64,000 bases of DNA from Betaproteobacteria bacterium. GTDB lineage: Bacteria > Pseudomonadota > Gammaproteobacteria > Burkholderiales > Rhodocyclaceae. The notes beneath the pieces were generated by a model. That model searched no databases and was not told where the DNA came from. It saw only the letters and a list, made by a program, of their open reading frames with translations. Position numbers and translations under genes: made by a program. How positions within the stretch are numbered: position 1 is the stretch's first letter; every line of letters starts with the position of its first letter. Positions 1 through 64,000 of this stretch are shown piece by piece. The stretch spans positions 1 to 64,000 of the forward strand of contig WREP01000001.1 in NCBI GenBank assembly GCA_009779265.1, given 5' to 3'.

Positions 1-1717
1 CGGTGTTGTAGTCCGGGTTGGCCTCTGGCGCGTCGTTGCGGCCTTCGATCACGATGGTCAGCGTGGCGCTGGCGACGCCGCCCTTGCCATCGCTGACGGT
101 GTAGGTGAAGACGTCGTTGAGCGACCCGCCGACGTTCAGGGCATCGACCTTGGGATTGTCGTTATCGACGACGTACTCGTATCTGCCGTCGGCATAAATG
201 GTCAGGGTGCCGTATTTGCCGTCTATCGTCGTCCCTGACTCGCCACTGGCGACATCCTGAACGTTGTTCCCGGCGCTGATCCGGGTAACCGTCAGCTCCT
301 GGCCTGTTGCGCTCTGGGCGCTGTCCAGCACCTTGCCGCTGGCGTCGCTGCCGGGGTCATCGTAGCCCGCCTCGACGGCCGTCGCGGACTCCGCCTGGGC
401 CGTGACGGCGGGCGGGACGGGCGGCTGCGGGTATTCGTCAACTGCGGTATTGAGCGCAGTGTCCACCCGGTCGGAAGACGATTTGACGTTGGCCACCGTG
501 ACCGTCTTACCGTCGATCTCGACCTCGATGGTGGATTGCTGGAATTGCTGGGCGAACCATATCGGGTCTATCACCAGAACGAAACCGCGATTGTCAGCCG
601 GGCCGTCACTATCTTTATTGCCGTCGGCATGGGCCGACGCCAGATCGACGAAATCGGCATCGGTCCAGAAGTAGAAACCGCGCACCACGCCTTGCGACTT
701 GATGGCCCGGCTGATCCAGCCGTAGTAATCCGTGCCGCCGATGTTGATGCCAATAGCCGAGACATCGTTGCCGCTGAAGTACTGGCTGTTGGTATTGCTG
801 TCGTCGATGAAAGCCCCTCCCAGGTCCGTCGTGTCGAACCAGATGGAGCTGTTTTCCTTGACGGCCCAGCTCTGCGTGCCATTGATCGTGCCATAGACCA
901 TCTCGTAGGTGCTGACAAAGGAGAAGGTCGCCGTATCAACCTCATAGCTGACGCCGTTCCACTCAATGGTGCGGTGATCGTTTTTCGTCAGCCAGCGTTG
1001 CTCGCTATCGGCATCCACCGGCAAGCCCAGCATATACGCCGCAAAGCGTTCGCCTTCCTCGCCCGGGGTGTCCTCGCCGTTATTCAGTATGTCGTCGAAG
1101 GCGTGACCCATTTCTTCGGCCAGCACGCGAGTGAGGTCCGGGGCCTCCATCATGTTGGCCCATATGGGGTTGATGAAAATGGTCAAGCCGCCATCCGGCC
1201 CATTCATCGTGTAGGCGGCAATGGCGTCGGGGATGACGCCGAAGTCGATGGCCTGGACGCTGAAGCTCAGACTGCCGTCGAGCAAGGCAATACGCAAGTC
1301 GTTGAGACGGGCCGTCCAGGCCGCGTCGGCCATCTCGTTACCGCCATTGAACAAGTCAAACCACTGCTCGTCGCTCGCTTGCCTGACGAAGTCGAGAATG
1401 CTCTGGGAGGCGAGACTGGCCGCTTCCTGAAGCGTTTCCTGGAGTTCCGGCGCGAAGCTGTCGACAGCGAAATCGAAATACTGAACGGGCGCAGCCGTCG
1501 AGTCGCTTGCATCGACAACGGGCTGGCTCTCCGTGGCGGACGGCTCGTATGAGGTTTCGTCAGCCCCCTGGGATGGGGCATCGTCCCCGTCGTGCGACGC
1601 ATCAACCGCCTCGGCCATGGCCGCGCCGTCGAACAGCATGCGCGGCTCCAGTTTCAGCAAACGCAGGCGAGAAATGGTGGAGTTAGGCTGATTGCGTTCC
1701 ATGTCTTTGCTCAACAT
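1..1717 (-). CDS. Giant LEPR-motif surface/adhesin-type protein, N-terminal part (runs off left edge)
   Basis: The reverse frame is open from an ATG at 1717 to the window edge (572 residues seen, no stop), so the C-terminus is missing. The N-terminus carries the motif LEPRMLFDGAA (residues 23-33), found near the start of many very large secreted repeat proteins of proteobacteria. Residues 201-205 (EEMGH) sit in a segment that looks like a degenerate metallopeptidase-type helix. I do not see a full HExxH motif. The last 90 or so residues contain VFTYTVSDGKGG and end in a VCBS/cadherin-like pattern (IEGRNDAPEANPD), typical of the first of many tandem repeats. An in-frame ATG at 1702 is a second start option. 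No classical signal peptide is visible, which would fit type I secretion. Function as an adhesin or biofilm matrix protein is inference. Confidence 0.75.
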   Translation of the reverse strand, partial: MLSKDMERNQPNSTISRLRLLKLEPRMLFDGAAMAEAVDASHDGDDAPSQGADETSYEPSATESQPVVDASDSTAAPVQYFDFAVDSFAPELQETLQEAASLASQSILDFVRQASDEQWFDLFNGGNEMADAAWTARLNDLRIALLDGSLSFSVQAIDFGVIPDAIAAYTMNGPDGGLTIFINPIWANMMEAPDLTRVLAEEMGHAFDDILNNGEDTPGEEGERFAAYMLGLPVDADSEQRWLTKNDHRTIEWNGVSYEVDTATFSFVSTYEMVYGTINGTQSWAVKENSSIWFDTTDLGGAFIDDSNTNSQYFSGNDVSAIGINIGGTDYYGWISRAIKSQGVVRGFYFWTDADFVDLASAHADGNKDSDGPADNRGFVLVIDPIWFAQQFQQSTIEVEIDGKTVTVANVKSSSDRVDTALNTAVDEYPQPPVPPAVTAQAESATAVEAGYDDPGSDASGKVLDSAQSATGQELTVTRISAGNNVQDVASGESGTTIDGKYGTLTIYADGRYEYVVDNDNPKVDALNVGGSLNDVFTYTVSDGKGGVASATLTIVIEGRNDAPEANPDYNT

Positions 1718-2085
1718 AAAATTGGCATTAGTGATAAAAAGCCGCAACGCAAGCTTCAGTAATCCGGCCGCAGCTTTCCTTCTGGGAAAACCAAGCTCCC
1801 TACCTGTTTTTTACGACATAAACCCAAATTTGTTTAGGTTTTTCGAATAGCCAAAAATCATAAAAATGTCGGAATAACATGCTTTTATATTTAATATGAA
1901 CTTAATGGATTTATACAGCATTTTCCGTTTCATGGAAACATTTCACAACAAGGGTCCGAGGGATCGCATGAACGCCCCAAGGACGAAAGTTGGGCGTCGA
2001 AATGGCGCACGCCGGCCCTCGCATGACCGGACGGCCAGAGTTCCGTTTTGTCGTCGACATCTTGCATTGGACGAAAAAACGGAAC
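1718..2085. other. AT-rich divergent intergenic region
   Basis: This 368-base gap separates the giant surface gene (minus) from the AbiE pair (plus). The part from about 1800 to 1950 is much richer in A and T than the rest of the window. It holds short inverted pairs, for example AAACC/GGTTT arms near 1830-1845 and TTTCC/GGAAA near 1923-1939. Promoters for both directions are expected here. I see no riboswitch pattern I recognise and no convincing small gene. Confidence 0.5.
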
Positions 2086-2703
2086 ATGCTTCCACCCATG
2101 CTCGCCGACACCCACACCCAGCGCGTCCTCGATCTGGCCAACCAGAAGGGGCTGCTGCGCGCCAGCGATCTGGACGCCATCGCTGCGCCCCGGGTCGTCC
2201 TGACGCGCCTGACCGCCACTGGTCTGCTGGACAAGGTCGGGCGCGGCCTTTACCGCCTGCCCAGCCATCCGGGGTCGGAACATGAAAGCCTTACCACCGT
2301 CGCCACGAAGGCGCCGCAGGCGGTGTTCTGCCTGCTGACCGCACTCCAGTTCCACGAACTGACCACCCAGCTTCCCCGGCAGGTCTGGATCGCCATGCCG
2401 CGTGGCAGCCATGTCCCGCGCATCGACTACCCGCCGATCAAGATGGTGCAGATGACGGGCGACGTCTACTCCGAAGGCATCGAAACGGTCGAGCGCGACG
2501 GCGTGAAGCTGCGCGTGTACGGCGTCGCCAAGACCGTGGCGGACTGCTTCAAGCATCGCAACAAGATCGGACTGGACGTGGCGCTGGAAGCACTGAAGGA
2601 GGTGCGCGCCAAACGAAAAGCCACGGCGGACGACCTGTGGCGCTACGCCAAGCTCTGCCGCGTCGCCAACGTGATGCGCCCGTATCTGGAGGCAATCGAA
2701 TGA
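2086..2703 (+). CDS. AbiEi-type antitoxin / transcriptional regulator
   Basis: This is a predicted antitoxin of a type IV (AbiE) toxin-antitoxin pair, about 205 residues. The N-terminal 60 residues form a winged-helix pattern (VLDLANQKGLLRASDLD ... GLLDKVGRGLYRLP). The rest matches the usual AbiEi layout, with a LLTALQFHELTTQLP segment and GVAKTVADCFKHRNKIG near the C-terminus. In the family this protein represses its own operon and counteracts the nucleotidyltransferase encoded next. The open frame extends back to 1990, but those residues look unlike the family. ATGs at 2086 and 2098 are the plausible starts; neither has a strong ribosome site. The stop overlaps the next start (ATGA), which supports one operon. 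Confidence 0.85.
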   Translation: MLPPMLADTHTQRVLDLANQKGLLRASDLDAIAAPRVVLTRLTATGLLDKVGRGLYRLPSHPGSEHESLTTVATKAPQAVFCLLTALQFHELTTQLPRQVWIAMPRGSHVPRIDYPPIKMVQMTGDVYSEGIETVERDGVKLRVYGVAKTVADCFKHRNKIGLDVALEALKEVRAKRKATADDLWRYAKLCRVANVMRPYLEAIE

Positions 2704-3551
2704 GCAAGGCCGCTGCTTCCATTCGCGCCCGCCTGCTCACCGTCGCCAAGGCCGAAAGCTCGGATTTCCAGCAGGTGATCGTGCGCTTTGCGCTGGAGCG
2801 CATTCTCTATCGCCTGACGCAATCGAAGTATGCGGATCGCTTTCTGCTCAAAGGCGCGCTGCTGTTCACGCTCTGGTACGACATGCCGCACCGGGCCACG
2901 CGCGACGCCGACCTGCTGGGCTTCGGCGCAAGCGATCTGGAATCCGTCGCGCAGGTCTTCCGCGAGATCGCCGCCGTCGCGGTGGACGACGGCATCGTGT
3001 TCGATCCGGCCTCGGTCACCGTCGAGGAAATCCGCAAGGAAGCAGGCTACGGCGGTGTGCGCGTGGTCATCGCGGGCGAACTGGCAAAGGCGCGCCGCAA
3101 GACGCAGATCGACGTCGGCTTCGGCGACGCCGTCACGCCCGGCCCGGTGGATTCGCTCTATCCGGTGTTGCTCGACGACCTGCCCGCGCCACGTCTGCGG
3201 GCCTATCCCACCTACACCGTCGTTGCAGAAAAGCTCCACGCCATCGCCCTGCTGGGCATGACGAACAGCCGCTTGAAGGACTACTTCGACCTGTCGGTTC
3301 TGCTGGAGCGCGAAACCCTCGACGCCGATCTGCTGGCCCAAGCGATCAAGGCCACCTTCGAGCGGCGCGGCATGACCGTGCCCACCGAACTGCCGGTCGG
3401 CCTCACGGACGAGTTCGCGCACGATCCTTCGCGGCAGGCGCTATGGCAATCGTTCGCCAAGAAAAACCATCTCGACCTCGAACCGCTGGCAGCCGTCGTG
3501 AAGCGGCTGCGATCAAGCTTGGAACCTGTGTTGAACCGGGCCGCGCGATGA
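2700..3551 (+). CDS. AbiEii/AbiGii-type nucleotidyltransferase toxin
   Basis: This is the predicted toxin partner, 283 residues. The segment FLLKGALLFTLWYD followed by RATRDADLLGFG gives the G-(A/G)-x and D-x-D pattern of the nucleotidyltransferase fold. The later AEKLHAIALLGM and LKDYFDLSVLL segments match the AbiEii second half. Characterised relatives block growth, in some cases by adding nucleotides to tRNA; which substrate applies here is unknown. The start ATG at 2700 overlaps the antitoxin stop by four bases, so the upstream extension of the frame to 2637 is not needed. Pairs of this kind protect against phage or stabilise mobile DNA. Conflict genes continue downstream on the other strand. 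Confidence 0.88.
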   Translation: MSKAAASIRARLLTVAKAESSDFQQVIVRFALERILYRLTQSKYADRFLLKGALLFTLWYDMPHRATRDADLLGFGASDLESVAQVFREIAAVAVDDGIVFDPASVTVEEIRKEAGYGGVRVVIAGELAKARRKTQIDVGFGDAVTPGPVDSLYPVLLDDLPAPRLRAYPTYTVVAEKLHAIALLGMTNSRLKDYFDLSVLLERETLDADLLAQAIKATFERRGMTVPTELPVGLTDEFAHDPSRQALWQSFAKKNHLDLEPLAAVVKRLRSSLEPVLNRAAR

Positions 3552-3637
3552 CGGCGCAAAAAAACGGTGCAGTCATCGTTCAGCAACATCCTGCATCAAC
3601 GAATGCAAAGGCCAGCGCTCGCACCCATGACCAGCGA

Positions 3638-3936
3638 TCACCACCAACTCCAGTTCGCCTCGTGTTTGTGCCAGACCCGGAACACCGGATCAAATCCAGG
3701 ATCAGCCAGCCAGCGCCGCAATATGCGGTCGTTGCCGGTGCGGATTCGATGATCCGACGCCTTGCGATACCAGCGCGGCGCTGAAGCGACTGTCTTGTCG
3801 GCATAAAAACGGGCAATCGCCTTGCGCCCCGCTTTCGACCGTGGATCGATCCACACTTTGCGGCCAAAAGAAAGACCGTAATCCCAATCGCTCAACACTC
3901 GTGACGCTCCCGCTTGCGACGAAAAGTACGTGCCAT
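3638..3936 (-). pseudogene. Small conserved-looking basic protein split by a -1 frameshift
   Basis: An ATG at 3936 follows a good ribosome site (AGGAG at 3944-3948, 7-base spacing). It encodes MARTFRRKRERHEC and then stops at 3892-3894. The neighbouring frame overlaps at 3898 and continues for 85 residues (LSDWDYGLSFGRKVWIDP ... HKHEANWSWW) to a stop at 3638. Joining the frames near 3898 gives one basic, tryptophan-rich protein of about 98 residues. The well-placed ribosome site belongs to the short frame, while the long frame has only GTG/TTG starts. I therefore read this as one gene with a one-base deletion (or sequencing error). Programmed shifting is possible but no slippery heptamer is evident. 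I do not recognise the family. It lies between the AbiE pair and the helicase gene. Confidence 0.55.
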
Positions 3937-3958
3937 GACATAGCTCCTGAAATGGTAA

Positions 3959-3979
3959 CTAAGTCATGGCAACCTCCTT
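3959..3979 (-). promoter_or_regulatory. Strong ribosome site with a two-codon ORF upstream of the frameshifted gene
   Basis: Reading on the minus strand, AAGGAGG (3973-3979) is followed after five bases by ATG ACT TAG (3967-3959). This minimal start-stop unit lies 22 bases before the start of the small gene at 3936. The site is the best Shine-Dalgarno match in the neighbourhood. It may be a translational leader or coupling element, or the relic of a longer gene. Confidence 0.4.
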
Positions 3980-4064
3980 ACAAATACGCTGTATCACTCA
4001 GCATAATCCGTCAACGCCAGGCCGGCTGATAATTGCTCGTCATTTTAGCGCATCGGGCTTTGGA

Positions 4065-6404
4065 TCAAGCGCCATTGACGCGGTAGCCCATCGCCCGGTA
4101 GCCGCGCTGGCGCTTTCCCCACATCCGCAGTAAGGCGGGATGGCCGGTGTCCACGAAGTCGATGATCCGCACGCCGGTCTTGCCGCTTTGTTCGCGATGC
4201 AGGCGGCCGGCGTACTGCTGCAAGGTTCCCTTCCACGATACCGGCATCGCCAGCACCAGTGTATCCAGCGGCGGATGGTCGAAACCTTCGCCGACGAGTT
4301 TGCCGGTGGCCAGCAACACGCGCGGCGCATCCGGCGGCAGTGCATTGAGCGCCGCGATCAGGGCCGCGCGCTGCTTGCGCGACATTCTGCCGTGCAGCAT
4401 GAAGGGTTCTGGAATCTGGCTGTCCAGCGCCACCCGAATGGCATCGAGGTGATCGGTGCGCTCGGTCAGAACCAGCACCTTGCGGCCTTGCCGGAAGGCA
4501 TCGCGGATTTCGACGGCAATGGCCCCAGTGCGAACCGGGTCGTTGGCGAGATGGCGAAACACATCCTGAATACCCGCGTCAGCATGCAGATCGACGCGCT
4601 CATCCCAAAAATGCGGCGTCACAACCAGTTCAGCGGGAGCGCCCGCAGGTCGCGCCGCCGTGTGTCTGATCGACCCGCACTGCATGAAGATGATCGGCTG
4701 TTGACCATCGCGGCGGATTGGCGTTGCAGTCAGGCCAAGCACGAATTTCGCGCGGGCGCGCTTCAGGATGGCGTCAAAGGACACCGCGCCGACGTGGTGG
4801 CACTCGTCCACGATCACCTGTCCGTAATTCTCCACCAGCTGATCGACTTCACCCTGCCGCGATAGCGACTGCATCACGGCAATGTCGATCTGGCCGGTAG
4901 GCCGGGATTTGCCGCCGCCGATGACGCCGATCAGATCCTTGCCAACGCCGAGAAAGGCTTGCAGACGCGCCTGCCATTGCTTGAGCAGTTCGGTGCGATG
5001 TACCAGAACCAGTGTATTCACGCTGCGCCGGGCAATCATCGCGGCGGCGGTAACAGTCTTGCCAAAGGCGGTCGGTGCGCACAGCACGCCCGTGTCGAAG
5101 CGCAGCATCGCGGCGATGGCGGTTTCCTGATCCGGGCGCAGCGTTCCCGCGAATGTGGCGGTGATAAATTCTCCGGCGAAGCGCTCATCTTTAAGATCGA
5201 TTCCGATTCCATTGTCGGCCAGCAGTTCGCTGGCGGCACCAAGGCAGCCGCGCGGCAAGGCAATGTGCCGCGGGTAGTTTTCGGCGCAACCGATGACGCG
5301 CGGCTTGTCCCACACCGACATCCGCATCGCCTGCGCCCGATAGAACTCGGGATTCTGGAACGCTGCCAACCGAATGAGCCGATTCGCCAACGCCTGCGGT
5401 AACTGCGATTTCTCGAAGTAAATCTGATTGGCCAGCGTCACAGTCAGGGCGGACGGCATTTTGCCGGGCAGGCGACGTTCCGGCGCGGTTTGCCGTTTCC
5501 ACGGCATCGCCAAATCCTCATCGTCGATGAAGGTGACGTCCAGCGGATGAGTATGGCCGGTTGCCCGCAGAATGATCGGCTCGATGTCGTGAGCGGACAT
5601 CGAGCCAATGGATGCGAGGAAAGCCCACTGATCGGGATACGGTTGCAGTCCGGCATCGACGAACACGCTGCAACCGTTCTCGCGCGGCTTCTTCTGCAAG
5701 GGCAAGGCAATCAGGTTGCCAAAGCCGCCCTTGGGCATGGTGTCCTGATTCGGGAACAGCCGGTCGTAGGACGCCAGTTTCAGTTGCCGGGTGCGCGCGC
5801 AGGTGTGGCTGATGATGGCCGTGCCCAAGCGACGCGCATCACATGCCGATACCGCGCCAGCGAAGAAAATCCACACATGCGCGCCTTGGCCGGAACGGGA
5901 AATCTCCAGCGCCGCTGGTACGCCCAGTTCCGCACAGGATTGGACGAAGGCGCGGGCGTCGTCGCGCCACTCGGCTTCGTCGAAATCCACCGCGAGAAAA
6001 TGGCAGATGTCACCTTCCAGCAGCGGATAAACGCCGACCGTGTGTTCACCGGCAAGATGCTTGTAGATGACGGCATCGGTCAGCGGTAGCAGCGCGCGAT
6101 GGGCGCAGTCGCCGCATTTGCTGCGCGGCTTCTCGCAGACACCCGCGCGCCACTCGTTCGCGCAGGCAGGCGCATAGCCGGATTTGCCGGAGGTCTTGCC
6201 CTCCCAACGAACCGGGTAAACATCCGTGCGCCCGCGAAACAACTTGCGGAACAGCGCGATCTTCTCATTGGCGGTAAAGCGCGAATGTTCCGCGACAGGC
6301 GTTACGGCAGGCATGGATGGCAAACGCCACGCGATGCCATGCGCGTCCAGCAGCGCCGTCAAGCGGGCATTCTCGGCTTGCAATGCGGCGATTTCATGTG
6401 GCAC
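4065..6404 (-). CDS. TOTE-type primase-helicase (AEP primase domain + SF2 helicase)
   Basis: 779 residues with two enzyme modules. Residues 1-30 look coiled-coil. Cys81, Cys90, Cys97 and Cys100 could form a zinc knuckle. The archaeo-eukaryotic primase fold follows: FLAVDFD (metal-binding D140, D142), SGQGAHVW (171-178) and FPNQD ... GNLIALPLQ (217-237). Residues 400-779 are a superfamily II helicase: APTAFGKT (443-450), DECHH (533-537), LTATP (558-562), then a C-terminal ATGKLVGEGFD and QYAGRLHRE. This architecture is the primase-helicase of the so-called TOTE conflict systems, thought to act against invading DNA. No nuclease domain is visible in this protein. It is the last gene of a ParD-ParE-helicase run (30 bases after the toxin gene). 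The start ATG at 6404 fits the family's N-terminus. Confidence 0.85.
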   Translation of the reverse strand: MPHEIAALQAENARLTALLDAHGIAWRLPSMPAVTPVAEHSRFTANEKIALFRKLFRGRTDVYPVRWEGKTSGKSGYAPACANEWRAGVCEKPRSKCGDCAHRALLPLTDAVIYKHLAGEHTVGVYPLLEGDICHFLAVDFDEAEWRDDARAFVQSCAELGVPAALEISRSGQGAHVWIFFAGAVSACDARRLGTAIISHTCARTRQLKLASYDRLFPNQDTMPKGGFGNLIALPLQKKPRENGCSVFVDAGLQPYPDQWAFLASIGSMSAHDIEPIILRATGHTHPLDVTFIDDEDLAMPWKRQTAPERRLPGKMPSALTVTLANQIYFEKSQLPQALANRLIRLAAFQNPEFYRAQAMRMSVWDKPRVIGCAENYPRHIALPRGCLGAASELLADNGIGIDLKDERFAGEFITATFAGTLRPDQETAIAAMLRFDTGVLCAPTAFGKTVTAAAMIARRSVNTLVLVHRTELLKQWQARLQAFLGVGKDLIGVIGGGKSRPTGQIDIAVMQSLSRQGEVDQLVENYGQVIVDECHHVGAVSFDAILKRARAKFVLGLTATPIRRDGQQPIIFMQCGSIRHTAARPAGAPAELVVTPHFWDERVDLHADAGIQDVFRHLANDPVRTGAIAVEIRDAFRQGRKVLVLTERTDHLDAIRVALDSQIPEPFMLHGRMSRKQRAALIAALNALPPDAPRVLLATGKLVGEGFDHPPLDTLVLAMPVSWKGTLQQYAGRLHREQSGKTGVRIIDFVDTGHPALLRMWGKRQRGYRAMGYRVNGA

Positions 6405-6434
6405 AGGGACTTCCCCAATCAGGTTGCCAGCCAG

Positions 6435-6791
6435 TCACGACTTGCGTTTCAACCTTTCGACTTCGGCGAGGAACGCTGGCGTCAGCTCCGCGATCAGGGT
6501 CTCGATGTCGCGCATTTGGTGCTGTAGGGTCAGCACGGCAATGCCTTGCGGGATGACATCGTATATGACGAAATGGCGCTGAACAGGAACCATCAGGAAA
6601 GGCGCCGAACGGCGCTGGCGCAAACGGCCCGCCTGCGGATTCGCTGCTGCGTCCTTCATCGCCGTATACAAATCGGCAACGTAGCGGTCAGCGACATCGT
6701 CGCCCCATTCGCGGCGCGAGCGCGCATGGATCGAACGCAGGTCGAGGGCAGCCCGGCGCGTCAGGAAGAAGCGGGCAGCAGGCGCCGTCAT
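6435..6791 (-). CDS. ParE/RelE-like toxin
   Basis: 118 residues with the ParE-type pattern: an N-terminal helix-rich part (FLTRRAALDLRSIHARSRREWG), a central glycine/arginine strand (NPQAGRLRQRRS) and a final strand pair (RHFVIYDVIPQGIAVLTLQHQMRD). Family members poison DNA gyrase or cleave mRNA; which applies here cannot be told from sequence. The start is taken at 6791, where ATG overlaps the antitoxin stop by four bases, rather than at 6797. The protein is slightly longer than typical ParE (about 95-105 residues) because of a C-terminal lysine/arginine-rich tail. The helicase gene begins 30 bases downstream on the same strand, so the three may be co-transcribed. Confidence 0.82.
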   Translation of the reverse strand: MTAPAARFFLTRRAALDLRSIHARSRREWGDDVADRYVADLYTAMKDAAANPQAGRLRQRRSAPFLMVPVQRHFVIYDVIPQGIAVLTLQHQMRDIETLIAELTPAFLAEVERLKRKS

Positions 6792-7057
6792 TGCCAACCG
6801 CTGGCTTCTTTCTGATCGAGCAACACCATGTCGATCTTGAAGTCACCGCTCGACTCGAACACGCGGCCTGCGGCCAGATCGTGGTAGCCGGTGAGGATGG
6901 CGTCTTGCACGAACTGGCTTCCACGCCGCTCCATGTCGCGGCGGATCAGGTCGCGGACGTATTCGCTGGGAGTTTCGTACAGGCCGGCTTCGCCGACCAT
7001 GCGCCCCACGAATTCAGCCAAAGGCCGGGACAGGCGAGCATTGATGCGTTCAGACAT
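6788..7057 (-). CDS. ParD-like ribbon-helix-helix antitoxin
   Basis: 89 residues. The N-terminus SERINARLSRPLAEFVGRMV and the following YETPSEYVRDLIRRDMER form the ribbon-helix-helix DNA-binding and dimerisation pattern of ParD. The C-terminal half (FKIDMVLLDQKEASGW) is the expected toxin-binding tail. The frame is open back to 7156, but ATG at 7057 has a GAGG ribosome site about seven bases upstream and starts exactly at the conserved domain. The antitoxin gene precedes and overlaps the toxin gene by four bases, as is usual for parDE. Autoregulation through the upstream region is expected from the family. Confidence 0.85.
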   Translation of the reverse strand: MSERINARLSRPLAEFVGRMVGEAGLYETPSEYVRDLIRRDMERRGSQFVQDAILTGYHDLAAGRVFESSGDFKIDMVLLDQKEASGWQ

Positions 7058-7293
7058 GGGAGCCTCGTTGGTTGGCGTCAATGGAATATTGTCGTGCAAG
7101 TTGGCCATCTGTCGCAAATATTGCCCCATAGATGCCGCCTGCACTGTCCGAATCACTGGCTGCCTCGTTCGCCATCACTTCAGCCATCAAATATGTTGAT
7201 CCCCTCAGCGAGTCGATGCACGGCTGATTCCAGTTGGGTCAGATTGTGCTGCACGGTTGTAACCATGTCCAATACCGAGGCAACCTTGACAAC
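7058..7293. other. Intergenic stretch with a possible gene remnant
   Basis: On the minus strand a short frame near 7265-7180 encodes a peptide beginning LDMVTTVQHNLTQLES and stopping after about 30 residues. It could be the truncated end of a lost gene, but it is too short to assign. The promoter of the parDE pair must also lie here. Nothing else is recognisable between the antitoxin and the tRNA terminator. Confidence 0.3.
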
Positions 7294-7326
7294 AAAAAAG
7301 CCCGAAACCTGTAGGAATCGGGCTTT
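7294..7326 (-). terminator. Intrinsic terminator of the tRNA-Met transcript
   Basis: Arms AAAGCCCGA (7297-7305) and TCGGGCTTT (7318-7326) form a 9-bp stem. On the minus strand it is followed by a T-run (A-run on plus at 7294-7299). It lies 34 bases downstream of the tRNA 3' end. Confidence 0.85.
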
Positions 7327-7359
7327 GCGGACTTCTTAGGACGGCTTAGGAACGGTACT

Positions 7360-7436
7360 TGGTGGTGATGGGCAGAATCGAACTGCCGACCTATGGGTTA
7401 TGAATCCATCGCTCTAACCGACTGAGCTACATCACC
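7360..7436 (-). tRNA. tRNA-Met (CAU anticodon)
   Basis: A 77-base cloverleaf with encoded CCA. The acceptor stem GGTGATG pairs with CATCACC, followed by a D-arm GCTC/GAGC, anticodon loop TTCATAA and T-arm GGCAG/CTGCC with TTCGATT. The anticodon CAU and the non-Ile acceptor stem suggest elongator methionine. The pair closing the anticodon stem is A-C rather than Watson-Crick. A strong promoter lies upstream and a terminator downstream, so it is a single-gene unit bordering the conflict-gene stretch. Confidence 0.92.
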
Positions 7437-7452
7437 ACGCCAGAGGGCGCGG

Positions 7453-7482
7453 ATTATAGGGGAGGGGCGGCGGGGCGGTCAA
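7453..7482 (-). promoter_or_regulatory. Sigma-70 promoter of tRNA-Met
   Basis: Minus-strand TTGACC (7477-7482), 18-base spacer, and perfect TATAAT (7453-7458). Transcription would start about ten bases before the tRNA 5' end. Confidence 0.8.
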
Positions 7483-7488
7483 GCGCGC

Positions 7489-7494
7489 TATAAT
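7489..7494 (+). promoter_or_regulatory. -10 box for the miaB operon
   Basis: Perfect TATAAT on the plus strand, 57 bases before the miaB ATG. The -35 region is GC-rich and poor. The box lies back to back with the tRNA promoter, so the two divergent promoters share one short region. Confidence 0.55.
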
Positions 7495-7550
7495 TGGCGG
7501 CCTTTTTGCAGCCTGCCGTCGCACGATGGCCCCGTTTCCAGAAGTTACCC

Positions 7551-8894
7551 ATGCCCAAGAAACTGTTCATCCGCACGTTCGGGTGCCAGATGAATGAGTA
7601 CGATTCGGACAAGATGGCCGACGTGCTCAATGCCGCCGAGGGGGTCGTCAAGACCGACAATCCCGAGGAGGCCGACATCATCCTGTTCAACACCTGTTCG
7701 GTGCGCGAGAAGGCGCAGGAGAAGGTGTTCCACGATCTTGGCCGGGTTCGCCGCCTGAAGCAACAGAAGCCGGATCTGCTGATCGGCGTCGGCGGCTGCG
7801 TCGCCAGCCAGGAGGGCGATGCCATCGTCGCCCGCGCGCCCTTCGTCGATGTGGTGTTCGGGCCGCAGACGCTGCACCGTCTGCCGCAATTGCTCGCCGA
7901 GCGGCGGCAGAGCGGACGGACGGCGGTCGATGTGTCCTTTCCCGAAATCGAGAAATTCGACGCCCTGCCGCCGGCCGAGGTCAAGGGCGGTTCGGCTTTC
8001 GTCTCGATCATGGAGGGCTGCTCCAAGTTCTGCACGTACTGCATCGTGCCTTATACGCGCGGCAACGAGGTGTCGCGGCCTTTCGCCGATGTGCTGACCG
8101 AGGTGGCCGATCTGGCGGCGCACGGCGTGCGCGAAGTGACCCTGCTCGGCCAGAATGTCAATGCCTATCGCGGCGACATGGACGATGGCGAGGAGAAGGC
8201 CGATCTGGCGCTGCTGATCGAGTACATCGCCGAGGTGCCGGGCATCGAGCGCATCCGCTATACCACCTCGCATCCGCGCGAAATGAGCCAGCGTTTGCTC
8301 GACACTTACATCAAGGTACCGAAGCTGGTTTCGCACCTGCATCTGCCGGTGCAGTCCGGCGCCGACCGCGTGCTGGCGGCGATGAAGCGCGGCTACACGG
8401 CGCTCGAATACAAGTCGGTGGTTCGCAAGCTGCGCGCCGCGCGGCCGGACATCGCGCTGTCCACCGATTTCATCGTCGGCTTTCCCGGCGAGACGGACGC
8501 CGATTTTGAAAAAACCATGAAGCTGATCGACGAGGTCGGTTTCGATGCGTCCTTCTCCTTCATCTACAGCCCGCGCCCCGGCACGCCGGCCCTGGAGCTG
8601 GCCGACGACACGCCGGCCGAGGTCAAGTCGGCGCGGCTGGCCCGGCTGCAAAAACGCATCGACGAACTGGCGCAGGGCGTCAGCCAGGCCATGGTCGGCA
8701 GCGTGCAGCGCGTGCTGGTCGAAGGCGCGGCGAAGAAGGACGCCGGGGAACTGGCCGGACGCACCGACAATAACCGCATCGTCAATTTTCCCGGCGGTAT
8801 CAACAGCGCGCGGCTGATCGGCCATTTCGTCGATGTCCGCGTCACCGCGGCCCTGCCGCACAGTCTGCGAGGTGAAATTGTCATCCGCGACTAA
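7551..8894 (+). CDS. miaB: tRNA-2-methylthio-N6-dimethylallyladenosine synthase MiaB
   Basis: 447 residues. This radical-SAM methylthiotransferase adds the 2-methylthio group to i6A37 of tRNAs that read UNN codons. The N-terminal UPF0004 domain supplies Cys12, Cys49 and Cys83 for one 4Fe-4S cluster. The radical-SAM triad is Cys157-x3-Cys161-x2-Cys164 in [13 protein letters not shown]-terminal TRAM domain follows (about residues 370-440). The start is ATG 7551 ([18 protein letters not shown]), not the upstream in-frame ATG at 7494, because the family begins here. It is the first gene of miaB-phoH-ybeY-corC, a conserved RNA-maintenance operon, and its end overlaps the phoH start. Confidence 0.97.
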
Positions 8895-9846
8895 GAGCGC
8901 CCGGCCCGTGGCATTTGCCCTGGCGCCGCTGGACAACGTCCGGCTGGCCAATCTGTGCGGCCCGCTGGACGAAAACATCCGCCAGATCGAAACCGGCTTC
9001 GATGTCGTCATCCGCCGCCGCAACGAGCGTTTCTCGATCAGCGGCGAGCGGGCGCGGGCAACCGCCGACGCTATCCGCCACTTCTACGAACTGGCGGGCG
9101 CGCCGCTGTCGATCGACGACATCCAGCTTGGCCTGATCGAACAGATCAACACCCCGGCGCGCGGCGGCGGGCTGGCCGACGGCCCGCAACTGATCACCCG
9201 CAAGAGCGAACTGCATGGCCGCACGCCGCGCCAGGTGGCTTACCTGAAGGCGATTCAGGAACACGACATCACCTTCGGCATCGGCCCGGCCGGCACCGGC
9301 AAGACCTATCTCGCCGTCGCCTCGGCAGTTGACGCCTTCGAGCGCGAACTGGTCGAGCGCATCATCCTCACCCGGCCGGCGGTCGAGGCCGGCGAGCGCC
9401 TCGGCTTCCTGCCCGGCGATCTGGCGCAAAAAATCGACCCCTACCTGCGTCCCTTGTACGACGCGCTGTACGACCTGATGGGCCACGACCGCGTCAGCAA
9501 GCTCTACGAAAAGCACGCCATCGAAATCGCGCCCCTGGCTTTCATGCGCGGGCGCACGCTGAACCACGCCTTCGTCATTCTCGACGAGGCGCAGAACACG
9601 ACGCCGGAGCAGATGAAAATGTTCCTGACCCGCATCGGCATCGGAGCCAAGGCCGTGGTCACCGGCGACATCACCCAGATCGACCTGCCCAAGGGCCAGA
9701 AGAGCGGCCTCAAGGAAGCCGTGGAGGTGCTCGCCGATGTGCGCGGCCTGGCTTTCACGCATTTCAAGAAGGAAGACGTGGTGCGCCACCCGCTGGTCGC
9801 CCGCATCGTCGAAGCCTATGAAAAACGCAGCCAGCAAGCGTCTTAA
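8872..9846 (+). CDS. phoH: PhoH family ATPase (YbeZ)
   Basis: About 324 residues. This P-loop ATPase works with YbeY in ribosome and rRNA quality control in related bacteria. Walker A is GPAGTGKT (138-145 from this start) and Walker B lies in VILDEAQN. A conserved N-terminal region ([18 protein letters not shown]) precedes them. The start is uncertain: GTG 8872 overlaps the end of miaB, with alternatives TTG 8878 and GTG 8908. There is no clear ribosome site, as expected for coupled translation. The downstream ybeY start lies inside its last codons (29-base overlap). Confidence 0.93.
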
Positions 9847-10267
9847 CCTCTCCCTGCAATACGCCTGCGGCCGCGACGGCCTGCCCGCGCGCGCCGATTT
9901 CGTCCGCTGGGCGCGGGCGGCCCTGCACGGCGGCGGCGAAATCGCCATCCGCCTCGTCGCCGCCGAAGAAGGCCGCGCACTGAACCGGGACTATCGCGGC
10001 AAGGACTACGCCACCAACGTGCTCTCCTTTCCCTACGAGACGGAGCCGCTGGTGCAGGGCGATCTGGTCATCTGCCCGGAAGTCGTGGCGCGCGAGGCCG
10101 CCGAACAGAACAAGCCGCTGGCGGCGCATTACGCCCACCTGACGGTGCACGGCATGCTGCATTTGCAAGGCTGGGATCACGACAGCGAAGAAGACGCCGA
10201 GGCCATGGAAGACGCGGAAAGGGAAATCCTCGCCGCGCTCGGCTACCCCGATCCCTACACGGCTTAA
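9818..10267 (+). CDS. ybeY: Endoribonuclease YbeY (rRNA maturation factor)
   Basis: 149 residues. A zinc-dependent endoribonuclease that helps process the 16S rRNA 3' end and survey 70S ribosomes. The signature [11 protein letters not shown] (111-121) provides the three zinc-binding histidines 111, 115 and 121. The start ATG 9818 lies within the end of phoH, implying translational coupling. The N-terminal ten residues are basic and variable, as in the family. It lies between phoH and corC in the standard order. Confidence 0.96.
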
Positions 10268-10272
10268 ACGTC

Positions 10273-11124
10273 ATGGATAGCGCCAGCAAACCCGGTTTCA
10301 TCGAGCGCCTGACCACCTTCCTGCTGCGCGAGCCGGAAGATCGCGCCCAACTCATCCAAATCCTGCACAACGCCCACGAGCGCCAACTGCTGGACGCCGA
10401 CGCCCTGACCATGATCGAAGGCGCGCTGGCGGTCTCGGAAACCCGGGTCGCCGACGCCATGGTGCCGCGCGCCCAGATGGGCGTCATCGACGTCGACGCG
10501 CCGCTCGCCGGGATTCTGGCGACGGTCATTGCCGCCGGCCACTCGCGCTTTCCGATCATCGACGGCGACCGCGACAATGTGCTCGGCATTCTGCTCGCCA
10601 AGGACCTGCTGCGCATCCGCGACGAAGCCGGCTTCACGCTGCGCCACTGGCTGCGACCGGCCGTCTTCATCCCGGAATCGAAGCGCCTGGATGTGCTGCT
10701 GCGCGAATTCCGCGTCTCGCGCAACCATATGGCCATCGTCGTCGACGAATTCGGCAGCGTCGCCGGCCTCATCACCATCGAGGACGTACTCGAACAAATT
10801 GTCGGCGACATCGCCGACGAATACGACTTCGACGAGACGCACGACAATATCCGCCGCGACTCGGCCGGCCGCTACCGGGTCAAGGCCGGCACCGCCATCG
10901 CCGACTTCAATGCCGCCTTCGCCACCCATTTTTCCGCTGCCGAGTTCGCCACGGTCGGCGGCCTCCTGCTGGACCACCTCGGCCACGTGCCGAAACGCAA
11001 CGAGCGCGTCGTCATCGACGGCCTGCGCTTCCAGGTGCTGCGCGCCGACAGCCGGCGGCTCTACACCCTGCTCGTCGATCCCCTGCCGGCGCTGGAAAAC
11101 GGTGACGAACCCGCCGCCGGCTAG
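10273..11124 (+). CDS. corC: CorC/HlyC-type CBS-domain protein (YbeX)
   Basis: 283 residues. Two CBS domains span about 55-190 (VADAMVPRAQMGVIDVDAP, SRFPIIDGDRDNVLGILLAKD, VVDEFGSVAGLITIEDVLE). A CorC_HlyC transporter-associated domain follows at about 200-275 (ADFNAAFATHF ... GGLLLDHLGHVPKRNE). The family is annotated as a magnesium/cobalt efflux accessory. In this operon position (ybeX) it has also been linked to ribosome metabolism. It starts five bases after ybeY. In relatives lnt follows directly; here 680 bases of repeats intervene. Confidence 0.93.
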   Translation: MDSASKPGFIERLTTFLLREPEDRAQLIQILHNAHERQLLDADALTMIEGALAVSETRVADAMVPRAQMGVIDVDAPLAGILATVIAAGHSRFPIIDGDRDNVLGILLAKDLLRIRDEAGFTLRHWLRPAVFIPESKRLDVLLREFRVSRNHMAIVVDEFGSVAGLITIEDVLEQIVGDIADEYDFDETHDNIRRDSAGRYRVKAGTAIADFNAAFATHFSAAEFATVGGLLLDHLGHVPKRNERVVIDGLRFQVLRADSRRLYTLLVDPLPALENGDEPAAG

Positions 11125-11640
11125 AGCCATCTTGATCCAACCCGGCGCATTTCCCACCCTCTCCCCAACCCTCTCCCGTCAAGGGAGAGGGCGCAGGGCA
11201 AGCGCACGAAAAACCGCGCTTGCCTCCTCAGCCACCATTCCCCGTCATTCCCACGCAGGCGGGAATCTAGTAGCCACCTTCATGCGTTTGCTGGATTCCC
11301 GCCTGCGCGGGAATGACGAATGGAGCGGCCGGCGGCCTTATCCCCGCCAGAGAGGCTGTCGCAAAAGGCCACTGCTCCCCTCCCCCCTCGCGGGGGAGGG
11401 GCCGGGGGAGAGGGGGAGGTTGATCGAAGAAAGGCGCGAGGGGCAAACCAATCGCCGTCGCTCTTGCGGCCTTTCCTTTATGGCTGTTCTGTGGATCAGC
11501 CGCCGTCTCCCATGCCGCTTCCCCCTCTCCCCAACCCCTCCCCCGCGAGGGGGGAGGGGCTTCAACAAGCGCGAACTGAGCCTTTTACGACAATTTCCTT
11601 ATATTGAAAAACAAGGAAAATCGCGTTCCTTATACATGCT
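11125..11640. repeat. Cluster of palindromic intergenic repeats between corC and lnt
   Basis: There is no gene here. In order: a hairpin CCCTCTCCC/GGGAGAGGG (11169-11191); an inverted repeat with 28-base arms at 11243-11270 and 11291-11318 (two mismatches, motif ATTCCCGCCTGCGCGGGAAT), a design common in betaproteobacterial intergenic DNA; and two further C/G-rich palindromes around 11383-11422 and 11520-11562 built on CCCTCCCCC and GGGGGAGGGG. The long open frames through this region are artefacts of the GC-rich repeats. Confidence 0.8.
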
Positions 11641-11644
11641 CCTG

Positions 11645-11815
11645 GGTAGGGCCGGGGTAAGGGGCGGCAGCGTGCAATTTCGCGCAAGCAGCTTGATAAA
11701 CCGCACCCCTAACCCTCTCCCCGCCAAGCGGGGCGAGGGAATTTGGGGGGCGGAAAGTTTGTCGCATTCTGTGCCTCGAAGGCTCTTGAGAGTGCAGCAC
11801 ACCGCATGCAATTAA
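11645..11815. repeat. Composite intergenic repeat, copy 1
   Basis: This block matches 27742-27909 over roughly 170 bases. Shared segments include AATTTCGCGCAAGC, GCTTGATAAAC, AGCGGGGCGAGGGAAT and TCGCATTC, with a palindrome CCCCGCC.AGCGGGGCG in the middle. Its right end contains the lnt start codon (GCATGCAATTAAA; copy 2 ends with GCAGGCAATTAAG). Confidence 0.8.
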
Positions 11816-13272
11816 ACCCAAACTGCTGTCAGCGCCTCGCCCCCCGCCTCCTCGCCGCCGCCGGCCTCGGCGCGGTCGGCGTGCTGGCCTTTGCGCCCTT
11901 CGATTTGTTCTGGCTGGCGCCGCTCGTCTGGCTCGGCTTTTTGCTGCTCCTGCGCCGCGCCGCCGATGTCCGTCAGGCGGCGCTGAGCGGTTTTGCCTTC
12001 GGCCTCGGCTTTTTCCTTGGCGGCGTCTCCTGGGTTTATGTCAGCCTCTCGGTCTTTGGCGGCATGCCCTGGTGGCTGGCCGGCCTTGCCGCCTTTCTCT
12101 TCTGCGCCGTGCTGGCGCTGTTCCCGCTGTTCGTTGGGGCCGCCTTCAAGCGCTGGCAGCCGGCGACCGACTGGCGGCAGGCGCTGTTTTTCGCCGCCCT
12201 CGTCGTCGGCGGCGACTGGCTGCGCGGTTGGATCTTCACCGGCTTTCCCTGGCTGGCGGTTGGCTACTCACAGACGCCGCCCAGCCCCCTGGCCGGCTTC
12301 GCCCCGCTCATCGGCGTATACGGCCTGTCGCTGCTGGCCGCGCTGTGCGGCGCCCTGCTCCTTTGCCGCTGGCGCGGCGCGCTGGCCGTCGCCCTCATCC
12401 TTCTCGCCGGTTTCGGCCTGCGCCAGATGGCGTGGACGACGCCCGACGGCGAAGCGATCCGCGTCGCGCTGATCCAGGGCAACGTGCCGCAGGACATGAA
12501 ATTTCGCCCGGAGAGCCTGATCCGCACGCTCGACCTGTACCGCGAGCTGATCGAACAACACCCGGCGCAACTGACCCTGCTGCCGGAAACCGCCTTCCCG
12601 CTCTTTTTCGATAATCTGCCGGAGGATTACGTCGCGGCGCTGAAAACGGCGGCGGCCCGGCAGGACGGCGACCTGATCTTCGGCGCCCTGAGCGGCGATA
12701 ACGACCATTACTGGAACAGCGCCATCAGCCTCGGCCACTCGCCGCTACAGATTTACCGCAAGACCCATCTGGTGCCGTTTGGCGAAATGATCCCGCCCGG
12801 TTTCTCGTGGTTCATGCAGGTGGTCAGCATTCCGCTGGCGTCGTTTTCGCGCGGCCCCGAGCGCCAGCCGCCACTGGAAGTCGCCGGCCGCCGGGTGGCG
12901 ATCAATATCTGCTACGAGGACGCCTTCGGCGAGGAAATCATCGCCGCCCTGCCGCATGCCGGCATTCTCGCCAATCTTTCCAACACCGCCTGGTTCGGCC
13001 GCTCGCTGGCACAGCCGCAGCATTTGCAAATCGCCCGCCTGCGCGCTCTGGAAAGCGGCCGGCCAATGCTGCGCGCCACCAATACCGGCATGACCGCGAT
13101 CATCACCCCCGACGGCGCCGTCACGGCGCAACTGCCGCCTTTCACGCAGGGCGTGCTGCAAGCCGAAGTGAGCGCTTACCGGGGACTGACGCCCTACGCC
13201 CGTTTCGGCAACGGCCCGGCGCTGGCGCTGCTTCTGCTCTGTCTGGCAGTCAGCCGCCGCCGGCGAGCCTGA
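11806..13272 (+). CDS. lnt: Apolipoprotein N-acyltransferase
   Basis: 488 residues. An inner-membrane enzyme that transfers the third acyl chain to the N-terminal cysteine of lipoproteins. About six transmembrane helices occupy residues 15-205. The periplasmic nitrilase domain follows with the catalytic triad Glu261 (LLPETAFP), Lys319 (YRKTHLVPFGE) and Cys369 (ICYEDAFGEE). A last helix lies near the C-terminus. ATG 11806 fits the family but has a weak ribosome site and falls within a repeat copy, so the true start could differ slightly. Normally lnt follows corC directly; here it probably needs its own promoter. Its 3' end overlaps the convergent gene by 23 bases. Confidence 0.94.
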   Translation: MQLNPNCCQRLAPRLLAAAGLGAVGVLAFAPFDLFWLAPLVWLGFLLLLRRAADVRQAALSGFAFGLGFFLGGVSWVYVSLSVFGGMPWWLAGLAAFLFCAVLALFPLFVGAAFKRWQPATDWRQALFFAALVVGGDWLRGWIFTGFPWLAVGYSQTPPSPLAGFAPLIGVYGLSLLAALCGALLLCRWRGALAVALILLAGFGLRQMAWTTPDGEAIRVALIQGNVPQDMKFRPESLIRTLDLYRELIEQHPAQLTLLPETAFPLFFDNLPEDYVAALKTAAARQDGDLIFGALSGDNDHYWNSAISLGHSPLQIYRKTHLVPFGEMIPPGFSWFMQVVSIPLASFSRGPERQPPLEVAGRRVAINICYEDAFGEEIIAALPHAGILANLSNTAWFGRSLAQPQHLQIARLRALESGRPMLRATNTGMTAIITPDGAVTAQLPPFTQGVLQAEVSAYRGLTPYARFGNGPALALLLLCLAVSRRRRA

Positions 13273-14758
13273 CGACTTCGCGCTCGATCAGCGATTCCAT
13301 GTAGTGTTCCGGCGCCGCGCTGATTTCGCGGCCATCGTGATAAAGCGCGACGACCGCGAACGGCCCGCTGCCGGTGGCGAGCACGGCGATATTGTCCGGA
13401 CTGACCGTCGACCGGCCCAGATGCCGCGCCGTCGGCCAGCGGATGTCGCCGTAGGCGTGGTAGACCAGTGCGGAACAGACGATGCGGTCGGTCGACTCGA
13501 CATTGAAGTTGAAATCGTAGGATTTGCCGACCTGACGCAGCGCCTGCAAGACCACTTCGGCGCGCGCCGCCGGGCTGGCGGCGCGCGGCCGCAGCACGGC
13601 CAGATCGTCGACATTGACGAAATGGGCCAGCGTGTTCATCTTGACTCCGCTACGCAGCGCCTCGACGACGCCGCGACTGTCGCGGATGCTGGCCTGATGG
13701 GGCTGCACCACCGGATGCTCCCAGATGCCCAGTGCGCGCAACTCTGCCTCGTCGCCGACCCATATCGCGGCATGGCCCCAGTGGCCGGGAATGAGGGCAT
13801 CGGTCAGGCGGAATGGCGTTTTCTCCAGCAGGATGTCGCCTGCCCGTAGCGTCGCGCCCAACTTGTCGATCACATCCGCCTGACCGTCCAGCTTGCCGCG
13901 CCGGGTCTCGACCAGACCGATGGCATTGCCAAACACCATACTGAAGAAACCGACGCTTTCGTTCTTCAGCGCATTCAGCGTATCGAGCGAAAGCTCCCCG
14001 AAAAAGCCCACCAAATTTTCGGCGTAAGCCACCGGATGCGCCCGCCGGACCATGTTGTAGGACAGGCTCTGCTCGACCAGGGCGGCGATGTAGCGTTCGT
14101 CAGGATTGGCCGAATCGGCCAGTTGGCTGCCGTGCTTTTCGTACCAGACCAGCCCGCGGCGAACCTGCGAGCGCTTGGCCAGCGAGTTGAAGGCGGCCGA
14201 ACTCCAGGTCAACTCGCCCCGCGAAATGGCAAAACCGCTATCTTCGCGGTTCAGGTGCTGGCGCAGCGAGGGCGTTGCCCGGTAAAGGCCGACGACGGTC
14301 AGGTAGTTGTCGTAGAGAATCAAGGCCGCCGCCAGCGACATCGTGATTCCGACCGCCTGCACGCGCGCCGCCTCCGCATCGGCCGGCACCGGCACATTCA
14401 ACCAGCACTTGTGGAGATCGGCCAAGGCCAGCAGCGCCCGGCGCTGCTCCAGCAACACCGCCATCCCTTGGTTCAGGCGGCGCAACTGGCCGCCGGACAG
14501 CGGCTCGCCACGGGTATTGGTGGCCTTCAGTTCGTTCAGGAAGTCGATTGCCTGCTCGCGCAGGCTGAGCGCTTCTTCGGCCAGGGGTTGAAAACCGCCG
14601 ATCCGGAGCGCCATGTCCGCGTCCGCGAAATCGGCTGCGGAAACACCGGCGCAAACATCGAGGGCTTTCGCCAGTTCGGACAAATCATCGGCCCGCGCCG
14701 ACGCCTGCGAAAAGATCAATACCCCGCCGAGCAGGCAGGCCGACACCATCCTGTTCAT
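13250..14758 (-). CDS. Secreted permuted papain-like (YiiX/C92-type) amidase
   Basis: 502 residues with a signal peptide (MNRMVSACLLGGVLIFSQASARA, cleavage about residue 23). Residues 30-300 are helical and unassigned. Residues 305-445 resemble the circularly permuted NlpC/P60-like papain fold: RAGDILLEKTPFR, GHWGHAAIWVG (His329) and RIVCSALVYHAY (Cys428), with a polar residue expected further along. Such proteins cut amide bonds in peptidoglycan or lipid-linked substrates; the actual substrate is unknown. It is transcribed convergently with lnt, with coding ends overlapping by 23 bases, and lies upstream of nothing obvious in its own operon. Confidence 0.75.
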   Translation of the reverse strand: MNRMVSACLLGGVLIFSQASARADDLSELAKALDVCAGVSAADFADADMALRIGGFQPLAEEALSLREQAIDFLNELKATNTRGEPLSGGQLRRLNQGMAVLLEQRRALLALADLHKCWLNVPVPADAEAARVQAVGITMSLAAALILYDNYLTVVGLYRATPSLRQHLNREDSGFAISRGELTWSSAAFNSLAKRSQVRRGLVWYEKHGSQLADSANPDERYIAALVEQSLSYNMVRRAHPVAYAENLVGFFGELSLDTLNALKNESVGFFSMVFGNAIGLVETRRGKLDGQADVIDKLGATLRAGDILLEKTPFRLTDALIPGHWGHAAIWVGDEAELRALGIWEHPVVQPHQASIRDSRGVVEALRSGVKMNTLAHFVNVDDLAVLRPRAASPAARAEVVLQALRQVGKSYDFNFNVESTDRIVCSALVYHAYGDIRWPTARHLGRSTVSPDNIAVLATGSGPFAVVALYHDGREISAAPEHYMESLIEREVVRLAGGG

Positions 14759-14830
14759 CGCCGGACTCCGAAGAAATCGTGGCCGGATATTACAACACGC
14801 GGCATTCGCCAGCCCAGGCCGGCGCCGGCA

Positions 14831-15520
14831 TCAGGCCGCGCGCAGGCGCAGCGCGGCTTGTTCCAGGCGCTGCTTCTCGGCCAGCACCTTGCCCGCATAG
14901 CGCCGCGTCGGATCGCTGAGCGCGCCGCCGAATTGTTGCAGGCCCTCCTCCAGGCCGCCCATGCGGTTGATTGATTCGCGCAGCACCGTGGCGCCGACCT
15001 GGACATTGGTCACCGGATCGAGAAAGGCGGCCGGCGGCGCTTCTTCCGTCAGCTTGTCGGCATGGAAGCGGGGCACCACCTGCATCAGGCCCTGGGCGCC
15101 ATAGACGCTCTGCGAGAAGGGGTTGAAACCCGACTCGACGCCGATCACGGCGATGATGAGCAAGGGATCGAGGCGCAATTCGCGGCCCGCCAGTTGGGCG
15201 GCCACGAAAACCGGGCGCAAGGCATCGCCGGCAACGCGATAACGGCGTGAGACGAAATCGAGGGCGCTTTCCATGCGCGGCGTCAGTTCCGCGCTTGCCG
15301 CTGCCGCGCCGGCTTCCTCGGCGGCCGGCGATTCAGCATCGACGGCGGCGGGCGGCAGCAGCAGCTTGAGGCCATCGGCAACGCCGCCATGAACGATTTG
15401 CAGGCCAGCCAGGCCGAGCATGAGAACCATGCCGGCGGCCATCAGGGTTTTGCGGAACAAGCCGCCGAGCGCCAGAAATATCCGCTGGACGGCGGGAATC
15501 AGAGTTGTGGTAGCAAACAT
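14831..15520 (-). CDS. Lytic transglycosylase (SLT domain)
   Basis: 229 residues. A hydrophobic segment at 25-44 anchors or exports the protein, followed by an Ala/Glu-rich linker (58-78). The SLT fold spans 95-215: IGVESGFNPFSQSVYGAQGL gives the catalytic Glu129 in the E-S-x-F motif, and GLMQVVP and the later NVQVGATVLRESI are also family hallmarks. It cleaves the glycan strand of peptidoglycan to 1,6-anhydro products. The C-terminal RRYAGKVLAEKQRL helix is typical of the family members found in betaproteobacteria. A strong promoter lies about 150 bases upstream, with a hairpin leader between. Confidence 0.9.
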   Translation of the reverse strand: MFATTTLIPAVQRIFLALGGLFRKTLMAAGMVLMLGLAGLQIVHGGVADGLKLLLPPAAVDAESPAAEEAGAAAASAELTPRMESALDFVSRRYRVAGDALRPVFVAAQLAGRELRLDPLLIIAVIGVESGFNPFSQSVYGAQGLMQVVPRFHADKLTEEAPPAAFLDPVTNVQVGATVLRESINRMGGLEEGLQQFGGALSDPTRRYAGKVLAEKQRLEQAALRLRAA

Positions 15521-15541
15521 GCGACATCCTTCAAGCGTGTC

Positions 15542-15566
15542 GCCGGCAAGCGATTGCCTTGCCGGC
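15542..15566 (-). promoter_or_regulatory. Hairpin in the 5' leader of the lytic transglycosylase gene
   Basis: Perfect 9-bp inverted arms GCCGGCAAG and CTTGCCGGC with a 7-base loop end about 21 bases before the start codon, just upstream of the AAGGA ribosome site (15527-15531). Its location suggests an effect on translation or mRNA stability. No T-run follows, so it is not a terminator. Confidence 0.45.
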
Positions 15567-15680
15567 GGACAGTCAGGGTCAGGGGGAGCGCAACATCGGT
15601 GGCCAGAAGAGGGCCGGAATCACCGCGCGGGCCGCCGTGGGCGGGGCCGGGAACTGATATTGCGCCGAAGCAAGGGGCGC

Positions 15681-15709
15681 ATTCTATTGATTCGATTGGC
15701 TTTTGTCAA
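15681..15709 (-). promoter_or_regulatory. Consensus sigma-70 promoter for the lytic transglycosylase gene
   Basis: Minus-strand TTGACA (15704-15709), 17-base spacer, TAGAAT (15681-15686). The predicted start near 15674 gives a leader of about 150 bases. Confidence 0.8.
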
Positions 15710-15857
15710 GTCAAACCGCATTGTGGGCGGATTCCAAGCACGCAGAAGCCGCCTGGATTTGGCTCGAATCGCCCACCCTGAGCCGCTTTCCCCGAACAGC
15801 TCGGCGCCCTCTTCGCCCTGTTCCGGCGGCTACCATTTCGCCGCTCTTTGGCGCGCT

Positions 15858-16787
15858 TCAGAGCAACGATTTTTGCATTGCCTCGTAGGCGGCCAGCGCC
15901 CGCGCCACCTCGGCGTTTGGCCGGGCGGGGGCGCCGAGGCCGAATTCGGCTTGCAGCGCGTTCTTGTTCTCGTTCAGGTAATCAATGACGCGGGCCAGAT
16001 TGTCCAGCCGGTTGGGAATGAAATTGCCGTCTGCATTGAGCAGTTCCGCCGAGCGGGCGAAATGGGCGCTGAATTCGTCGATCGCCGCAACCGCGCCGGC
16101 ACGGTTGGCGGCCAGCGCTGAATTGAGCCGGGCCGGGTCGAGACTGGCGAAATTACTGACCGGGTCGATGCTGACGCCAAGCGCGGTCAGGCCGCGCACG
16201 CCGCCAGCGGCGCCGTTGAAAATGTTCTCGATGCTCTGCTCCAGCTCCCATTGCGCCACCGTGGCCGCCTGCGTGCCGGCGAGCAGCCCGCCAGCGGCGA
16301 GGGCTTCGTCGAAGCGGTCGATCCAGGCGTTGTAGGCGGCGAGGAAGGTTTCGAGACGACCGTGAATTTCGTCATCGGGCGTCGCCGCGTCGATGCCGGC
16401 CAGTTGTTGCGCTTCTTCTCGCAGCGCCGCGACTTGGGCGCCAAGATCGGTCATTTCAGCGTACTCGGCGCGGTAATTCACGTCGCGCCGATTGATTTCG
16501 CTCATCATCCGATAGGCCGAAAACGGATCGGCCAGCGCCATGTTATAGCCACCGGCCGCGCTGCTCTGGCCGAGCAGAAGCGACAGCACATCACTGCCAC
16601 CGCTACTGCCACCGCCAAGCGACGACAGCAAAACATCCATCGCCTGCGTCTTGAAAGCGGCCAACTGCTCGTGCAGGGTGGCGAGAAAATCGCCGCCGAG
16701 CGGCGCGGTGTTCAGCGCCGCCCCGGCCTTGACGCCTTGCAGCAGGGAAAAATCGAAACTGGTACCGAGAATGCCGTTGTTTGCCAT
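15858..16787 (-). CDS. Unknown protein with a possible FliD-C-like region
   Basis: 309 residues, no signal peptide or membrane segment. The N-terminal 70 residues are glycine/serine/leucine-rich (SSLGGGSSGGSDVLSLLLG). Residues 90-300 are largely helical. The part GLTALGVSIDPVSNFASLD followed by RLNSALAANRAGAVAAIDEF recalls the C-terminal domain of flagellar cap proteins (FliD), where a LADIGI/LDxxKLDxAL pattern occurs. No other flagellar gene is nearby. The start ATG 16787 has a GGAGAG ribosome site. I regard the flagellar link as weak; a structural or export-associated role is equally possible. Confidence 0.6.
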   Translation of the reverse strand: MANNGILGTSFDFSLLQGVKAGAALNTAPLGGDFLATLHEQLAAFKTQAMDVLLSSLGGGSSGGSDVLSLLLGQSSAAGGYNMALADPFSAYRMMSEINRRDVNYRAEYAEMTDLGAQVAALREEAQQLAGIDAATPDDEIHGRLETFLAAYNAWIDRFDEALAAGGLLAGTQAATVAQWELEQSIENIFNGAAGGVRGLTALGVSIDPVSNFASLDPARLNSALAANRAGAVAAIDEFSAHFARSAELLNADGNFIPNRLDNLARVIDYLNENKNALQAEFGLGAPARPNAEVARALAAYEAMQKSLL

Positions 16788-17079
16788 GATGTCTCTCCGC
16801 GCCGGATACCCGGCTTGTCGCCAGACTCAATGCAATAAGCGCGCCCGTTTTCCGCCAGCGTCACAGCAGCGGGCGGAAAAGCCCGCCGGCCGGCGAAATG
16901 GAAGGGGGAACAACGCCTGCCGCCAAAACCGCCACGGCAGCAAGCGGCAAATCCAGCCTCTTTGCCGAGGCATTTTTCGCCGGGGGGCGCCTACTGGCTT
17001 CGCTTTTGGTGGTACGCTTCGCCGGCCTCTGCCCATGACGAAAAGGCCCGTTCCGGCGTGCCGGGATGTCTCAACATTG
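16788..17079. other. Intergenic region between divergent units
   Basis: There is no supported gene. It contains a hairpin GCCGG/CCGGC just upstream of the minus-strand gene (about 16801-16814) and an inverted pair TTTTCCGCC (16848-16856) / GGCGGAAAA (16872-16880) that could terminate or punctuate transcription. The right end leads into the mazEF promoter. Confidence 0.45.
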
Positions 17080-17127
17080 TTGCAACATGCACGAAAACGG
17101 CTTACTGTATCAATAGTGTTGATACAG
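17080..17127 (+). promoter_or_regulatory. mazEF promoter with overlapping palindromic operator
   Basis: TTGCAA (17080-17085), 17-base spacer and TACTGT (17103-17108) make a plausible promoter. Overlapping its -10 and start site is a perfect inverted repeat, CTGTATCAA (17105-17113) and TTGATACAG (17119-17127), separated by five bases and directly abutting the GGAG ribosome site. This is where a MazE-type or HigA-type repressor would be expected to bind. Confidence 0.65.
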
Positions 17128-17137
17128 GAGATTTCAA

Positions 17138-17377
17138 ATGCGCGTAACCGTAAAAAAATGGGGCAATAGCGCCTCTGTGCGTATTCCGGCCCCCGTCATG
17201 CGTGCTGCAAAGCTCCAAATGGATGCCACGGTCGACGTGCGGGAAGAAGGCGGACGCATTATCGTTAAGCCGGTGGACGCAAGCTATGATCTGGATACGC
17301 TTCTGGCGGGCATCACGCCTGAGAACCTGCACGGCGAGATTGATTTCGGGCCTGTGGTCGGCAAGGAAATATGGTGA
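17138..17377 (+). CDS. mazE: MazE-like antitoxin (AbrB/SpoVT fold)
   Basis: 79 residues. The N-terminal swapped-hairpin domain is clear: VTVKKWGNSASVRIPAPVM and ATVDVREEGGRIIVKPV. The acidic C-terminal tail (ITPENLHGEIDFGP) is the toxin-neutralising part in this family. ATG 17138 follows a GGAG site. It overlaps the toxin gene by seven bases. The palindrome just upstream is the likely autoregulatory operator. Confidence 0.9.
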   Translation: MRVTVKKWGNSASVRIPAPVMRAAKLQMDATVDVREEGGRIIVKPVDASYDLDTLLAGITPENLHGEIDFGPVVGKEIW

Positions 17378-17709
17378 CAAACCGCTACGTTCCGGAGGCT
17401 GGGGACATTGTCTGGCTGCATTTCAATCCGCAGGCCGGGCATGAACAGGCAGGTCGTCGACCGGCTGCCGTGCTGAGTCCATCGTCCTATAATGGGCGGG
17501 TCGGCTTGATGCTGTGCTGCCCAATGACAACGCAAATCAAGGGTTATCCATTTGAGGTTCTTCTGTCGAACAAAACCAGCGTGGTTTTGGCCGATCAGGT
17601 AAAAAGCCTTGATTGGATCGCTAGGGACGTGCAATTCAAGGAGAAGATCACGCCAGCCGAATTATCCGAAATTCGCCGGAAAGCGGCGGCCCTGATTGGC
17701 TACAGGTAA
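17371..17709 (+). CDS. mazF: MazF/PemK-type mRNA interferase
   Basis: 112 residues. The pattern GDIVWLHFNPQAGHEQAGRR with PAAVLSP is the conserved active-site loop of MazF (G-x-E-x2-G-x-R-P-x3-L-S). It is followed by LMLCCPMTTQIKGYPFEV and a C-terminal ADQVKSLDW strand. Such toxins cut RNA at short sequences. The gene overlaps the antitoxin gene, and the next gene starts four bases after its stop, suggesting the HigA-like protein belongs to the same transcript. Confidence 0.92.
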   Translation: MVTNRYVPEAGDIVWLHFNPQAGHEQAGRRPAAVLSPSSYNGRVGLMLCCPMTTQIKGYPFEVLLSNKTSVVLADQVKSLDWIARDVQFKEKITPAELSEIRRKAAALIGYR

Positions 17710-17713
17710 TACG

Positions 17714-18307
17714 ATGATCGGCACACACCCGCACCCTGGCGAGATTCTCAAGGAAACGCTTATTGCGCCGCTCGGCCTGTCCGTGGCCGAGGCTGCCGAC
17801 CGACTGGCAATGTCTCACGATGGCCTGTTGGACGTACTCGACGGCAAGGCTGGCATGACTCCCGATCTGGCCCTGCGTCTCGAAAAGGCCGGCGAGAACA
17901 CGGCGCATTTCTGGATGGCCGTTCAGTCCAACTTTGAACTATGGCGCGCAATGCAGCATTCCCGGCCTGTTGTCCGCGTATTGCGAACTGGCGCGGTGCC
18001 AGCGCCCGAGGAGGCGGCGCGACCGCTTCCAAAAAGCTATTTGTCTGATGTGGATCGCGCTGTCGCGTATGCGGATGGCTTGTCGGATGATTCCATCTGC
18101 ATGGATGAATCAACGGCGGCCGAAAAAGCTGGCGATGATGCCGCATCGTGGGCGTGGATGGCACGTGCCGAGTTGCCCGCACATACGCTCGCGTTTCTCA
18201 AGGGCCAGAACGGTGCACAATTCATCCGTGACTTGGGTTTTCGCACCAGGAAAGCCGACGAAGCATACGGGCCGGGCTGGCTGGATCGCCCCGACAGTGA
18301 ACCGTGA
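17714..18307 (+). CDS. HigA-like XRE regulator with a C-terminal extension
   Basis: 197 residues. Residues 1-80 are a clear HigA/VapI-type helix-turn-helix: HPGEILKETLIAPLGLSVAE, ADRLAMSHDGLLDVLDGK, LALRLEKAGENTAHFWM. Standard HigA ends near residue 100. Here about 100 further residues follow (from RPLPKSYLSDVDRAV to GWLDRPDSEP) that I do not recognise. No HigB toxin is adjacent; the neighbours are mazF upstream and a phosphatase-like gene overlapping by four bases downstream. It may be a third regulator or antitoxin of the MazEF unit, or an antitoxin-effector fusion. Confidence 0.75.
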   Translation: MIGTHPHPGEILKETLIAPLGLSVAEAADRLAMSHDGLLDVLDGKAGMTPDLALRLEKAGENTAHFWMAVQSNFELWRAMQHSRPVVRVLRTGAVPAPEEAARPLPKSYLSDVDRAVAYADGLSDDSICMDESTAAEKAGDDAASWAWMARAELPAHTLAFLKGQNGAQFIRDLGFRTRKADEAYGPGWLDRPDSEP

Positions 18308-18898
18308 GAGCAACACTCATCCGTCACGGCCAAAGCACGGGCAATGCCGGCGTACCGTGTCATGATCTGGCGCTGATCGAGTTAACAGGACTCGGCCATG
18401 AACAGGCGCAAGCCATCGCCGCTGACTGGAAGGAAGAACCGGTGCTGATTGTCACGTCACCCTATTTGCGGACACAGCAAACCGCCGCGCCGACCATCGA
18501 GCGATTCCCCGGCGTGCCGGTCGAAGTGTGGCCCATCGAGGAATTCACCTACTTGCAGCCTTCGCGCTGGCGAGGAGCGCGCAGCGCCGACCGAATGCCG
18601 CATGTGGAACGCTATTGGGCTGCCGCCGATCCGGGCTATTGCGACGGCGCGGAAAGTTTCGCAACGCTTCTGCGACGCGCCGAGGCGGCGCTATCGCGTC
18701 TTGCCGCCCAACCTGCCGGCCCTGTCTATGTTTTTCAGCCACGGCCAGTTCATGCAGGCGGTGCGCTCGGTCGTGGTCGACACCGGGCTGGATGACCGCG
18801 CCAAAATACGCGGCTTCTGGCGCAAGGGCGAGCCGCCCGCGATCAGCAACGGGGAACGGGTAAACCTTGCTTGGTCGGGCGAGCGCTGGACACTGTAA
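18304..18898 (+). pseudogene. Histidine phosphatase (phosphoglycerate mutase-like), frameshifted
   Basis: The GTG start at 18304 overlaps the previous stop. The first frame gives TLIRHGQSTGN (catalytic His in RHG) and LIVTSPYLRTQQTA. It then runs through AAQPAGPVYVF and loses the family pattern at a run of five T (18731-18735). The +1-shifted frame continues exactly with SHGQFMQAVRSVVVD and ends at 18898, with NGERVNLAWSGERW near its C-terminus. Removing one T restores a protein of about 197 residues with both catalytic histidine motifs. Either the gene is inactivated by a one-base insertion or the homopolymer length is a sequencing error. It is the last gene of the mazEF-HigA run, ahead of a terminator. 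Confidence 0.75.
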
Positions 18899-18955
18899 AA
18901 TCGCATGATCGACGGAGTAACGGCGCAAGGCAATAAGGGCCAGAGCCGCCGCGAA

Positions 18956-19003
18956 GAAGCCCCCGCCGCAGGTCTGACAGTCGTCGCCGGGGCTTCGCCT
19001 TTT
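18956..19003 (+). terminator. Intrinsic terminator after the mazEF-HigA-phosphatase unit
   Basis: GAAGCCCC (18956-18963) pairs with GGGGCTTC (18989-18996). A short T-run ends at 19003. It lies about 55 bases after the phosphatase stop. The rest of the gap to 19131 shows nothing recognisable. Confidence 0.7.
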
Positions 19004-19131
19004 CTGGACAGGCAGGAGAGCGATTACCGCTCAATCTCGCCCTGTCGCTTGCCTTCCGGCGGCATGGGCGGGCATCCCGATTGCATGACAATTTCAGCCA
19101 AAACGGTTCTATTGACTCCAGCGGATGCTGT

Positions 19132-19983
19132 TTATTTGATCGGCGAAAGCAGGGCGGGCGCGCCGAATTCCATCAGTTTTGCGTTGCTGGCCTCGAAGTA
19201 GGCTGTCCAAAACTGGCGCAACAGCGAAATGGTCTTTGGGTCGCGATATATACCGCTGTCCGTGTTTTTCGAGCCGGCGCCCTTCTGCACCAGACCGGCG
19301 CCAAGGACGAACACGCGCGCGCCGCCGAAATCGCCGATCATCTCCTGCGCCTTCTTGAGTTCGGCTTTCGGGTCGATGGCGCGGACATTCCGGTTGGCAT
19401 AAAACGACGAAATACTCGAGTTCTCCAGCATGTCGGAAACGATGAACACGATCCTGTCACGGGCTTCGGATTGCCTCACCCGCGCCGAAAGTTCCCGAAG
19501 GCTACCCAACACATCCGATTTGGCAAGAGCCGGGTTGCTCGCGCCCATCGCCCTGTTGATCGCCGCCGCCGCCGCCTTGCGGCCAAAGGCCGCCTGATCC
19601 GCCATGCAGGCATCGAAGCCGCGCAACACCTTGACCGAAATATCATCCCGCGCGGCATCGTCGATTGGCGATTCCAGCGCGCCCGCGCTCAACACCTCCA
19701 GATAGCGCCCCTGACTGAAAGAGGAAAAGCTGGCAATGACAAATGCCGCCCCTGGCTTGACCAGCCGGTCGGCGTTTTCCCGAACGGCATCCTGCAAGGA
19801 AGAATCCAGGGGCGTGGTCTGGTCGATCAGGACAAACAACTCGGTCTGCGGCGCCGGCACCGCCATTTTCATCTTGTTGGCGGCATAGCAACTGGGAATG
19901 TCATTGGCAACTCCAGCCCAAGCCGAAGCGACGAAGCAAGCAGAGAGCAGGAGGGTAATTATCAGTTTGACAAAGTTCATCAT
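19132..19983 (-). CDS. Secreted VWA-like protein of a three-gene envelope cassette
   Basis: 283 residues with an N-terminal export signal (MMNFVKLIITLLLSAC, then FVASAWAG). It could be cut by signal peptidase I after AWA or, since LSAC fits a lipobox, be a lipoprotein. The core looks like a von Willebrand factor A fold: LFVLIDQTTPLDSS (49-62) in place of the DxSxS metal site, and RIVFIVSDMLENSS (about 179-192). DxTxx is a degenerate metal-binding motif. Residues 85-175 are helical with a conserved-looking Cys. I do not recognise a named family. It is the third minus-strand gene after the OmpA-lipoprotein and membrane-HTH genes, separated from the latter by a 172-base gap containing an inverted-repeat element. 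Confidence 0.7.
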   Translation of the reverse strand: MMNFVKLIITLLLSACFVASAWAGVANDIPSCYAANKMKMAVPAPQTELFVLIDQTTPLDSSLQDAVRENADRLVKPGAAFVIASFSSFSQGRYLEVLSAGALESPIDDAARDDISVKVLRGFDACMADQAAFGRKAAAAAINRAMGASNPALAKSDVLGSLRELSARVRQSEARDRIVFIVSDMLENSSISSFYANRNVRAIDPKAELKKAQEMIGDFGGARVFVLGAGLVQKGAGSKNTDSGIYRDPKTISLLRQFWTAYFEASNAKLMEFGAPALLSPIK

Positions 19984-20014
19984 TGTTTGGAGCAGCTTAA
20001 ATTCAGTGTCATCT

Positions 20015-20105
20015 GAAAACCGGATTGCTTCTCAGCACTCGCATTGACGGCCTTCTCCTGGCCGTCATTTCGAGAAGCGGAGTGACGAAGCAATCCGATT
20101 TTTCG
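20015..20105. repeat. Inverted-repeat element (GGATTGCTTC family), copy A
   Basis: The left arm begins GAAAACCGGATTGCTTC and the right arm ends GAAGCAATCCGATTTTTC, with GACGGCC/GGCCGTC flanking a short loop. The same consensus (GGATTGCTTCG ... CGCAATGACG) recurs at 29881-29955 and 32416-32489. Confidence 0.75.
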
Positions 20106-20155
20106 GGAAGGATATTGGCACGCCACGGCGCGGTGGACGACGATTTTCGTGGCAC

Positions 20156-21655
20156 TCATCCGCGCATAAATTCGTCTACCGCATCTTGCGCGATGCGCCA
20201 CTGGCTGCCAATCTTGCGAGCCCTGAGACGGCCAGCCTCGATTTCCGCCAATACATCGGTTTCGCTGGCGTCGAGCAATTGGGCCGCCTGCGCGACGGTC
20301 ATGATTTGCAGACCCGGTGCCGTGGCCGCTGGCGGCGGTTCAGGTTTTTTGGGCACATCTGAATCTTGCGGCGATATTGTTTTAGCTGCAATTGCTAGCA
20401 TATCCGGCTTGACATTTTCCGCGTTTGGAATAACCGCCGCAGGCTCAGAGCGTGGAGTTTGGCTTGATCCTTGCAGCGGCGGTTGATTGTTATGCGCATT
20501 CTGGGACTCCTTTGTTTTTCGTGCTTCCATCGCCAAAAAGTCATCAAAAGTATGAGTCAGTTTCAGATTATTTGGTGAGTTCTTGTTCAATCGGCGCTGT
20601 AATTCTTTCAAACGCGCATTAACAATGTCCTTCCAGGGCTGCATCGCCTCCCAATAAGCCTCGTAGGTTGAATAGCCCCAAGTATCGGCATATGCGCCGT
20701 CTTTTTCCGACCACCACCAAAACGAATTTTTACCTTCAGCTTTCTTGTACGTTTCGCGGCCAGCAAAGCAGTGCTTGTAGCCCGTACCAAACCCGACAAT
20801 CTGTGTTACAACAAAAATTACTCCAAGAATAAAAATGGCGGCGCCACCTTCGATTTTTGTGCTGGCGAGCACCTCTTCGGTGGCCCTTTTGTCGGCAGCC
20901 GCCTGCGGCGCCTTCAACTCGGATGGCATGGCGGATTGTGCGAAAGGATTGCTGGCCGTTGCCTGAGCGGCTTGCGATTCAAGCGTTAGCTCTCTATCCA
21001 TGTGCTTGTAGCGCATAACACCCGATGCTACAAAAATTGCAACGACAAAGGCACCGGCTACCCACGACCAGAAGTAAGAGCCTCTATCATGCGGATTCGC
21101 AATGATACGGTTCATGCATCGCGTTTCAGGCGGATCACTCTTGTCGGAAAATTGATTTTCACTCAGCGATATAACTTGCGGGGAAGGAAAATCGGTGTTG
21201 CCTCTTTCCTTATAACGAGCGTGGCATGAGCGTTTAAGGCGAGTACGGTAAAACTCCTCGCCTGCCTGATGAGTCACAAAAGCCAATATGGATGCCAGCA
21301 CAAAGACAATCCCATACATCAACTGGGTATAGAGATTGGCGCTGCCTTCGCTGGCAATCCACGTGCCCAACAGGTAGGAAAAACCCATGGATTCAGCAGC
21401 GACTAGCAGGAATAAAAATATCTTGAATCCAGTCCCCACAGGGGTCCGCCCCAAATCACCAGCATGTTTCATGTACTCGATACGGTTCAGAAACTCATCT
21501 TTTGAACGCTGGGTCATGTATTTCTTGTAGGCAATACACAACTTTTCTTCGGCATTCATCCAGCCGTCGCGCCCACGCTCGAAGTTTTTTGAGTTCTTGG
21601 CGATAGTTCCAAATATCGGAAAACGCACAAAGAAATCCGTTAAACGAATAGACAT
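20156..21655 (-). CDS. Four-helix membrane protein with C-terminal excisionase-type HTH
   Basis: 499 residues. Predicted transmembrane segments are about 78-98, 111-129, 194-214 and 269-292, so N- and C-termini should both be cytoplasmic. A soluble segment lies between helices 2 and 3 (130-193) and another between helices 3 and 4 (215-268). After a low-complexity Pro/Ala linker, residues 452-499 form a MerR/excisionase-like helix-turn-helix (MTVAQAAQLLDASETDVLAE, RARKIGSQWRI, DAVDEFMRG). A DNA-binding-type module tethered to a membrane protein is unusual. Its function is unknown; membrane-bound regulation of the cassette is a guess. It starts 26 bases after the OmpA gene, with a GGGGG ribosome site. 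Confidence 0.75.
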   Translation of the reverse strand: MSIRLTDFFVRFPIFGTIAKNSKNFERGRDGWMNAEEKLCIAYKKYMTQRSKDEFLNRIEYMKHAGDLGRTPVGTGFKIFLFLLVAAESMGFSYLLGTWIASEGSANLYTQLMYGIVFVLASILAFVTHQAGEEFYRTRLKRSCHARYKERGNTDFPSPQVISLSENQFSDKSDPPETRCMNRIIANPHDRGSYFWSWVAGAFVVAIFVASGVMRYKHMDRELTLESQAAQATASNPFAQSAMPSELKAPQAAADKRATEEVLASTKIEGGAAIFILGVIFVVTQIVGFGTGYKHCFAGRETYKKAEGKNSFWWWSEKDGAYADTWGYSTYEAYWEAMQPWKDIVNARLKELQRRLNKNSPNNLKLTHTFDDFLAMEARKTKESQNAHNNQPPLQGSSQTPRSEPAAVIPNAENVKPDMLAIAAKTISPQDSDVPKKPEPPPAATAPGLQIMTVAQAAQLLDASETDVLAEIEAGRLRARKIGSQWRIAQDAVDEFMRG

Positions 21656-21681
21656 AACACCCCCTGAAAGTCAAAGAATTT

Positions 21682-23346
21682 TTATCGAGCGATCACCGGC
21701 GAATAATCCGCCTGATACATGGCCTTGCCATACTCATAAATCAAAGTCGATTCCGGCGCCGTGTTTGGGGCGCTGGTTGAAATTGCCATGTCCACGCAAC
21801 GCACCGGCCCCTCGTCGGGGAATACGCGGTAAAGCAGCGCCTTGTCGCCACGATAAACATTGACGTCCCCCGAAGTTTTGAGAAGCGGCTTGGCGTTCGA
21901 GCCGTCTACCCAGTCCTTCCATATGAAGAACGCGGGGCGACCAGCGGGTTGGCCGCCGTCACGCAGCACGGCGACGCCGCTCAGGCCGACCAGATGGCCA
22001 TTCGCCTTGCCCGCCCAGGAGGAAGATGCCGTGCCCGGGAAATAGTCGGAGGTTTTGCGTTCCTGCCCCGACTCAAGTGATTTGACGCGGTTGCTGATGC
22101 GCGGGCGATCCGTGGCGCAGCTTCCGACAGGCAGGCTGTCAGCGGCGTGGGCTCTGGAAATCAGGCTGAAAACGCTGGAACCCCCTACTGGCTGGCCAAT
22201 ATCGACCGTCTTGTAGGCGCCGCCATTGATTCGCTTGCCGCCAAAATCCAGACCGCCCAAGGCGACGGTGCCTGCTTCGCGCTTCGCCTGGGATGGGGTG
22301 ATGGATGAAGGCGGCACCTTGCTCTCTGTCGCGTCGACGGAGCTGGCTGTTTGTGGTCTGGCAGATGGGGCGGCGGGCGTTGCCGCGCTTGCCGTTGCCG
22401 CCGTTTTGCGGTCATTGCTCTTTTTAACGGGAGCCGAGGCGATGCGGGGCGTATCGACAGTGGTCGGAGCGGCTGGGCGATAATTGGCCACATTGGGCCG
22501 GCGCGATTCGAGAAAGGCGCTGAATGCCGCGTCATCGCTCAGATCGACGACTTCCACCCGGCGGTTGAGGGCGCGCCCTTCTTCCGTCCGGTTATCGGCA
22601 ATCGGGTACACTTCGCCCGCGCCCTGGTAGTAGATCTGGTTCGCGCCAAAGCCGTGCTGGGAAAAGATTTTGGCGATGGCTCGGGCGCGCCCTTCCGACA
22701 AATCCGCATTCGCTTGCGATGATCCCATGTCATCGGTATGGCCTACGAGCAGAATGCGCATCTTTTTATTGCGCTCCTTGGCCTCGCGCACGGCGTTGGG
22801 ATCATTCCCGGTTGGCGCGACGGCATATTTGTCGGCTATCGCGGCAAACGCTTTTTCGGCTTGCGGGGATGGCGTGGCCGACCCAGACGCGAACTGATTA
22901 TTGCCGCGATCAAGCACCGTCAAACTCATGCCGGCGGTCTCTGGCTTTGGCGCGTCTTGCGCGGCGTCTTGCACGGCATTTCCCGATGGCGCCTGCGCCG
23001 GAACCTTGATGTCCGTCATGCGAATGTCCAGATTGTGCGCCTTGGCCACCTTGGATAGCTCGCAGCGGCGGCGATCAATATCTGCGCCAATCAGCCCGCC
23101 AATGAATGCGCCCACGCCGGCCCCAAGCACAACGCCCTTGTTGTCGCCCACTTTTTTGCCAATCAGTCCGCCCGCCACAACGCCTGCCACGATGCCGATA
23201 TTTCTTGCATTGTTGGAACAGGGGTCGTCGCTAGCAAAAGTGGATTTCAGGACGTCTCCCGCGCTTTGGGACTGCCCGTTGGGGCCTGTCGCGCAGCCAG
23301 ACGTTATCAGCACGCACGCAATGGCGGCGCTTCTTTTCACTCGCAT
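21682..23346 (-). CDS. OmpA-family lipoprotein with glycine zipper and extra C-terminal domain
   Basis: 554 residues. The signal sequence ends in LITSGC, a lipobox-like site that would anchor Cys18 in a membrane. A glycine zipper follows (GIVAGVVAGGLIGKKVGDNK ... GAFIGGLIGAD, about 50-90). An OmpA C-terminal peptidoglycan-binding domain spans about 140-275 (LVGHTDDMGSSQANADLSEG, ARAIAKIFSQHG, RALNRRVEVVDL). After a disordered Ala/Pro/Ser stretch (290-360) comes a second, cysteine-containing domain of about 150 residues that I cannot assign. It probably spans from a membrane to the cell wall. It is the first gene of the cassette, with AGGAG ten bases before ATG 23346 and a TATAAT box upstream. 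Confidence 0.82.
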   Translation of the reverse strand: MRVKRSAAIACVLITSGCATGPNGQSQSAGDVLKSTFASDDPCSNNARNIGIVAGVVAGGLIGKKVGDNKGVVLGAGVGAFIGGLIGADIDRRRCELSKVAKAHNLDIRMTDIKVPAQAPSGNAVQDAAQDAPKPETAGMSLTVLDRGNNQFASGSATPSPQAEKAFAAIADKYAVAPTGNDPNAVREAKERNKKMRILLVGHTDDMGSSQANADLSEGRARAIAKIFSQHGFGANQIYYQGAGEVYPIADNRTEEGRALNRRVEVVDLSDDAAFSAFLESRRPNVANYRPAAPTTVDTPRIASAPVKKSNDRKTAATASAATPAAPSARPQTASSVDATESKVPPSSITPSQAKREAGTVALGGLDFGGKRINGGAYKTVDIGQPVGGSSVFSLISRAHAADSLPVGSCATDRPRISNRVKSLESGQERKTSDYFPGTASSSWAGKANGHLVGLSGVAVLRDGGQPAGRPAFFIWKDWVDGSNAKPLLKTSGDVNVYRGDKALLYRVFPDEGPVRCVDMAISTSAPNTAPESTLIYEYGKAMYQADYSPVIAR

Positions 23347-23390
23347 GTCGGCTTATCTCCTATCCGGGCAAGGCCGGCAATTTTATGTGG

Positions 23391-23396
23391 ATTATA
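23391..23396 (-). promoter_or_regulatory. -10 box of the envelope cassette
   Basis: Perfect TATAAT on the minus strand, 44 bases upstream of the OmpA-lipoprotein ATG. Upstream GTGACA is a poor -35 at a long spacing (19 bases), so an activator may be involved. Confidence 0.5.
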
Positions 23397-23726
23397 CTAA
23401 CCTTCTCGTCAGCTCTGTCACTGATTTGATCTTGAAACCCGCCAGGGGCCGCGGTTTCGCTGCCATCATCGTTGACATTACAAACGCAAAAGTTAGTATT
23501 CAACACCTTTCAGAGCTGTCGAATATAACCAGTGGATAGCAAATCTCTCTCCACCCAAGCTTGTCGTTAATGGGGCAAAATTACGAACGGACGCGCCAAG
23601 ACTTGGCGCGGTGCTGGAAACGGATGTGCTCGACCTGCTCGGCGGCCAAGGTTGATCCTTTCAACTGTATCGACCGCGCCAGCGCGGGCAGCGACGACAT
23701 TCCTGCGCCATGCCCGCCCTGTCAGA
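23397..23726. other. Intergenic region without a recognisable gene
   Basis: There are only short frames without family resemblance on either strand. The stretch 23590-23625 contains a small palindrome GCGCCAAG/CTTGGCGC. Remnants of a deleted gene cannot be excluded. Confidence 0.4.
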
Positions 23727-23763
23727 CAAAAAGCCCCGCCAGTCAAGCGACTGGCGGGGCTTT
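23727..23763 (-). terminator. Intrinsic terminator after the rpoD-linked tRNA
   Basis: AAGCCCCGCCAGTC (23731-23744) pairs with GACTGGCGGGGCTT (23749-23762), followed on the minus strand by TTTT. A long, near-perfect stem 10 bases downstream of the tRNA 3' end. Confidence 0.9.
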
Positions 23764-23773
23764 GAATTAAAAC

Positions 23774-23850
23774 TGGTGGGCCCGCAGGGATTCGAACCCT
23801 GGACCAAAGGATTATGAGTCCTCTGCTCTAACCGACTGAGCTACAGGCCC
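23774..23850 (-). tRNA. tRNA with CAU anticodon, probably tRNA-Ile2 (or Met)
   Basis: A 77-base cloverleaf with encoded CCA. The acceptor stem is GGGCCTG, the anticodon stem-loop AGGA-CTCATAA-TCCT, and the T-arm CAGGG/CCCTG. The GGGCCTGTAGCTCAG 5' end resembles isoleucine tRNAs, and C4-G69/C5-G68 match known recognition features of the lysidine synthase TilS. I therefore favour tRNA-Ile2, which reads AUA after C34 is modified. Elongator Met remains possible. It starts seven bases after the rpoD stop on the same strand. Confidence 0.88.
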
Positions 23851-23857
23851 GGAAAAA

Positions 23858-25819
<1,962 letters not shown>

Positions 25820-25847
25820 GAACAGGTTCCATCGGGGAAAATTTCAT

Positions 25848-25853
25848 ATTATA
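25848..25853 (-). promoter_or_regulatory. Internal promoter (-10) between dnaG and rpoD
   Basis: Minus-strand TATAAT preceded by TGG (extended -10 form) lies 28 bases before the rpoD ATG. In E. coli rpoD also has internal promoters at the end of dnaG, so the position fits. Confidence 0.6.
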
Positions 25854-25860
25854 CCACAAC

Positions 25861-27597
25861 TTAGCCGCGATTTTGCGAGGCGCCAAGCAACTGAATGTAG
25901 GCCAGCTTTTCCGCCGCGCTCAGGCCGCTGACGCCGAAGCGCTGCGCCTTTAGTTGCAGCTCGGCGAACAGCCGCTTCTGGTCGGCGGCGCGGAGTTTGT
26001 CCAGGGTGTCGCGGAATTCGGCTTCGGCGGCCGTTTCGTCGAAGGCCTGGGCGAGCAGTTCCGCCGCCGCGCTCTCGATCATGCCTTCCTCCGGCTGGCC
26101 GCGCAGGCGCTCGCGCAGCATGGCGTAGCTCTCCATGCCGGGATAGCTGGCGGCCAGTTGCTGCAAGCGCAGCAGGGCCGGGCGCTCGGGCGTGTCGGGC
26201 AACAGTTCGGGCGGCAACTGGGCGGCGAGTTGCGGCTTGTAGAGGACGATGCGCAGCAGGTTGCGCGTCAGCGACGGGGCGCTGCGCCTGGCCCTGGGCG
26301 GCGCGGCGGCGGTGAAGGATTTGAGTTCGCAAAGGCGCTCGACTTCGCTCTGGGCAAAGCCGCTGGCCTCGGCCAGACGCTTGACCAATTGCAGGCGCAG
26401 CATCGGCGTTGGTAATTTCAGAAGTAGCGGCTTGGCCTCGTAAATCAACTGCGCCTTGCCTTCCGAACTGGTCAGGTCGCAGCGCCGGGCCAGTTCGCGC
26501 AGAAGAAAGTCGGACAGCGGCATGGCCTCCTGCACCTGACGCTCGAAATCGGCCTTGCCGTGGGCGCGAATGTAGCTGTCCGGATCGTGTTCCGGCGGCA
26601 GAAAGACGAAACCCAGGCGCTTGTTGTCGGCCAGCGCCTCCAGCGCGTTCTCCAGCGCCCGCCAGGCGGCCTTGCGCCCGGCGCTGTCGCCGTCGAAGCA
26701 GAAAACGACGCGGTCAACCTGGCGCAGCAGCTTGCCGACGTGGCTGGCGGTGGTCGCCGTGCCGAGCGTGGCAACGGCATTGCCGACCCCGTTCTGGGCC
26801 AGGGCGATGACATCCATGTAGCCTTCGGTGACGATGGCGGTATTGCTGTCGCGCAGCGCCGGGCGGGCCTGCGGCAGGCCGAACAGCTCGCGCCCCTTTT
26901 CGAATAACGGCGTTTCCGGCGAGTTCAGGTATTTCGGCTCGCCCTGGTCGATGATGCGGCCGCCGAAGGCGATGATGTCGCCCTTCGGATTGATGATCGG
27001 AATCATCAGGCGGTCGCGGAAACGGTCGTAGCGACGACCGCCCTCGCTGTCGATGACAAGGCCGGCCAGCTTCAGTTCGTCGGCGTTGTAATCGGGAAAC
27101 ACCACTTGCAGATTCTGCCAGCCGTCCGGCGCGTAGCCGATGCCAAAGCGCGCGGCGATTTCGCCCGACAGCCCGCGCTGCTTGCAATAGGCGATGGCGC
27201 GCTTTGATGCCTTCAACTGTTCCTTGTAATACTGCGCGGCCCGGGCCATGACCTCGATCAGCGTCCGCGTCTGGCCGGGTTTTTCCTCGGCAAAATCGCG
27301 GCCGCCGCTATCCGGCACCTGCATCCCGGCGCGGCCAGCCAATTCCTTGACCGCGTCGATGAAGCCGAGGCCCTGGTATTCCATGACAAAGCCGATGGCC
27401 GTGCCGTGCGCGCCGCAGCCGAAGCAGTGATAGAACTGCTTGCTCGGACTGACCGTGAAGGAAGGCGACTTTTCGTTGTGAAAAGGGCAGCAGGCGGCGT
27501 AATTGGCGCCGGCCTTCTTCAGCGGCACATAGCCGTCCACCAGATCGACGATGTCGACCCGGGCCAGCAAATCCTGAATGAAAGCGTCGGGGATCAT
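25861..27597 (-). CDS. dnaG: DNA primase DnaG
   Basis: 578 residues. It synthesises RNA primers at the replication fork. An N-terminal CHC2 zinc finger (residues 35-65: CPFHNEKSPSF and HCFGCGAHG) comes first. The catalytic TOPRIM region lies at about 250-340 (VTEGYMDVIALAQNGVGN, VFCFDGDSAGRKAA). A C-terminal helicase-interacting domain contains DETAAEAEFRDTLDKL. The frame stays open to 27780, but the added 61 residues are a translated palindromic repeat. ATG 27597 (MIPDAFIQDLLARVDIVDLV) is the family start. Confidence 0.97.
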   Translation of the reverse strand: MIPDAFIQDLLARVDIVDLVDGYVPLKKAGANYAACCPFHNEKSPSFTVSPSKQFYHCFGCGAHGTAIGFVMEYQGLGFIDAVKELAGRAGMQVPDSGGRDFAEEKPGQTRTLIEVMARAAQYYKEQLKASKRAIAYCKQRGLSGEIAARFGIGYAPDGWQNLQVVFPDYNADELKLAGLVIDSEGGRRYDRFRDRLMIPIINPKGDIIAFGGRIIDQGEPKYLNSPETPLFEKGRELFGLPQARPALRDSNTAIVTEGYMDVIALAQNGVGNAVATLGTATTASHVGKLLRQVDRVVFCFDGDSAGRKAAWRALENALEALADNKRLGFVFLPPEHDPDSYIRAHGKADFERQVQEAMPLSDFLLRELARRCDLTSSEGKAQLIYEAKPLLLKLPTPMLRLQLVKRLAEASGFAQSEVERLCELKSFTAAAPPRARRSAPSLTRNLLRIVLYKPQLAAQLPPELLPDTPERPALLRLQQLAASYPGMESYAMLRERLRGQPEEGMIESAAAELLAQAFDETAAEAEFRDTLDKLRAADQKRLFAELQLKAQRFGVSGLSAAEKLAYIQLLGASQNRG

Positions 27598-27741
27598 GGC
27601 CGACACTCCCCTCCCCCATCGCGGGGGAGAGACAGATGCAGCGCCGCGCTGCCGACTTGCACCCCGGAACCGATCCCGTGAAGCGGAATACGATAGCCAG
27701 GCGGGTTGCTTACGCTCCCCCTCGCCCCGCTTGCGGGGAGA
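27598..27741. repeat. Palindromic repeats upstream of dnaG
   Basis: Non-coding DNA with a CTCCCC.../...GGGGAG hairpin (27606-27632), directly upstream of the dnaG ATG. A further CCCCGC/GCGGGG palindrome near 27725-27738 leads into the composite repeat. The hairpins are close enough to dnaG to affect its ribosome site. Confidence 0.65.
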
Positions 27742-27909
27742 GGGCCGGGGTGAGGGGCCGTAGCGGGAAATTTCGCGCAAGCGGCTTGATAAACGGCCCC
27801 CCTCACCCTAACCCCGCCGAGCGGGGCGAGGGAATCAGGGTGAATTTCTCGCATTCGGCGCCCCAAAGGTTCCTGGGTAGGGTGAGGTAGTGACAAGCGC
27901 AGGCAATTA
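27742..27909. repeat. Composite intergenic repeat, copy 2
   Basis: A homologue of 11645-11815 in the same orientation. It contains GCCGGGGTGAGGGGC, AATTTCGCGCAAGC, GCTTGATAAAC, AGCGGGGCGAGGGAAT and TCGCATTC. It lies between yqeY and dnaG and so interrupts that transcription unit. Confidence 0.8.
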
Positions 27910-27939
27910 AGATTGGCTAGCATTTTTCCAGACAAGCTC

Positions 27940-28383
27940 TCAGGCAAGCGCCGCCTTCACCTGCTTCGAAACCTCCGCCATGTCGGCCTTGCCGGCCAGG
28001 CGCGGCTTCAGCGCGGCCATCAGCTTGCCCATGTCGGCCATGCCCTGGGCGCCGGTTTCGCGCATGGCGGCGGCCACTTCGGCGGCGATCGCGGCTGCGT
28101 CCATCCGGGCCGGCAGATAGGCGGCGAGCACCGTGATCTCGAACTTCTCGACATCGGCCAGATCCTGGCGGCCGGCGGCCTCGTACTGGCTGACGCTGTC
28201 CTGGCGCTGCTTGGTCAGCTTGTCGACGACGGCGATGGCGGCGGCATCGTCCAGCTCGCGGCGCTCGTCGACTTCCTTCTGCTTGATGGCGGCGAGCAAG
28301 AGGCGGATGGCCGCCAGACGGGGCGCGTCCTTGGCCTTCATGGCCGTTTTCATGTCTTCGGTAATCTGGTCTCTGAGAGTCAT
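27940..28383 (-). CDS. yqeY: GatB/YqeY-domain protein
   Basis: 147 residues, all of it the YqeY fold: LRDQITEDMKTAMKAKDAPR, LLLAAIKQKEVDERR, FEITVLAAYLPARMD, MGKLMAALKPRLAGKADM. The domain is related to the tRNA-binding tail of the GatB amidotransferase subunit, but the function of the free-standing form is unclear. ATG 28383 begins the conserved region; the open frame upstream runs through a terminator. It lies between rpsU and dnaG, the usual place in many bacteria. Confidence 0.93.
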   Translation of the reverse strand: MTLRDQITEDMKTAMKAKDAPRLAAIRLLLAAIKQKEVDERRELDDAAAIAVVDKLTKQRQDSVSQYEAAGRQDLADVEKFEITVLAAYLPARMDAAAIAAEVAAAMRETGAQGMADMGKLMAALKPRLAGKADMAEVSKQVKAALA

Positions 28384-28410
28384 CGTGGCGCTCGCCCGGG
28401 TGGGATTGAA

Positions 28411-28446
28411 AAAGCAAAAAGCCGCCGGCTGTTGAGGCGGGCGGCT
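28411..28446 (-). terminator. Intrinsic terminator between rpsU and yqeY
   Basis: On the minus strand AGCCGCC pairs with GGCGGCT, extended inward by a short GC-rich stem, followed by TTTTTGCTTTTTC. It lies 22 bases after the rpsU stop. E. coli has a terminator between rpsU and dnaG that sets their expression ratio; this one is in the matching place. Confidence 0.8.
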
Positions 28447-28467
28447 CGCTGCGGCTTGCACCGTCGC

Positions 28468-28680
28468 TCAGTACAGCTTCGGCGGCAGGGTCAGGCTACG
28501 CAGGCGCTTGTGTTGACGCTTGACGGCGGCGGCTGCCTTGCGCTTGCGCTCGGCGGTCGGCTTCTCGTAGAACTCGCGGGCGCGCAGCTCGGTCAGGAGG
28601 CCCGTTTTTTCGACGGTGCGCTTGAAGCGGCGGATGGCCACCTCGAACGGCTCGTTTTCCTTGACACGAATATTCGGCAT
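28468..28680 (-). CDS. rpsU: 30S ribosomal protein S21
   Basis: 70 residues, full length and highly basic. [20 protein letters not shown] and the C-terminal [13 protein letters not shown] are typical of betaproteobacterial S21. It sits on the 30S platform near the 16S rRNA anti-Shine-Dalgarno end and is needed for initiation. It heads the rpsU-yqeY-dnaG-rpoD cluster, with its own promoter 90 bases upstream, and is divergent from tsaD as in E. coli. Confidence 0.98.
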
Positions 28681-28772
28681 ATAGATTCACCCCCTTCCGT
28701 CGGGCGCCCGCCAGGTCAAGTAAGCGGCGGTGCGCGCAAATTTGGTATCCGCCCCAATGCGGAGAACCATGA

Positions 28773-28802
28773 AGTATAGGACAGAAATGCCTTGGCATTC
28801 AA
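28773..28802 (-). promoter_or_regulatory. rpsU promoter
   Basis: Minus-strand TTGAAT (28797-28802), 18-base spacer, TATACT (28773-28778). The divergent tsaD start is only 19 bases from the -35 box. Confidence 0.7.
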
Positions 28803-28820
28803 GTGCTAAAATGCGCGCCG

Positions 28821-29852
28821 ATGTTGATCCTTGGCGTTGAATCCTCCTGCGACGAAACCGGCATCGCGCTCTACGACAGCGCCGCCGGGCTGCTGGCCCA
28901 CGCCCTGCATTCGCAGGTGGCGATGCACGCCGAGTACGGCGGCGTGGTGCCGGAACTGGCCTCGCGCGACCACATCCGCCGCACCGTGCCGCTGCTGCGC
29001 GAGGCGCTGGGGCGCGCCAATCGCACCCTGGCCGATATCGACGCCGTGGCCTACACCCGCGGCCCCGGCCTGGCCGGCGCCCTGCTCGTCGGCTGCGCCT
29101 TCGCCGAGGCGCTGGCGCTGGCGCTGGACAAGCCAACGCTGCCGGTGCACCACCTCGAAGGCCACCTGTTGTCGCCGCTCCTGTCGGCCACGCCACCCGC
29201 CTTCCCCTTCGTCGCCCTGCTTGTTTCCGGCGGCCACACCCAGTTGATGCGGGTGACCGGCATCGGCCGCTACGAACTGCTCGGCGAAACGCTGGACGAC
29301 GCCGCTGGCGAAGCCTTCGACAAGAGCGCCAAACTCCTTGGCCTGCCCTATCCCGGCGGCGCGCTCCTCTCGCAACTGGCCGACAGCGGTCGCCCCGGCA
29401 TTCACGAACTGCCGCGCCCCATGCTGCATTCCGGCGATCTCGATTTCAGCTTTTCCGGCCTCAAGACGGCAGTGCTGACCCTGGTGCGCGAACAGCCGCA
29501 GCCGCTGTCGGCAAGCTTCAAGGCCGATGCGGCGCGGGCCTTCCAGGAAGCCATCGTCGAGGTGCTGGTGGCAAAATCCCTGAAGGCGCTCCGCCAGACC
29601 GGCCTCAAGCAACTGGTGGTGGCCGGCGGCGTCGGCGCCAACCGGCAGTTGCGGGCGGCGCTCGATGCCGGAGCGCGGAAAAAGGGCTGCCGCGTCTTTT
29701 ATCCCGAACTGGAATTCTGCACCGACAACGGCGCCATGATCGCGCTCGCCGGCTGCCTGCGCTGGCAGGCCGGCGCCACGCCCAAACCCGCCGGCGCTTT
29801 TGCCGTGGCGCCGCGCTGGCCGTTGGCGGAGATTTCAGGCGGCGGACAGTAG
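28821..29852 (+). CDS. tsaD: tRNA N6-threonylcarbamoyladenosine transferase TsaD
   Basis: 343 residues. With TsaB and TsaE it makes t6A37 in tRNAs decoding ANN codons. The ASKHA-fold start ([14 protein letters not shown]) and the metal-binding HHLEGHL histidines are present, with [41 protein letters not shown] and [13 protein letters not shown] downstream. ATG 28821 is used; the in-frame ATG at 28803 adds six unlikely residues. It is divergent from rpsU, the conserved arrangement. Confidence 0.98.
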
Positions 29853-29880
29853 CGCGTTATTGATTCAAGACGGTACAAAA

Positions 29881-29955
29881 CTGGATTGCTGCGCTCGCAA
29901 TGACGGCTATTTCTTGCACCGTCATTGCGAGAAGCGCAGCGACGAAGCAATCCAG
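29881..29955. repeat. Inverted-repeat element (GGATTGCTTC family), copy B
   Basis: The left arm CTGGATTGCTGCGCTCGCAA and TGACGG face the right arm CCGTCATTGCGAGAAGCG, ending AAGCAATCCAG. It lies between the convergent tsaD and yebC genes, where it could also act as a two-way terminator. Confidence 0.8.
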
Positions 29956-29972
29956 AGGCATGAAAAAACCGC

Positions 29973-30698
29973 CTATTCGTCCATCACCGCCGTCGTATAA
30001 GTCTGCTGCACGTCATCCAGATCTTCCAGAACGTCGAGCAGTTTCTGCATTTTCACCGCGTCCTCGCCGGCAAGCAGGCTTTCGCCTTCCGGCTTCATCG
30101 TCACTTCGGCGAATTCCGGCGTGAAGCCAGCGGCTTCCAGCGCCTCCTTGACGGCGATGAAATCGGCGGGGGCGGTGATGACTTCGATCGAGGCATCGTC
30201 GTTGCCTGTCACGTCCTCGGCGCCGGCCTCGATGGCGGCGTCCATGAGCGCCGCCTCGTCGGTGCCGGGGGCGAAGATCAACTGGCCGCAGTGCTTGAAC
30301 TGAAAGACCACCGAGCCTTCGCTGCCCAGATTGCCGCCGTTTTTGTTGAAGGCATGGCGAATTTCGGCGACGGTGCGGGTCTTGTTGTCGGTCAGGCAAT
30401 CGACCATGATCGCCGCGCCGCCAGGGCCGTAGCCTTCGTAGCGGACTTCGATGTATTCGACGCCCTCAAGCTCGCCGGTGCCTTTCTTGATCGCGGTGTC
30501 GATCTTGTCCTTGGGCATGTTGGCGGCCTTGGCCTTGTCGACGGCGACGCGCAGGCGCGGATTGAAGCCGATGTCGCCGCCACCCATCTTGGCGGCGACG
30601 GTGATTTCCTTGGCGATGCGGGAGAAGGCGGCGCCACGCTTTTCGTCCTGGCGTCCCTTGCGGTGCTGGATGTTGGCCCATTTGGAGTGTCCGGCCAT
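29973..30698 (-). CDS. yebC: YebC/PmpR family regulatory protein
   Basis: 241 residues, full length. The signature N-terminus [17 protein letters not shown] is present, followed by [16 protein letters not shown] and [20 protein letters not shown]. Family members bind DNA or ribosomes; recent work links YebC proteins to translation of proline-rich motifs, while older work calls them transcription factors. It stands alone, convergent with tsaD and divergent from yjgR. Confidence 0.95.
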
Positions 30699-30842
30699 GA
30701 TGATTTCCTGAATGCAATAACGAAGAAGCCGCGATTTTACCCATCCGCCGCCTTGCCGTCAGGCGTGGCTGCCCGGCGGAGGCTTTCGGCCTGCCGCCGA
30801 GGCGCTAAAATGCTTGAATATTTTCCCGAGGAGTTCCGCGTC

Positions 30843-32393
<1,551 letters not shown>

Positions 32394-32415
32394 GAGAGTT
32401 CAAGTGACGCCATTT

Positions 32416-32489
32416 CTGGATTGCTTCGTCGCTTCGCTCCTCGCAATGACGACACATGGAACGCTTGTCATTGCGAGCAAGCAATCCAG
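32416..32489. repeat. Inverted-repeat element (GGATTGCTTC family), copy C
   Basis: The left arm CTGGATTGCTTCGTCGCTTC ... CGCAATGACG faces TGTCATTGCGAGCAAGCAAT ... CCAG. It fills most of the gap between yjgR and the moeB-like gene. Confidence 0.8.
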
Positions 32490-32526
32490 CTTCGCGCAGT
32501 CTTGAACCAATACCGCTAACCAACCC

Positions 32527-33279
32527 ATGACCGACGAGCAACTACTCCGCTACAGCCGCCACATCCTGCTCAACGAACTCGGCGTCGAGGGCCAGGAGCG
32601 CATTCTCGCCACGCACGCGCTGGTCGTCGGGGCCGGCGGCCTGGGGTCGCCAGCGGCGCTTTATCTGGCTTCGGCCGGCGTCGGCAAGATCACGCTGGTC
32701 GATGACGACAGCGTCGACTTCACCAATCTCCAGCGGCAAATTCTCCACACCCAAGAGCGCGTCGGTATGGGCAAGGCGGAATCGGGGCGGCTGGCGCTGC
32801 ACGCCATCAATCCCGACATCGCCATCGCGCCGCTGCGCCAGCGTCTGGCCGGCGAGGAACTGGCGGCGCGGGTGGCCGCTGCCGATCTGGTGCTCGATTG
32901 CACCGACAATTTCGCCACCCGCCACGCTATCAACCGCGCCTGCGTGCGCCACAAAAAGCCGCTGGTTTCCGGCGCCGCCATCCGCTTCGACGGCCAGATC
33001 AGCGTCTACGACCTGCGCCGCGATGACGCGCCGTGCTACCACTGCCTCTTTCCCGAAGCCGCCGACATCGAGGAGGTGCGCTGCGCGGTGATGGGCGTCT
33101 TCGCCCCGCTGACCGGCATCATCGGAACCACACAGGCAGCCGAGGCGCTGAAACTGGCCGCCGGCATCGGCGACAGCCTGACCGGGCGGCTCTTGCTGCT
33201 CGACGCGCTGCGCATGGAATGGCGCAGCGTGCGCTTCAACAAAGACCCGGCCTGCGCTGTTTGCGGCGGCAGCCAGTGA
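32527..33279 (+). CDS. moeB: MoeB/ThiF-family adenylyltransferase
   Basis: 250 residues. It activates the C-terminal glycine of a sulfur carrier (MoaD or ThiS) by adenylylation. The nucleotide loop is GAGGLGSPAA (35-44), then DDDSVDFTNLQRQILH with the catalytic arginine pattern. The zinc cysteines are CYHC (about 173-176) and CAVC (about 245-248). MoeB versus ThiF cannot be settled by sequence alone; no thi or moa gene is adjacent. The next start follows 34 bases after the stop. Confidence 0.9.
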   Translation: MTDEQLLRYSRHILLNELGVEGQERILATHALVVGAGGLGSPAALYLASAGVGKITLVDDDSVDFTNLQRQILHTQERVGMGKAESGRLALHAINPDIAIAPLRQRLAGEELAARVAAADLVLDCTDNFATRHAINRACVRHKKPLVSGAAIRFDGQISVYDLRRDDAPCYHCLFPEAADIEEVRCAVMGVFAPLTGIIGTTQAAEALKLAAGIGDSLTGRLLLLDALRMEWRSVRFNKDPACAVCGGSQ

Positions 33280-33313
33280 CTTGCCGCTCTGCCGGGCTGG
33301 CTTGCTGGGAGAC

Positions 33314-34003
33314 ATGACGACGCTCGTTCTTCTGCCCGGCATGGATGGCACGGGCGAGCTGTTTTCGCCTTTCGCGGATGCCGTCGAGGCAAAAACGCGG
33401 ATTGTCCGCTATCCCGCCTCGCCGCCCCTGGCTTACGCCGAGCTTGAGGCGTTTGCCGCCGCCGAGCTTCCGGCGGATGAACCCTATGTTCTCCTCGGGG
33501 AATCGTTCTCCGGGCCGATTGCGCTGTCCATCGCGGCGAAACAGCCGCCGCAGTTGCGCGGCATCGTCCTGTGTTGCAGCTTTGCCAGGAACCCCCGCCC
33601 CATTCCCGCGCTTTTGTCCGGGCTGGTAAACCGGCTGCCTGACCGGCCTCCCGTAGGACTGCTGCTGTGGTTTCTGGCGGGCCGTTTCGCCACCCCGGAA
33701 CTGCGGCAGGCGCTGACGCGGGCCTTGGCGAAAATCCCGCCCGCCACGCTACGCGCCCGCATGGCTGCCGTACTCGGCATAAACGTGGTTTCCTTGCCGC
33801 CTTCCCTGTCCGTGCCGCTACTGTATCTGCGCGCCGTGGAAGATCGCGTCGTCCCGGCCACGGCGTCGCGGCTCATTCTTGAACATGTACCCAACGGCAG
33901 GGTCGTGGACTTCGTCGCGCCCCACTTTCTGCTTCAGACCGTCCCCAGGGAAGCAGCAAGCGTGGTCGATGAATTTGTCCGGGAAGCCGGAAGCGCCCGC
34001 TGA
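33314..34003 (+). CDS. Alpha/beta hydrolase, small, unknown substrate
   Basis: 229 residues. TLVLLPGMDGTGELFSPF at the N-terminus is the oxyanion-hole region. LLGESFSGPIAL holds the nucleophile serine in a G-x-S-x-S variant of the usual G-x-S-x-G elbow. The expected acid is in VEDRVVP and the histidine in VAPHFLLQ. ATG 33314 starts the domain; GGGAG lies very close upstream, so a TTG start at 33281 is an alternative. It is probably co-transcribed with moeB, and convergent with ribD. No pathway can be assigned. Confidence 0.75.
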   Translation: MTTLVLLPGMDGTGELFSPFADAVEAKTRIVRYPASPPLAYAELEAFAAAELPADEPYVLLGESFSGPIALSIAAKQPPQLRGIVLCCSFARNPRPIPALLSGLVNRLPDRPPVGLLLWFLAGRFATPELRQALTRALAKIPPATLRARMAAVLGINVVSLPPSLSVPLLYLRAVEDRVVPATASRLILEHVPNGRVVDFVAPHFLLQTVPREAASVVDEFVREAGSAR

Positions 34004-34022
34004 CCTGTTGTGCCGGCCAAGT

Positions 34023-35117
34023 CTATTGCCCGGGCCGGGCGAGCAGCCGGATGTCGGTGCCGATCTGGCGCAATTCGCGGATCTGGAGTTGCCGCTTGCC
34101 GTCCAGGCTGGCCAGTTCGGGCAGGTCGAAGAGGCCGGCGGCGGCGTGGCCGATGAGGCAGGGGGCGAGGTAGAGCAGCAGTTCGTCGACCAGCCCGGCT
34201 TGTAGTAGCGCGCCGTTGAGCTTGCAGCCTGCTTCGGCGTGGATTTCATTGATGCCGCGCCGGCCCAGTTCGGCCAGCAGTTCGGCCAGATCGACCTTGC
34301 CCGCGGCATTGGGCAGGATCACGACTTCCGCCCCGGCGGCTTGCAGGGCGGCGATTTTGCCGGCATCGGCGACGGCGCCGGCCAGCAGCGTCGGGCCGCC
34401 GTGCAGGATGCGCGCCGTCAGCGGCGTTTCCAGGCGGCTGTCGACGATGACCCGCAGCGGCTGGCGCGGCGCGTCGGGCAGGCGCACGGTGAGTCGCGGG
34501 TCGTCGTCGCGCACGGTGCCGCTGCCGGTCAGGATGGCGCAGGCGCGCGCCCGCCACAACTGGCCGTCCTGCCGCGCCGCCGGGCCGGTGATCCACTGAC
34601 TGAGGCCGTTGTTCAGCGCCGTCTTGCCGTCCAGGCTGGCCGCGGCTTTCAGGCGCAGCCACGGCCGGCCGCGCGTCATGCGCGAGACGAAGCCGATGTT
34701 CAATTCCCGCGCCGCGTCTTCCAGAAGACCGCAGGCCGTTTCGATTCCCGCCGCCCGCAGCCGCGCCAGGCCATCGCCAGCGACCAGGGGATTGGGGTCC
34801 TCCATCGCCGCGACGACGCGCGCCACACCGGCGGCGATCAAGGCTTCGGCGCAGGGCGGCGTGCGTCCGTGGTGGCCGCAGGGTTCCAGCGTGACGTAAG
34901 CGGTAGCGCCGCGCGCCCGCTCGCCAGCGGCGCGCAGGGCGTGGATTTCGGCATGGGCTGCGCCGGCTTTTTCGTGCCAGCCGGCGCCGACGATTTCGCC
35001 GTCCGGCGCCAGCAGTACGCAGCCGACGCGCGGATTGGGGGTGGTTGTGAAGAGGCCGCGCTCGGCCAGTTGCAGCGCCGCTGCCATCGCGCGATGGTCG
35101 GCGGCGCTGAAGCTCAT
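34023..35117 (-). CDS. ribD: Riboflavin biosynthesis deaminase/reductase RibD
   Basis: 364 residues, bifunctional. The N-terminal deaminase has HAE (55-57) and [11 protein letters not shown] (Cys80, Cys89) for zinc. The C-terminal reductase begins near 150 ([14 protein letters not shown]) and includes [14 protein letters not shown] and [18 protein letters not shown]. It converts the pyrimidine product of RibA in two steps. ATG 35117 overlaps the nrdR stop (ATGA), so the longer frame to 35489 is a shadow of nrdR. The order glyA-nrdR-ribD is common in betaproteobacteria. Confidence 0.96.
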
Positions 35118-35578
35118 TGCTTGGCGGCGGGCGGCGAGACTTCGCGGATGGCCCGGGAGAAGGCGTCGACGTCCTCGAAATTGCGATAGACCGAGGCGAA
35201 GCGGATGTAGGCGACCTTGTCCAGTTTTTTCAATTCGCGCATCACCAGTTCGCCCAATTGCTGCGTGCTGACTTCGCGCTCGCCGGCCGAGAGCAGGCGT
35301 TCCTCGATGTCGGCGACTGCGGCGTCGACCGCCTCGATGCTGACCGGCCGCTTGCGCAGCGCCAGTTCGAGACTGGCGCGCAGCTTGGCGCGGCTGAATT
35401 CGGCGCGCAGGCCATTTTTCTTGATGACCTGCGGCAACTGAATTTCGGCCCGCTCGTAAGTGGTGAAGCGCTTGTCGCACGCCGAACACTTGCGGCGGCG
35501 GCGCACGACATCGCCGTCGTCGCTGAGCCGGGTATCGGCGACCGCCGTATCTTCAGTGCCGCAGAAAGGGCATTTCAT
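35114..35578 (-). CDS. nrdR: Transcriptional repressor NrdR
   Basis: 154 residues. Zinc ribbon Cys3/Cys6 and Cys31/Cys34 ([28 protein letters not shown]), then an ATP-cone ([20 protein letters not shown]). It senses ATP/dATP and represses ribonucleotide reductase genes. It lies 107 bases after glyA and overlaps ribD by four bases. The glyA-nrdR gap contains two short copies of TCCCATTT-type sequence in opposite orientation, perhaps a weak hairpin. Confidence 0.97.
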
Positions 35579-35685
35579 GATTTATCCCATTTATGGATCA
35601 ATCGAGTACGCGAAGGCGAAGCGCAGACAGTACTGTAGTACGGCAAGCGAAGCCGACAAAGTAATCGGTTGGGATAGAAATGGGA

Positions 35686-36936
35686 TTAATTGCCGTAAAC
35701 CGGGAACTTCTGGCACAGCGCCGCGACCTTTTCCCGCGTCTTGGCGGCGACCGCCTCGTCGTTCGGCGCGTCGAGCACATCGGCGATCAGGTGGGCGATC
35801 TGTTCCGCCTCGATCTCGCGGAAGCCGCGCGTGGTCATGGCCGGCGAACCGATGCGGATGCCGGAGGTGACGAAGGGCTTTTGCGGATCGTTGGGAATGC
35901 CGTTCTTGTTGACGGTGATGTGGGCGCGGCCCAGCGCGGCCTCGGCATCCTTGCCGGTGAGATTCTTCGGCCGCAGGTCGACCAGAAACACGTGGCTCTC
36001 AGTGCGCCCGGAGACGATGCGCAGGCCGCGCTCTTCGCCGAGCACGCGGGCCATGACGCGGGCGTTCATGATCACCTGCTCCTGGTAGCGCTTGAATTCC
36101 GGCGAAGCGGCTTCCTTGAAGGCGACGGCCTTGGCAGCGATGACGTGCATCAGCGGGCCGCCCTGCAAGCCGGGGAAGATGGCGGAATTGATGGCCTTCT
36201 CGTGTTCGGCCTTCATCAGCACGACGCCGCCGCGCGGGCCGCGCAGGGTCTTGTGCGTGGTGGTGGTGACGACATCGGCGTGCGGCACCGGGTTCGGGTA
36301 GAAACCGGCGGCGATCAGGCCGGCATAGTGGGCCATGTCCACCCACATAATGGCGCCGACGGCCTTGGCAACCTTGGCGAAACGCTCGAAGTCGATGCGC
36401 AGCGCGTAGGCCGAAGCGCCAGCGACGATGATCTTGGGCTTGTGCTCGCGGGCCAGCGCTTCCATCCTGTCGTAGTCGATCTCTTCCTTTTCGTTGAGAC
36501 CGTAGGAGACGACGTTGAACCACTTGCCGGACATGTTGAGCGCCATGCCGTGCGTGAGATGGCCGCCTTCGGCCAGGCTCATGCCCATGATCGTGTCGCC
36601 CGGCTTGGCGAAGGCCATCAGCACCGCCTGGTTGGCCTGCGAGCCGGAATTGGCCTGGACATTGGCGGCATCGGCCCCGAACAGCGCCTTGACGCGGTCG
36701 ATGGCGATCTGCTCGGCGATGTCGACATACTCGCAGCCGCCGTAATAACGCTTGCCGGGATAGCCCTCGGCATACTTGTTGGTCAGTTGCGAGCCCTGCG
36801 CTTCCATGACCGCCTTGCTGACGTAATTTTCGGAGGCGATCAGTTCGATGTGTTCCTCTTGACGCCGGTTTTCGGCCTCGATGGCACGCCACAGATCGGG
36901 GTCGGTTTTTGCCAGGGTGTCTTTCGCGGAAAACAT
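35686..36936 (-). CDS. glyA: Serine hydroxymethyltransferase
   Basis: 416 residues, full length. It makes glycine and 5,10-methylene-THF from serine, feeding the thymidylate and purine pathways. The PLP lysine lies in [15 protein letters not shown], with [14 protein letters not shown] and [17 protein letters not shown] upstream. A start at 36936 ([16 protein letters not shown]) fits the family. No glycine riboswitch is seen in the 38-base leader. Confidence 0.98.
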
Positions 36937-36975
36937 GGGGAATGCCTCAAGCCATTGAAAAGGACGAAAATTTTA

Positions 36976-37611
36976 TCACGGAAGCTCGTCACGGGCGTCG
37001 GCCAGCAGATGCGCCGTTTCGCCCCAGACCTCGATAGCCCACGCGCCGTCGCGGCAGGAAATCCAGTTCAGACCGGCGTTGGGAATGAGGAAATCGCGCG
37101 GCAGATGGAGCGGATTGCCGCGCACGAAGCGATTGACGATATCGAGCACGCCGCCGTGGGTGACCAGCGCCACGCGCTCCCCCGGATGCTCGGCGGCGAT
37201 CCGCCGCACGGCCTCGGTGACGCGGGCGAACAGGGTTTTCAGGCTCTCGCCACTGACGAAATCATAGTCGGGGTCGCGCCCGGCAAAGGCGGCATAGACC
37301 GCCGGCAGGTCGCGCTTGGCCTCCTCCTGGGTCAGCCCCTCGAACACCCCGTAACGCCGCTCGCGCAAGGCCGGCTCGGCCCGCGGGACGAGATTCAGCG
37401 CCCGACCGATGGCCTCGGCCGTGCGCCAGGCGCGGCGCAGGTCGCTGCTGTACAGGGCCGTGATACCGGCATCCGCCAGCCAACGGCCCGCCGCCTCGGC
37501 CTGCCGCCAGCCGACGGCGCTGAGGTCGACATCGACCTGCCCCTGGATGCGGCGCGCGACATTCCATTCGGTTTCGCCGTGGCGCAGCAGGCAAAGACGT
37601 GTTTCCGGCAT
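36976..37611 (-). CDS. Histidine phosphatase (phosphoglycerate mutase-like)
   Basis: 211 residues. [13 protein letters not shown] holds the catalytic His of the RHG motif. [28 protein letters not shown] and [15 protein letters not shown] (second His) complete the family pattern. It could be a cofactor-dependent mutase, an alpha-ribazole phosphatase or a general phosphatase; the pocket does not tell. ATG 37611 is chosen because the domain starts there; the frame extends to 37674. It is downstream of, and opposite to, the dps promoter region. Confidence 0.85.
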
Positions 37612-37678
37612 GGCCTTCCTATCGCTGATTCGAGACAAAGCTCTATTTTCCAAGCCATCCTCCCTTGCCGGCAAGCCA

Positions 37679-37707
37679 TTGGCGGAGAAAGCTCCCGCCG
37701 GTATGAT
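37679..37707 (+). promoter_or_regulatory. dps promoter
   Basis: TTGGCG (37679-37684), 17-base spacer, TATGAT (37702-37707), 33 bases before the dps ATG. I see no clear OxyR or Fur box. Confidence 0.65.
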
Positions 37708-37740
37708 GAAGAAATCACATCAGCAACGGAGGCATGGATC

Positions 37741-38205
37741 ATGGATATCGGCATCAAGGAACAAGACCGCAAAGCCATCGCCGAAGGACTGTCGCGCCTC
37801 CTGGCCGACTCCTTCACGCTTTACCTCAAGACGCACAATTTCCACTGGAACGTCACCGGCCCGATGTTCAACACGCTGCACACGATGTTCATGGATCAAT
37901 ACACCGAGTTGTGGAACGCGCTCGACGAAATCGCCGAACGCATCCGCGCCCTCGGCTTTCCCGCCCCCGGCGCCAGCCGCGAATTCAGCAAGCTGACCGT
38001 GATCAAGGAAAGCAAGGGCGTGCCCGCCGCCACCGACATGATCAAGCAACTGGTCGCCGGCCAGGAAGCCGTCGCGCGCACGGCGCGCAGCATCTTCCCC
38101 ATCGTCGACAAGGCCGCCGACGAACCCAGCGCCGACCTGCTCACTCAACGCATGCAGGTGCATGAAAAGAATGCCTGGATGCTGCGGAGTTTGCTGGAAG
38201 GGTGA
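37741..38205 (+). CDS. dps: Dps-family ferritin-like DNA-protection protein
   Basis: 154 residues. The dinuclear ferroxidase ligands are visible in [14 protein letters not shown] and [20 protein letters not shown] (H-x-W ... D-x-x-x-E). It forms a hollow dodecamer that oxidises and stores iron and shields DNA during starvation or oxidative stress. A GGAGG site precedes ATG 37741 by nine bases. It is a single gene, with its own promoter and a hairpin after the stop. Confidence 0.93.
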
Positions 38206-38212
38206 AGTGTTA

Positions 38213-38244
38213 GATGTCCCCGCGAGAGTGTTTGCGGGGGCATC
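38213..38244 (+). terminator. Hairpin after dps, likely terminator
   Basis: GATGTCCCCGC (38213-38223) pairs with GCGGGGGCATC (38234-38244), eleven pairs with one G-T. There is only a weak T content after it, so it is a terminator or an mRNA 3' end stabiliser. Confidence 0.6.
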
Positions 38245-38302
38245 ATTGACTTTGGAGTTGGGTTATCCGCCATCTTGGGCGGTTTTCGCTTGTTAGGCTT
38301 TT

Positions 38303-38644
38303 ATGAAAAGAAACAAAATATCGGCGCTCATCTTCGGCGTGATAGTCCTGCTCATTCTTTGTCAGGCAGTCACATTCCATGCATGGAACACAGGTGCGCT
38401 CAACTTGTTTGTGTCGGTATACCAAGGCTTTGGTCAGCCTATTCCATCAGCCATGGCTTTTGGCTTGCGTACCGCTAAGGAATGGTGGTTAGTACCGCTT
38501 CTTAACGCGCTTCTCTTGGCATTCGTTAGCTATTCCGCTGATTCTCCTAAATGGCTGTTTGTTCCCTTGCTGGCGTCTTTTGCAACCCTCACATTCATGC
38601 TCTATATCATGTACTCCTCTCCTATCAAAATGGGGGCAGGATAG
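38303..38644 (+). CDS. Small membrane protein, unknown
   Basis: 113 residues. Three hydrophobic segments: about 8-28 (ALIFGVIVLLILCQAVTF), 62-79 (WLVPLLNALLLAFVSY) and 84-104 (LFVPLLASFATLTFMLYIM). The N-terminus MKRNK is positive, so N-in. Codon use is less GC-biased than its neighbours, suggesting acquisition. There is no family I recognise. It lies between dps and pmbA without an obvious operon partner. Confidence that it is a real gene rests on length, membrane pattern and composition. Confidence 0.55.
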   Translation: MKRNKISALIFGVIVLLILCQAVTFHAWNTGALNLFVSVYQGFGQPIPSAMAFGLRTAKEWWLVPLLNALLLAFVSYSADSPKWLFVPLLASFATLTFMLYIMYSSPIKMGAG

Positions 38645-38738
38645 GAATGACTTTGTCACAGTTGCCCGTAGTCTAATAATTCGTCGCAGCAAGCGTAGCC
38701 CGAATTGTAGATACTGTTGAATCGCGCCTGCTGGCGGC

Positions 38739-40082
38739 TCACCCCCCAGCCACCGTCATCCGCTCGATCAGGATCGAGCCGGTCTGCTTGCTGCCGCGCA
38801 CCTGCACATCGTTGCCGACGGCGGCGATGGCGGCGAACATGTCGCGGAGATTGCCGGCGATGGTGATTTCCTCGACCGGATGAGCGATTTGCCCGTTTTC
38901 GATCCAATAGCCGGCGGCGCCGCGCGAGTAGTCGCCGGTGACGTAGTTGATGCCGTGGCCAAGCAATTCCGTGACGAGGAGGCCGCGCCCCATGCGCGCC
39001 AGCAGGCCGGCGCGGTCGAGTGCGCCGGGTTCGATGATGAGATTGTGGCTGCCGCCGGCATTGCCGGTGGTCTGCATGCCCAGCTTGCGGGCGGAGTAGG
39101 CGCTGAGGAAATAGCCTTGCAGAATGCCGTCGGCGATCACGTCGCGGTCGCGCGTGGCGACGCCGTCGCTATCGAAGGCGGCGCTACCCAGGCCACACGA
39201 AATATGCGGGCGCTCGACGAGGCGGACGAATTCCGGCATCAGCCGCTTGCCGAGGCTGTCGAGCAGGAAGGATGACTTGCGGTAGAGGGCGCCGCCGCTG
39301 GCGGCATGGACCAGGCTGCCGAGCAGGCCGGCGGCCAGCGGCGCTTCGAACAGCACCGGGAATTCGCCGGTTTTGATGCGTTTTGCGCCGAGCCGGGCGA
39401 CGGCGCGCTCGGCGGCGGTGCGCCCGACGCTGAGGGGATCGTCGAGGCGGGCGGCGGCGCGGTGCGTGGTGTACCAGTCGTCGCGCTGCATGGCATCTTG
39501 TTCGCCGGCAATCACCGAGCAGGAAATGTAATGGCGCGAGGTCGGGTAGCCGCCCATGAAGCCGAGGCTATTGGCCGAGACGAACTGCGCCTCCTGGGTC
39601 GACACCGTCGCCCCTTCGGAATTGCTGATGCGCGGACTGGCGTCGAAGGCCGCCTGCTCGCAGCGTTGCGCCGTGGCGATGGCTTCTTCGACGCCAAGCG
39701 CCCAAGGATGATAGAGATCGAGATCGGGACAATCTTTGGCCATCAGCGCGGCATCGGCCAGCCCGGCGCAGTCGTCGGCGGCGGTGAAGCGGGCGATGGC
39801 CAGCGCCGCCTCGACGGTTTCGCGCAGCGCCTTGGGCGAGAAATCGGAGGTGCTGGCGTAGCCCTTCTGCTGGCCGCAATAAACGGTGACGCCGACGCCC
39901 TTGTCGCGGTTGAATTCGATGGTTTCGACTGCGCCGCAGCGGACGCCGACAGTCTGGCCGAAGCCTTCGGAAACATCCGCCTCGCAGGCCGTCGCCCCCT
40001 GTTTGCGGGCGTGGTCGAGCACATCGGCGGCCAGTTGCTGGAGCGTGGCGAAGGGATAGGAAAAAGCGGCGGCAGGAGGCAT
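38739..40082 (-). CDS. pmbA: TldD/PmbA-family metalloprotease PmbA
   Basis: 447 residues. With TldD it forms a zinc protease that processes small peptides such as microcins and antitoxins. TldD carries the zinc motif and PmbA is the non-catalytic partner, consistent with no HExxH here. Conserved segments: ATACEADVSEGFGQTVGVRC, VTVYCGQQKGYASTSDFS, YSARKLGMQTTGNAGG, ATRDRDVIADGILQGY. It is divergent from darP-mog, a frequent betaproteobacterial arrangement. The 67-base gap holds both promoters. Confidence 0.95.
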   Translation of the reverse strand: MPPAAAFSYPFATLQQLAADVLDHARKQGATACEADVSEGFGQTVGVRCGAVETIEFNRDKGVGVTVYCGQQKGYASTSDFSPKALRETVEAALAIARFTAADDCAGLADAALMAKDCPDLDLYHPWALGVEEAIATAQRCEQAAFDASPRISNSEGATVSTQEAQFVSANSLGFMGGYPTSRHYISCSVIAGEQDAMQRDDWYTTHRAAARLDDPLSVGRTAAERAVARLGAKRIKTGEFPVLFEAPLAAGLLGSLVHAASGGALYRKSSFLLDSLGKRLMPEFVRLVERPHISCGLGSAAFDSDGVATRDRDVIADGILQGYFLSAYSARKLGMQTTGNAGGSHNLIIEPGALDRAGLLARMGRGLLVTELLGHGINYVTGDYSRGAAGYWIENGQIAHPVEEITIAGNLRDMFAAIAAVGNDVQVRGSKQTGSILIERMTVAGG

Positions 40083-40149
40083 GGAGGGGGCGGCAAGCGG
40101 GGAAAGTCGCTATCATAGCAGCCGCCTTACCCCCCGCCGCGAACACCCC

Positions 40150-40713
40150 ATGCACGAAGAAGATCTCAGCGAAAGCCCCGACCGTCCCTCGAAAACCAAG
40201 CGCAAGGAGGCGATGCACGCCTTGCGCGACCTCGGAGTCGAGCTGGTCGAACTCTCGGTCGGCCAGTTGCAACGCATCGATTTGCCGGAAAACATTCGGC
40301 AAGCGGTGCGCGATTGCCAGAAAATCACCGCCCACGGCGCCCGCCGCCGGCAGATCCAGTACCTCGGCAAGCTGATGCGCGATGCCGACGAGGCACCGAT
40401 CCGCGCCGGCCTGGCGCTGCTGCGCGGCGAATCGGCGGCCGAGACGGCGCGTCTGCACCGCCTGGAACGCTACCGGACGCAGCTGCTCGCCGACGAGAAT
40501 TTTCTCGGCGAAATCGCCGCCCAGTGGCCGCGAGCCGATCTGCAACACCTGCGCCAACTGCGCCGCAATGCCTTGAAGGAACAGGAGGCCGGCAAGCCGC
40601 CGAAAAATTTCCGCGCCATTTTTCAGGTCTTGCAGGAACTTGAGCGCGAGTCGAGCGCAAACGCCAAGCCCGAGGGGACTCACATGGAAGGAAGCCCCGA
40701 TGGCGGCGAATGA
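40150..40713 (+). CDS. darP: Ribosome biogenesis factor DarP (YjgA)
   Basis: 187 residues. Formerly DUF615. It joins late 50S precursors and helps mature the peptidyl-transferase region. Conserved segments: SKTKRKEAMHALRDLG, VELSVGQLQRIDLPE, ARRRQIQYLGKLMRD, and the C-terminal RQLRRNALKEQEAGKPPK. ATG 40150 begins the acidic N-terminus; upstream codons lie in the promoter region. It overlaps mog by 14 bases. Confidence 0.94.
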   Translation: MHEEDLSESPDRPSKTKRKEAMHALRDLGVELVELSVGQLQRIDLPENIRQAVRDCQKITAHGARRRQIQYLGKLMRDADEAPIRAGLALLRGESAAETARLHRLERYRTQLLADENFLGEIAAQWPRADLQHLRQLRRNALKEQEAGKPPKNFRAIFQVLQELERESSANAKPEGTHMEGSPDGGE

Positions 40714-41293
40714 CATCCTGAAAATCGGCCTCGTTTCGATCAGCGACCGCGCCTCGACCGGCGCTTATGTCGATCAGGGCATCCCGGCCCTGCGCGACTG
40801 GCTGACCGCCGCGCTGATCTCGCCGTGGCAGGCGGAAACGCGGCTGATCGCCGACGAGCGGGCGCGCATCGAGCAAACGCTGATTGAACTGGTGGATAGC
40901 GCCGGCTGCCATCTGGTGCTGACCACCGGCGGCACCGGCCCAACGCTGCGCGATGTCACGCCGGAGGCGACGCTGGCCGTCGGCGACAAGGAAATGCCCG
41001 GTTTCGGCGAGGAAATGCGGCGCATCAGCCTCAATTTCGTCCCCACCGCCATCCTCTCGCGTCAGGTGGCGGTCATCCGCGGGCAGGCGCTGATCATCAA
41101 CCTGCCCGGCCAGCCCAAGGCCATCCGCGAAACCCTGGAAGGCGCCCGCGACGCCAGCGGCGAAGTCATCCACGCCGGCATCTTCGCCGCCGTGCCTTAC
41201 TGTATCGACCTGCTCGGCGGCCCCGCCAGCGAAACCAACCCGGCGGTCAGCGCCGCCTTCCGCCCCAAATCAGCCGCTCGTCCGCCACGCTGA
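40700..41293 (+). CDS. mog: Molybdopterin adenylyltransferase Mog
   Basis: 197 residues. It activates molybdopterin with ATP before metal insertion. The MoCF-fold motifs are LVSISDRASTGAYVDQGIPA, LVLTTGGTGPTLRDVTPEA and ALIINLPGQPKAIRE. ATG 40700 overlaps the end of darP, implying coupling. The C-terminal 20 residues are a basic, probably disordered tail. Confidence 0.95.
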   Translation: MAANDILKIGLVSISDRASTGAYVDQGIPALRDWLTAALISPWQAETRLIADERARIEQTLIELVDSAGCHLVLTTGGTGPTLRDVTPEATLAVGDKEMPGFGEEMRRISLNFVPTAILSRQVAVIRGQALIINLPGQPKAIRETLEGARDASGEVIHAGIFAAVPYCIDLLGGPASETNPAVSAAFRPKSAARPPR

Positions 41294-41314
41294 ACCCGCG
41301 GCGGCGATGCCGCC

Positions 41315-42856
41315 TCAGCCGGGCTGACTGAGGTAATAGCGGGCCAGTTCGTAGTCGGTGGTGTGCTCGACCAGGGCCATCGGCGACAGTTGGCAGCGCC
41401 GGCCGTCGATGACGCAGACCAGGGCTTCCTTCAGATCGAAGCTGGCCGGCGGCAGCACGACGCGCACTTCGCCCGGCTCGCCGCGATTTTCCAGCAGCAG
41501 CCCCGGCGTGCCGCCGACCACGGCATAGGACGACGAGGCGCGCGCCTTCAACTCGACCGCGAGAACATTGCGGGCTAGCGTCTCGATGCCGACCTGGGCC
41601 TTGCCTTCGCCTTCCCGGTAGTAGCGGCGGACGATGCCGAGCAGCCAGTTGTCGCCGCCCTCCGGCTGTATGGTCAATAGGGCGCCAACGCGCAACCAGT
41701 CCGGCGAGTTGCCGACCACGGCGCCGAAACCGCCGCGGCTGACGTTGTCGACGGCCCAGTTTTCCATGTGCAGGCCGGCCGGCCGGTCACCGAATTCGCC
41801 GGAAAAAACGACAAAGGCATTGACCAGGCCATTGAGCACCGTCACCTGATGCCTGACGCGGTGCCGGTCATGCTGGCGCTGCGGCGGAACCGGCGCCAGA
41901 TAGGCAACCAGATGACGCAGCACCGGCAACAGCGTGCGCCCCGGGTACTGGCCGCCGAGGTCGATGTCGGCGGGCAGCTCGCCGCCGCGTTCGATGCTGT
42001 GCAGCAATTCGCACAACTGGGCATGGGCCGGGCCAGGGCGGTAAAAGCGCAGGCTCGGCTTCGCCTCTCTCGGCATTTGCGCCAGGCGCAGCGGCGGCTG
42101 GGCCAGTTGCAGATCGACCCAATAGACGCAATCGTGCCGGGCTTCGGCGGCAAATACGAAGCCGCTCAAAAAATGCTCGATCAGGCGTTCGGCCAGTTCG
42201 ATTTCCAGCGGCGCCAGACTGTCCATCGAGGCGGCGTGAAAAATCATCACCTTCTGGTATTCCTGCGCCGGCGAACTGGCCCGCTCGCCCTGCCCGAGAA
42301 CTACCGGGCGCATCGCCACGCCAGCCGCCTCGGCGGCCAGCAGCGCTTGGCCGAGCCGCTGCCAGATCGCGTTGGCCGGCGGGCTGCAACGGAAACGCTC
42401 CCATTTCAGGATTGCGCCAAGCGCCGCGATCAGGCGCACACAAAGGGCCGGCAGCACCGCCAGCGATGCCTCGGTCATCTTACCGCCCGGGGCAAGACCG
42501 CGCAGGCAGCGCTCGTAGAGGATGGCGAGCAGGCTCCAGTAGCCGTGGCTGATCGACCACAGGCGCGTTTCCTCGGTGCGCGACAGACGCGAGGTATGCA
42601 GGTAATCGCGGCACAGCCGGCGCAGGTGCTCGCGCCCCGCATCCTCCAATTGCGAAACCGCCCCGTACAGGCGATCGGCGCCCAGGTGCTCGGCGGCCTT
42701 GGCCGATTCAAGCCAGCCGATGATCCCATCGATGGCCTTGAAAACATTGTCCTTCGGCAGTTCGGTGATGATCCGCCGCACCTCTTGCGCATCCGCCAGC
42801 GGATGCGGCATCTTCTTGCCGAACACCCCGCCCAGATTCGTTACCTGATCCCTCAC
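41315..42856 (-). CDS. Conserved unknown, possible PilZ-like C-terminal domain
   Basis: About 513 residues, cytoplasmic, helical N-terminal two thirds (LPKDNVFKAIDGIIGWLESA, LCRDYLHTSRLSRTEETRLW). After residue 360 a beta-rich part appears: MENWAVDNVSRGGFGAVVGN followed by LRVGALLTIQPEGGDNWLLG. This recalls the DxSxxG turn of PilZ-type c-di-GMP receptors, though the RxxxR motif is not obvious. A GTG at 42856 follows GGGGG at five to six bases and is preferred to the GTG at 42880. It is divergent from thyA and near no partner. A c-di-GMP-related role is speculative. Confidence 0.7.
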   Translation of the reverse strand: MRDQVTNLGGVFGKKMPHPLADAQEVRRIITELPKDNVFKAIDGIIGWLESAKAAEHLGADRLYGAVSQLEDAGREHLRRLCRDYLHTSRLSRTEETRLWSISHGYWSLLAILYERCLRGLAPGGKMTEASLAVLPALCVRLIAALGAILKWERFRCSPPANAIWQRLGQALLAAEAAGVAMRPVVLGQGERASSPAQEYQKVMIFHAASMDSLAPLEIELAERLIEHFLSGFVFAAEARHDCVYWVDLQLAQPPLRLAQMPREAKPSLRFYRPGPAHAQLCELLHSIERGGELPADIDLGGQYPGRTLLPVLRHLVAYLAPVPPQRQHDRHRVRHQVTVLNGLVNAFVVFSGEFGDRPAGLHMENWAVDNVSRGGFGAVVGNSPDWLRVGALLTIQPEGGDNWLLGIVRRYYREGEGKAQVGIETLARNVLAVELKARASSSYAVVGGTPGLLLENRGEPGEVRVVLPPASFDLKEALVCVIDGRRCQLSPMALVEHTTDYELARYYLSQPG

Positions 42857-42975
42857 AAGGCCCCCACATCGGAAAAACACTGCGTTCTAGTTTATCCGTA
42901 TATTCCCTCCGTGGAACATCCGCGGAAGCGGCGTCAGAGTAGAATCGCCATTTTTGACCCAACGACGCCCCTCCC

Positions 42976-43770
42976 ATGCAGCAATACTTGGATCTCATGC
43001 GCCACGTACTCGAACGCGGCCACGACAAATCCGACCGCACCGGCACCGGCGCCCGCTCGGTGTTCGGCTGGCAGATGCGTTTCGATCTCGGCCAGGGCTT
43101 TCCGGCACTGACGACCAAGAAGCTGCACCTGAAATCCATCATTCACGAATTACTGTGGTTCTTGCAAGGCGACACCAACATCGCCTACCTGAAGGAAAAC
43201 GGCGTGCGCATCTGGGACGAGTGGGCCGATGCAAACGGCGACCTCGGCCCGGTGTACGGCAAGCAGTGGCGGCGCTGGGAAACGCCGGACGGCCGCATCG
43301 TCGACCAGATCGCGCAACTGGTGCAGGGTCTCAAGCACAACCCGGACTCGCGCCGGCATATCGTCTCGGCCTGGAATCCGGGCGACGTGGACCACATGGC
43401 CCTGCCGCCCTGCCACTGCCTGTTCCAGTTCTACGTCGCCGACGGCAAACTCAGTTGCCAGTTGTACCAGCGCAGCGCCGACATCTTCCTCGGCGTGCCC
43501 TTCAACATCGCCAGCTACGCGCTGTTGACCCTGATGCTGGCCCAGGTCTGCGGCTACCGCCCCGGTGAGTTCGTGCACACTTTCGGCGACGCCCACCTCT
43601 ACGCTAACCACTTCGAGCAGGCCCGCCTGCAATTGACCCGCGCGCAGCGCCCGCTGCCGACCATGTGGCTCAACCCCGAGGTCAAGGACATCTTCGCCTT
43701 CCGCTTCGCGGACTTCCGCCTCGACGGCTACGACCCGCATCCGCACATCGCCGCGCCGGTGGCAGTCTAA
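42976..43770 (+). CDS. thyA: Thymidylate synthase
   Basis: 264 residues, the same length as the E. coli enzyme. It methylates dUMP with methylene-THF. Cys146 in [13 protein letters not shown] is the nucleophile. [27 protein letters not shown] and [19 protein letters not shown] are all intact. A TAGAAT box precedes it at about 42938. The usual partner folA lies 14 kb downstream, beyond the glycogen genes. glk begins immediately after the stop. Confidence 0.98.
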
Positions 43771-44694
43771 ATGCTAATCCTCGGCGGCGATCTCGGCGGC
43801 ACCAAGACCCTGCTGGCGCTGGCCGGACGCGACGGGCGCATCGTCCGCCAGCAACGCTACGCCAGCGCCGACTACACGGATTTCAGCGACCTGCTGGCCG
43901 ATTTTCTCGCCGGTGGAACCGATGTTGCCGCCGCCTGTTTCGGCCTGGCCGGCCCCACCGATGGCCGCAGCGCCCAACTGACCTATCTGCCCTGGCGGCT
44001 CTCGGCGGACGAAATCAGCCGCCGCTTTGCCATTCCCAAAGTAACGCTGGCCAATGACTTCGCCGCCGCCGCCAACGGCCTGCCGTGGATAGCGCCGGAG
44101 CATGTGCTTACTCTGCAAGCTGGCAAGCCCGACGCCGCCGCTCCGCGCGTCATTCTCGGCGCCGGCACCGGCCTTGGCGTCGCCGGGCTGCTGCCGGCGA
44201 ATGACGGCTTCCGGATCGTGGCGGGCGAAGGCGGCCACTTCGGCTTCGCGCCGCAAACGCCCGAGCAGGGCGAATTGTGGCGCTGGCTGCTGGCGCAGCA
44301 CGGCCGGGTAACGACAGAAGATGTCGTTTCCGGCCCCGGCCTCGCCCGCATATACGCCTTCCTCGGCGGTCCGGCAGCGACGCCCGAAGCCATCGGCGCC
44401 GCCGCCTGCCGTGGCGACGACGCCCTGGCGCAAACCGCGCTACACCTGTGGCTGGAATGCCTCGGCGCCTTCGCCGGCGACCTGGCACTGCACTGGCTGG
44501 CCCGCGGCGGCCTCTACCTCGCCGGCGGCATCGCCGCCAAGCTGCTGCCGCAGGTCGATCAAACCCCGCTGCTAACCGCCTTCGCCGCCAAGCGCGAACA
44601 CGCCGGCCTGATGCCGGACATGCCGCTCACCCTCATCACCGACGAGACGCTCGGCCTGCGCGGCGCGCTGGCGCTGGCCGCCACACAAGAGTAG
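43771..44694 (+). CDS. glk: Glucokinase
   Basis: 307 residues. ATP-dependent phosphorylation of glucose. LGGDLGGTKTLLALAG is the phosphate-binding start of the Glk (PF02685-type) family. LTLANDFAAAANGLPWI holds the catalytic Asp, followed by LGAGTGLGVAGL and EGGHFGFAPQ. It starts at the base after the thyA stop, so the two are coupled. It begins the run of glucose and glycogen genes that extends to glgA, interrupted by vapBC. Confidence 0.95.
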   Translation: MLILGGDLGGTKTLLALAGRDGRIVRQQRYASADYTDFSDLLADFLAGGTDVAAACFGLAGPTDGRSAQLTYLPWRLSADEISRRFAIPKVTLANDFAAAANGLPWIAPEHVLTLQAGKPDAAAPRVILGAGTGLGVAGLLPANDGFRIVAGEGGHFGFAPQTPEQGELWRWLLAQHGRVTTEDVVSGPGLARIYAFLGGPAATPEAIGAAACRGDDALAQTALHLWLECLGAFAGDLALHWLARGGLYLAGGIAAKLLPQVDQTPLLTAFAAKREHAGLMPDMPLTLITDETLGLRGALALAATQE

Positions 44695-44712
44695 CAGCCG
44701 CCAGCCGTTAGC

Positions 44713-44741
44713 TTGACCGGCAGGCACGGGCGTAATAACAT
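44713..44741 (+). promoter_or_regulatory. Promoter of the vapBC-like pair
   Basis: TTGACC (44713-44718), 17-base spacer, TAACAT (44736-44741), about 30 bases before the antitoxin ATG. No clear inverted repeat overlaps it. Confidence 0.55.
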
Positions 44742-44771
44742 GGAATCACATTTCGCTTGCAGGAGAGCGCC

Positions 44772-45014
44772 ATGGGCACCGCCGTCTTTCAAACCCGCCA
44801 GTTCCGGGCCGGCAACTCGCAAGCCGTCAGGCTGCCGGCGAAACTGGCCTATCCGCCAGAGACAGAGCTGACCGTGACCCGGATCGGGGAAAAGATCATC
44901 ATCGAACCCAAAGAGCAGACGCTGGAGGGATTTGTCAATTTCCTGCTTTCAATAGGGAAGCAGCATGACATTCAGCGCGTCGAAATGGATATTCCCGAAA
45001 GGGACTGGGCATGA
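44772..45014 (+). CDS. vapB: VapB-like antitoxin (AbrB fold)
   Basis: 80 residues. FQTRQFRAGNSQAVRLPAKL is the swapped-hairpin DNA-binding motif of VapB/AbrB antitoxins, with LTVTRIGEKIIIEPKE completing it. The C-terminal acidic part binds the toxin. ATG 44772 follows AGGAG by seven bases (rather than 44757). It overlaps the toxin gene by four bases. It was inserted between glk and glgB and is unrelated in function to them. Confidence 0.88.
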   Translation: MGTAVFQTRQFRAGNSQAVRLPAKLAYPPETELTVTRIGEKIIIEPKEQTLEGFVNFLLSIGKQHDIQRVEMDIPERDWA

Positions 45015-45391
45015 TAAAGGCGATGCTGGATACCAATATCCTGATTTACATTTGCAAGAATCACCCACCCGCCGTCGTTGAGCGCCTGAAAAAATTCAGG
45101 CGGGGTGAAATTGTCGTGAGCAGCATCGTGTGGGCGGAATTCTCGGTGGGCCTGTATAAACTTGGGATTGATGGTGGACAAATCGGCCAGTTCATCGACA
45201 TTCTGCCCTTTGACAAAGAGGCGGCCGACATGTTCGGCAAACTCACCGCCAAATACCCCGACCGCGCCAAAGGCTTCGACCGTCTTATAGCCGCTCACGC
45301 CATCGCCGCTGGAATCAAGCTCATCACGAACAATGCCGCCGACTTCACGCCCTATCTGAACGATGGCCTAGTAGCCGAGAATTGGGCATGA
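45011..45391 (+). CDS. vapC: VapC-like PIN-domain toxin
   Basis: 126 residues. AMLDTNILIYICKN gives the first PIN aspartate (Asp7). The acidic residue in SSIVWAEFSVG and the aspartates in KGFDRLIAAHAIAAG and ITNNAADF complete the Mg2+ site. VapC toxins cut tRNA or rRNA. Complete and probably active as a pair with vapB. It is the third short toxin-antitoxin pair in this window, after ParDE and MazEF. Confidence 0.9.
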   Translation: MIKAMLDTNILIYICKNHPPAVVERLKKFRRGEIVVSSIVWAEFSVGLYKLGIDGGQIGQFIDILPFDKEAADMFGKLTAKYPDRAKGFDRLIAAHAIAAGIKLITNNAADFTPYLNDGLVAENWA

Positions 45392-45434
45392 TCGGCCAAC
45401 AGGCGCATTGATGCGCCTCGCCCCCCCTTGCATC

Positions 45435-47300
45435 TCACCCCATCTCCAGCACCACCGCCGCCAGCGGTGGCAGGGTCAGGGTCAGGCTGGCGGGCCACTC
45501 ACGCCAGCTTTCGGCAGTGGTTTCCAGAATACCGCCGTTGCCGAGGTTGCTGCCGCCGTACCAGTCTGAGTCGCTGTTGAGTATTTCGCGATAGCGGCCG
45601 GCTTGCGGGACGCCGATGCGGTAGTTGTGGCGCGGCACCGGGGTGAAGTTGAGGATGGTAACGACAAAGCGTCCGTCGCGCGCCCAGCGCAGCCAGCACA
45701 GCACCGATTGCTCGTTGTCGTGGCAGTCGATCCAGGAGAAGCCGGCGGCGCTGAAATCCTGCTCGTGCAGCGCCGGCAGATCGCGGTAGAGACGGTTGAG
45801 ATCGGCTGCCAGACGTTGCAGGCCGAGGTGCGCCGGGTCGGCCAGCAAGCCCCAGTCGAGTTCGCGGGCCGATGACCATTCGCGCGGCTGGCCGAATTCG
45901 CCGCCCATGAACATCAGTTTCTTGCCCGGCGTCAGCGTCTGCCAGGTGAACAGAAGACGCAGGTTGGCGCGGCGCTGCCAGTCGTCGCCGGGCATCTTGG
46001 CGAGCAGCGCGCCCTTGCCGTGAACCACTTCGTCGTGCGATAGCGGCAGGACGAAGTTCTCGCTGTAGGCGTAGATCTGGCCGAAGGTCAGTTCGTCGTG
46101 GTGCCAGTGGCGATGGATGGCGTCGCGGCTGAAGTAGCGCAGGCTGTCGTTCATCCAGCCCATGTTCCACTTCATCGAGAAACCGAGGCCGCCGACCCAG
46201 GTCGGGCGGGAGACCTGCGGCCATGCGGTGGATTCCTCGGCGATGGTGAGGACGCCGGGGAATTCGCCATGCGTCATGGCGTTGAGGGCTTGCAGGAAGG
46301 AAATGGCGTCGAGGTTTTCGCGCCCGCCGTAGCAATTGGGCAACCATTCGCCCGCCTGGCGGGAATAGTCGAGATAGAGCATGGAGGCGACGGCGTCGAC
46401 GCGCAGGCCGTCGAAGTGGAATTCGGACAGCCACCAGTGGGCCGAGGAGAGCAGGAAACTGCACACCTCATGGCGGCCGTAATTGAAGATGTGCGTGCCC
46501 CAGTCGATGTGCACGCCCTGACGCGGATCTTCGTGCTCGTAGAGCGCGGTGCCGTCGTAGCGGGCGAGCGCCCAGTCGTCCTGCGGAAAATGTCCGGGCA
46601 CCCAGTCGAGCAGCACGCCCAGTCCGGCCTGGTGGCAGGCGTCGATGAAATAACGCAGATCGTCCGCCGAGCCTTGGCGAGCGCTCGGGGCGAAATAGCC
46701 GGTGCTTTGGTAGCCCCAGGATTCGTCGAGCGGATGCTCGGTAACGGGCAACAGTTCGAGGTGGGTGTAGCCCATTTCCAGGGCGTAGGGGATGAGGCGC
46801 TCGGCCAGTTCGCGCCAGAGGTAGGGACGACCGTCACGGTCGTCGGGATGGCGCAGCCAGGAGCCGGCATGCACCTCGTAGATATTGACCGGGGCGTGCT
46901 GCCAGTCCCAGGTGGCGCGCCGGGCCAGCCACTCGCCGTCGCCCCAGACGTGGGTCGAAGGCGGTACGATGTAGGCGGCCGAACCGGGACGCAGTTCGAA
47001 GCCGCGACCGTAAGGATCGGATTTGATGAGCAGGTCGCCGCCACGGGTAGTGATGGCGAAGCGGTAAAGTTGGTGCGGCGCCGCTTCCGGCACCAGCACT
47101 TCCCAGATGCCGGAATCGCCGAGCGGCCGCATGGCGTGGACGCCGGGCCGCCAGTCGTTGAATTCGCCGACGACGCTGACTGCCCCGGCATTCGGCGCCC
47201 AGACGCGGAAAGTGGTGCCGGCGACAGCAGGATGGGCGCCAAGCAGGTGATAGGCTTGAAAGTTACGGCCTTCGTTGAAAAGGTAAAGTGCTTGCTGCAT
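45435..47300 (-). CDS. glgB: 1,4-alpha-glucan branching enzyme
   Basis: 621 residues, shorter than E. coli GlgB because only one N-terminal CBM48 domain is present (about 15-110, [20 protein letters not shown]). The GH13 barrel carries the nucleophile Asp302 ([13 protein letters not shown]), acid Glu355 ([10 protein letters not shown]) and Asp423 ([13 protein letters not shown]). It cuts alpha-1,4 chains and re-attaches them as alpha-1,6 branches. It is divergent from glgC across 55 bases that contain both starts (GGGAG site for glgB), so the two arms of the module share one regulatory gap. Confidence 0.97.
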
Positions 47301-47355
47301 GACTTCTCCCTAGTGCAGTATCATAAGACAAGACAATCGCTGGTGAGGTTTTATC

Positions 47356-48675
47356 ATGACCATCAATACGCGTTCTTCCCACCCCCAAACCCCGGCGGCG
47401 CACGATCCCCACGATCCGCGCTTCATCAGCCAACTAACGCGCCACACCTTCGCCATCATTCTGGCCGGCGGTCGTGGCACCCGCCTGAAACAGTTAACCG
47501 ATTTCCGCTCCAAGCCGGCGGTTCCCTTTGCCGGCAAGTTCCGCATCATCGATTTCACACTCTCCAACTGCGTCAATTCCGGCATCCGCAAAATTGGCGT
47601 CGCCACCCAGTACAAGGCGCACAGCCTGATCCGCCACATCCAGCGCGGCTGGAGTTTTCTCGACGGGCGTTTCGACGAGTTCATCCAGTTGCTGCCGGCG
47701 CAGCAGCAGATCGACGAGATCCAGTGGTATCAGGGCACGGCCGACGCCGTGTTCCAGAACCAGCACTTCCTGCGTCGCTACAAGCCGGAGCATATACTGA
47801 TCGTAGCCGGTGATCATATTTATAAGATGGATTATGGCCGCATGCTGGCCAGCCATGTGCAAAAAAATGCCGACATGACTGTCGCCTGCATCGACGTGCC
47901 GTTGGCCGAGGCCCGCGAGTTCGGCGTGATGGGCGTCGATGACGACGACCGGGTGGTCACCTTCGTCGAAAAACCGGACAATCCGCCGCCCATGCCCGAC
48001 CAGCCCGACCGGGCGCTGGCTTCGATGGGCGTTTACATCTTCAATGCCGATTTCCTCTTTGAACAACTCGAGCGCGACGCGGCGACGGCGGGTTCGAGCC
48101 GCGATTTCGGCAAGGACATCATTCCCCACATCGTTCCCCGCCACCGCGTTTATGCCCACCGCTTCGCCGATTCCTGCGTCGGCAGCAGCGGACAGAATCC
48201 CTACTGGCGCGATGTCGGCACCATCGACGCCTACTGGGAAGCGAACATGGAAATGACCAAGGTGACGCCGGAACTCAATCTCTACGACCGCGAGTGGCCA
48301 ATCTGGACCAACCAGGAACAACTGCCGCCGGCCAAATTCGTTTTCGACGACGACGACCGGCGCGGTCAGGCCATTGATTCGCTGGTTTCCGGCGGTTGCA
48401 TCATCTCCGGCGCCGAGGTCAGGCGCTCGCTCCTCTTCTCCAAGGTCTACGTCCACAGCGGGGCCAGCGTCCGCGACTCGGTGCTCCTGCCCGGCGTCGA
48501 TGTCGGCAACAATGCCGTGCTGCGCCGCTGCGTCATCGACAAGAGCGCACGCATCCCGGCTGGCATGCAGATCGGCGTCGACGCGGAGGAAGACCGTCGG
48601 CGCTTCCACGTCACCGCCAAGGGCATCGTGCTGGTGACCCCGGAAATGCTCGGCCAGGGAGCTGCCGCTCGCTGA
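47356..48675 (+). CDS. glgC: Glucose-1-phosphate adenylyltransferase
   Basis: 439 residues. It makes ADP-glucose, the committed step of glycogen synthesis. [18 protein letters not shown] is the pyrophosphorylase loop. FVEKPDNPP holds the substrate lysine region. The C-terminal left-handed helix ([20 protein letters not shown] and following) binds effectors. The 20-residue N-terminal lead is a little long. GAGG precedes the ATG. Its stop overlaps the next start by one base (TGATG), beginning a tightly packed operon. Confidence 0.97.
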
Positions 48676-50336
48676 TGACTGATCTCGCTTTTCTGTGGCA
48701 CATGCACCAGCCGGATTACCGCCATCCGGATACTGGTGAATTCCTGCTGCCTTGGGTGCTGCTGCACGCGACCAAGGATTATTCCGATATGGCGGCGCAC
48801 CTGGAGCGCCATCCGGGCATCCGCTGCACGGTCAATTTCGTGCCGGTGCTGCTCGACCAGATCGAAGACTACGCGGAACAATTCGCCACCGGCCAATGGC
48901 GCGACCCGCTGTTGCGTATCGCCGCCATCCCTGATGCCAACGAACTGTCGGCCATCGACCGCGACTGGCTGCTCGACATCGCCTTCCGCTGTCACGCGCC
49001 GACCATGCTCGAACCGTTCGCTCCCTATCGCCGCCTGCGCGACCTGCTGGCTTACGTCCGCAGCCACGACGGGCATGCCATGAGCTACCTGTCGGGCAAC
49101 TATTACGCCGATCTCGCCACCTGGTACCTGCTGGCCTGGAGCGGCGAAAGTCTGCGCCGCGGCGGTCGCATCGTGCCGCAACTGATGGCCAAGGGCGGCA
49201 ATTTCTCGGCTGCCGATCGTCAGGCGCTACTGGACGAACTGGGCGCCGTCGTCGGCAACCTGATTCCGCGCTACCGGGCGCTGGCCGAACGCGGACAGAT
49301 CGAACTGAGCTGCACCCCGGCCCATCATCCGCTGGCGCCGCTGCTGCTCGATTTCACCTGCGCCCGCGAGGCGCTGCCCAATTGCGCCCTGCCGGCGCCG
49401 CCATCCTACCCGGGTGGCCGCTCGCGCGTCGCCGAGCATCTGGCCGACGCCCAAACCAGTCATGAGCGCCGCTTCGGCCAGCCGCCCGCCGGCCTGTGGC
49501 CGGCCGAAGGCGCACTGTCGGCAGAATTCCTCAAGCAGATCGCCGCTGCCGGCTTTCGCTGGACCGCCAGCAGTTACAGCGTGCTGCGCCACTCGGCCGG
49601 CGACGCGGCGGCAACGACGACGCCGTGGCTGCCGCCCGAGGGCACGCCCGGCGATATCCAGCTCTTCTTCCGCGACGAGCGGCTATCCGACCTGATCGGC
49701 TTTGAGTACGCCAAGTGGCATGGCCGCGACGCCGCCCGGCATTTTCTGGACGAATTGAACGCCATCCGCCGGCGCACCCCGGACGCCCTGATCACGGTCT
49801 TTCTCGACGGCGAGAATGCCTGGGAGTACTACCCTTACAACGCCTGGTATTTCTTCAACGATCTCTACGGCGTCTTGGCACAGGCAACGGACATTCGCAC
49901 CGTCACCCTGGCCGAGGCGGCAGAAGCGCGCCGCGCGCAAAGCCCGCGCCTGCCGCGGCTGGTCGCCGGCAGTTGGGTATACGGCACGCTGTCGACCTGG
50001 ATCGGCGATCCGGCCAAGAACCGCGCCTGGGAACTGCTCTGCGAACTCAAGCTCTCCGCCGACCGCGTGCTGGGCAGCGGCCGGCTCGACGCCGACACCC
50101 GCGCCGAGGTACGCCGCCGTCTGGCCGTCTGCGAAAGCTCGGACTGGTTCTGGTGGCTGGGCGACTACAACCCATCCCACTCCGTCGCTACCTTCGACCG
50201 CCTGTTCCGCCACAATCTGCGCGCCCTCTACCGCCTGCTCGATCTGCCGGTTCCGGTCAGCCTCGAACATCCGCTGAGCAGCGGCGGCGGCAACGCCGAA
50301 AGCGGCGGCACCATGCGCCGCGCCACCGAAAGCTGA
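48675..50336 (+). CDS. GH57 glycoside hydrolase (alpha-amylase/amylopullulanase-like)
   Basis: 553 residues. The five GH57 motifs can be followed: WHMHQP (8-13), AMSYLSGNYY and ELSCTPAHHPLAPLL, GLWPAEGALS with the likely nucleophile Glu278, and VFLDGENAWEYY with the likely acid Asp378. The C-terminal helical part contains WVYGTLSTWIGDPAKNRAWE, typical of alpha-amylase-type members. It probably acts on glycogen or maltodextrins, possibly replacing the missing GlgX debranching enzyme. The exact bond specificity is not determined by sequence. It is packed between glgC and a second GH57 gene (two-base gap). Confidence 0.88.
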   Translation: MTDLAFLWHMHQPDYRHPDTGEFLLPWVLLHATKDYSDMAAHLERHPGIRCTVNFVPVLLDQIEDYAEQFATGQWRDPLLRIAAIPDANELSAIDRDWLLDIAFRCHAPTMLEPFAPYRRLRDLLAYVRSHDGHAMSYLSGNYYADLATWYLLAWSGESLRRGGRIVPQLMAKGGNFSAADRQALLDELGAVVGNLIPRYRALAERGQIELSCTPAHHPLAPLLLDFTCAREALPNCALPAPPSYPGGRSRVAEHLADAQTSHERRFGQPPAGLWPAEGALSAEFLKQIAAAGFRWTASSYSVLRHSAGDAAATTTPWLPPEGTPGDIQLFFRDERLSDLIGFEYAKWHGRDAARHFLDELNAIRRRTPDALITVFLDGENAWEYYPYNAWYFFNDLYGVLAQATDIRTVTLAEAAEARRAQSPRLPRLVAGSWVYGTLSTWIGDPAKNRAWELLCELKLSADRVLGSGRLDADTRAEVRRRLAVCESSDWFWWLGDYNPSHSVATFDRLFRHNLRALYRLLDLPVPVSLEHPLSSGGGNAESGGTMRRATES

Positions 50337-50338
50337 CC

Positions 50339-52336
50339 ATGCCCCATCCGCTCACTCTGCTCCTCGGCGTCCATGCCCACCAGCCCGTCGGCAATTTCCC
50401 GGAAGTCATCGAAGACGCCCACCAACGCTGCTACAAGCCCTTCCTCGAAACCCTGCACGGCTACCCCGAATTCCGTTTCGCCGCGCATTTTTCCGGCTGG
50501 CTGCTCGACTGGCTGCGCGAACGCCACCCGGAGGACATGGAATTGCTGGCGGACATGGTTCGCCGCGGTCAGGTCGAACTGTTCGGCTCCGGCGATACCG
50601 AGCCGGTGCTGGCGGCCATTCCCTATCGCGACCGGGTCGGTCAACTGAATGTGCTGAACGACAAACTAGCCGCCTGGACCGGGCGCCGCCCACAAGGCGC
50701 CTGGCTGACCGAGCGCGTCTGGGAATCGTCGGTGGTGCCGGCGCTGGCCGCGAGCGGCATCGACTACGTCACCGTCGACGACTACCATTTTTTCTGCACC
50801 GGCAAGACAGCGGCCGAACTGGACGGCTATTTCAGCACCGAGGAAAGCGGCGCCCGGCTTGATCTTTTTCCCATTTCGGAAGCCCTGCGCTACCGTCTGC
50901 CCTTTTCGCCGGCAACCGAGGTCGTCACCTATCTTGAGGAATTGGCCAAGGCCGGCCAGAGTGTCGCCATCTATTTCGACGACATCGAGAAATTCGGCAT
51001 CTGGCCGGAAACCTACGACTGGGTCTACCGGCGCGGCTGGCTGCGGGCGATGATCGAAGGCGTGCTGGCCAGCCCGCTCATCGCCACCGCCACCTATGCC
51101 GACTTCCACGCCCGCCATGCCACGCGCGGCGTCGTCTACCTGCCGACCACGTCGTACAGCGAGATGAACGAATGGACGCTGCCGATGCCGGCCGCCAACA
51201 TCTACGCCAAGCTGCTCGCCGAAGCGCAGGCCGCCGGCCAGGGGGAACGCCTGCGCCCTTTTCTGCGTGGCGGCATCTGGCGCAATTTCCTCAGTCGCTA
51301 CGGCGAAGCCAACTGGCTGCACAAGCGCATGCTCGGCCTCTCCGCGCGCCTCGCCGCCCTGCCGGCGCCGCCGCCGGAACTGACCGCCGCGCTGTATCGC
51401 GCTCAGGCCAACGACGTTTACTGGCACGGCCTGTTCGGCGGCCTTTATCTGCCGCACCTGCGGCGGGCGGTGTGGGCCAATCTGGTTGAACTGGAAGCCG
51501 GGCTGGATGCGCTGCAAGCGCGTCCGGCGACACAGGCGCTCGACCTCGATCTCGACGGCCACGGCGAAATCTTCCTGCACAGTCCGGCCTTGCAGGCGGT
51601 ACTGCGCGATGATGGTCTGGGAGCCGCCTGCGAACTGTCCAGCTACCGCCTGCGGCACAATTTCGCCGACAGCCTGCGCCGCTACCACGAGCATTACCAC
51701 GACCGCATCAGCCAGACGCCAAGCCAGCACCAGGGCGACGGCATCGCCTCGGCGCACGACATCGTCCGCTGCAAGGATCTGATCAACGCCGCCGACATCG
51801 TGCCGGATGCCCTGCCGCGCGCCTTCTGTCTCGACCGCCTCGACGACCGCGCGCTCACCGACTATTGCGCCGCCGCGTCGACCGACGCCGCCGACGCCGC
51901 CGACGCCCGCTTCGTCCGTCCCGGCATCAGCAAGCGTTACGCGGTCGATGGCGATACTTTGACCATCGATTGGGAATTCACCAATCTGGCCGGGCGGCGT
52001 TTCACGACCGCGCTCAATCTGGCCATGCCCAGTTGTGACGGCTTCCTCGGCCGCTACCTGCTGGCCGACGGTCAGATCGCGGGGGGTTTCGGCCAGCCGC
52101 TAGGCCTGAACAAAACCGCGCTCCTGACACTGGAGGACGGCATACTCGGCGGGCGCATCACACTGCTGGCAACGGCGGCCGCGGCGCTGGAATGCCGGCC
52201 GCACCAAACGGTTTCCCAATCCGAGGCCGGCTTTGAGAAAATCATGCAATCGGCCGAACTGCTGTGGCACTGGATCATCCCTGACGCCACCTGGCGGCTG
52301 CGCCTGCAACTGACCATCACACCTTTGAGATCATGA
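50339..52336 (+). CDS. GH57 4-alpha-glucanotransferase-like enzyme
   Basis: 665 residues. GVHAHQPVGNFP opens the GH57 barrel. GAWLTERVWESSVVPAL gives the likely nucleophile Glu125, and IYFDDIEKFGIW the likely acid Asp214 or Asp215. These positions match the archaeal 4-alpha-glucanotransferase. A DUF1926-type beta-rich C-terminal domain follows (about 380-660). It would move maltosyl units between chains, feeding GlgP. It is a different subfamily from the GH57 gene just upstream, so the pair is not a recent duplication. It overlaps glgP by four bases. Confidence 0.9.
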   Translation: MPHPLTLLLGVHAHQPVGNFPEVIEDAHQRCYKPFLETLHGYPEFRFAAHFSGWLLDWLRERHPEDMELLADMVRRGQVELFGSGDTEPVLAAIPYRDRVGQLNVLNDKLAAWTGRRPQGAWLTERVWESSVVPALAASGIDYVTVDDYHFFCTGKTAAELDGYFSTEESGARLDLFPISEALRYRLPFSPATEVVTYLEELAKAGQSVAIYFDDIEKFGIWPETYDWVYRRGWLRAMIEGVLASPLIATATYADFHARHATRGVVYLPTTSYSEMNEWTLPMPAANIYAKLLAEAQAAGQGERLRPFLRGGIWRNFLSRYGEANWLHKRMLGLSARLAALPAPPPELTAALYRAQANDVYWHGLFGGLYLPHLRRAVWANLVELEAGLDALQARPATQALDLDLDGHGEIFLHSPALQAVLRDDGLGAACELSSYRLRHNFADSLRRYHEHYHDRISQTPSQHQGDGIASAHDIVRCKDLINAADIVPDALPRAFCLDRLDDRALTDYCAAASTDAADAADARFVRPGISKRYAVDGDTLTIDWEFTNLAGRRFTTALNLAMPSCDGFLGRYLLADGQIAGGFGQPLGLNKTALLTLEDGILGGRITLLATAAAALECRPHQTVSQSEAGFEKIMQSAELLWHWIIPDATWRLRLQLTITPLRS

Positions 52337-54900
52337 CCGGTACCATTTATCAAATCGAAGTCAATCCGCAATTACCGGAGCGTCTGGAGCGCCTGGAAGA
52401 ACTGGCCAACAACCTGTGGTATAGCTGGGATCGCTCGACCCAAGGGCTGTTTTCCAGCCTGTCGCACTCGCTGTGGCGAACCACCAACCACAATCCCAAG
52501 GCTTTCTTGAAGCGTATCGACCAGAAACGCCTCGAAGCCGCAGCCGAGAATCCGGTCTTCCTCGGCGCCCTCAACCGCGTCTTGTCGGCCTACGACAACT
52601 ACCACGAGATGCCCGGCCTCGCCCTCGCGCACGGCCAGCATTTCCGCGACGATGACCTGATCGCCTATTTTTGCGCCGAATTCGGTTTCCACGAGAGTCT
52701 GCCGATCTATTCCGGCGGCCTCGGCATTCTCGCCGGCGACCATTGCAAGGCGGCCAGCGACATGGGCCTGCCCTTCATCGGCATCGGCCTGCTCTACCGC
52801 CAGGGCTACTTCTCCCAGACGCTGGACGCCAACGGGCAGCAGCAGGCGACCTATAGCGATTCCGATTTCGACAACCTGCCGGTGTCGCCACTGCGCGACG
52901 CCAACGGCGGCGAACTGCGCATCGCCGTCGACCTGCCGGGACGGACGGTGCAAGCCAAGATCTGGGAAGCCCTCGTCGGCCATGTCCGGCTCATCCTGCT
53001 CGACACCTGGCTCGACGAAAACACCGCCACCGACCGTGAAATCACCCATCGCCTGTACGGCGGCGACAAGACCACGCGCATCGAGCAGGAAATCCTGCTC
53101 GGCGTCGGCGGCGCCCGCGCCCTGGCCAAGCTCGGCCTGCGGCCGACGGTCTGGCACTGCAACGAGGGCCATGCCGCTTTCCTCATCCTCGAACGCATCC
53201 GTAACCTGACCGGCAGCGGTCTGCCCTTCGCCGCAGCCCTGGAAGCGGTGGCGGCCAACACCGTATTCACCACGCACACGCCGGTGCCGGCCGGCCACGA
53301 TCATTTTTCCGAGGACATGATCCGCCGTTATTTCTCGGCCTGGTGCCCGGAACTCGGCGTCGATTGCGCGACCCTGCTGGCGCTCGGCAGCGAACCGGGC
53401 AAGAGCGATTTCAACATGACCTCCCTGGCGCTGCGCGGCTCGCGCCAGCACAACGGCGTATCGCGCATTCACGGCGGCGTTTCCTCCAACATCTGCCACT
53501 ACCTGTGGCCGCAGATTCCGCCGGTCGAAAATCCCATGGATTACGTCACCAACGGCGTCCATATGCCAACCTTCATGGCCCCGGAGTGGTTCGACACCTT
53601 CGAGCAATACCTCGGCATCGGCTGGCAGGAACGGCAAACCGAGCCGGGCAACTGGCAAGGCATCGACGAGATTCCCGACGCCACCTTCTGGAGTATCCGC
53701 CAGCAACTGAAGTCCAAGCTCCTGAAACTGGTGCGCAAGCGCCTCAGCATTCAGCATCAACGCAACCAGGGGTCGCCCGCGCATCTCGATCGACTGCTGA
53801 AACTGGTCGATCCCGACAATCCGAACATCCTGACCATCGGCTTCGCCCGCCGCTTCGCCACCTACAAGCGGGCGGCGCTGCTCTTCCACGATCAGCGCTG
53901 GCTACAGGAACTAATCAAGCAAGCCGGGCGGCCGGTGCTCTTCCTCTTCGCCGGCAAGGCCCATCCGGCCGACCATCCCGGCCAGGAAACCATCCGCCGC
54001 ATCGCTCAGATCGCGCGCCAGCCGGAATTCGAGGGGCACATCCTGCTGCTCGAAGACTACGACCTGCACCTGTCGCGCTCGCTCGTTGCCGGCGTCGATG
54101 TCTGGCTCAACAACCCGATCTACCCGCTGGAAGCCTCCGGTACCTCGGGCATGAAGGCGGCGATGAACGGCGCCCTCAACCTGTCGGTGCTCGACGGCTG
54201 GTGGGGCGAGGCTTACGACGACAGCGACGGGGTTGGCAATGGCTGGGCAATCGAACCGGCGCCAGCGCATCTCAGCGAGGCCCTGCGCGATGCCGAGGAA
54301 GCGCGCTCACTGTACGAAATCCTGCAAGACCAGGTGATCCCGACCTATTACCGTACCGGGCCGATGGGCCACTCGCCGGAATGGGTGGCGATGTCCAAGT
54401 ACTCGATCGCCTCGATCGCGCCACGTTTCAACGTGACGCGCATGGTCGGCGAATATGTCCGCAAGTTTTACGCGCCGGCGGCGGAATATGGCCGCCGCTA
54501 TGCCGGCGGTAATTTTGCCGTCGCCTGCAATGTCGCCCAGTGGAAGGCCAAGGTTCGCGCCGCCTGGCCGGGCGTGCGCCTGCTGCGTCTGGATCGGCCG
54601 GAACGGCGGCTGAAATTCGGCAACGCGCTGGGCATCGAAATTGCCGTGCAGTTGAACGGCCTCAGCCCCAGCGACGTCACCGTCGAGGCGCTGCTCGGCC
54701 GGCCCGGCCTCACCGCCGGCAACGGCAAGCTGCGCCGCTATCCGCTACAATGCAGTGGCAAAACGGAACAGGGCGAAACGCTGTATTCCCTGAACCTGAC
54801 GCCGGAACAGTGCGGTCGGCTGGAGTACCGCATTCGCATCTTCCCGACCCACGCTGCCCTCATCCACCCCTTTGAAACCGGACTGATGCTGTGGCTATAA
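52333..54900 (+). CDS. glgP: Alpha-glucan phosphorylase (short GT35 type)
   Basis: 855 residues. It releases glucose-1-phosphate from glycogen or maltodextrin. The N-terminal DUF3417-type region (LEELANNLWYSWDRSTQGLF) identifies the alpha-glucan family form rather than the E. coli MalP/GlgP form. GGLGILAGDHCKAASDMG and VFTTHTPVPAGHD are conserved. The PLP lysine is Lys608 in EASGTSGMKAAMNGALNLSV. ATG 52333 overlaps the previous stop. Its end overlaps the pgi start by ten bases. Confidence 0.95.
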   Translation: MTGTIYQIEVNPQLPERLERLEELANNLWYSWDRSTQGLFSSLSHSLWRTTNHNPKAFLKRIDQKRLEAAAENPVFLGALNRVLSAYDNYHEMPGLALAHGQHFRDDDLIAYFCAEFGFHESLPIYSGGLGILAGDHCKAASDMGLPFIGIGLLYRQGYFSQTLDANGQQQATYSDSDFDNLPVSPLRDANGGELRIAVDLPGRTVQAKIWEALVGHVRLILLDTWLDENTATDREITHRLYGGDKTTRIEQEILLGVGGARALAKLGLRPTVWHCNEGHAAFLILERIRNLTGSGLPFAAALEAVAANTVFTTHTPVPAGHDHFSEDMIRRYFSAWCPELGVDCATLLALGSEPGKSDFNMTSLALRGSRQHNGVSRIHGGVSSNICHYLWPQIPPVENPMDYVTNGVHMPTFMAPEWFDTFEQYLGIGWQERQTEPGNWQGIDEIPDATFWSIRQQLKSKLLKLVRKRLSIQHQRNQGSPAHLDRLLKLVDPDNPNILTIGFARRFATYKRAALLFHDQRWLQELIKQAGRPVLFLFAGKAHPADHPGQETIRRIAQIARQPEFEGHILLLEDYDLHLSRSLVAGVDVWLNNPIYPLEASGTSGMKAAMNGALNLSVLDGWWGEAYDDSDGVGNGWAIEPAPAHLSEALRDAEEARSLYEILQDQVIPTYYRTGPMGHSPEWVAMSKYSIASIAPRFNVTRMVGEYVRKFYAPAAEYGRRYAGGNFAVACNVAQWKAKVRAAWPGVRLLRLDRPERRLKFGNALGIEIAVQLNGLSPSDVTVEALLGRPGLTAGNGKLRRYPLQCSGKTEQGETLYSLNLTPEQCGRLEYRIRIFPTHAALIHPFETGLMLWL

Positions 54901-56477
54901 CCAACACCCCCACTTGGCAAACTCTGGCGACGCACGCCGCCAGCCTGCGCCAACGTCACCTGCGCGAGCTGTTCGCCGCCGACGAACAGCGTTTCAGCCG
55001 TTTTTCGCGGCGCCAGGACGGCCTCGTGCTGGACTACTCCAAGCAGCGCATCGACGCCGACACGCACCGTCTGCTGCTCGACCTCGCCGCCGCCGCCGAC
55101 ATCGACGGCTGGCGGCGGAAGATGCTGGCCGGCGAGACGATCAACCACACCGAAGGGCGCGCCGTTCACCATATCGCGCTGCGCGCCGGTGATGCCGCGC
55201 CGGCAGAAGTACGCGCCGTGCTCGAACGCATGCGCGATTGCTGCGAGAACATCCACGGCGGCATCTGGCGCGGCTGGACGGGCCAGCGTATCACCGATGT
55301 CGTCAATATCGGCATTGGCGGCTCCGACCTCGGCCCGCGCATGGCAGCGCGAGCGCTGGCCGCTTGGCAGCAGCCCGATCTGCGCGTGCATTTCGTCGCC
55401 AATGTCGACGGCGCCGACATCGCCCCGCTGCTCGCCCGCCTCGATCCGCGCACGACGCTGTTCATCATCGCCAGCAAGACCTTCACCACGCAGGAAACGC
55501 TCATCAACGCCGGCACCGCCCGCGCCTGGCTGCTCGCCGCCGCTGGCGACGCCGATGATGCCGTGGCCAAGCACTTCATCGCCATTTCCACCGCCCGCGA
55601 GCGTACCCGCCAATTCGGCATCGCCGACGCCAATGTCTTTGAATTCTGGGATTGGGTCGGCGGCCGCTTCTCGCTGTGGTCGGCAATTGGGCTATCGCTG
55701 GCGCTGGCCGTCGGCTGGCGGCAATTCGCCGCGCTACTGGCCGGCGCTCGCAGCATGGACGAACATTTCGCCAGCGCCCCGGCGGCCGACAACCTGCCCT
55801 TGACCCTGGCTCTGCTCAGTCTGTGGAACACCCATTTCCTCGGCGCCCGCAGCGCCGCCGTGCTGCCTTACAGCCAGTCGCTGGAAAAGCTGCCGGCCTA
55901 TTTGCAACAGTTGGAAATGGAAAGCAACGGCAAACAGACCGACCGCGCCGGCCAGCCCTTGAGCGGCGTGCCCTGTCCCATCGTCTGGGGCGAGCCCGGC
56001 ACGAACGGGCAGCATTCCTTCTATCAGCTGCTGCATCAGGGCGGGCAGATCGTTGCCTGCGATTTCATCGCGCTCGCCGCCAGCGATTTTCCCCTGGCAG
56101 GCCACCATCGACCCCTGCTCGCCAACTGTCTGGCCCAGTCGGCGGCGCTCGCCTTCGGCCAGACCGCCGCCGAAGTCCGCGCTGCCGGCGTCGCCGAGGC
56201 GCTACTGCCGTACAAGCTGTTCCCCGGCAACCAGCCATCGACCACGCTCGTGCTGCCGGCGCTCAATGCCCACACCCTGGGGCAATTGCTGGCGCTCTAC
56301 GAGCACAAGACGTTCTGCCTCGGCGTGCTGTGGAATATCAATTCCTTCGATCAATGGGGTGTCGAGCTGGGCAAGACCCTGGCCGGCCGGATCGAGCCGC
56401 TGCTCGCCGCCGCTGGCGACGACAGCGCCTTCGACGCATCGACCCGCGGTTTGCTAACCTTGTTGAGGCAATCATGA
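54891..56477 (+). CDS. pgi: Glucose-6-phosphate isomerase
   Basis: 528 residues. It interconverts glucose-6-P and fructose-6-P, linking GlgP/Glk products to glycolysis. VNIGIGGSDLGPRMAA binds the phosphate. VWGEPGTNGQHSFYQLLHQG carries the catalytic glutamate region, and LYEHKTFCLGVLWNINSFDQ the lysine/histidine part. It uses a GTG start at 54891 inside the end of glgP. Its stop overlaps the glgA start by four bases. Confidence 0.96.
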   Translation: MAITNTPTWQTLATHAASLRQRHLRELFAADEQRFSRFSRRQDGLVLDYSKQRIDADTHRLLLDLAAAADIDGWRRKMLAGETINHTEGRAVHHIALRAGDAAPAEVRAVLERMRDCCENIHGGIWRGWTGQRITDVVNIGIGGSDLGPRMAARALAAWQQPDLRVHFVANVDGADIAPLLARLDPRTTLFIIASKTFTTQETLINAGTARAWLLAAAGDADDAVAKHFIAISTARERTRQFGIADANVFEFWDWVGGRFSLWSAIGLSLALAVGWRQFAALLAGARSMDEHFASAPAADNLPLTLALLSLWNTHFLGARSAAVLPYSQSLEKLPAYLQQLEMESNGKQTDRAGQPLSGVPCPIVWGEPGTNGQHSFYQLLHQGGQIVACDFIALAASDFPLAGHHRPLLANCLAQSAALAFGQTAAEVRAAGVAEALLPYKLFPGNQPSTTLVLPALNAHTLGQLLALYEHKTFCLGVLWNINSFDQWGVELGKTLAGRIEPLLAAAGDDSAFDASTRGLLTLLRQS

Positions 56478-57931
56478 AAACACCCGCTATCCTTTTCGCC
56501 ACTTCGGAAATGGCGCCTTGGGTCAAAACCGGCGGCCTCGGCGATATCGCCGCTGCGTTGCCGGCGGCGCTGCGCCGCGCCGGCTACGACATTCGCGTGC
56601 TGCTACCGGCCTATCCGGCGCTGCGCCAGGCTTTCCCGGATGCCGAGCCGGTCGCCGAACTACCGGCGCTGGCCCCGGCGCTACCGCCCTCGCGCCTGTT
56701 GGCCGCCGAAACCGATGGTCTGCCCTTGCTGCTGCTCGACTGCCCGGCACTCTATGACCGCCCCGGCAATCCTTACCTTAGCGCCGAAGGCTTCGACTGG
56801 TCCGACAACGTCAGCCGCTTCGGCCTGCTCTCGCGGGTCGCCGCGCTACTCGGCCAGGACGCCTCGCCGCTCGCCTGGCGGCCCGACGTGGTGCACGCCA
56901 ACGACTGGCAAACGGCGCTGGCAGCGGCCTGGCTGCATTACGAGGGCGGCGCTGCCAGCGTCGTCACCGTGCACAACATCGCCTTCCAGGGCTGTTTCGA
57001 CAAAGTAATGCGCTCCGCCCTCGGCTTGCCGGAGGCTGCCTGGCGCTTCGACGGCGTCGAATACCACGGCCTGCTGTCCTTCCTCAAGGCCGGCCTGCAA
57101 TTGGCAACGCGCATTTCCACGGTCAGCCCGAGCTATGCCGAGGAAATCCAGGACGAGGCTTTCGGCTACGCCCTGGCGCCCCTGCTGCGCCACCGCCGCG
57201 AGGAATTGCACGGCATTCTCAACGGCATCGACGACGCCATCTGGAACCCCGCCGCCGACCCGGCGCTGGCCACCCCCTACGCGGCCAACCGGCTGGCCGC
57301 CAAGCGCGCCAACAAACGGGCCTTGCAACAGGAAATGGGCCTCGACGTGGCCGACGACCGGCCGCTGTTCGGCGTCGTCAGCCGCTTGACCGAGCAAAAA
57401 GGTCACGACCTCTTGCTCGCCGTCGGCGACGCCCTGCCGGAACTGCCCGCACAACTGGTCGTGCTCGGCAGTGGCGACGCGGCGCTGCAAGACGGCTTCC
57501 TGGCGCTGGCGGAAAAATGGCCGGGCCAGGTCGCGGTCAAACTCGGCTTCGACGAAGCCTTGGCGCACCGGATCGAGGCCGGCGCCGACTGCTTCGTCAT
57601 GCCGTCGCGTTTCGAGCCGTGCGGCCTGAACCAGTTGTACAGCCTGCGCTACGGCACGCCGCCGCTGGTCCAGGCCACCGGCGGTCTGGCCGATACCGTC
57701 GTCGATGTCAGCGAGGAAACGCTGGCGGACAAGACCGGCAACGGCTTCGTCATGCGCGACGGTAGCGCCGAAGCCCTGTTGCAGGCCATGCAGCGCGTCA
57801 GCGAAACCTGGCGCGACAAGCGGCTGTGGCAGCGCATCCAGCAGAACGGCATGCGCCGCGACTTTTCCTGGCGCCATGCCGCCGCCGACTACGGCCACCT
57901 TTACCGCGAGGCTGTTGCCGCCCGTCGCTGA
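56474..57931 (+). CDS. glgA: Glycogen synthase (ADP-glucose)
   Basis: 485 residues. It extends alpha-1,4 chains from ADP-glucose. Lys18 in WVKTGGLGDIAAALP is the K-x-G-G ADP-glucose motif. DVVHANDWQTAL, VHNIAFQG and SRLTEQKGHDLLL follow, with the C-terminal MPSRFEPCGLNQLYSLRYG nucleotide site. It is the last gene of the packed glgC-GH57-GH57-glgP-pgi-glgA run. All gaps in the run are under five bases or are overlaps, so one mRNA is expected. Confidence 0.97.
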   Translation: MKTPAILFATSEMAPWVKTGGLGDIAAALPAALRRAGYDIRVLLPAYPALRQAFPDAEPVAELPALAPALPPSRLLAAETDGLPLLLLDCPALYDRPGNPYLSAEGFDWSDNVSRFGLLSRVAALLGQDASPLAWRPDVVHANDWQTALAAAWLHYEGGAASVVTVHNIAFQGCFDKVMRSALGLPEAAWRFDGVEYHGLLSFLKAGLQLATRISTVSPSYAEEIQDEAFGYALAPLLRHRREELHGILNGIDDAIWNPAADPALATPYAANRLAAKRANKRALQQEMGLDVADDRPLFGVVSRLTEQKGHDLLLAVGDALPELPAQLVVLGSGDAALQDGFLALAEKWPGQVAVKLGFDEALAHRIEAGADCFVMPSRFEPCGLNQLYSLRYGTPPLVQATGGLADTVVDVSEETLADKTGNGFVMRDGSAEALLQAMQRVSETWRDKRLWQRIQQNGMRRDFSWRHAAADYGHLYREAVAARR

Positions 57932-57940
57932 AAGCCCAGC

Positions 57941-58432
57941 TTGTCCGAAATCGTCCTTATCGCCGCCGTCGCCCGCAACCGGGTGATCGGCCGCGACAAC
58001 CAATTGCTGTGGAACCTGCCCGAGGACATGGCGCACTTCAAGGCACTGACTCAGGGCCACACGGTCGTCATGGGACGCAAAACCTGGGAATCGCTGCCGC
58101 CGCGCTTCCGCCCGCTGCCCGGACGGCGCAACATCGTCGTCTCGCGGCAAACCGCTTACGCCGCGCCGGGCGCCGAACTGGCCGCCTCGCTGGAAGCCGC
58201 GCTGACGCTGGCGGCGGAGCAGGAAACCGTCTTTGTCATCGGCGGCGCCGACATCTACCGGCAGGCGCTGCCGCTCGCCGGGCGCCTGGAATTGACTGAA
58301 ATCGACCAGGAACCCGAGGGCGACGTCTGGTTCCCCGAATTGTCACCCGCCGATTGGCAGGAAACGGCCAGTCGTCCGCTGGCCGACGGGTCGGGCCGTT
58401 TCGTCAGCTATCAGCGCACGCAGTCGACGTAG
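57941..58432 (+). CDS. folA: Dihydrofolate reductase
   Basis: 163 residues. It regenerates THF after thymidylate synthesis. LIAAVARNRVIGRDNQL, Trp24 and Asp29 (LLWNLPEDMAHFK) form the folate site, and VVMGRKTWESLP and VFVIGGADIYRQAL the NADPH site. The start is a TTG at 57941, nine bases after glgA, so it is likely read from the glycogen operon. Its tail overlaps the convergent decarboxylase gene by 22 bases. Its partner thyA is 14 kb upstream. Confidence 0.95.
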   Translation: MSEIVLIAAVARNRVIGRDNQLLWNLPEDMAHFKALTQGHTVVMGRKTWESLPPRFRPLPGRRNIVVSRQTAYAAPGAELAASLEAALTLAAEQETVFVIGGADIYRQALPLAGRLELTEIDQEPEGDVWFPELSPADWQETASRPLADGSGRFVSYQRTQST

Positions 58433-60639
58433 TAATTGCCTTCGGCATCCTTGACCAGGCCGTGGATGTCGGTTTCGAAGCCGGGGAAGCGGGCATTGAA
58501 GGCGCGGGCGAATTTCAGGTAATTGCAGATCGTGGTATTGAAACGCTCGCCCGGAATCAGGAGCGGAATGCCCGGCGGATATGGGGTGAGCAGTACGGCG
58601 GTGACGCGCCCTTCGAGGGCGTCGACCGGCACCCGCTCGATCTCGCGGTGGGCCATCCTGGCGAAGGCGTCAGCCGGACGCATGGCCGGCACCATGTCCG
58701 ACAGGTACATCTCGGTGGTCAGGCGGGCCACGTCGTTTTCTTTGTACACGTCGTGAATCTGCGCGCACAGGTCGCGCAGGCCGACCCGCTCATAGCGCGG
58801 ATGCTTCTGCACAAACTCGGGAAGCACTTTCCACAACGGCTGGTTCTTGTCGTAATCGTCCTTGAACTGCTGGAGTTCGGTCACCATCGTGTTCCAGCGG
58901 CCCTTGGTGATGCCGATGGTGAACATGATGAAAAAGCTGTAGAGGCCGCACTTCTCGACAATGATGCCGTGCTCGGCCAGGTATTTGGTGACGATGGCCG
59001 CCGGAATGCCGATGTCGTCGGCAAAGTCGCCGCCGACGTCAAGCCCCGGGGTGATGATGGTGGCCTTGATCGGGTCGAGCATGTTGAAGCCGTCGGCCAG
59101 TTGGCCGAAGCCGTGCCAGCGGGCGCCCGGCTGGAGCATCCAGGCGTCGCGTTCCTCGATGCCCTCTTCGGACAGGTCGTCCGGCCCCCACACCTTGAAC
59201 CACCAATCGGCACCCCACTCTTCGTCGACCTTGCGCATGGCGCGGCGGAAATCGAGGGCCTCGGCGATGGATTCCTCGACCAGGGCCGTGCCGCCCGGCG
59301 CCTCCATCATCGCCGCCGCGACGTCGCACGAGGCGATGATGGAATATTGCGGCGAGGTCGAGGTATGCATCAGGTAGGCCTCGTTGAAGATGTCGCGGTC
59401 GAGCTGGTTGTTCTCGGCATCCTGAACCAGGATTTGCGACGCCTGGCTCAAGCCGGCCAGCAGCTTGTGCGTCGATTGCGTCGAAAACACCATCGACTCC
59501 TTGCAGCGCGGCCGGTCGGCGCCGATGGCGTGGTAGTCGCCGTAAAAGTCGTGGAAGGCGGCATGCGGCAGCCAGGCTTCGTCGAAGTGCAGGGTGTCGA
59601 TGCGGCCGTCCAGTTCCGCCTTGATGTCCTCGACGTTGTACAGGATGCCGTCGTAGGTCGACTGGGTGATAGTGAGCACGCGCGGCTTGGCGCTCTTGTC
59701 GACGACAAAGGGATTGGCGGCGATCTTCTTCTGGATGCTGGCCCAGGAAAACTCGCTTTTCGGGATCGGGCCGATGATGCCGTAGTTGTTGCGGGTCGGC
59801 ATCAAGAACACCGGGATCGCGCCGGTCATCATGATGGCGTGCAGGATGGACTTGTGGCAGTTGCGGTCGACGACGACGATGTCGCCCGGGGCGACGGTCG
59901 AGTGCCAGACGATCTTGTTCGAGGTCGAGGTGCCGTTGGTGACGAAATACAGGTGGTCGGCATTGAAAATGCGCGCCGCATTGCGCTCGGAGGCGGCGAC
60001 CGGGCCGGTATGATCGAGCAGTTGACCGAGTTCCTCGACGGCATTGCAGACATCGGCGCGCAGCATGTTCTCGCCGAAAAATTGATGGAACATCTGGCCG
60101 ACCGGCGACTTGAGGAAGGCGACGCCGCCCGAGTGGCCAGGACAGTGCCAGGAGTAGGAGCCGTCGGCGGCGTAGTGGGTCAGCGCGCGGAAGAAGGGCG
60201 GCGGCAGCGAATCAATGTAGGCCCTGGCCTCGCGCTTGATGCTGCGGGCAATGAATTCCGGCGTGTCTTCGTGCATGTGGATGAAGCCGTGCAACTCGCG
60301 CAGGATGTCGTTCGGGATATGGCGGCTGGTGCGCGTTTCGCCGTGCAGGAAGATCGGTATCTCGGCGTTCTTGTGGCGAATCTCGCTGACGAAGGCGCGC
60401 AATTCGGCCAGGGTTTCTTCCGGTTCCAGGGCCAGTTCCTCGTCGTCGATGGACAGGATGAAGGCGGAAGCCCGGCTCTGCTGCTGGGCGAAAGAGCTCA
60501 GGTCGCCGTAACTGGTGACACCGACCACCTCCATGCCCGTTTTCTCGATGGCCGCAGCCAGCGCACGGATGCCAAGGCCGGAAGCGTTCTCCGAGCGGAA
60601 GTCCTCGTCGATGATGATGATGGGGAAATGAAAACGCAT
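58411..60639 (-). CDS. Arginine/lysine/ornithine decarboxylase (PLP fold I)
   Basis: 742 residues. The N-terminal response-regulator-like wing domain (MRFHFPIIIIDEDF to about 130) is followed by the aspartate-aminotransferase-type core. PLP Lys392 lies in QSTHKLLAGLSQ, with FDEAWLPHAAF upstream (Asp and His of the cofactor site) and HCPGHSGGVAFLKSPVG at the substrate entrance. The size and domain plan fit the inducible decarboxylases; arginine, lysine or ornithine cannot be separated here. It stands alone. A partial copy of its first 90 coding bases and leader lies upstream at 61307-61436. Confidence 0.93.
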   Translation of the reverse strand: MRFHFPIIIIDEDFRSENASGLGIRALAAAIEKTGMEVVGVTSYGDLSSFAQQQSRASAFILSIDDEELALEPEETLAELRAFVSEIRHKNAEIPIFLHGETRTSRHIPNDILRELHGFIHMHEDTPEFIARSIKREARAYIDSLPPPFFRALTHYAADGSYSWHCPGHSGGVAFLKSPVGQMFHQFFGENMLRADVCNAVEELGQLLDHTGPVAASERNAARIFNADHLYFVTNGTSTSNKIVWHSTVAPGDIVVVDRNCHKSILHAIMMTGAIPVFLMPTRNNYGIIGPIPKSEFSWASIQKKIAANPFVVDKSAKPRVLTITQSTYDGILYNVEDIKAELDGRIDTLHFDEAWLPHAAFHDFYGDYHAIGADRPRCKESMVFSTQSTHKLLAGLSQASQILVQDAENNQLDRDIFNEAYLMHTSTSPQYSIIASCDVAAAMMEAPGGTALVEESIAEALDFRRAMRKVDEEWGADWWFKVWGPDDLSEEGIEERDAWMLQPGARWHGFGQLADGFNMLDPIKATIITPGLDVGGDFADDIGIPAAIVTKYLAEHGIIVEKCGLYSFFIMFTIGITKGRWNTMVTELQQFKDDYDKNQPLWKVLPEFVQKHPRYERVGLRDLCAQIHDVYKENDVARLTTEMYLSDMVPAMRPADAFARMAHREIERVPVDALEGRVTAVLLTPYPPGIPLLIPGERFNTTICNYLKFARAFNARFPGFETDIHGLVKDAEGNYYVDCVR

Positions 60640-60708
60640 TGCGGATCCTTCAAATGAGGCTATTTGGAACTCAGGGGGCGGCGGGAATTCTGTTTGTCCA
60701 TGCGGGTG

Positions 60709-61302
60709 CTATCTCACCTCTCCCATGCTTTCGACACGAGTAATGCTGCCGTCGATCAGTGTCTTGCCTCCCCTGGAGATAATTCGTATCGTTTCTCTCG
60801 ATTTCGTTAATAGCTCTTTCCCTCCAGAAGGCTTTCCTCTTTCGGTTGTCCGGCAAACAAAAACAAGCTCTTTCTTCCCTGCCGCAGAGCCTTGGTGAGT
60901 GCAGGAATGTTCCACATGATATCTTTCGAATGCGCGGATTTCACTCAGCAGCGCGGCAAGGCCGTTCGCGTCAATTACGACCGCCTCCCCTGTCGGAAAG
61001 TAAACTTCCCCTTTGAAGGTATCGGAAACGAAACGCATCGCAGCGGCTGGATCCTTCGCATTCATTGCCTCAGTGTAACGGCGGATTGTTTCCAGCGCGT
61101 TTTCCAGCGAGGGCGCGTCAGCCTGAGCCGAATCTTTATCAGACTTGCCGGGTGAAACAGGGCTTTCCGAAATTATCGGGCAAGGCGTATCCTGAAATGA
61201 TTTTCTGCCATCCTTGCCAATACAGGTGTATCCCCAAGCGTTTACCGAAAAAACCAGCCCCGCCGCCAAGCAGACAATCCCTGCCATATGGTTTATTTTC
61301 AT
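60709..61302 (-). CDS. Secreted DUF4124-like protein with NTF2-like domain
   Basis: 197 residues from ATG 61302. A signal peptide (MKINHMAGIVCLAAGLVFSV, cleavage after NAWG) leads into YTCIGKDGRKSFQDTPCP, the DUF4124-style cysteine motif. A helix-sheet domain follows (ALETIRRYTEAMNAKDPAAA ... VEHSCTHQG) resembling NTF2/SnoaL-like folds. The function is unknown, probably periplasmic. The frame remains open to an ATG at 61395; those 31 residues are a copy of the decarboxylase N-terminus. The actual translation start is therefore ambiguous: either a native start at 61302 or a hybrid that would hide the signal peptide. Confidence 0.65.
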   Translation of the reverse strand: MKINHMAGIVCLAAGLVFSVNAWGYTCIGKDGRKSFQDTPCPIISESPVSPGKSDKDSAQADAPSLENALETIRRYTEAMNAKDPAAAMRFVSDTFKGEVYFPTGEAVVIDANGLAALLSEIRAFERYHVEHSCTHQGSAAGKKELVFVCRTTERGKPSGGKELLTKSRETIRIISRGGKTLIDGSITRVESMGEVR

Positions 61303-61306
61303 CACA

Positions 61307-61436
61307 ATAGCCCCGGTCAGGGCGCGGATGCCGAGACCGGAAGAATTCTCCGAACGAAAATCCTCGTCGAGGATGATGGGAAAGTAAAAACGCATGGCGG
61401 TTCCTTCAAATGGGGCTAAGGGGCACTCAGGGGCGG
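61307..61436 (-). repeat. Partial duplicate of the decarboxylase leader and 5' coding region
   Basis: These 130 bases align with 60549-60681 at roughly four fifths identity. They include the leader CCTTCAAATG and the codons for MRFYFPIILDEDFRSENSSG and LGIRAL (against MRFHFPIIIIDEDFRSENAS in the full gene). The copy ends just before the ATG of the secreted protein gene. Confidence 0.85.
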
Positions 61437-62048
61437 GCGCGCCCCAATCTCATTGCCATATTCTTGCTTCTTGCCGGGTTTTTCCTGGCTGGTAATGAAA
61501 CCAATTGGCCGTTTTGCTGTTTCGGGCGGCGCCATGAGTTGGCGAATGGTTTCAAGAACCTGTTTCAACTGCGTCCGCGTATTTTGTGCAAGGGCGTTGT
61601 GTTGCAAGGCGAGTGATTCAGTTTTCTCCTCCAGGTCGTCGAGCCGCTTGGCCAGATCCTGATGGGTGGCGGCCAATTCGCGCAAACGCACGAAAGCGCG
61701 AACGACATAAACCGAAACCTCGACAGCGCGCGGACTGTTCAGCACCATGGCGGCCATGACCGCGCCGTGTTCGGTGAAGGCATATGGCATGTACTTGCGA
61801 TGCTGTCCACGGCCGGTCTTTAAGGTCGCATTTTGCGACCTTAAAGCGACGTACTCCACGGCGTCGAGCTGAAACATGAAGTCATCAGGAAAGCGCGCGC
61901 CGTTGCGCCGCACCTGCTCATTGAGCCGTTTGGTTTCGACGCCGTAAAGCCGGGCGAGATCGCTATCGAGCAGGATGCGTTGGTTACGCACGCTGGCGAT
62001 GGAAAGCGCAATGCTTTCGACAGCGGCGGGAAGGACATCCTTATCCAT
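61416..62048 (-). CDS. ORF6N (KilA-N-like) domain protein
   Basis: 210 residues. RNQRILLDSDLARLYGVETK plus RLNEQVRRNGARFPDDFMFQ is the ORF6N DNA-binding domain typical of phage antirepressors and related bacterial proteins. The second part (KYMPYAFTEHGAVMAAMVLN) also matches the family. A coiled coil follows (LAKRLDDLEEKTESLALQHN). Chromosomal copies often come from phage or mobile islands. ATG 62048 starts the conserved part; upstream codons overlap dcd. It lies 23 bases after dcd, but the function is unlikely to be linked. Confidence 0.88.
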   Translation of the reverse strand: MDKDVLPAAVESIALSIASVRNQRILLDSDLARLYGVETKRLNEQVRRNGARFPDDFMFQLDAVEYVALRSQNATLKTGRGQHRKYMPYAFTEHGAVMAAMVLNSPRAVEVSVYVVRAFVRLRELAATHQDLAKRLDDLEEKTESLALQHNALAQNTRTQLKQVLETIRQLMAPPETAKRPIGFITSQEKPGKKQEYGNEIGARPPLSAP

Positions 62049-62071
62049 CACCCATTCACTTTTTGGCAGAA

Positions 62072-62638
62072 TCAGATCTTCGGCAGCGTCACCCCGATCT
62101 GCCCCTGGTATTTGCCGCCGCGGTCCTTGTACGAAGTTTCGCAGATTTCGTCGGATTCGAAGAACAAGACCTGGGCGCAACCCTCGCCAGCGTAGATTTT
62201 GGCCGGCAGCGGCGTCGTGTTGGAAAATTCCAGCGTCACATAGCCTTCCCATTCCGGCTCGAAGGGGGTGACGTTGACGATGATGCCGCAGCGGGCATAG
62301 GTCGATTTGCCGAGGCAGACGGTCAGCACCGAGCGCGGAATGCGGAAATACTCGACGGTGCGGGCGAGCGCGAAGGAATTGGGCGGAATGATGCAGACAT
62401 CGGCCTCGACCTCGACGAAGGATTTCGGATCGAAGGCCTTGGGATCAACCACGGTCGAGTTGATGTTGGTGAACACCTTGAACTCGCGCGCGCAGCGGAT
62501 GTCGTAGCCGTAGCTCGACGTGCCGTAGGAGACGATCTTGCGGCCATCGACCTCGCGCACCAGTTCCGGCGAGAACGGCTCGATCATGCCATGCTCCGCC
62601 GCCATGCGGCGTATCCACTTGTCCGATTTGATGGCCAT
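62072..62638 (-). CDS. dcd: dCTP deaminase
   Basis: 188 residues, full length. It converts dCTP to dUTP, the precursor of dUMP used by Thy[59 protein letters not shown] (active-site Ser/Arg and Glu region) and [15 protein letters not shown] are present. ATG 62638 begins [13 protein letters not shown]; the open frame to 62794 lies over the metX promoter. Confidence 0.97.
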
Positions 62639-62762
62639 GTGCAGGCTTTCGTGCGGAAAAAGCGGAATTTTACCCGAAGCTGGACCACTATCCGGTTCAA
62701 TTGCATGAACAAACGCATACCGGGCGGCGCGATCGGTAGCGGCGACGGCGACGTGGCGCGCA

Positions 62763-62791
62763 TTGACTTTTGCCATCCCCGCCGGTATCGT
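62763..62791 (+). promoter_or_regulatory. metX promoter
   Basis: TTGACT (62763-62768), 17-base spacer, TATCGT (62786-62791). A start near 62798 would place the riboswitch about 20 bases into the leader. Confidence 0.65.
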
Positions 62792-62816
62792 CACCTGTTG
62801 CTGGCGTTTCGCTGGC

Positions 62817-62868
62817 CGCGCCGATTTGACTCTGCTTGCGGGCGCGCGACAAATGCCGCTAAAACGGG
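62817..62868 (+). promoter_or_regulatory. SAM-II (SAM-alpha) riboswitch
   Basis: The compact SAM-II pattern is visible: P1 arms CGCGC (62817-62821) and GCGCG (62842-62846), the loop CGATTTGA directly after the first arm, then CGACAAATG and GCTAAAACGGG after the second arm. This matches the known metX/metA-leader consensus (GAUUUAA, GAUAAAUG, GCUAAA.GGG) at the right spacing. SAM binding closes an H-type pseudoknot and lowers expression of methionine genes. Its position 54 bases before metX fits. Confidence 0.88.
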
Positions 62869-62873
62869 AACCG

Positions 62874-62907
62874 CCCAGTTCGCGTTTTCGGCCAACTGGG
62901 TTTTTTT
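62874..62907 (+). terminator. Intrinsic terminator in the metX leader
   Basis: CCCAGTT (62874-62880) pairs with AACTGGG (62894-62900), followed by seven T. It lies five bases after the riboswitch core and 15 bases before the metX ATG, so it is probably a riboswitch-controlled attenuator. Confidence 0.85.
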
Positions 62908-62922
62908 GTTTTCGGGAATCGC

Positions 62923-64000
62923 ATGTCAGGACAATCCGTCGGCGTCGTCCATTCGCAGCGCGCCCATTTCGCGCAACCGCTGCTCTTGCACAGCGGCGGC
63001 GTGGTGCCGGCCTACGATCTGGTCTATGAGACCTACGGCACGCTCAATGCCGCCAAGTCGAACGCCATTCTCGTCTGCCACGCCCTTTCCGGGCATCACC
63101 ATGTTGCCGGCCATTATGCCGAGCAGCCGGAGAATGTCGGCTGGTGGGACAACATCGTCGGTCCCGGGCGGCCACTCGATACCGACCGCTTTTTCGTCGT
63201 CGGCGTCAACAATCTCGGCGGCTGTCACGGCTCGACCGGGCCGTCGAGCCTCAATCCGGCCACCGGCAAGCCGTGGGGCGCCGATTTTCCCATCGTCGCC
63301 GTCAGCGACTGGGTGCATGCCCAAGCGCGCCTGGCCGACCTACTTGGTATCGACAGTTGGGCCGCCGTCATCGGCGGCAGCCTGGGCGGCATGCAGGCGC
63401 TGCACTGGAGCATCTCCTACCCGGAGCGCATCCGCAACGCCATCGTCATCGCCGCCGCGCCGAAGCTGTCGGCGCAGAATATCGCTTTCAACGATGTCGC
63501 CCGTCAGGCCATCCTGACCGACCCGGATTTCCACGGCGGCCATTACTACGAGCACCATACCCGGCCGACGCGCGGCCTGCGTCTGGCGCGCATGCTCGGC
63601 CACATCACCTATCTGTCCGACGACCAGATGGATGGAAAGTTTGGCCGCGAGTTGCGCAACGGCTCGTTCTCTTTCGATTTCGATGTCGAGTTCGAGGTCG
63701 AGTCCTACCTGCGCTATCAGGGCGACAAATTCGCCGGTTATTTCGACGCCAATACCTATCTGCTGATGACCAAGGCGCTCGATTATTTCGATCCGGCGCA
63801 CGAAAACGACGGCAATCTGACGGCGACCCTGGCATGCAGCCGGGCCAATTTCCTGATCATCTCCTTCACCACCGACTGGCGCTTCACGTCGGCCCGTTCC
63901 AAGGAAATCGTCGCGGCGTTGCTGGCCAATGGCCGCGATGTCACCTACGCCGAAATCGACCTCAATTTCGGCCACGATTCCTTTTTGATGCAGGACGCCC
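62923..64000 (+). CDS. metX: Homoserine O-acyltransferase MetX (cut by window edge)
   Basis: 359 residues visible, C-terminus outside the window. An alpha/beta-hydrolase-fold enzyme that acylates homoserine for methionine synthesis. The acyl donor (acetyl- or succinyl-CoA) cannot be decided here; many betaproteobacterial MetX use succinyl-CoA. Ser153 in [15 protein letters not shown] is the nucleophile, and [17 protein letters not shown] and [15 protein letters not shown] are conserved. The Asp (in [12 protein letters not shown]) is visible and the catalytic His lies past the edge. ATG 62923 has a GGGAA site. Control by the upstream riboswitch and terminator is expected. Confidence 0.96.

Follow-up and report, generated by a model that had tools for sequence, protein, structure and literature searches.

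The 64,000-nt stretch of DNA analysed here (the window) contains three open frames on the minus strand, designated A, B and C (Table 1), at the positions at which they had initially been annotated. Upstream of A lie tRNA-Met, rpoD and dnaG (the last two named from sequence), and downstream of C, the opposite strand carries a histidine-phosphatase ORF, a second ORF with a weak helix-turn-helix (HTH) match and, 1.4 kb beyond C, a MazE/MazF pair. The third-position GC content was 0.69 for A, 0.53 for B and 0.74 for C, versus 0.84 for rpoD. The initial annotation placed all three genes behind one TATAAT promoter. A TATAAT sequence is indeed present, but the number of promoter-like sites in the region (4, versus 2.6 with a standard deviation of 1.7 in shuffled sequences) is not clearly above chance, and B and C are separated by 172 nt that include a REP-like repeat, so that a single transcript of all three genes is putative.

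Table 1. Positions of the genes and features of the ABC locus within the window.
Feature	Position	Strand	Description
Gene A	21682..23346	-	554 aa; lipoprotein with a glycine zipper, an OmpA peptidoglycan-binding domain, a linker and a conserved C-terminal domain
C-terminal domain of A	21685..22269	-	residues 360-554; predicted small beta barrel
Gene B	20156..21655	-	499 aa; polytopic membrane protein without the usual N-terminal helix
HTH_17 tail DNA of B	20156..20322	-	matches, at 80% DNA identity across 167 nt, the 3' terminus of an SPFH-like gene carried on another contig (C24) of this genome
Gene C	19132..19983	-	283 aa; exported VWA-fold protein; conserved D54, T56, S156 and D184
REP-like repeat	20062..20096	-	inside the 172-nt B-C spacer; related copies at window positions 29919 and 32418
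TATAAT, putative -10	23391..23396	-	about 45 nt ahead of the start of A
tRNA-Met	23774..23850	-	beside rpoD

The glycine zipper (residues 50-93; Pfam, 1.8e-7) and the OmpA domain (residues 189-262; PF00691, 5.1e-15) of A were both recovered above cut-off, and a lipobox-like LITSGC motif, with Ala following the Cys, was recognised by eye. The protein thus displays the two features of OmpA-domain lipoproteins, the OmpA domain and the lipobox-like motif, in agreement with its initial description. A loosely defined lipobox-like pattern is present in 61 of 68 A proteins, and lipidation is putative. The lipoproteins YiaD, PA1041 and Pal resemble A in being OmpA lipoproteins, with a glycine zipper also present in YiaD, but A scored below the cut-offs of the corresponding curated equivalog families of NCBIfam (45 bits against 125 for Pal, 110 against 175 for YiaD and 73 against 250 for PA1041), and its linker and conserved C-terminal domain set it apart from these proteins. 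ZorB models match A across the OmpA domain only (3e-8), and the lipobox-like motif appears, by eye, to replace the anchor helix. The C-terminal domain had been recognised in the initial annotation and its existence is borne out by conservation, together with the linker, across 58 sequences, but its size is about 190 residues rather than the 150 originally given. A399, A401, R507 and D519 are invariant within it, and C410 and C517 are found in 57 of the 58 sequences; structure prediction yielded a small beta barrel.

The N-terminus of C is signal-peptide-like, as judged by eye, and its predicted structure supports a VWA (Rossmann-like) fold, consistent with the exported, VWA-like protein originally described. 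There was no sequence family match in Pfam, NCBIfam or PADLOC, and PHROGs gave one match, at 0.19. Metal-site positions were assigned with the MIDAS motif (DxSxS, T, D). In a set of 68 sequences (that of the window and 67 homologues), D54, T or S at position 56, S or T at position 156 and D184 were each present in all 68, position 58 being free, so that four of the five MIDAS positions are kept or conservatively exchanged throughout. The site had been called degenerate, a view that this alignment contradicts: its positions are largely kept, and C may bind metal. C32 and C126 are present in 67 of the 68 sequences. Among the structural matches of C are pilus and adhesion proteins, through their VWA domains. 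A Foldseek comparison with viral models returned mostly VWA-annotated or unnamed proteins with low TM-scores. The pilus and adhesion matches would fit an adhesin displayed at the cell surface by ABC, but this seems most improbable, as C is small and associated with B and A, not with a secretion apparatus, and a VWA fold is, on its own, no proof of function.

Gene B encodes four hydrophobic stretches (residues 79-97, 110-128, 195-213 and 271-289), matching the four membrane helices initially annotated, followed by the excisionase-type HTH also reported at that time (HTH_17; Pfam, 4.8e-10). No convincing family match to the body of the protein was found in Pfam or NCBIfam, and no family of PHROGs or PADLOC names it either. 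An N-terminal helix was detected with a hydropathy threshold in 63 of 72 B proteins, some of those scored as lacking it, such as that of L060, looking like threshold misses; it is absent from the B of the window. The HTH_17 tail was found in only one of the 60 B proteins scanned, that of the window, the other 59 having none and ending in helical-looking segments (by eye) or zinc ribbons. The identity between this tail and the SPFH-like gene (80% at the DNA level, 167 nt) runs to the stop codon; the SPFH-like gene was named from its sequence, without a family search. The body of the SPFH-like gene (residue 1 to 280-327 of 355) was matched in 28 other genomes of the genus, with none of these matches reaching its end, and a 29th genome gave a weak match inside the gene. 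The tail alone matched only B and the SPFH-like gene, with no match outside their own genome among the 34 genus genomes sampled; outside the genus, one same-order genome had a 39% tail match in another ORF. As the tail is common to B and the SPFH-like gene and unmatched elsewhere in the genus genomes sampled, it was probably copied within the genome between these two membrane-associated proteins.

These observations bear directly on the suggestion, made initially, that the locus links the envelope to cytoplasmic DNA through the HTH of B. A membrane-to-DNA relay, in which this tail would bind DNA, is compatible with the excisionase-type signature and with the cytoplasmic position of the tail in the topology proposed below, but is highly unlikely, given that one B protein in 60 carries the tail, that the remaining tails are of other kinds, that the only other match among the genomes of the genus is the SPFH-like gene of the same genome, and that the relatives of the latter match its body rather than the HTH. 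A membrane-to-DNA link is not, therefore, a trait of the family, and the HTH tail was rejected as its means of contacting DNA.

The conservation of the three genes was assessed at 76 loci identified among genome contigs with a C profile. Using HMMs of A, B and C on six-frame ORFs, with matches of 40 bits or less left out, we found the order A-B-C at 59 of these loci: 56 had a single copy of each gene (one of them, L049, with an extra ORF between B and C), and there was one each of ABBC, AABC and ABCA. The remaining 17 loci comprised B-C (eight, B being off the contig end in three), C alone (six), B-C-A (two) and A-C (one). In a plasmid collection, A-B-C was found at all eight loci read; the plasmid records recovered numbered 20 with C and 21 with B or part of B, although one of these "plasmids" (Aeromonas, 4.9 Mb) is chromosome-sized. 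ABC was found in Beta-, Gamma- and Alphaproteobacteria, Campylobacterota and a Nitrospirae bin, the hosts, according to record titles, including Herbaspirillum, Paraburkholderia, Cupriavidus, Massilia, Methylotenera, Shewanella, Photobacterium, Pantoea, Phaeospirillum, Campylobacter, Sulfurospirillum and Nitrospirae bins. The 76 loci are not independent, as close relatives occur among them (several each from Lonsdalea, Shewanella, Cupriavidus and Photobacterium). Length limits were passed by 74 C, 57 A and 61 B candidates; the alignments omit seven C (over-long or with odd starts) and two B sequences, lineage duplicates were skipped, and a fused ORF (L041:9447-9992) was left out of one alignment.

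The gap between A and B ranged from 0 to 79 nt in the 56 simple loci, and B and C overlapped by 4 or 1 nt in 27 of them, longer overlaps probably reflecting upstream start choices. The B-C spacer was 57 nt or less in 55 of the 56, versus 172 nt in the window. Over 51 loci, the distance matrices for the three proteins were correlated (r of 0.82 to 0.90, the largest of 999 permuted values being 0.16), with a contribution from the shared descent of the hosts. A, B and C form one conserved unit, and the co-occurrence in the same order envisaged in the initial annotation was confirmed.

The copy in the window is atypical, with the first helix of B missing, its tail swapped and a spacer before C, and may be failing. 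A remodelled or decaying remnant of a family that is functional elsewhere would account for the loss of a helix present in 63 of 72 relatives, for the exchanged tail, for a spacer exceeding that of 55 of the 56 simple loci and for the low third-position GC content of B. All frames of the window are nevertheless open, and the conserved residues of A and C are retained, making this explanation quite unlikely.

The distribution of the unit is patchy. Protein P0003 matched three of 200 genomes of the order, its own included (loci L045 and L048 correspond to the G078 and G072 loci of this search), and P0002 (B) matched none of 35 same-genus genomes and one same-order genome over the tail only. The C profile matched 13 of 398 phylum genomes, nine of them with E < 1e-70 (own genome included), and 11 of 274 genomes of the class, corresponding to a prevalence of about 2-4% in the sampled phylum and class genomes. 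P0003 used alone gave no match among genome contigs, and no relative of ABC was found in viral contigs. The locus is accessory, as initially proposed. The rpoD-tRNA DNA was matched in all 34 genus genomes sampled, full-length or nearly so in most, and A, B and C were absent from the 7-17 kb stretch behind the tRNA in all 15 relatives read. A second copy of the last 46-52 nt of the tRNA, a mark of an integration site, was found 2-10 kb downstream in three of these 15 relatives, and in a fourth (L180) the tRNA is in two pieces. Judging from these relatives, the region behind tRNA-Met is a putative hotspot of integration within the genus. In the window the tRNA 3' end is not duplicated, and a tRNA-bounded island with intact ends was thus ruled out there.

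The surroundings of ABC were searched for known effectors, in stretches extending no more than about 12 kb past the match. With a profile built from 11 relatives, no ZorA match was obtained at 1e-4 in these stretches or the window (six-frame ORFs of at least 60 aa), and the SNase and GmrSD-type HNH profiles gave no match in the stretches (ORFs of at least 60 aa). The ZorB profile matched A proteins only, and weakly. On these profiles, no known effector can be assigned to ABC. The initial annotation had also raised the question of whether the neighbours were defence genes; at 1e-20, PADLOC matched about ten of 146 neighbouring ORFs (five mad3, two IetA and one each of PDC-S08, PDC-S18 and TRIP13), giving little sign of such a context in what is a weak test, covering 146 of 350 listed ORFs from 26 of 58 loci with no background control. 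These ORFs were called by a longest-ORF rule, which also catches antisense ORFs in GC-rich genomes, and those below 140 or above 800 aa were excluded. Many neighbours look, by eye, like housekeeping genes, and a LemA-family gene lies beside ABC in six loci (one confirmed by Pfam LemA, 3.1e-26).

An envelope-maintenance tether, connecting outer membrane, peptidoglycan and inner membrane with no role in defence, would be consistent with the few defence genes found nearby, with the ordinary look of many neighbours, with the LemA-family genes and with the resemblance of A to anchor lipoproteins of the YiaD/PA1041 type, albeit under their cut-offs; the defence relatives of ABC would then merely have the B and C parts in common with it. 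A maintenance gene would not usually, however, be patchily distributed, carried on plasmids or associated with a tRNA integration hotspot, and we consider such a tether rather unlikely. The one link between ABC and defence comes from proteins distantly related to C and B.

Weak matches of C led to a second, distant family. Single distant C proteins aligned with the C profile (hhalign) at 98.6% (1.3e-15), 96% (4.6e-9) and 93% (2.7e-7), the E-values being those of single comparisons; the profile-profile comparison gave 99.2% (3.7e-19), and the reverse search regained the C of the window at 6e-15. For B, the profile-profile comparison gave 91% (1.1e-6, 215 columns), single distant B proteins displaying weak or no similarity, so that its distant homology rests on one profile comparison. 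These alignments argue strongly for homology of C, and moderately for homology of B, to genes of a Zorya-like operon, the B-position genes of L102, L108, L119 and L216-L219 being left out of the latter claim. Twenty-one distant loci were read: 11 have B, C, ZorA and ZorB in a row (L106, L129-L134, L211, L212, L214 and L215), two are CRISPR loci and eight have only C together with B or another membrane gene. The identity of ZorB is good (PADLOC ZorB2, 1.4e-27 and 3.9e-27 in two loci) and that of ZorA modest (PADLOC ZorA2, 1.3e-5 and 7.5e-7 in two loci); Pfam MotA_ExbB matched one sister-operon ZorA below cut-off (0.007) and was not found in another at 0.001.

A nuclease accompanies eight of the 11 operons. 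It is fused to ZorB in L106 and its close relative L129 (HNH) and in L131 (SNase), whereas a separate SNase-type nuclease is encoded within two genes in L133, L211, L212, L214 and L215. As the fused nuclease domains come after the OmpA domain, they should face the periplasm. In a neighbour scan of ten hand-picked proteins, the L129 operon was found to lie between Lamassu LmuA/B/C and PD-Lambda-1, and neighbours of L133 matched PDC-M01A, PDC-S57 and Avs5/ThsA. At the two CRISPR loci, the C-like gene occurs with Cmr6 and a TM-CARF gene (L108) or with Cas1, Cas2 and a RAMP gene (L217), and in both the C-like VWA gene adjoins a membrane-protein gene.

Besides the OmpA lipoproteins discussed above, three described groups of systems invite comparison. 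Zorya anti-phage systems (PMC11890865) consist of ZorA and ZorB with ZorC/D, ZorE or ZorF/G and, like ABC, include a subunit of the OmpA type that binds peptidoglycan within an envelope machine; homologues of C and B also sit in operons with ZorA- and ZorB-like genes. ABC differs in having no ZorA-like gene, SNase or HNH in the stretches read, and in that its OmpA domain belongs to a lipoprotein that carries a further domain at the C-terminus. Given the lack of a ZorA match, ABC was not classed as Zorya, although it may still work like a relative. The vWA force transducers are membrane-tethered VWA proteins adjoining tolQ-like genes, with a periplasmic VWA domain thought, as for ABC, to act with inner-membrane proteins across the envelope (PMC12204202); C, by contrast, looks free and exported and is next to B and A, the motor search being restricted to the ZorA profile. 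Finally, vWA and transmembrane genes have been linked to CRISPR loci (PMC10910872), an arrangement resembling that of L108 and L217, but the available portion of that paper names no A-B-C unit and no OmpA lipoprotein. The A-B-C unit has no name in Pfam, NCBIfam, PHROGs or PADLOC, and was not found in the literature searched, preprints and most subscription papers lying outside that scope. Neither ABC nor B-C-ZorA-ZorB is named as a unit in these libraries and literature, which agrees with the initial view that no system with this combination had been described.

ABC probably spans the cell wall in a minority of bacteria belonging to several groups. Distant relatives of two of the proteins, C and B, lie in anti-virus gene clusters, so that ABC may serve as an alarm or defence device across the wall. 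Our preferred reading, tentative and plausible without being probable, is that ABC is a trans-envelope complex that senses envelope breach or strain and triggers protection, as a motor-less cousin of the Zorya-like machine. We infer the localisation, topology, physical association, sensing and defence role of the three proteins as follows. A would have its lipid in the outer membrane, its OmpA domain on peptidoglycan and its C-terminal beta barrel extending into the periplasm. C would be a free periplasmic VWA protein binding a partner, most likely the C-terminal domain of A or the periplasmic loops of B, via its MIDAS-like metal site. B would lie in the inner membrane, with its N- and C-terminal regions in the cytoplasm, and would pass information on the state of the A-C contact into the cytoplasm via an exchangeable tail. 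The trigger would be a breach or strain of the envelope, such as phage entry, eliciting a protective response, and the Zorya-like machine would use the same B and C, plus a motor. A broader proposal, possible but more doubtful, is that B and C constitute a portable sensing core of trans-envelope defence machines with three variants: ABC, in which the core would be joined to a lipoprotein of the outer membrane that grips peptidoglycan, with no need of a motor; a ZorA-ZorB branch, with a periplasmic nuclease cutting phage DNA in transit through the periplasm; and a variant that would serve CRISPR loci of the type III kind.

ABC is a conserved, mobile and unnamed three-gene envelope unit, and the tail common to its B and an SPFH-like protein shows how its cytoplasmic output can be swapped. 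If B and C are a sensing core common to Zorya-like machines, two separable proteins and a well-conserved VWA site would make it possible to test directly how an attack on the envelope is sensed. In the sister operon, nucleases facing the periplasm would offer a new way of cutting incoming DNA ahead of the cytoplasm.

Outside the envelope unit itself (A, OmpA lipoprotein; B, polytopic membrane protein; C, exported VWA-fold protein), distant relatives of C, and more weakly of B, were observed in an undescribed Zorya-like operon with the gene order B-C-ZorA-ZorB (11 loci). A nuclease of the HNH or SNase type accompanied the operon in eight of the 11, either fused to ZorB or encoded by a separate gene no more than two genes away, and one copy of the operon was flanked by Lamassu and PD-Lambda-1. 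Two CRISPR loci also contained a C-like VWA gene together with a multi-helix membrane gene.

The ABC unit was adjoined by a LemA-family gene in six loci from distant hosts, one of which was checked. In the window, a histidine-phosphatase ORF appeared, by eye, to be broken by a frame change close to its end. The HTH tail at the 3' end of B was common to the SPFH-like gene on another contig of the same genome, and had no match in any other of the 34 genus genomes sampled.

A lipoprotein-like ORF upstream of B-C (L077) seemed, by eye, to contain the C-terminal domain of A without the OmpA domain; if it truly does, this domain would be the essential part. In a metagenome bin (L041), a single ORF begins as A and ends as B, an arrangement that resembles an internal deletion.

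Features described in the text (window, or individual loci from other contigs or genomes; coordinates within each stretch)
Feature	Locus	Coordinates	Remark
B-C-ZorA-ZorB	L106	4891-10163	
B-C-ZorA-ZorB	L129	6383-11526	
B-C-ZorA-ZorB	L130-L134, L211, L212, L214, L215		
C-like VWA, membrane gene	L108	35-3738	Cmr6, TM-CARF
C-like VWA, membrane gene	L217	263-7516	Cas1, Cas2, RAMP gene
LemA-family gene	L032	11114-11944	beside ABC
LemA-family gene	L036, L041, L052, L054, L073		beside ABC
Histidine-phosphatase ORF	window	18304-18898	
HTH tail of B	window	20156-20322	
SPFH-like gene	L002	1498-2565	
Lipoprotein-like ORF	L077	7471-8529	
Fused A/B ORF	L041	9447-9992	

The genes rpoD and tRNA-Met lie upstream of A. 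In one of the corresponding stretches from the same genus (L167), an integrase-like ORF, identified by eye, adjoins the tRNA. Downstream of rpoD-tRNA-Met, the tRNA 3' end was duplicated in three stretches (L166, L167 and L168) and gene content was variable, which suggests that this region is an integration hotspot in the genus.
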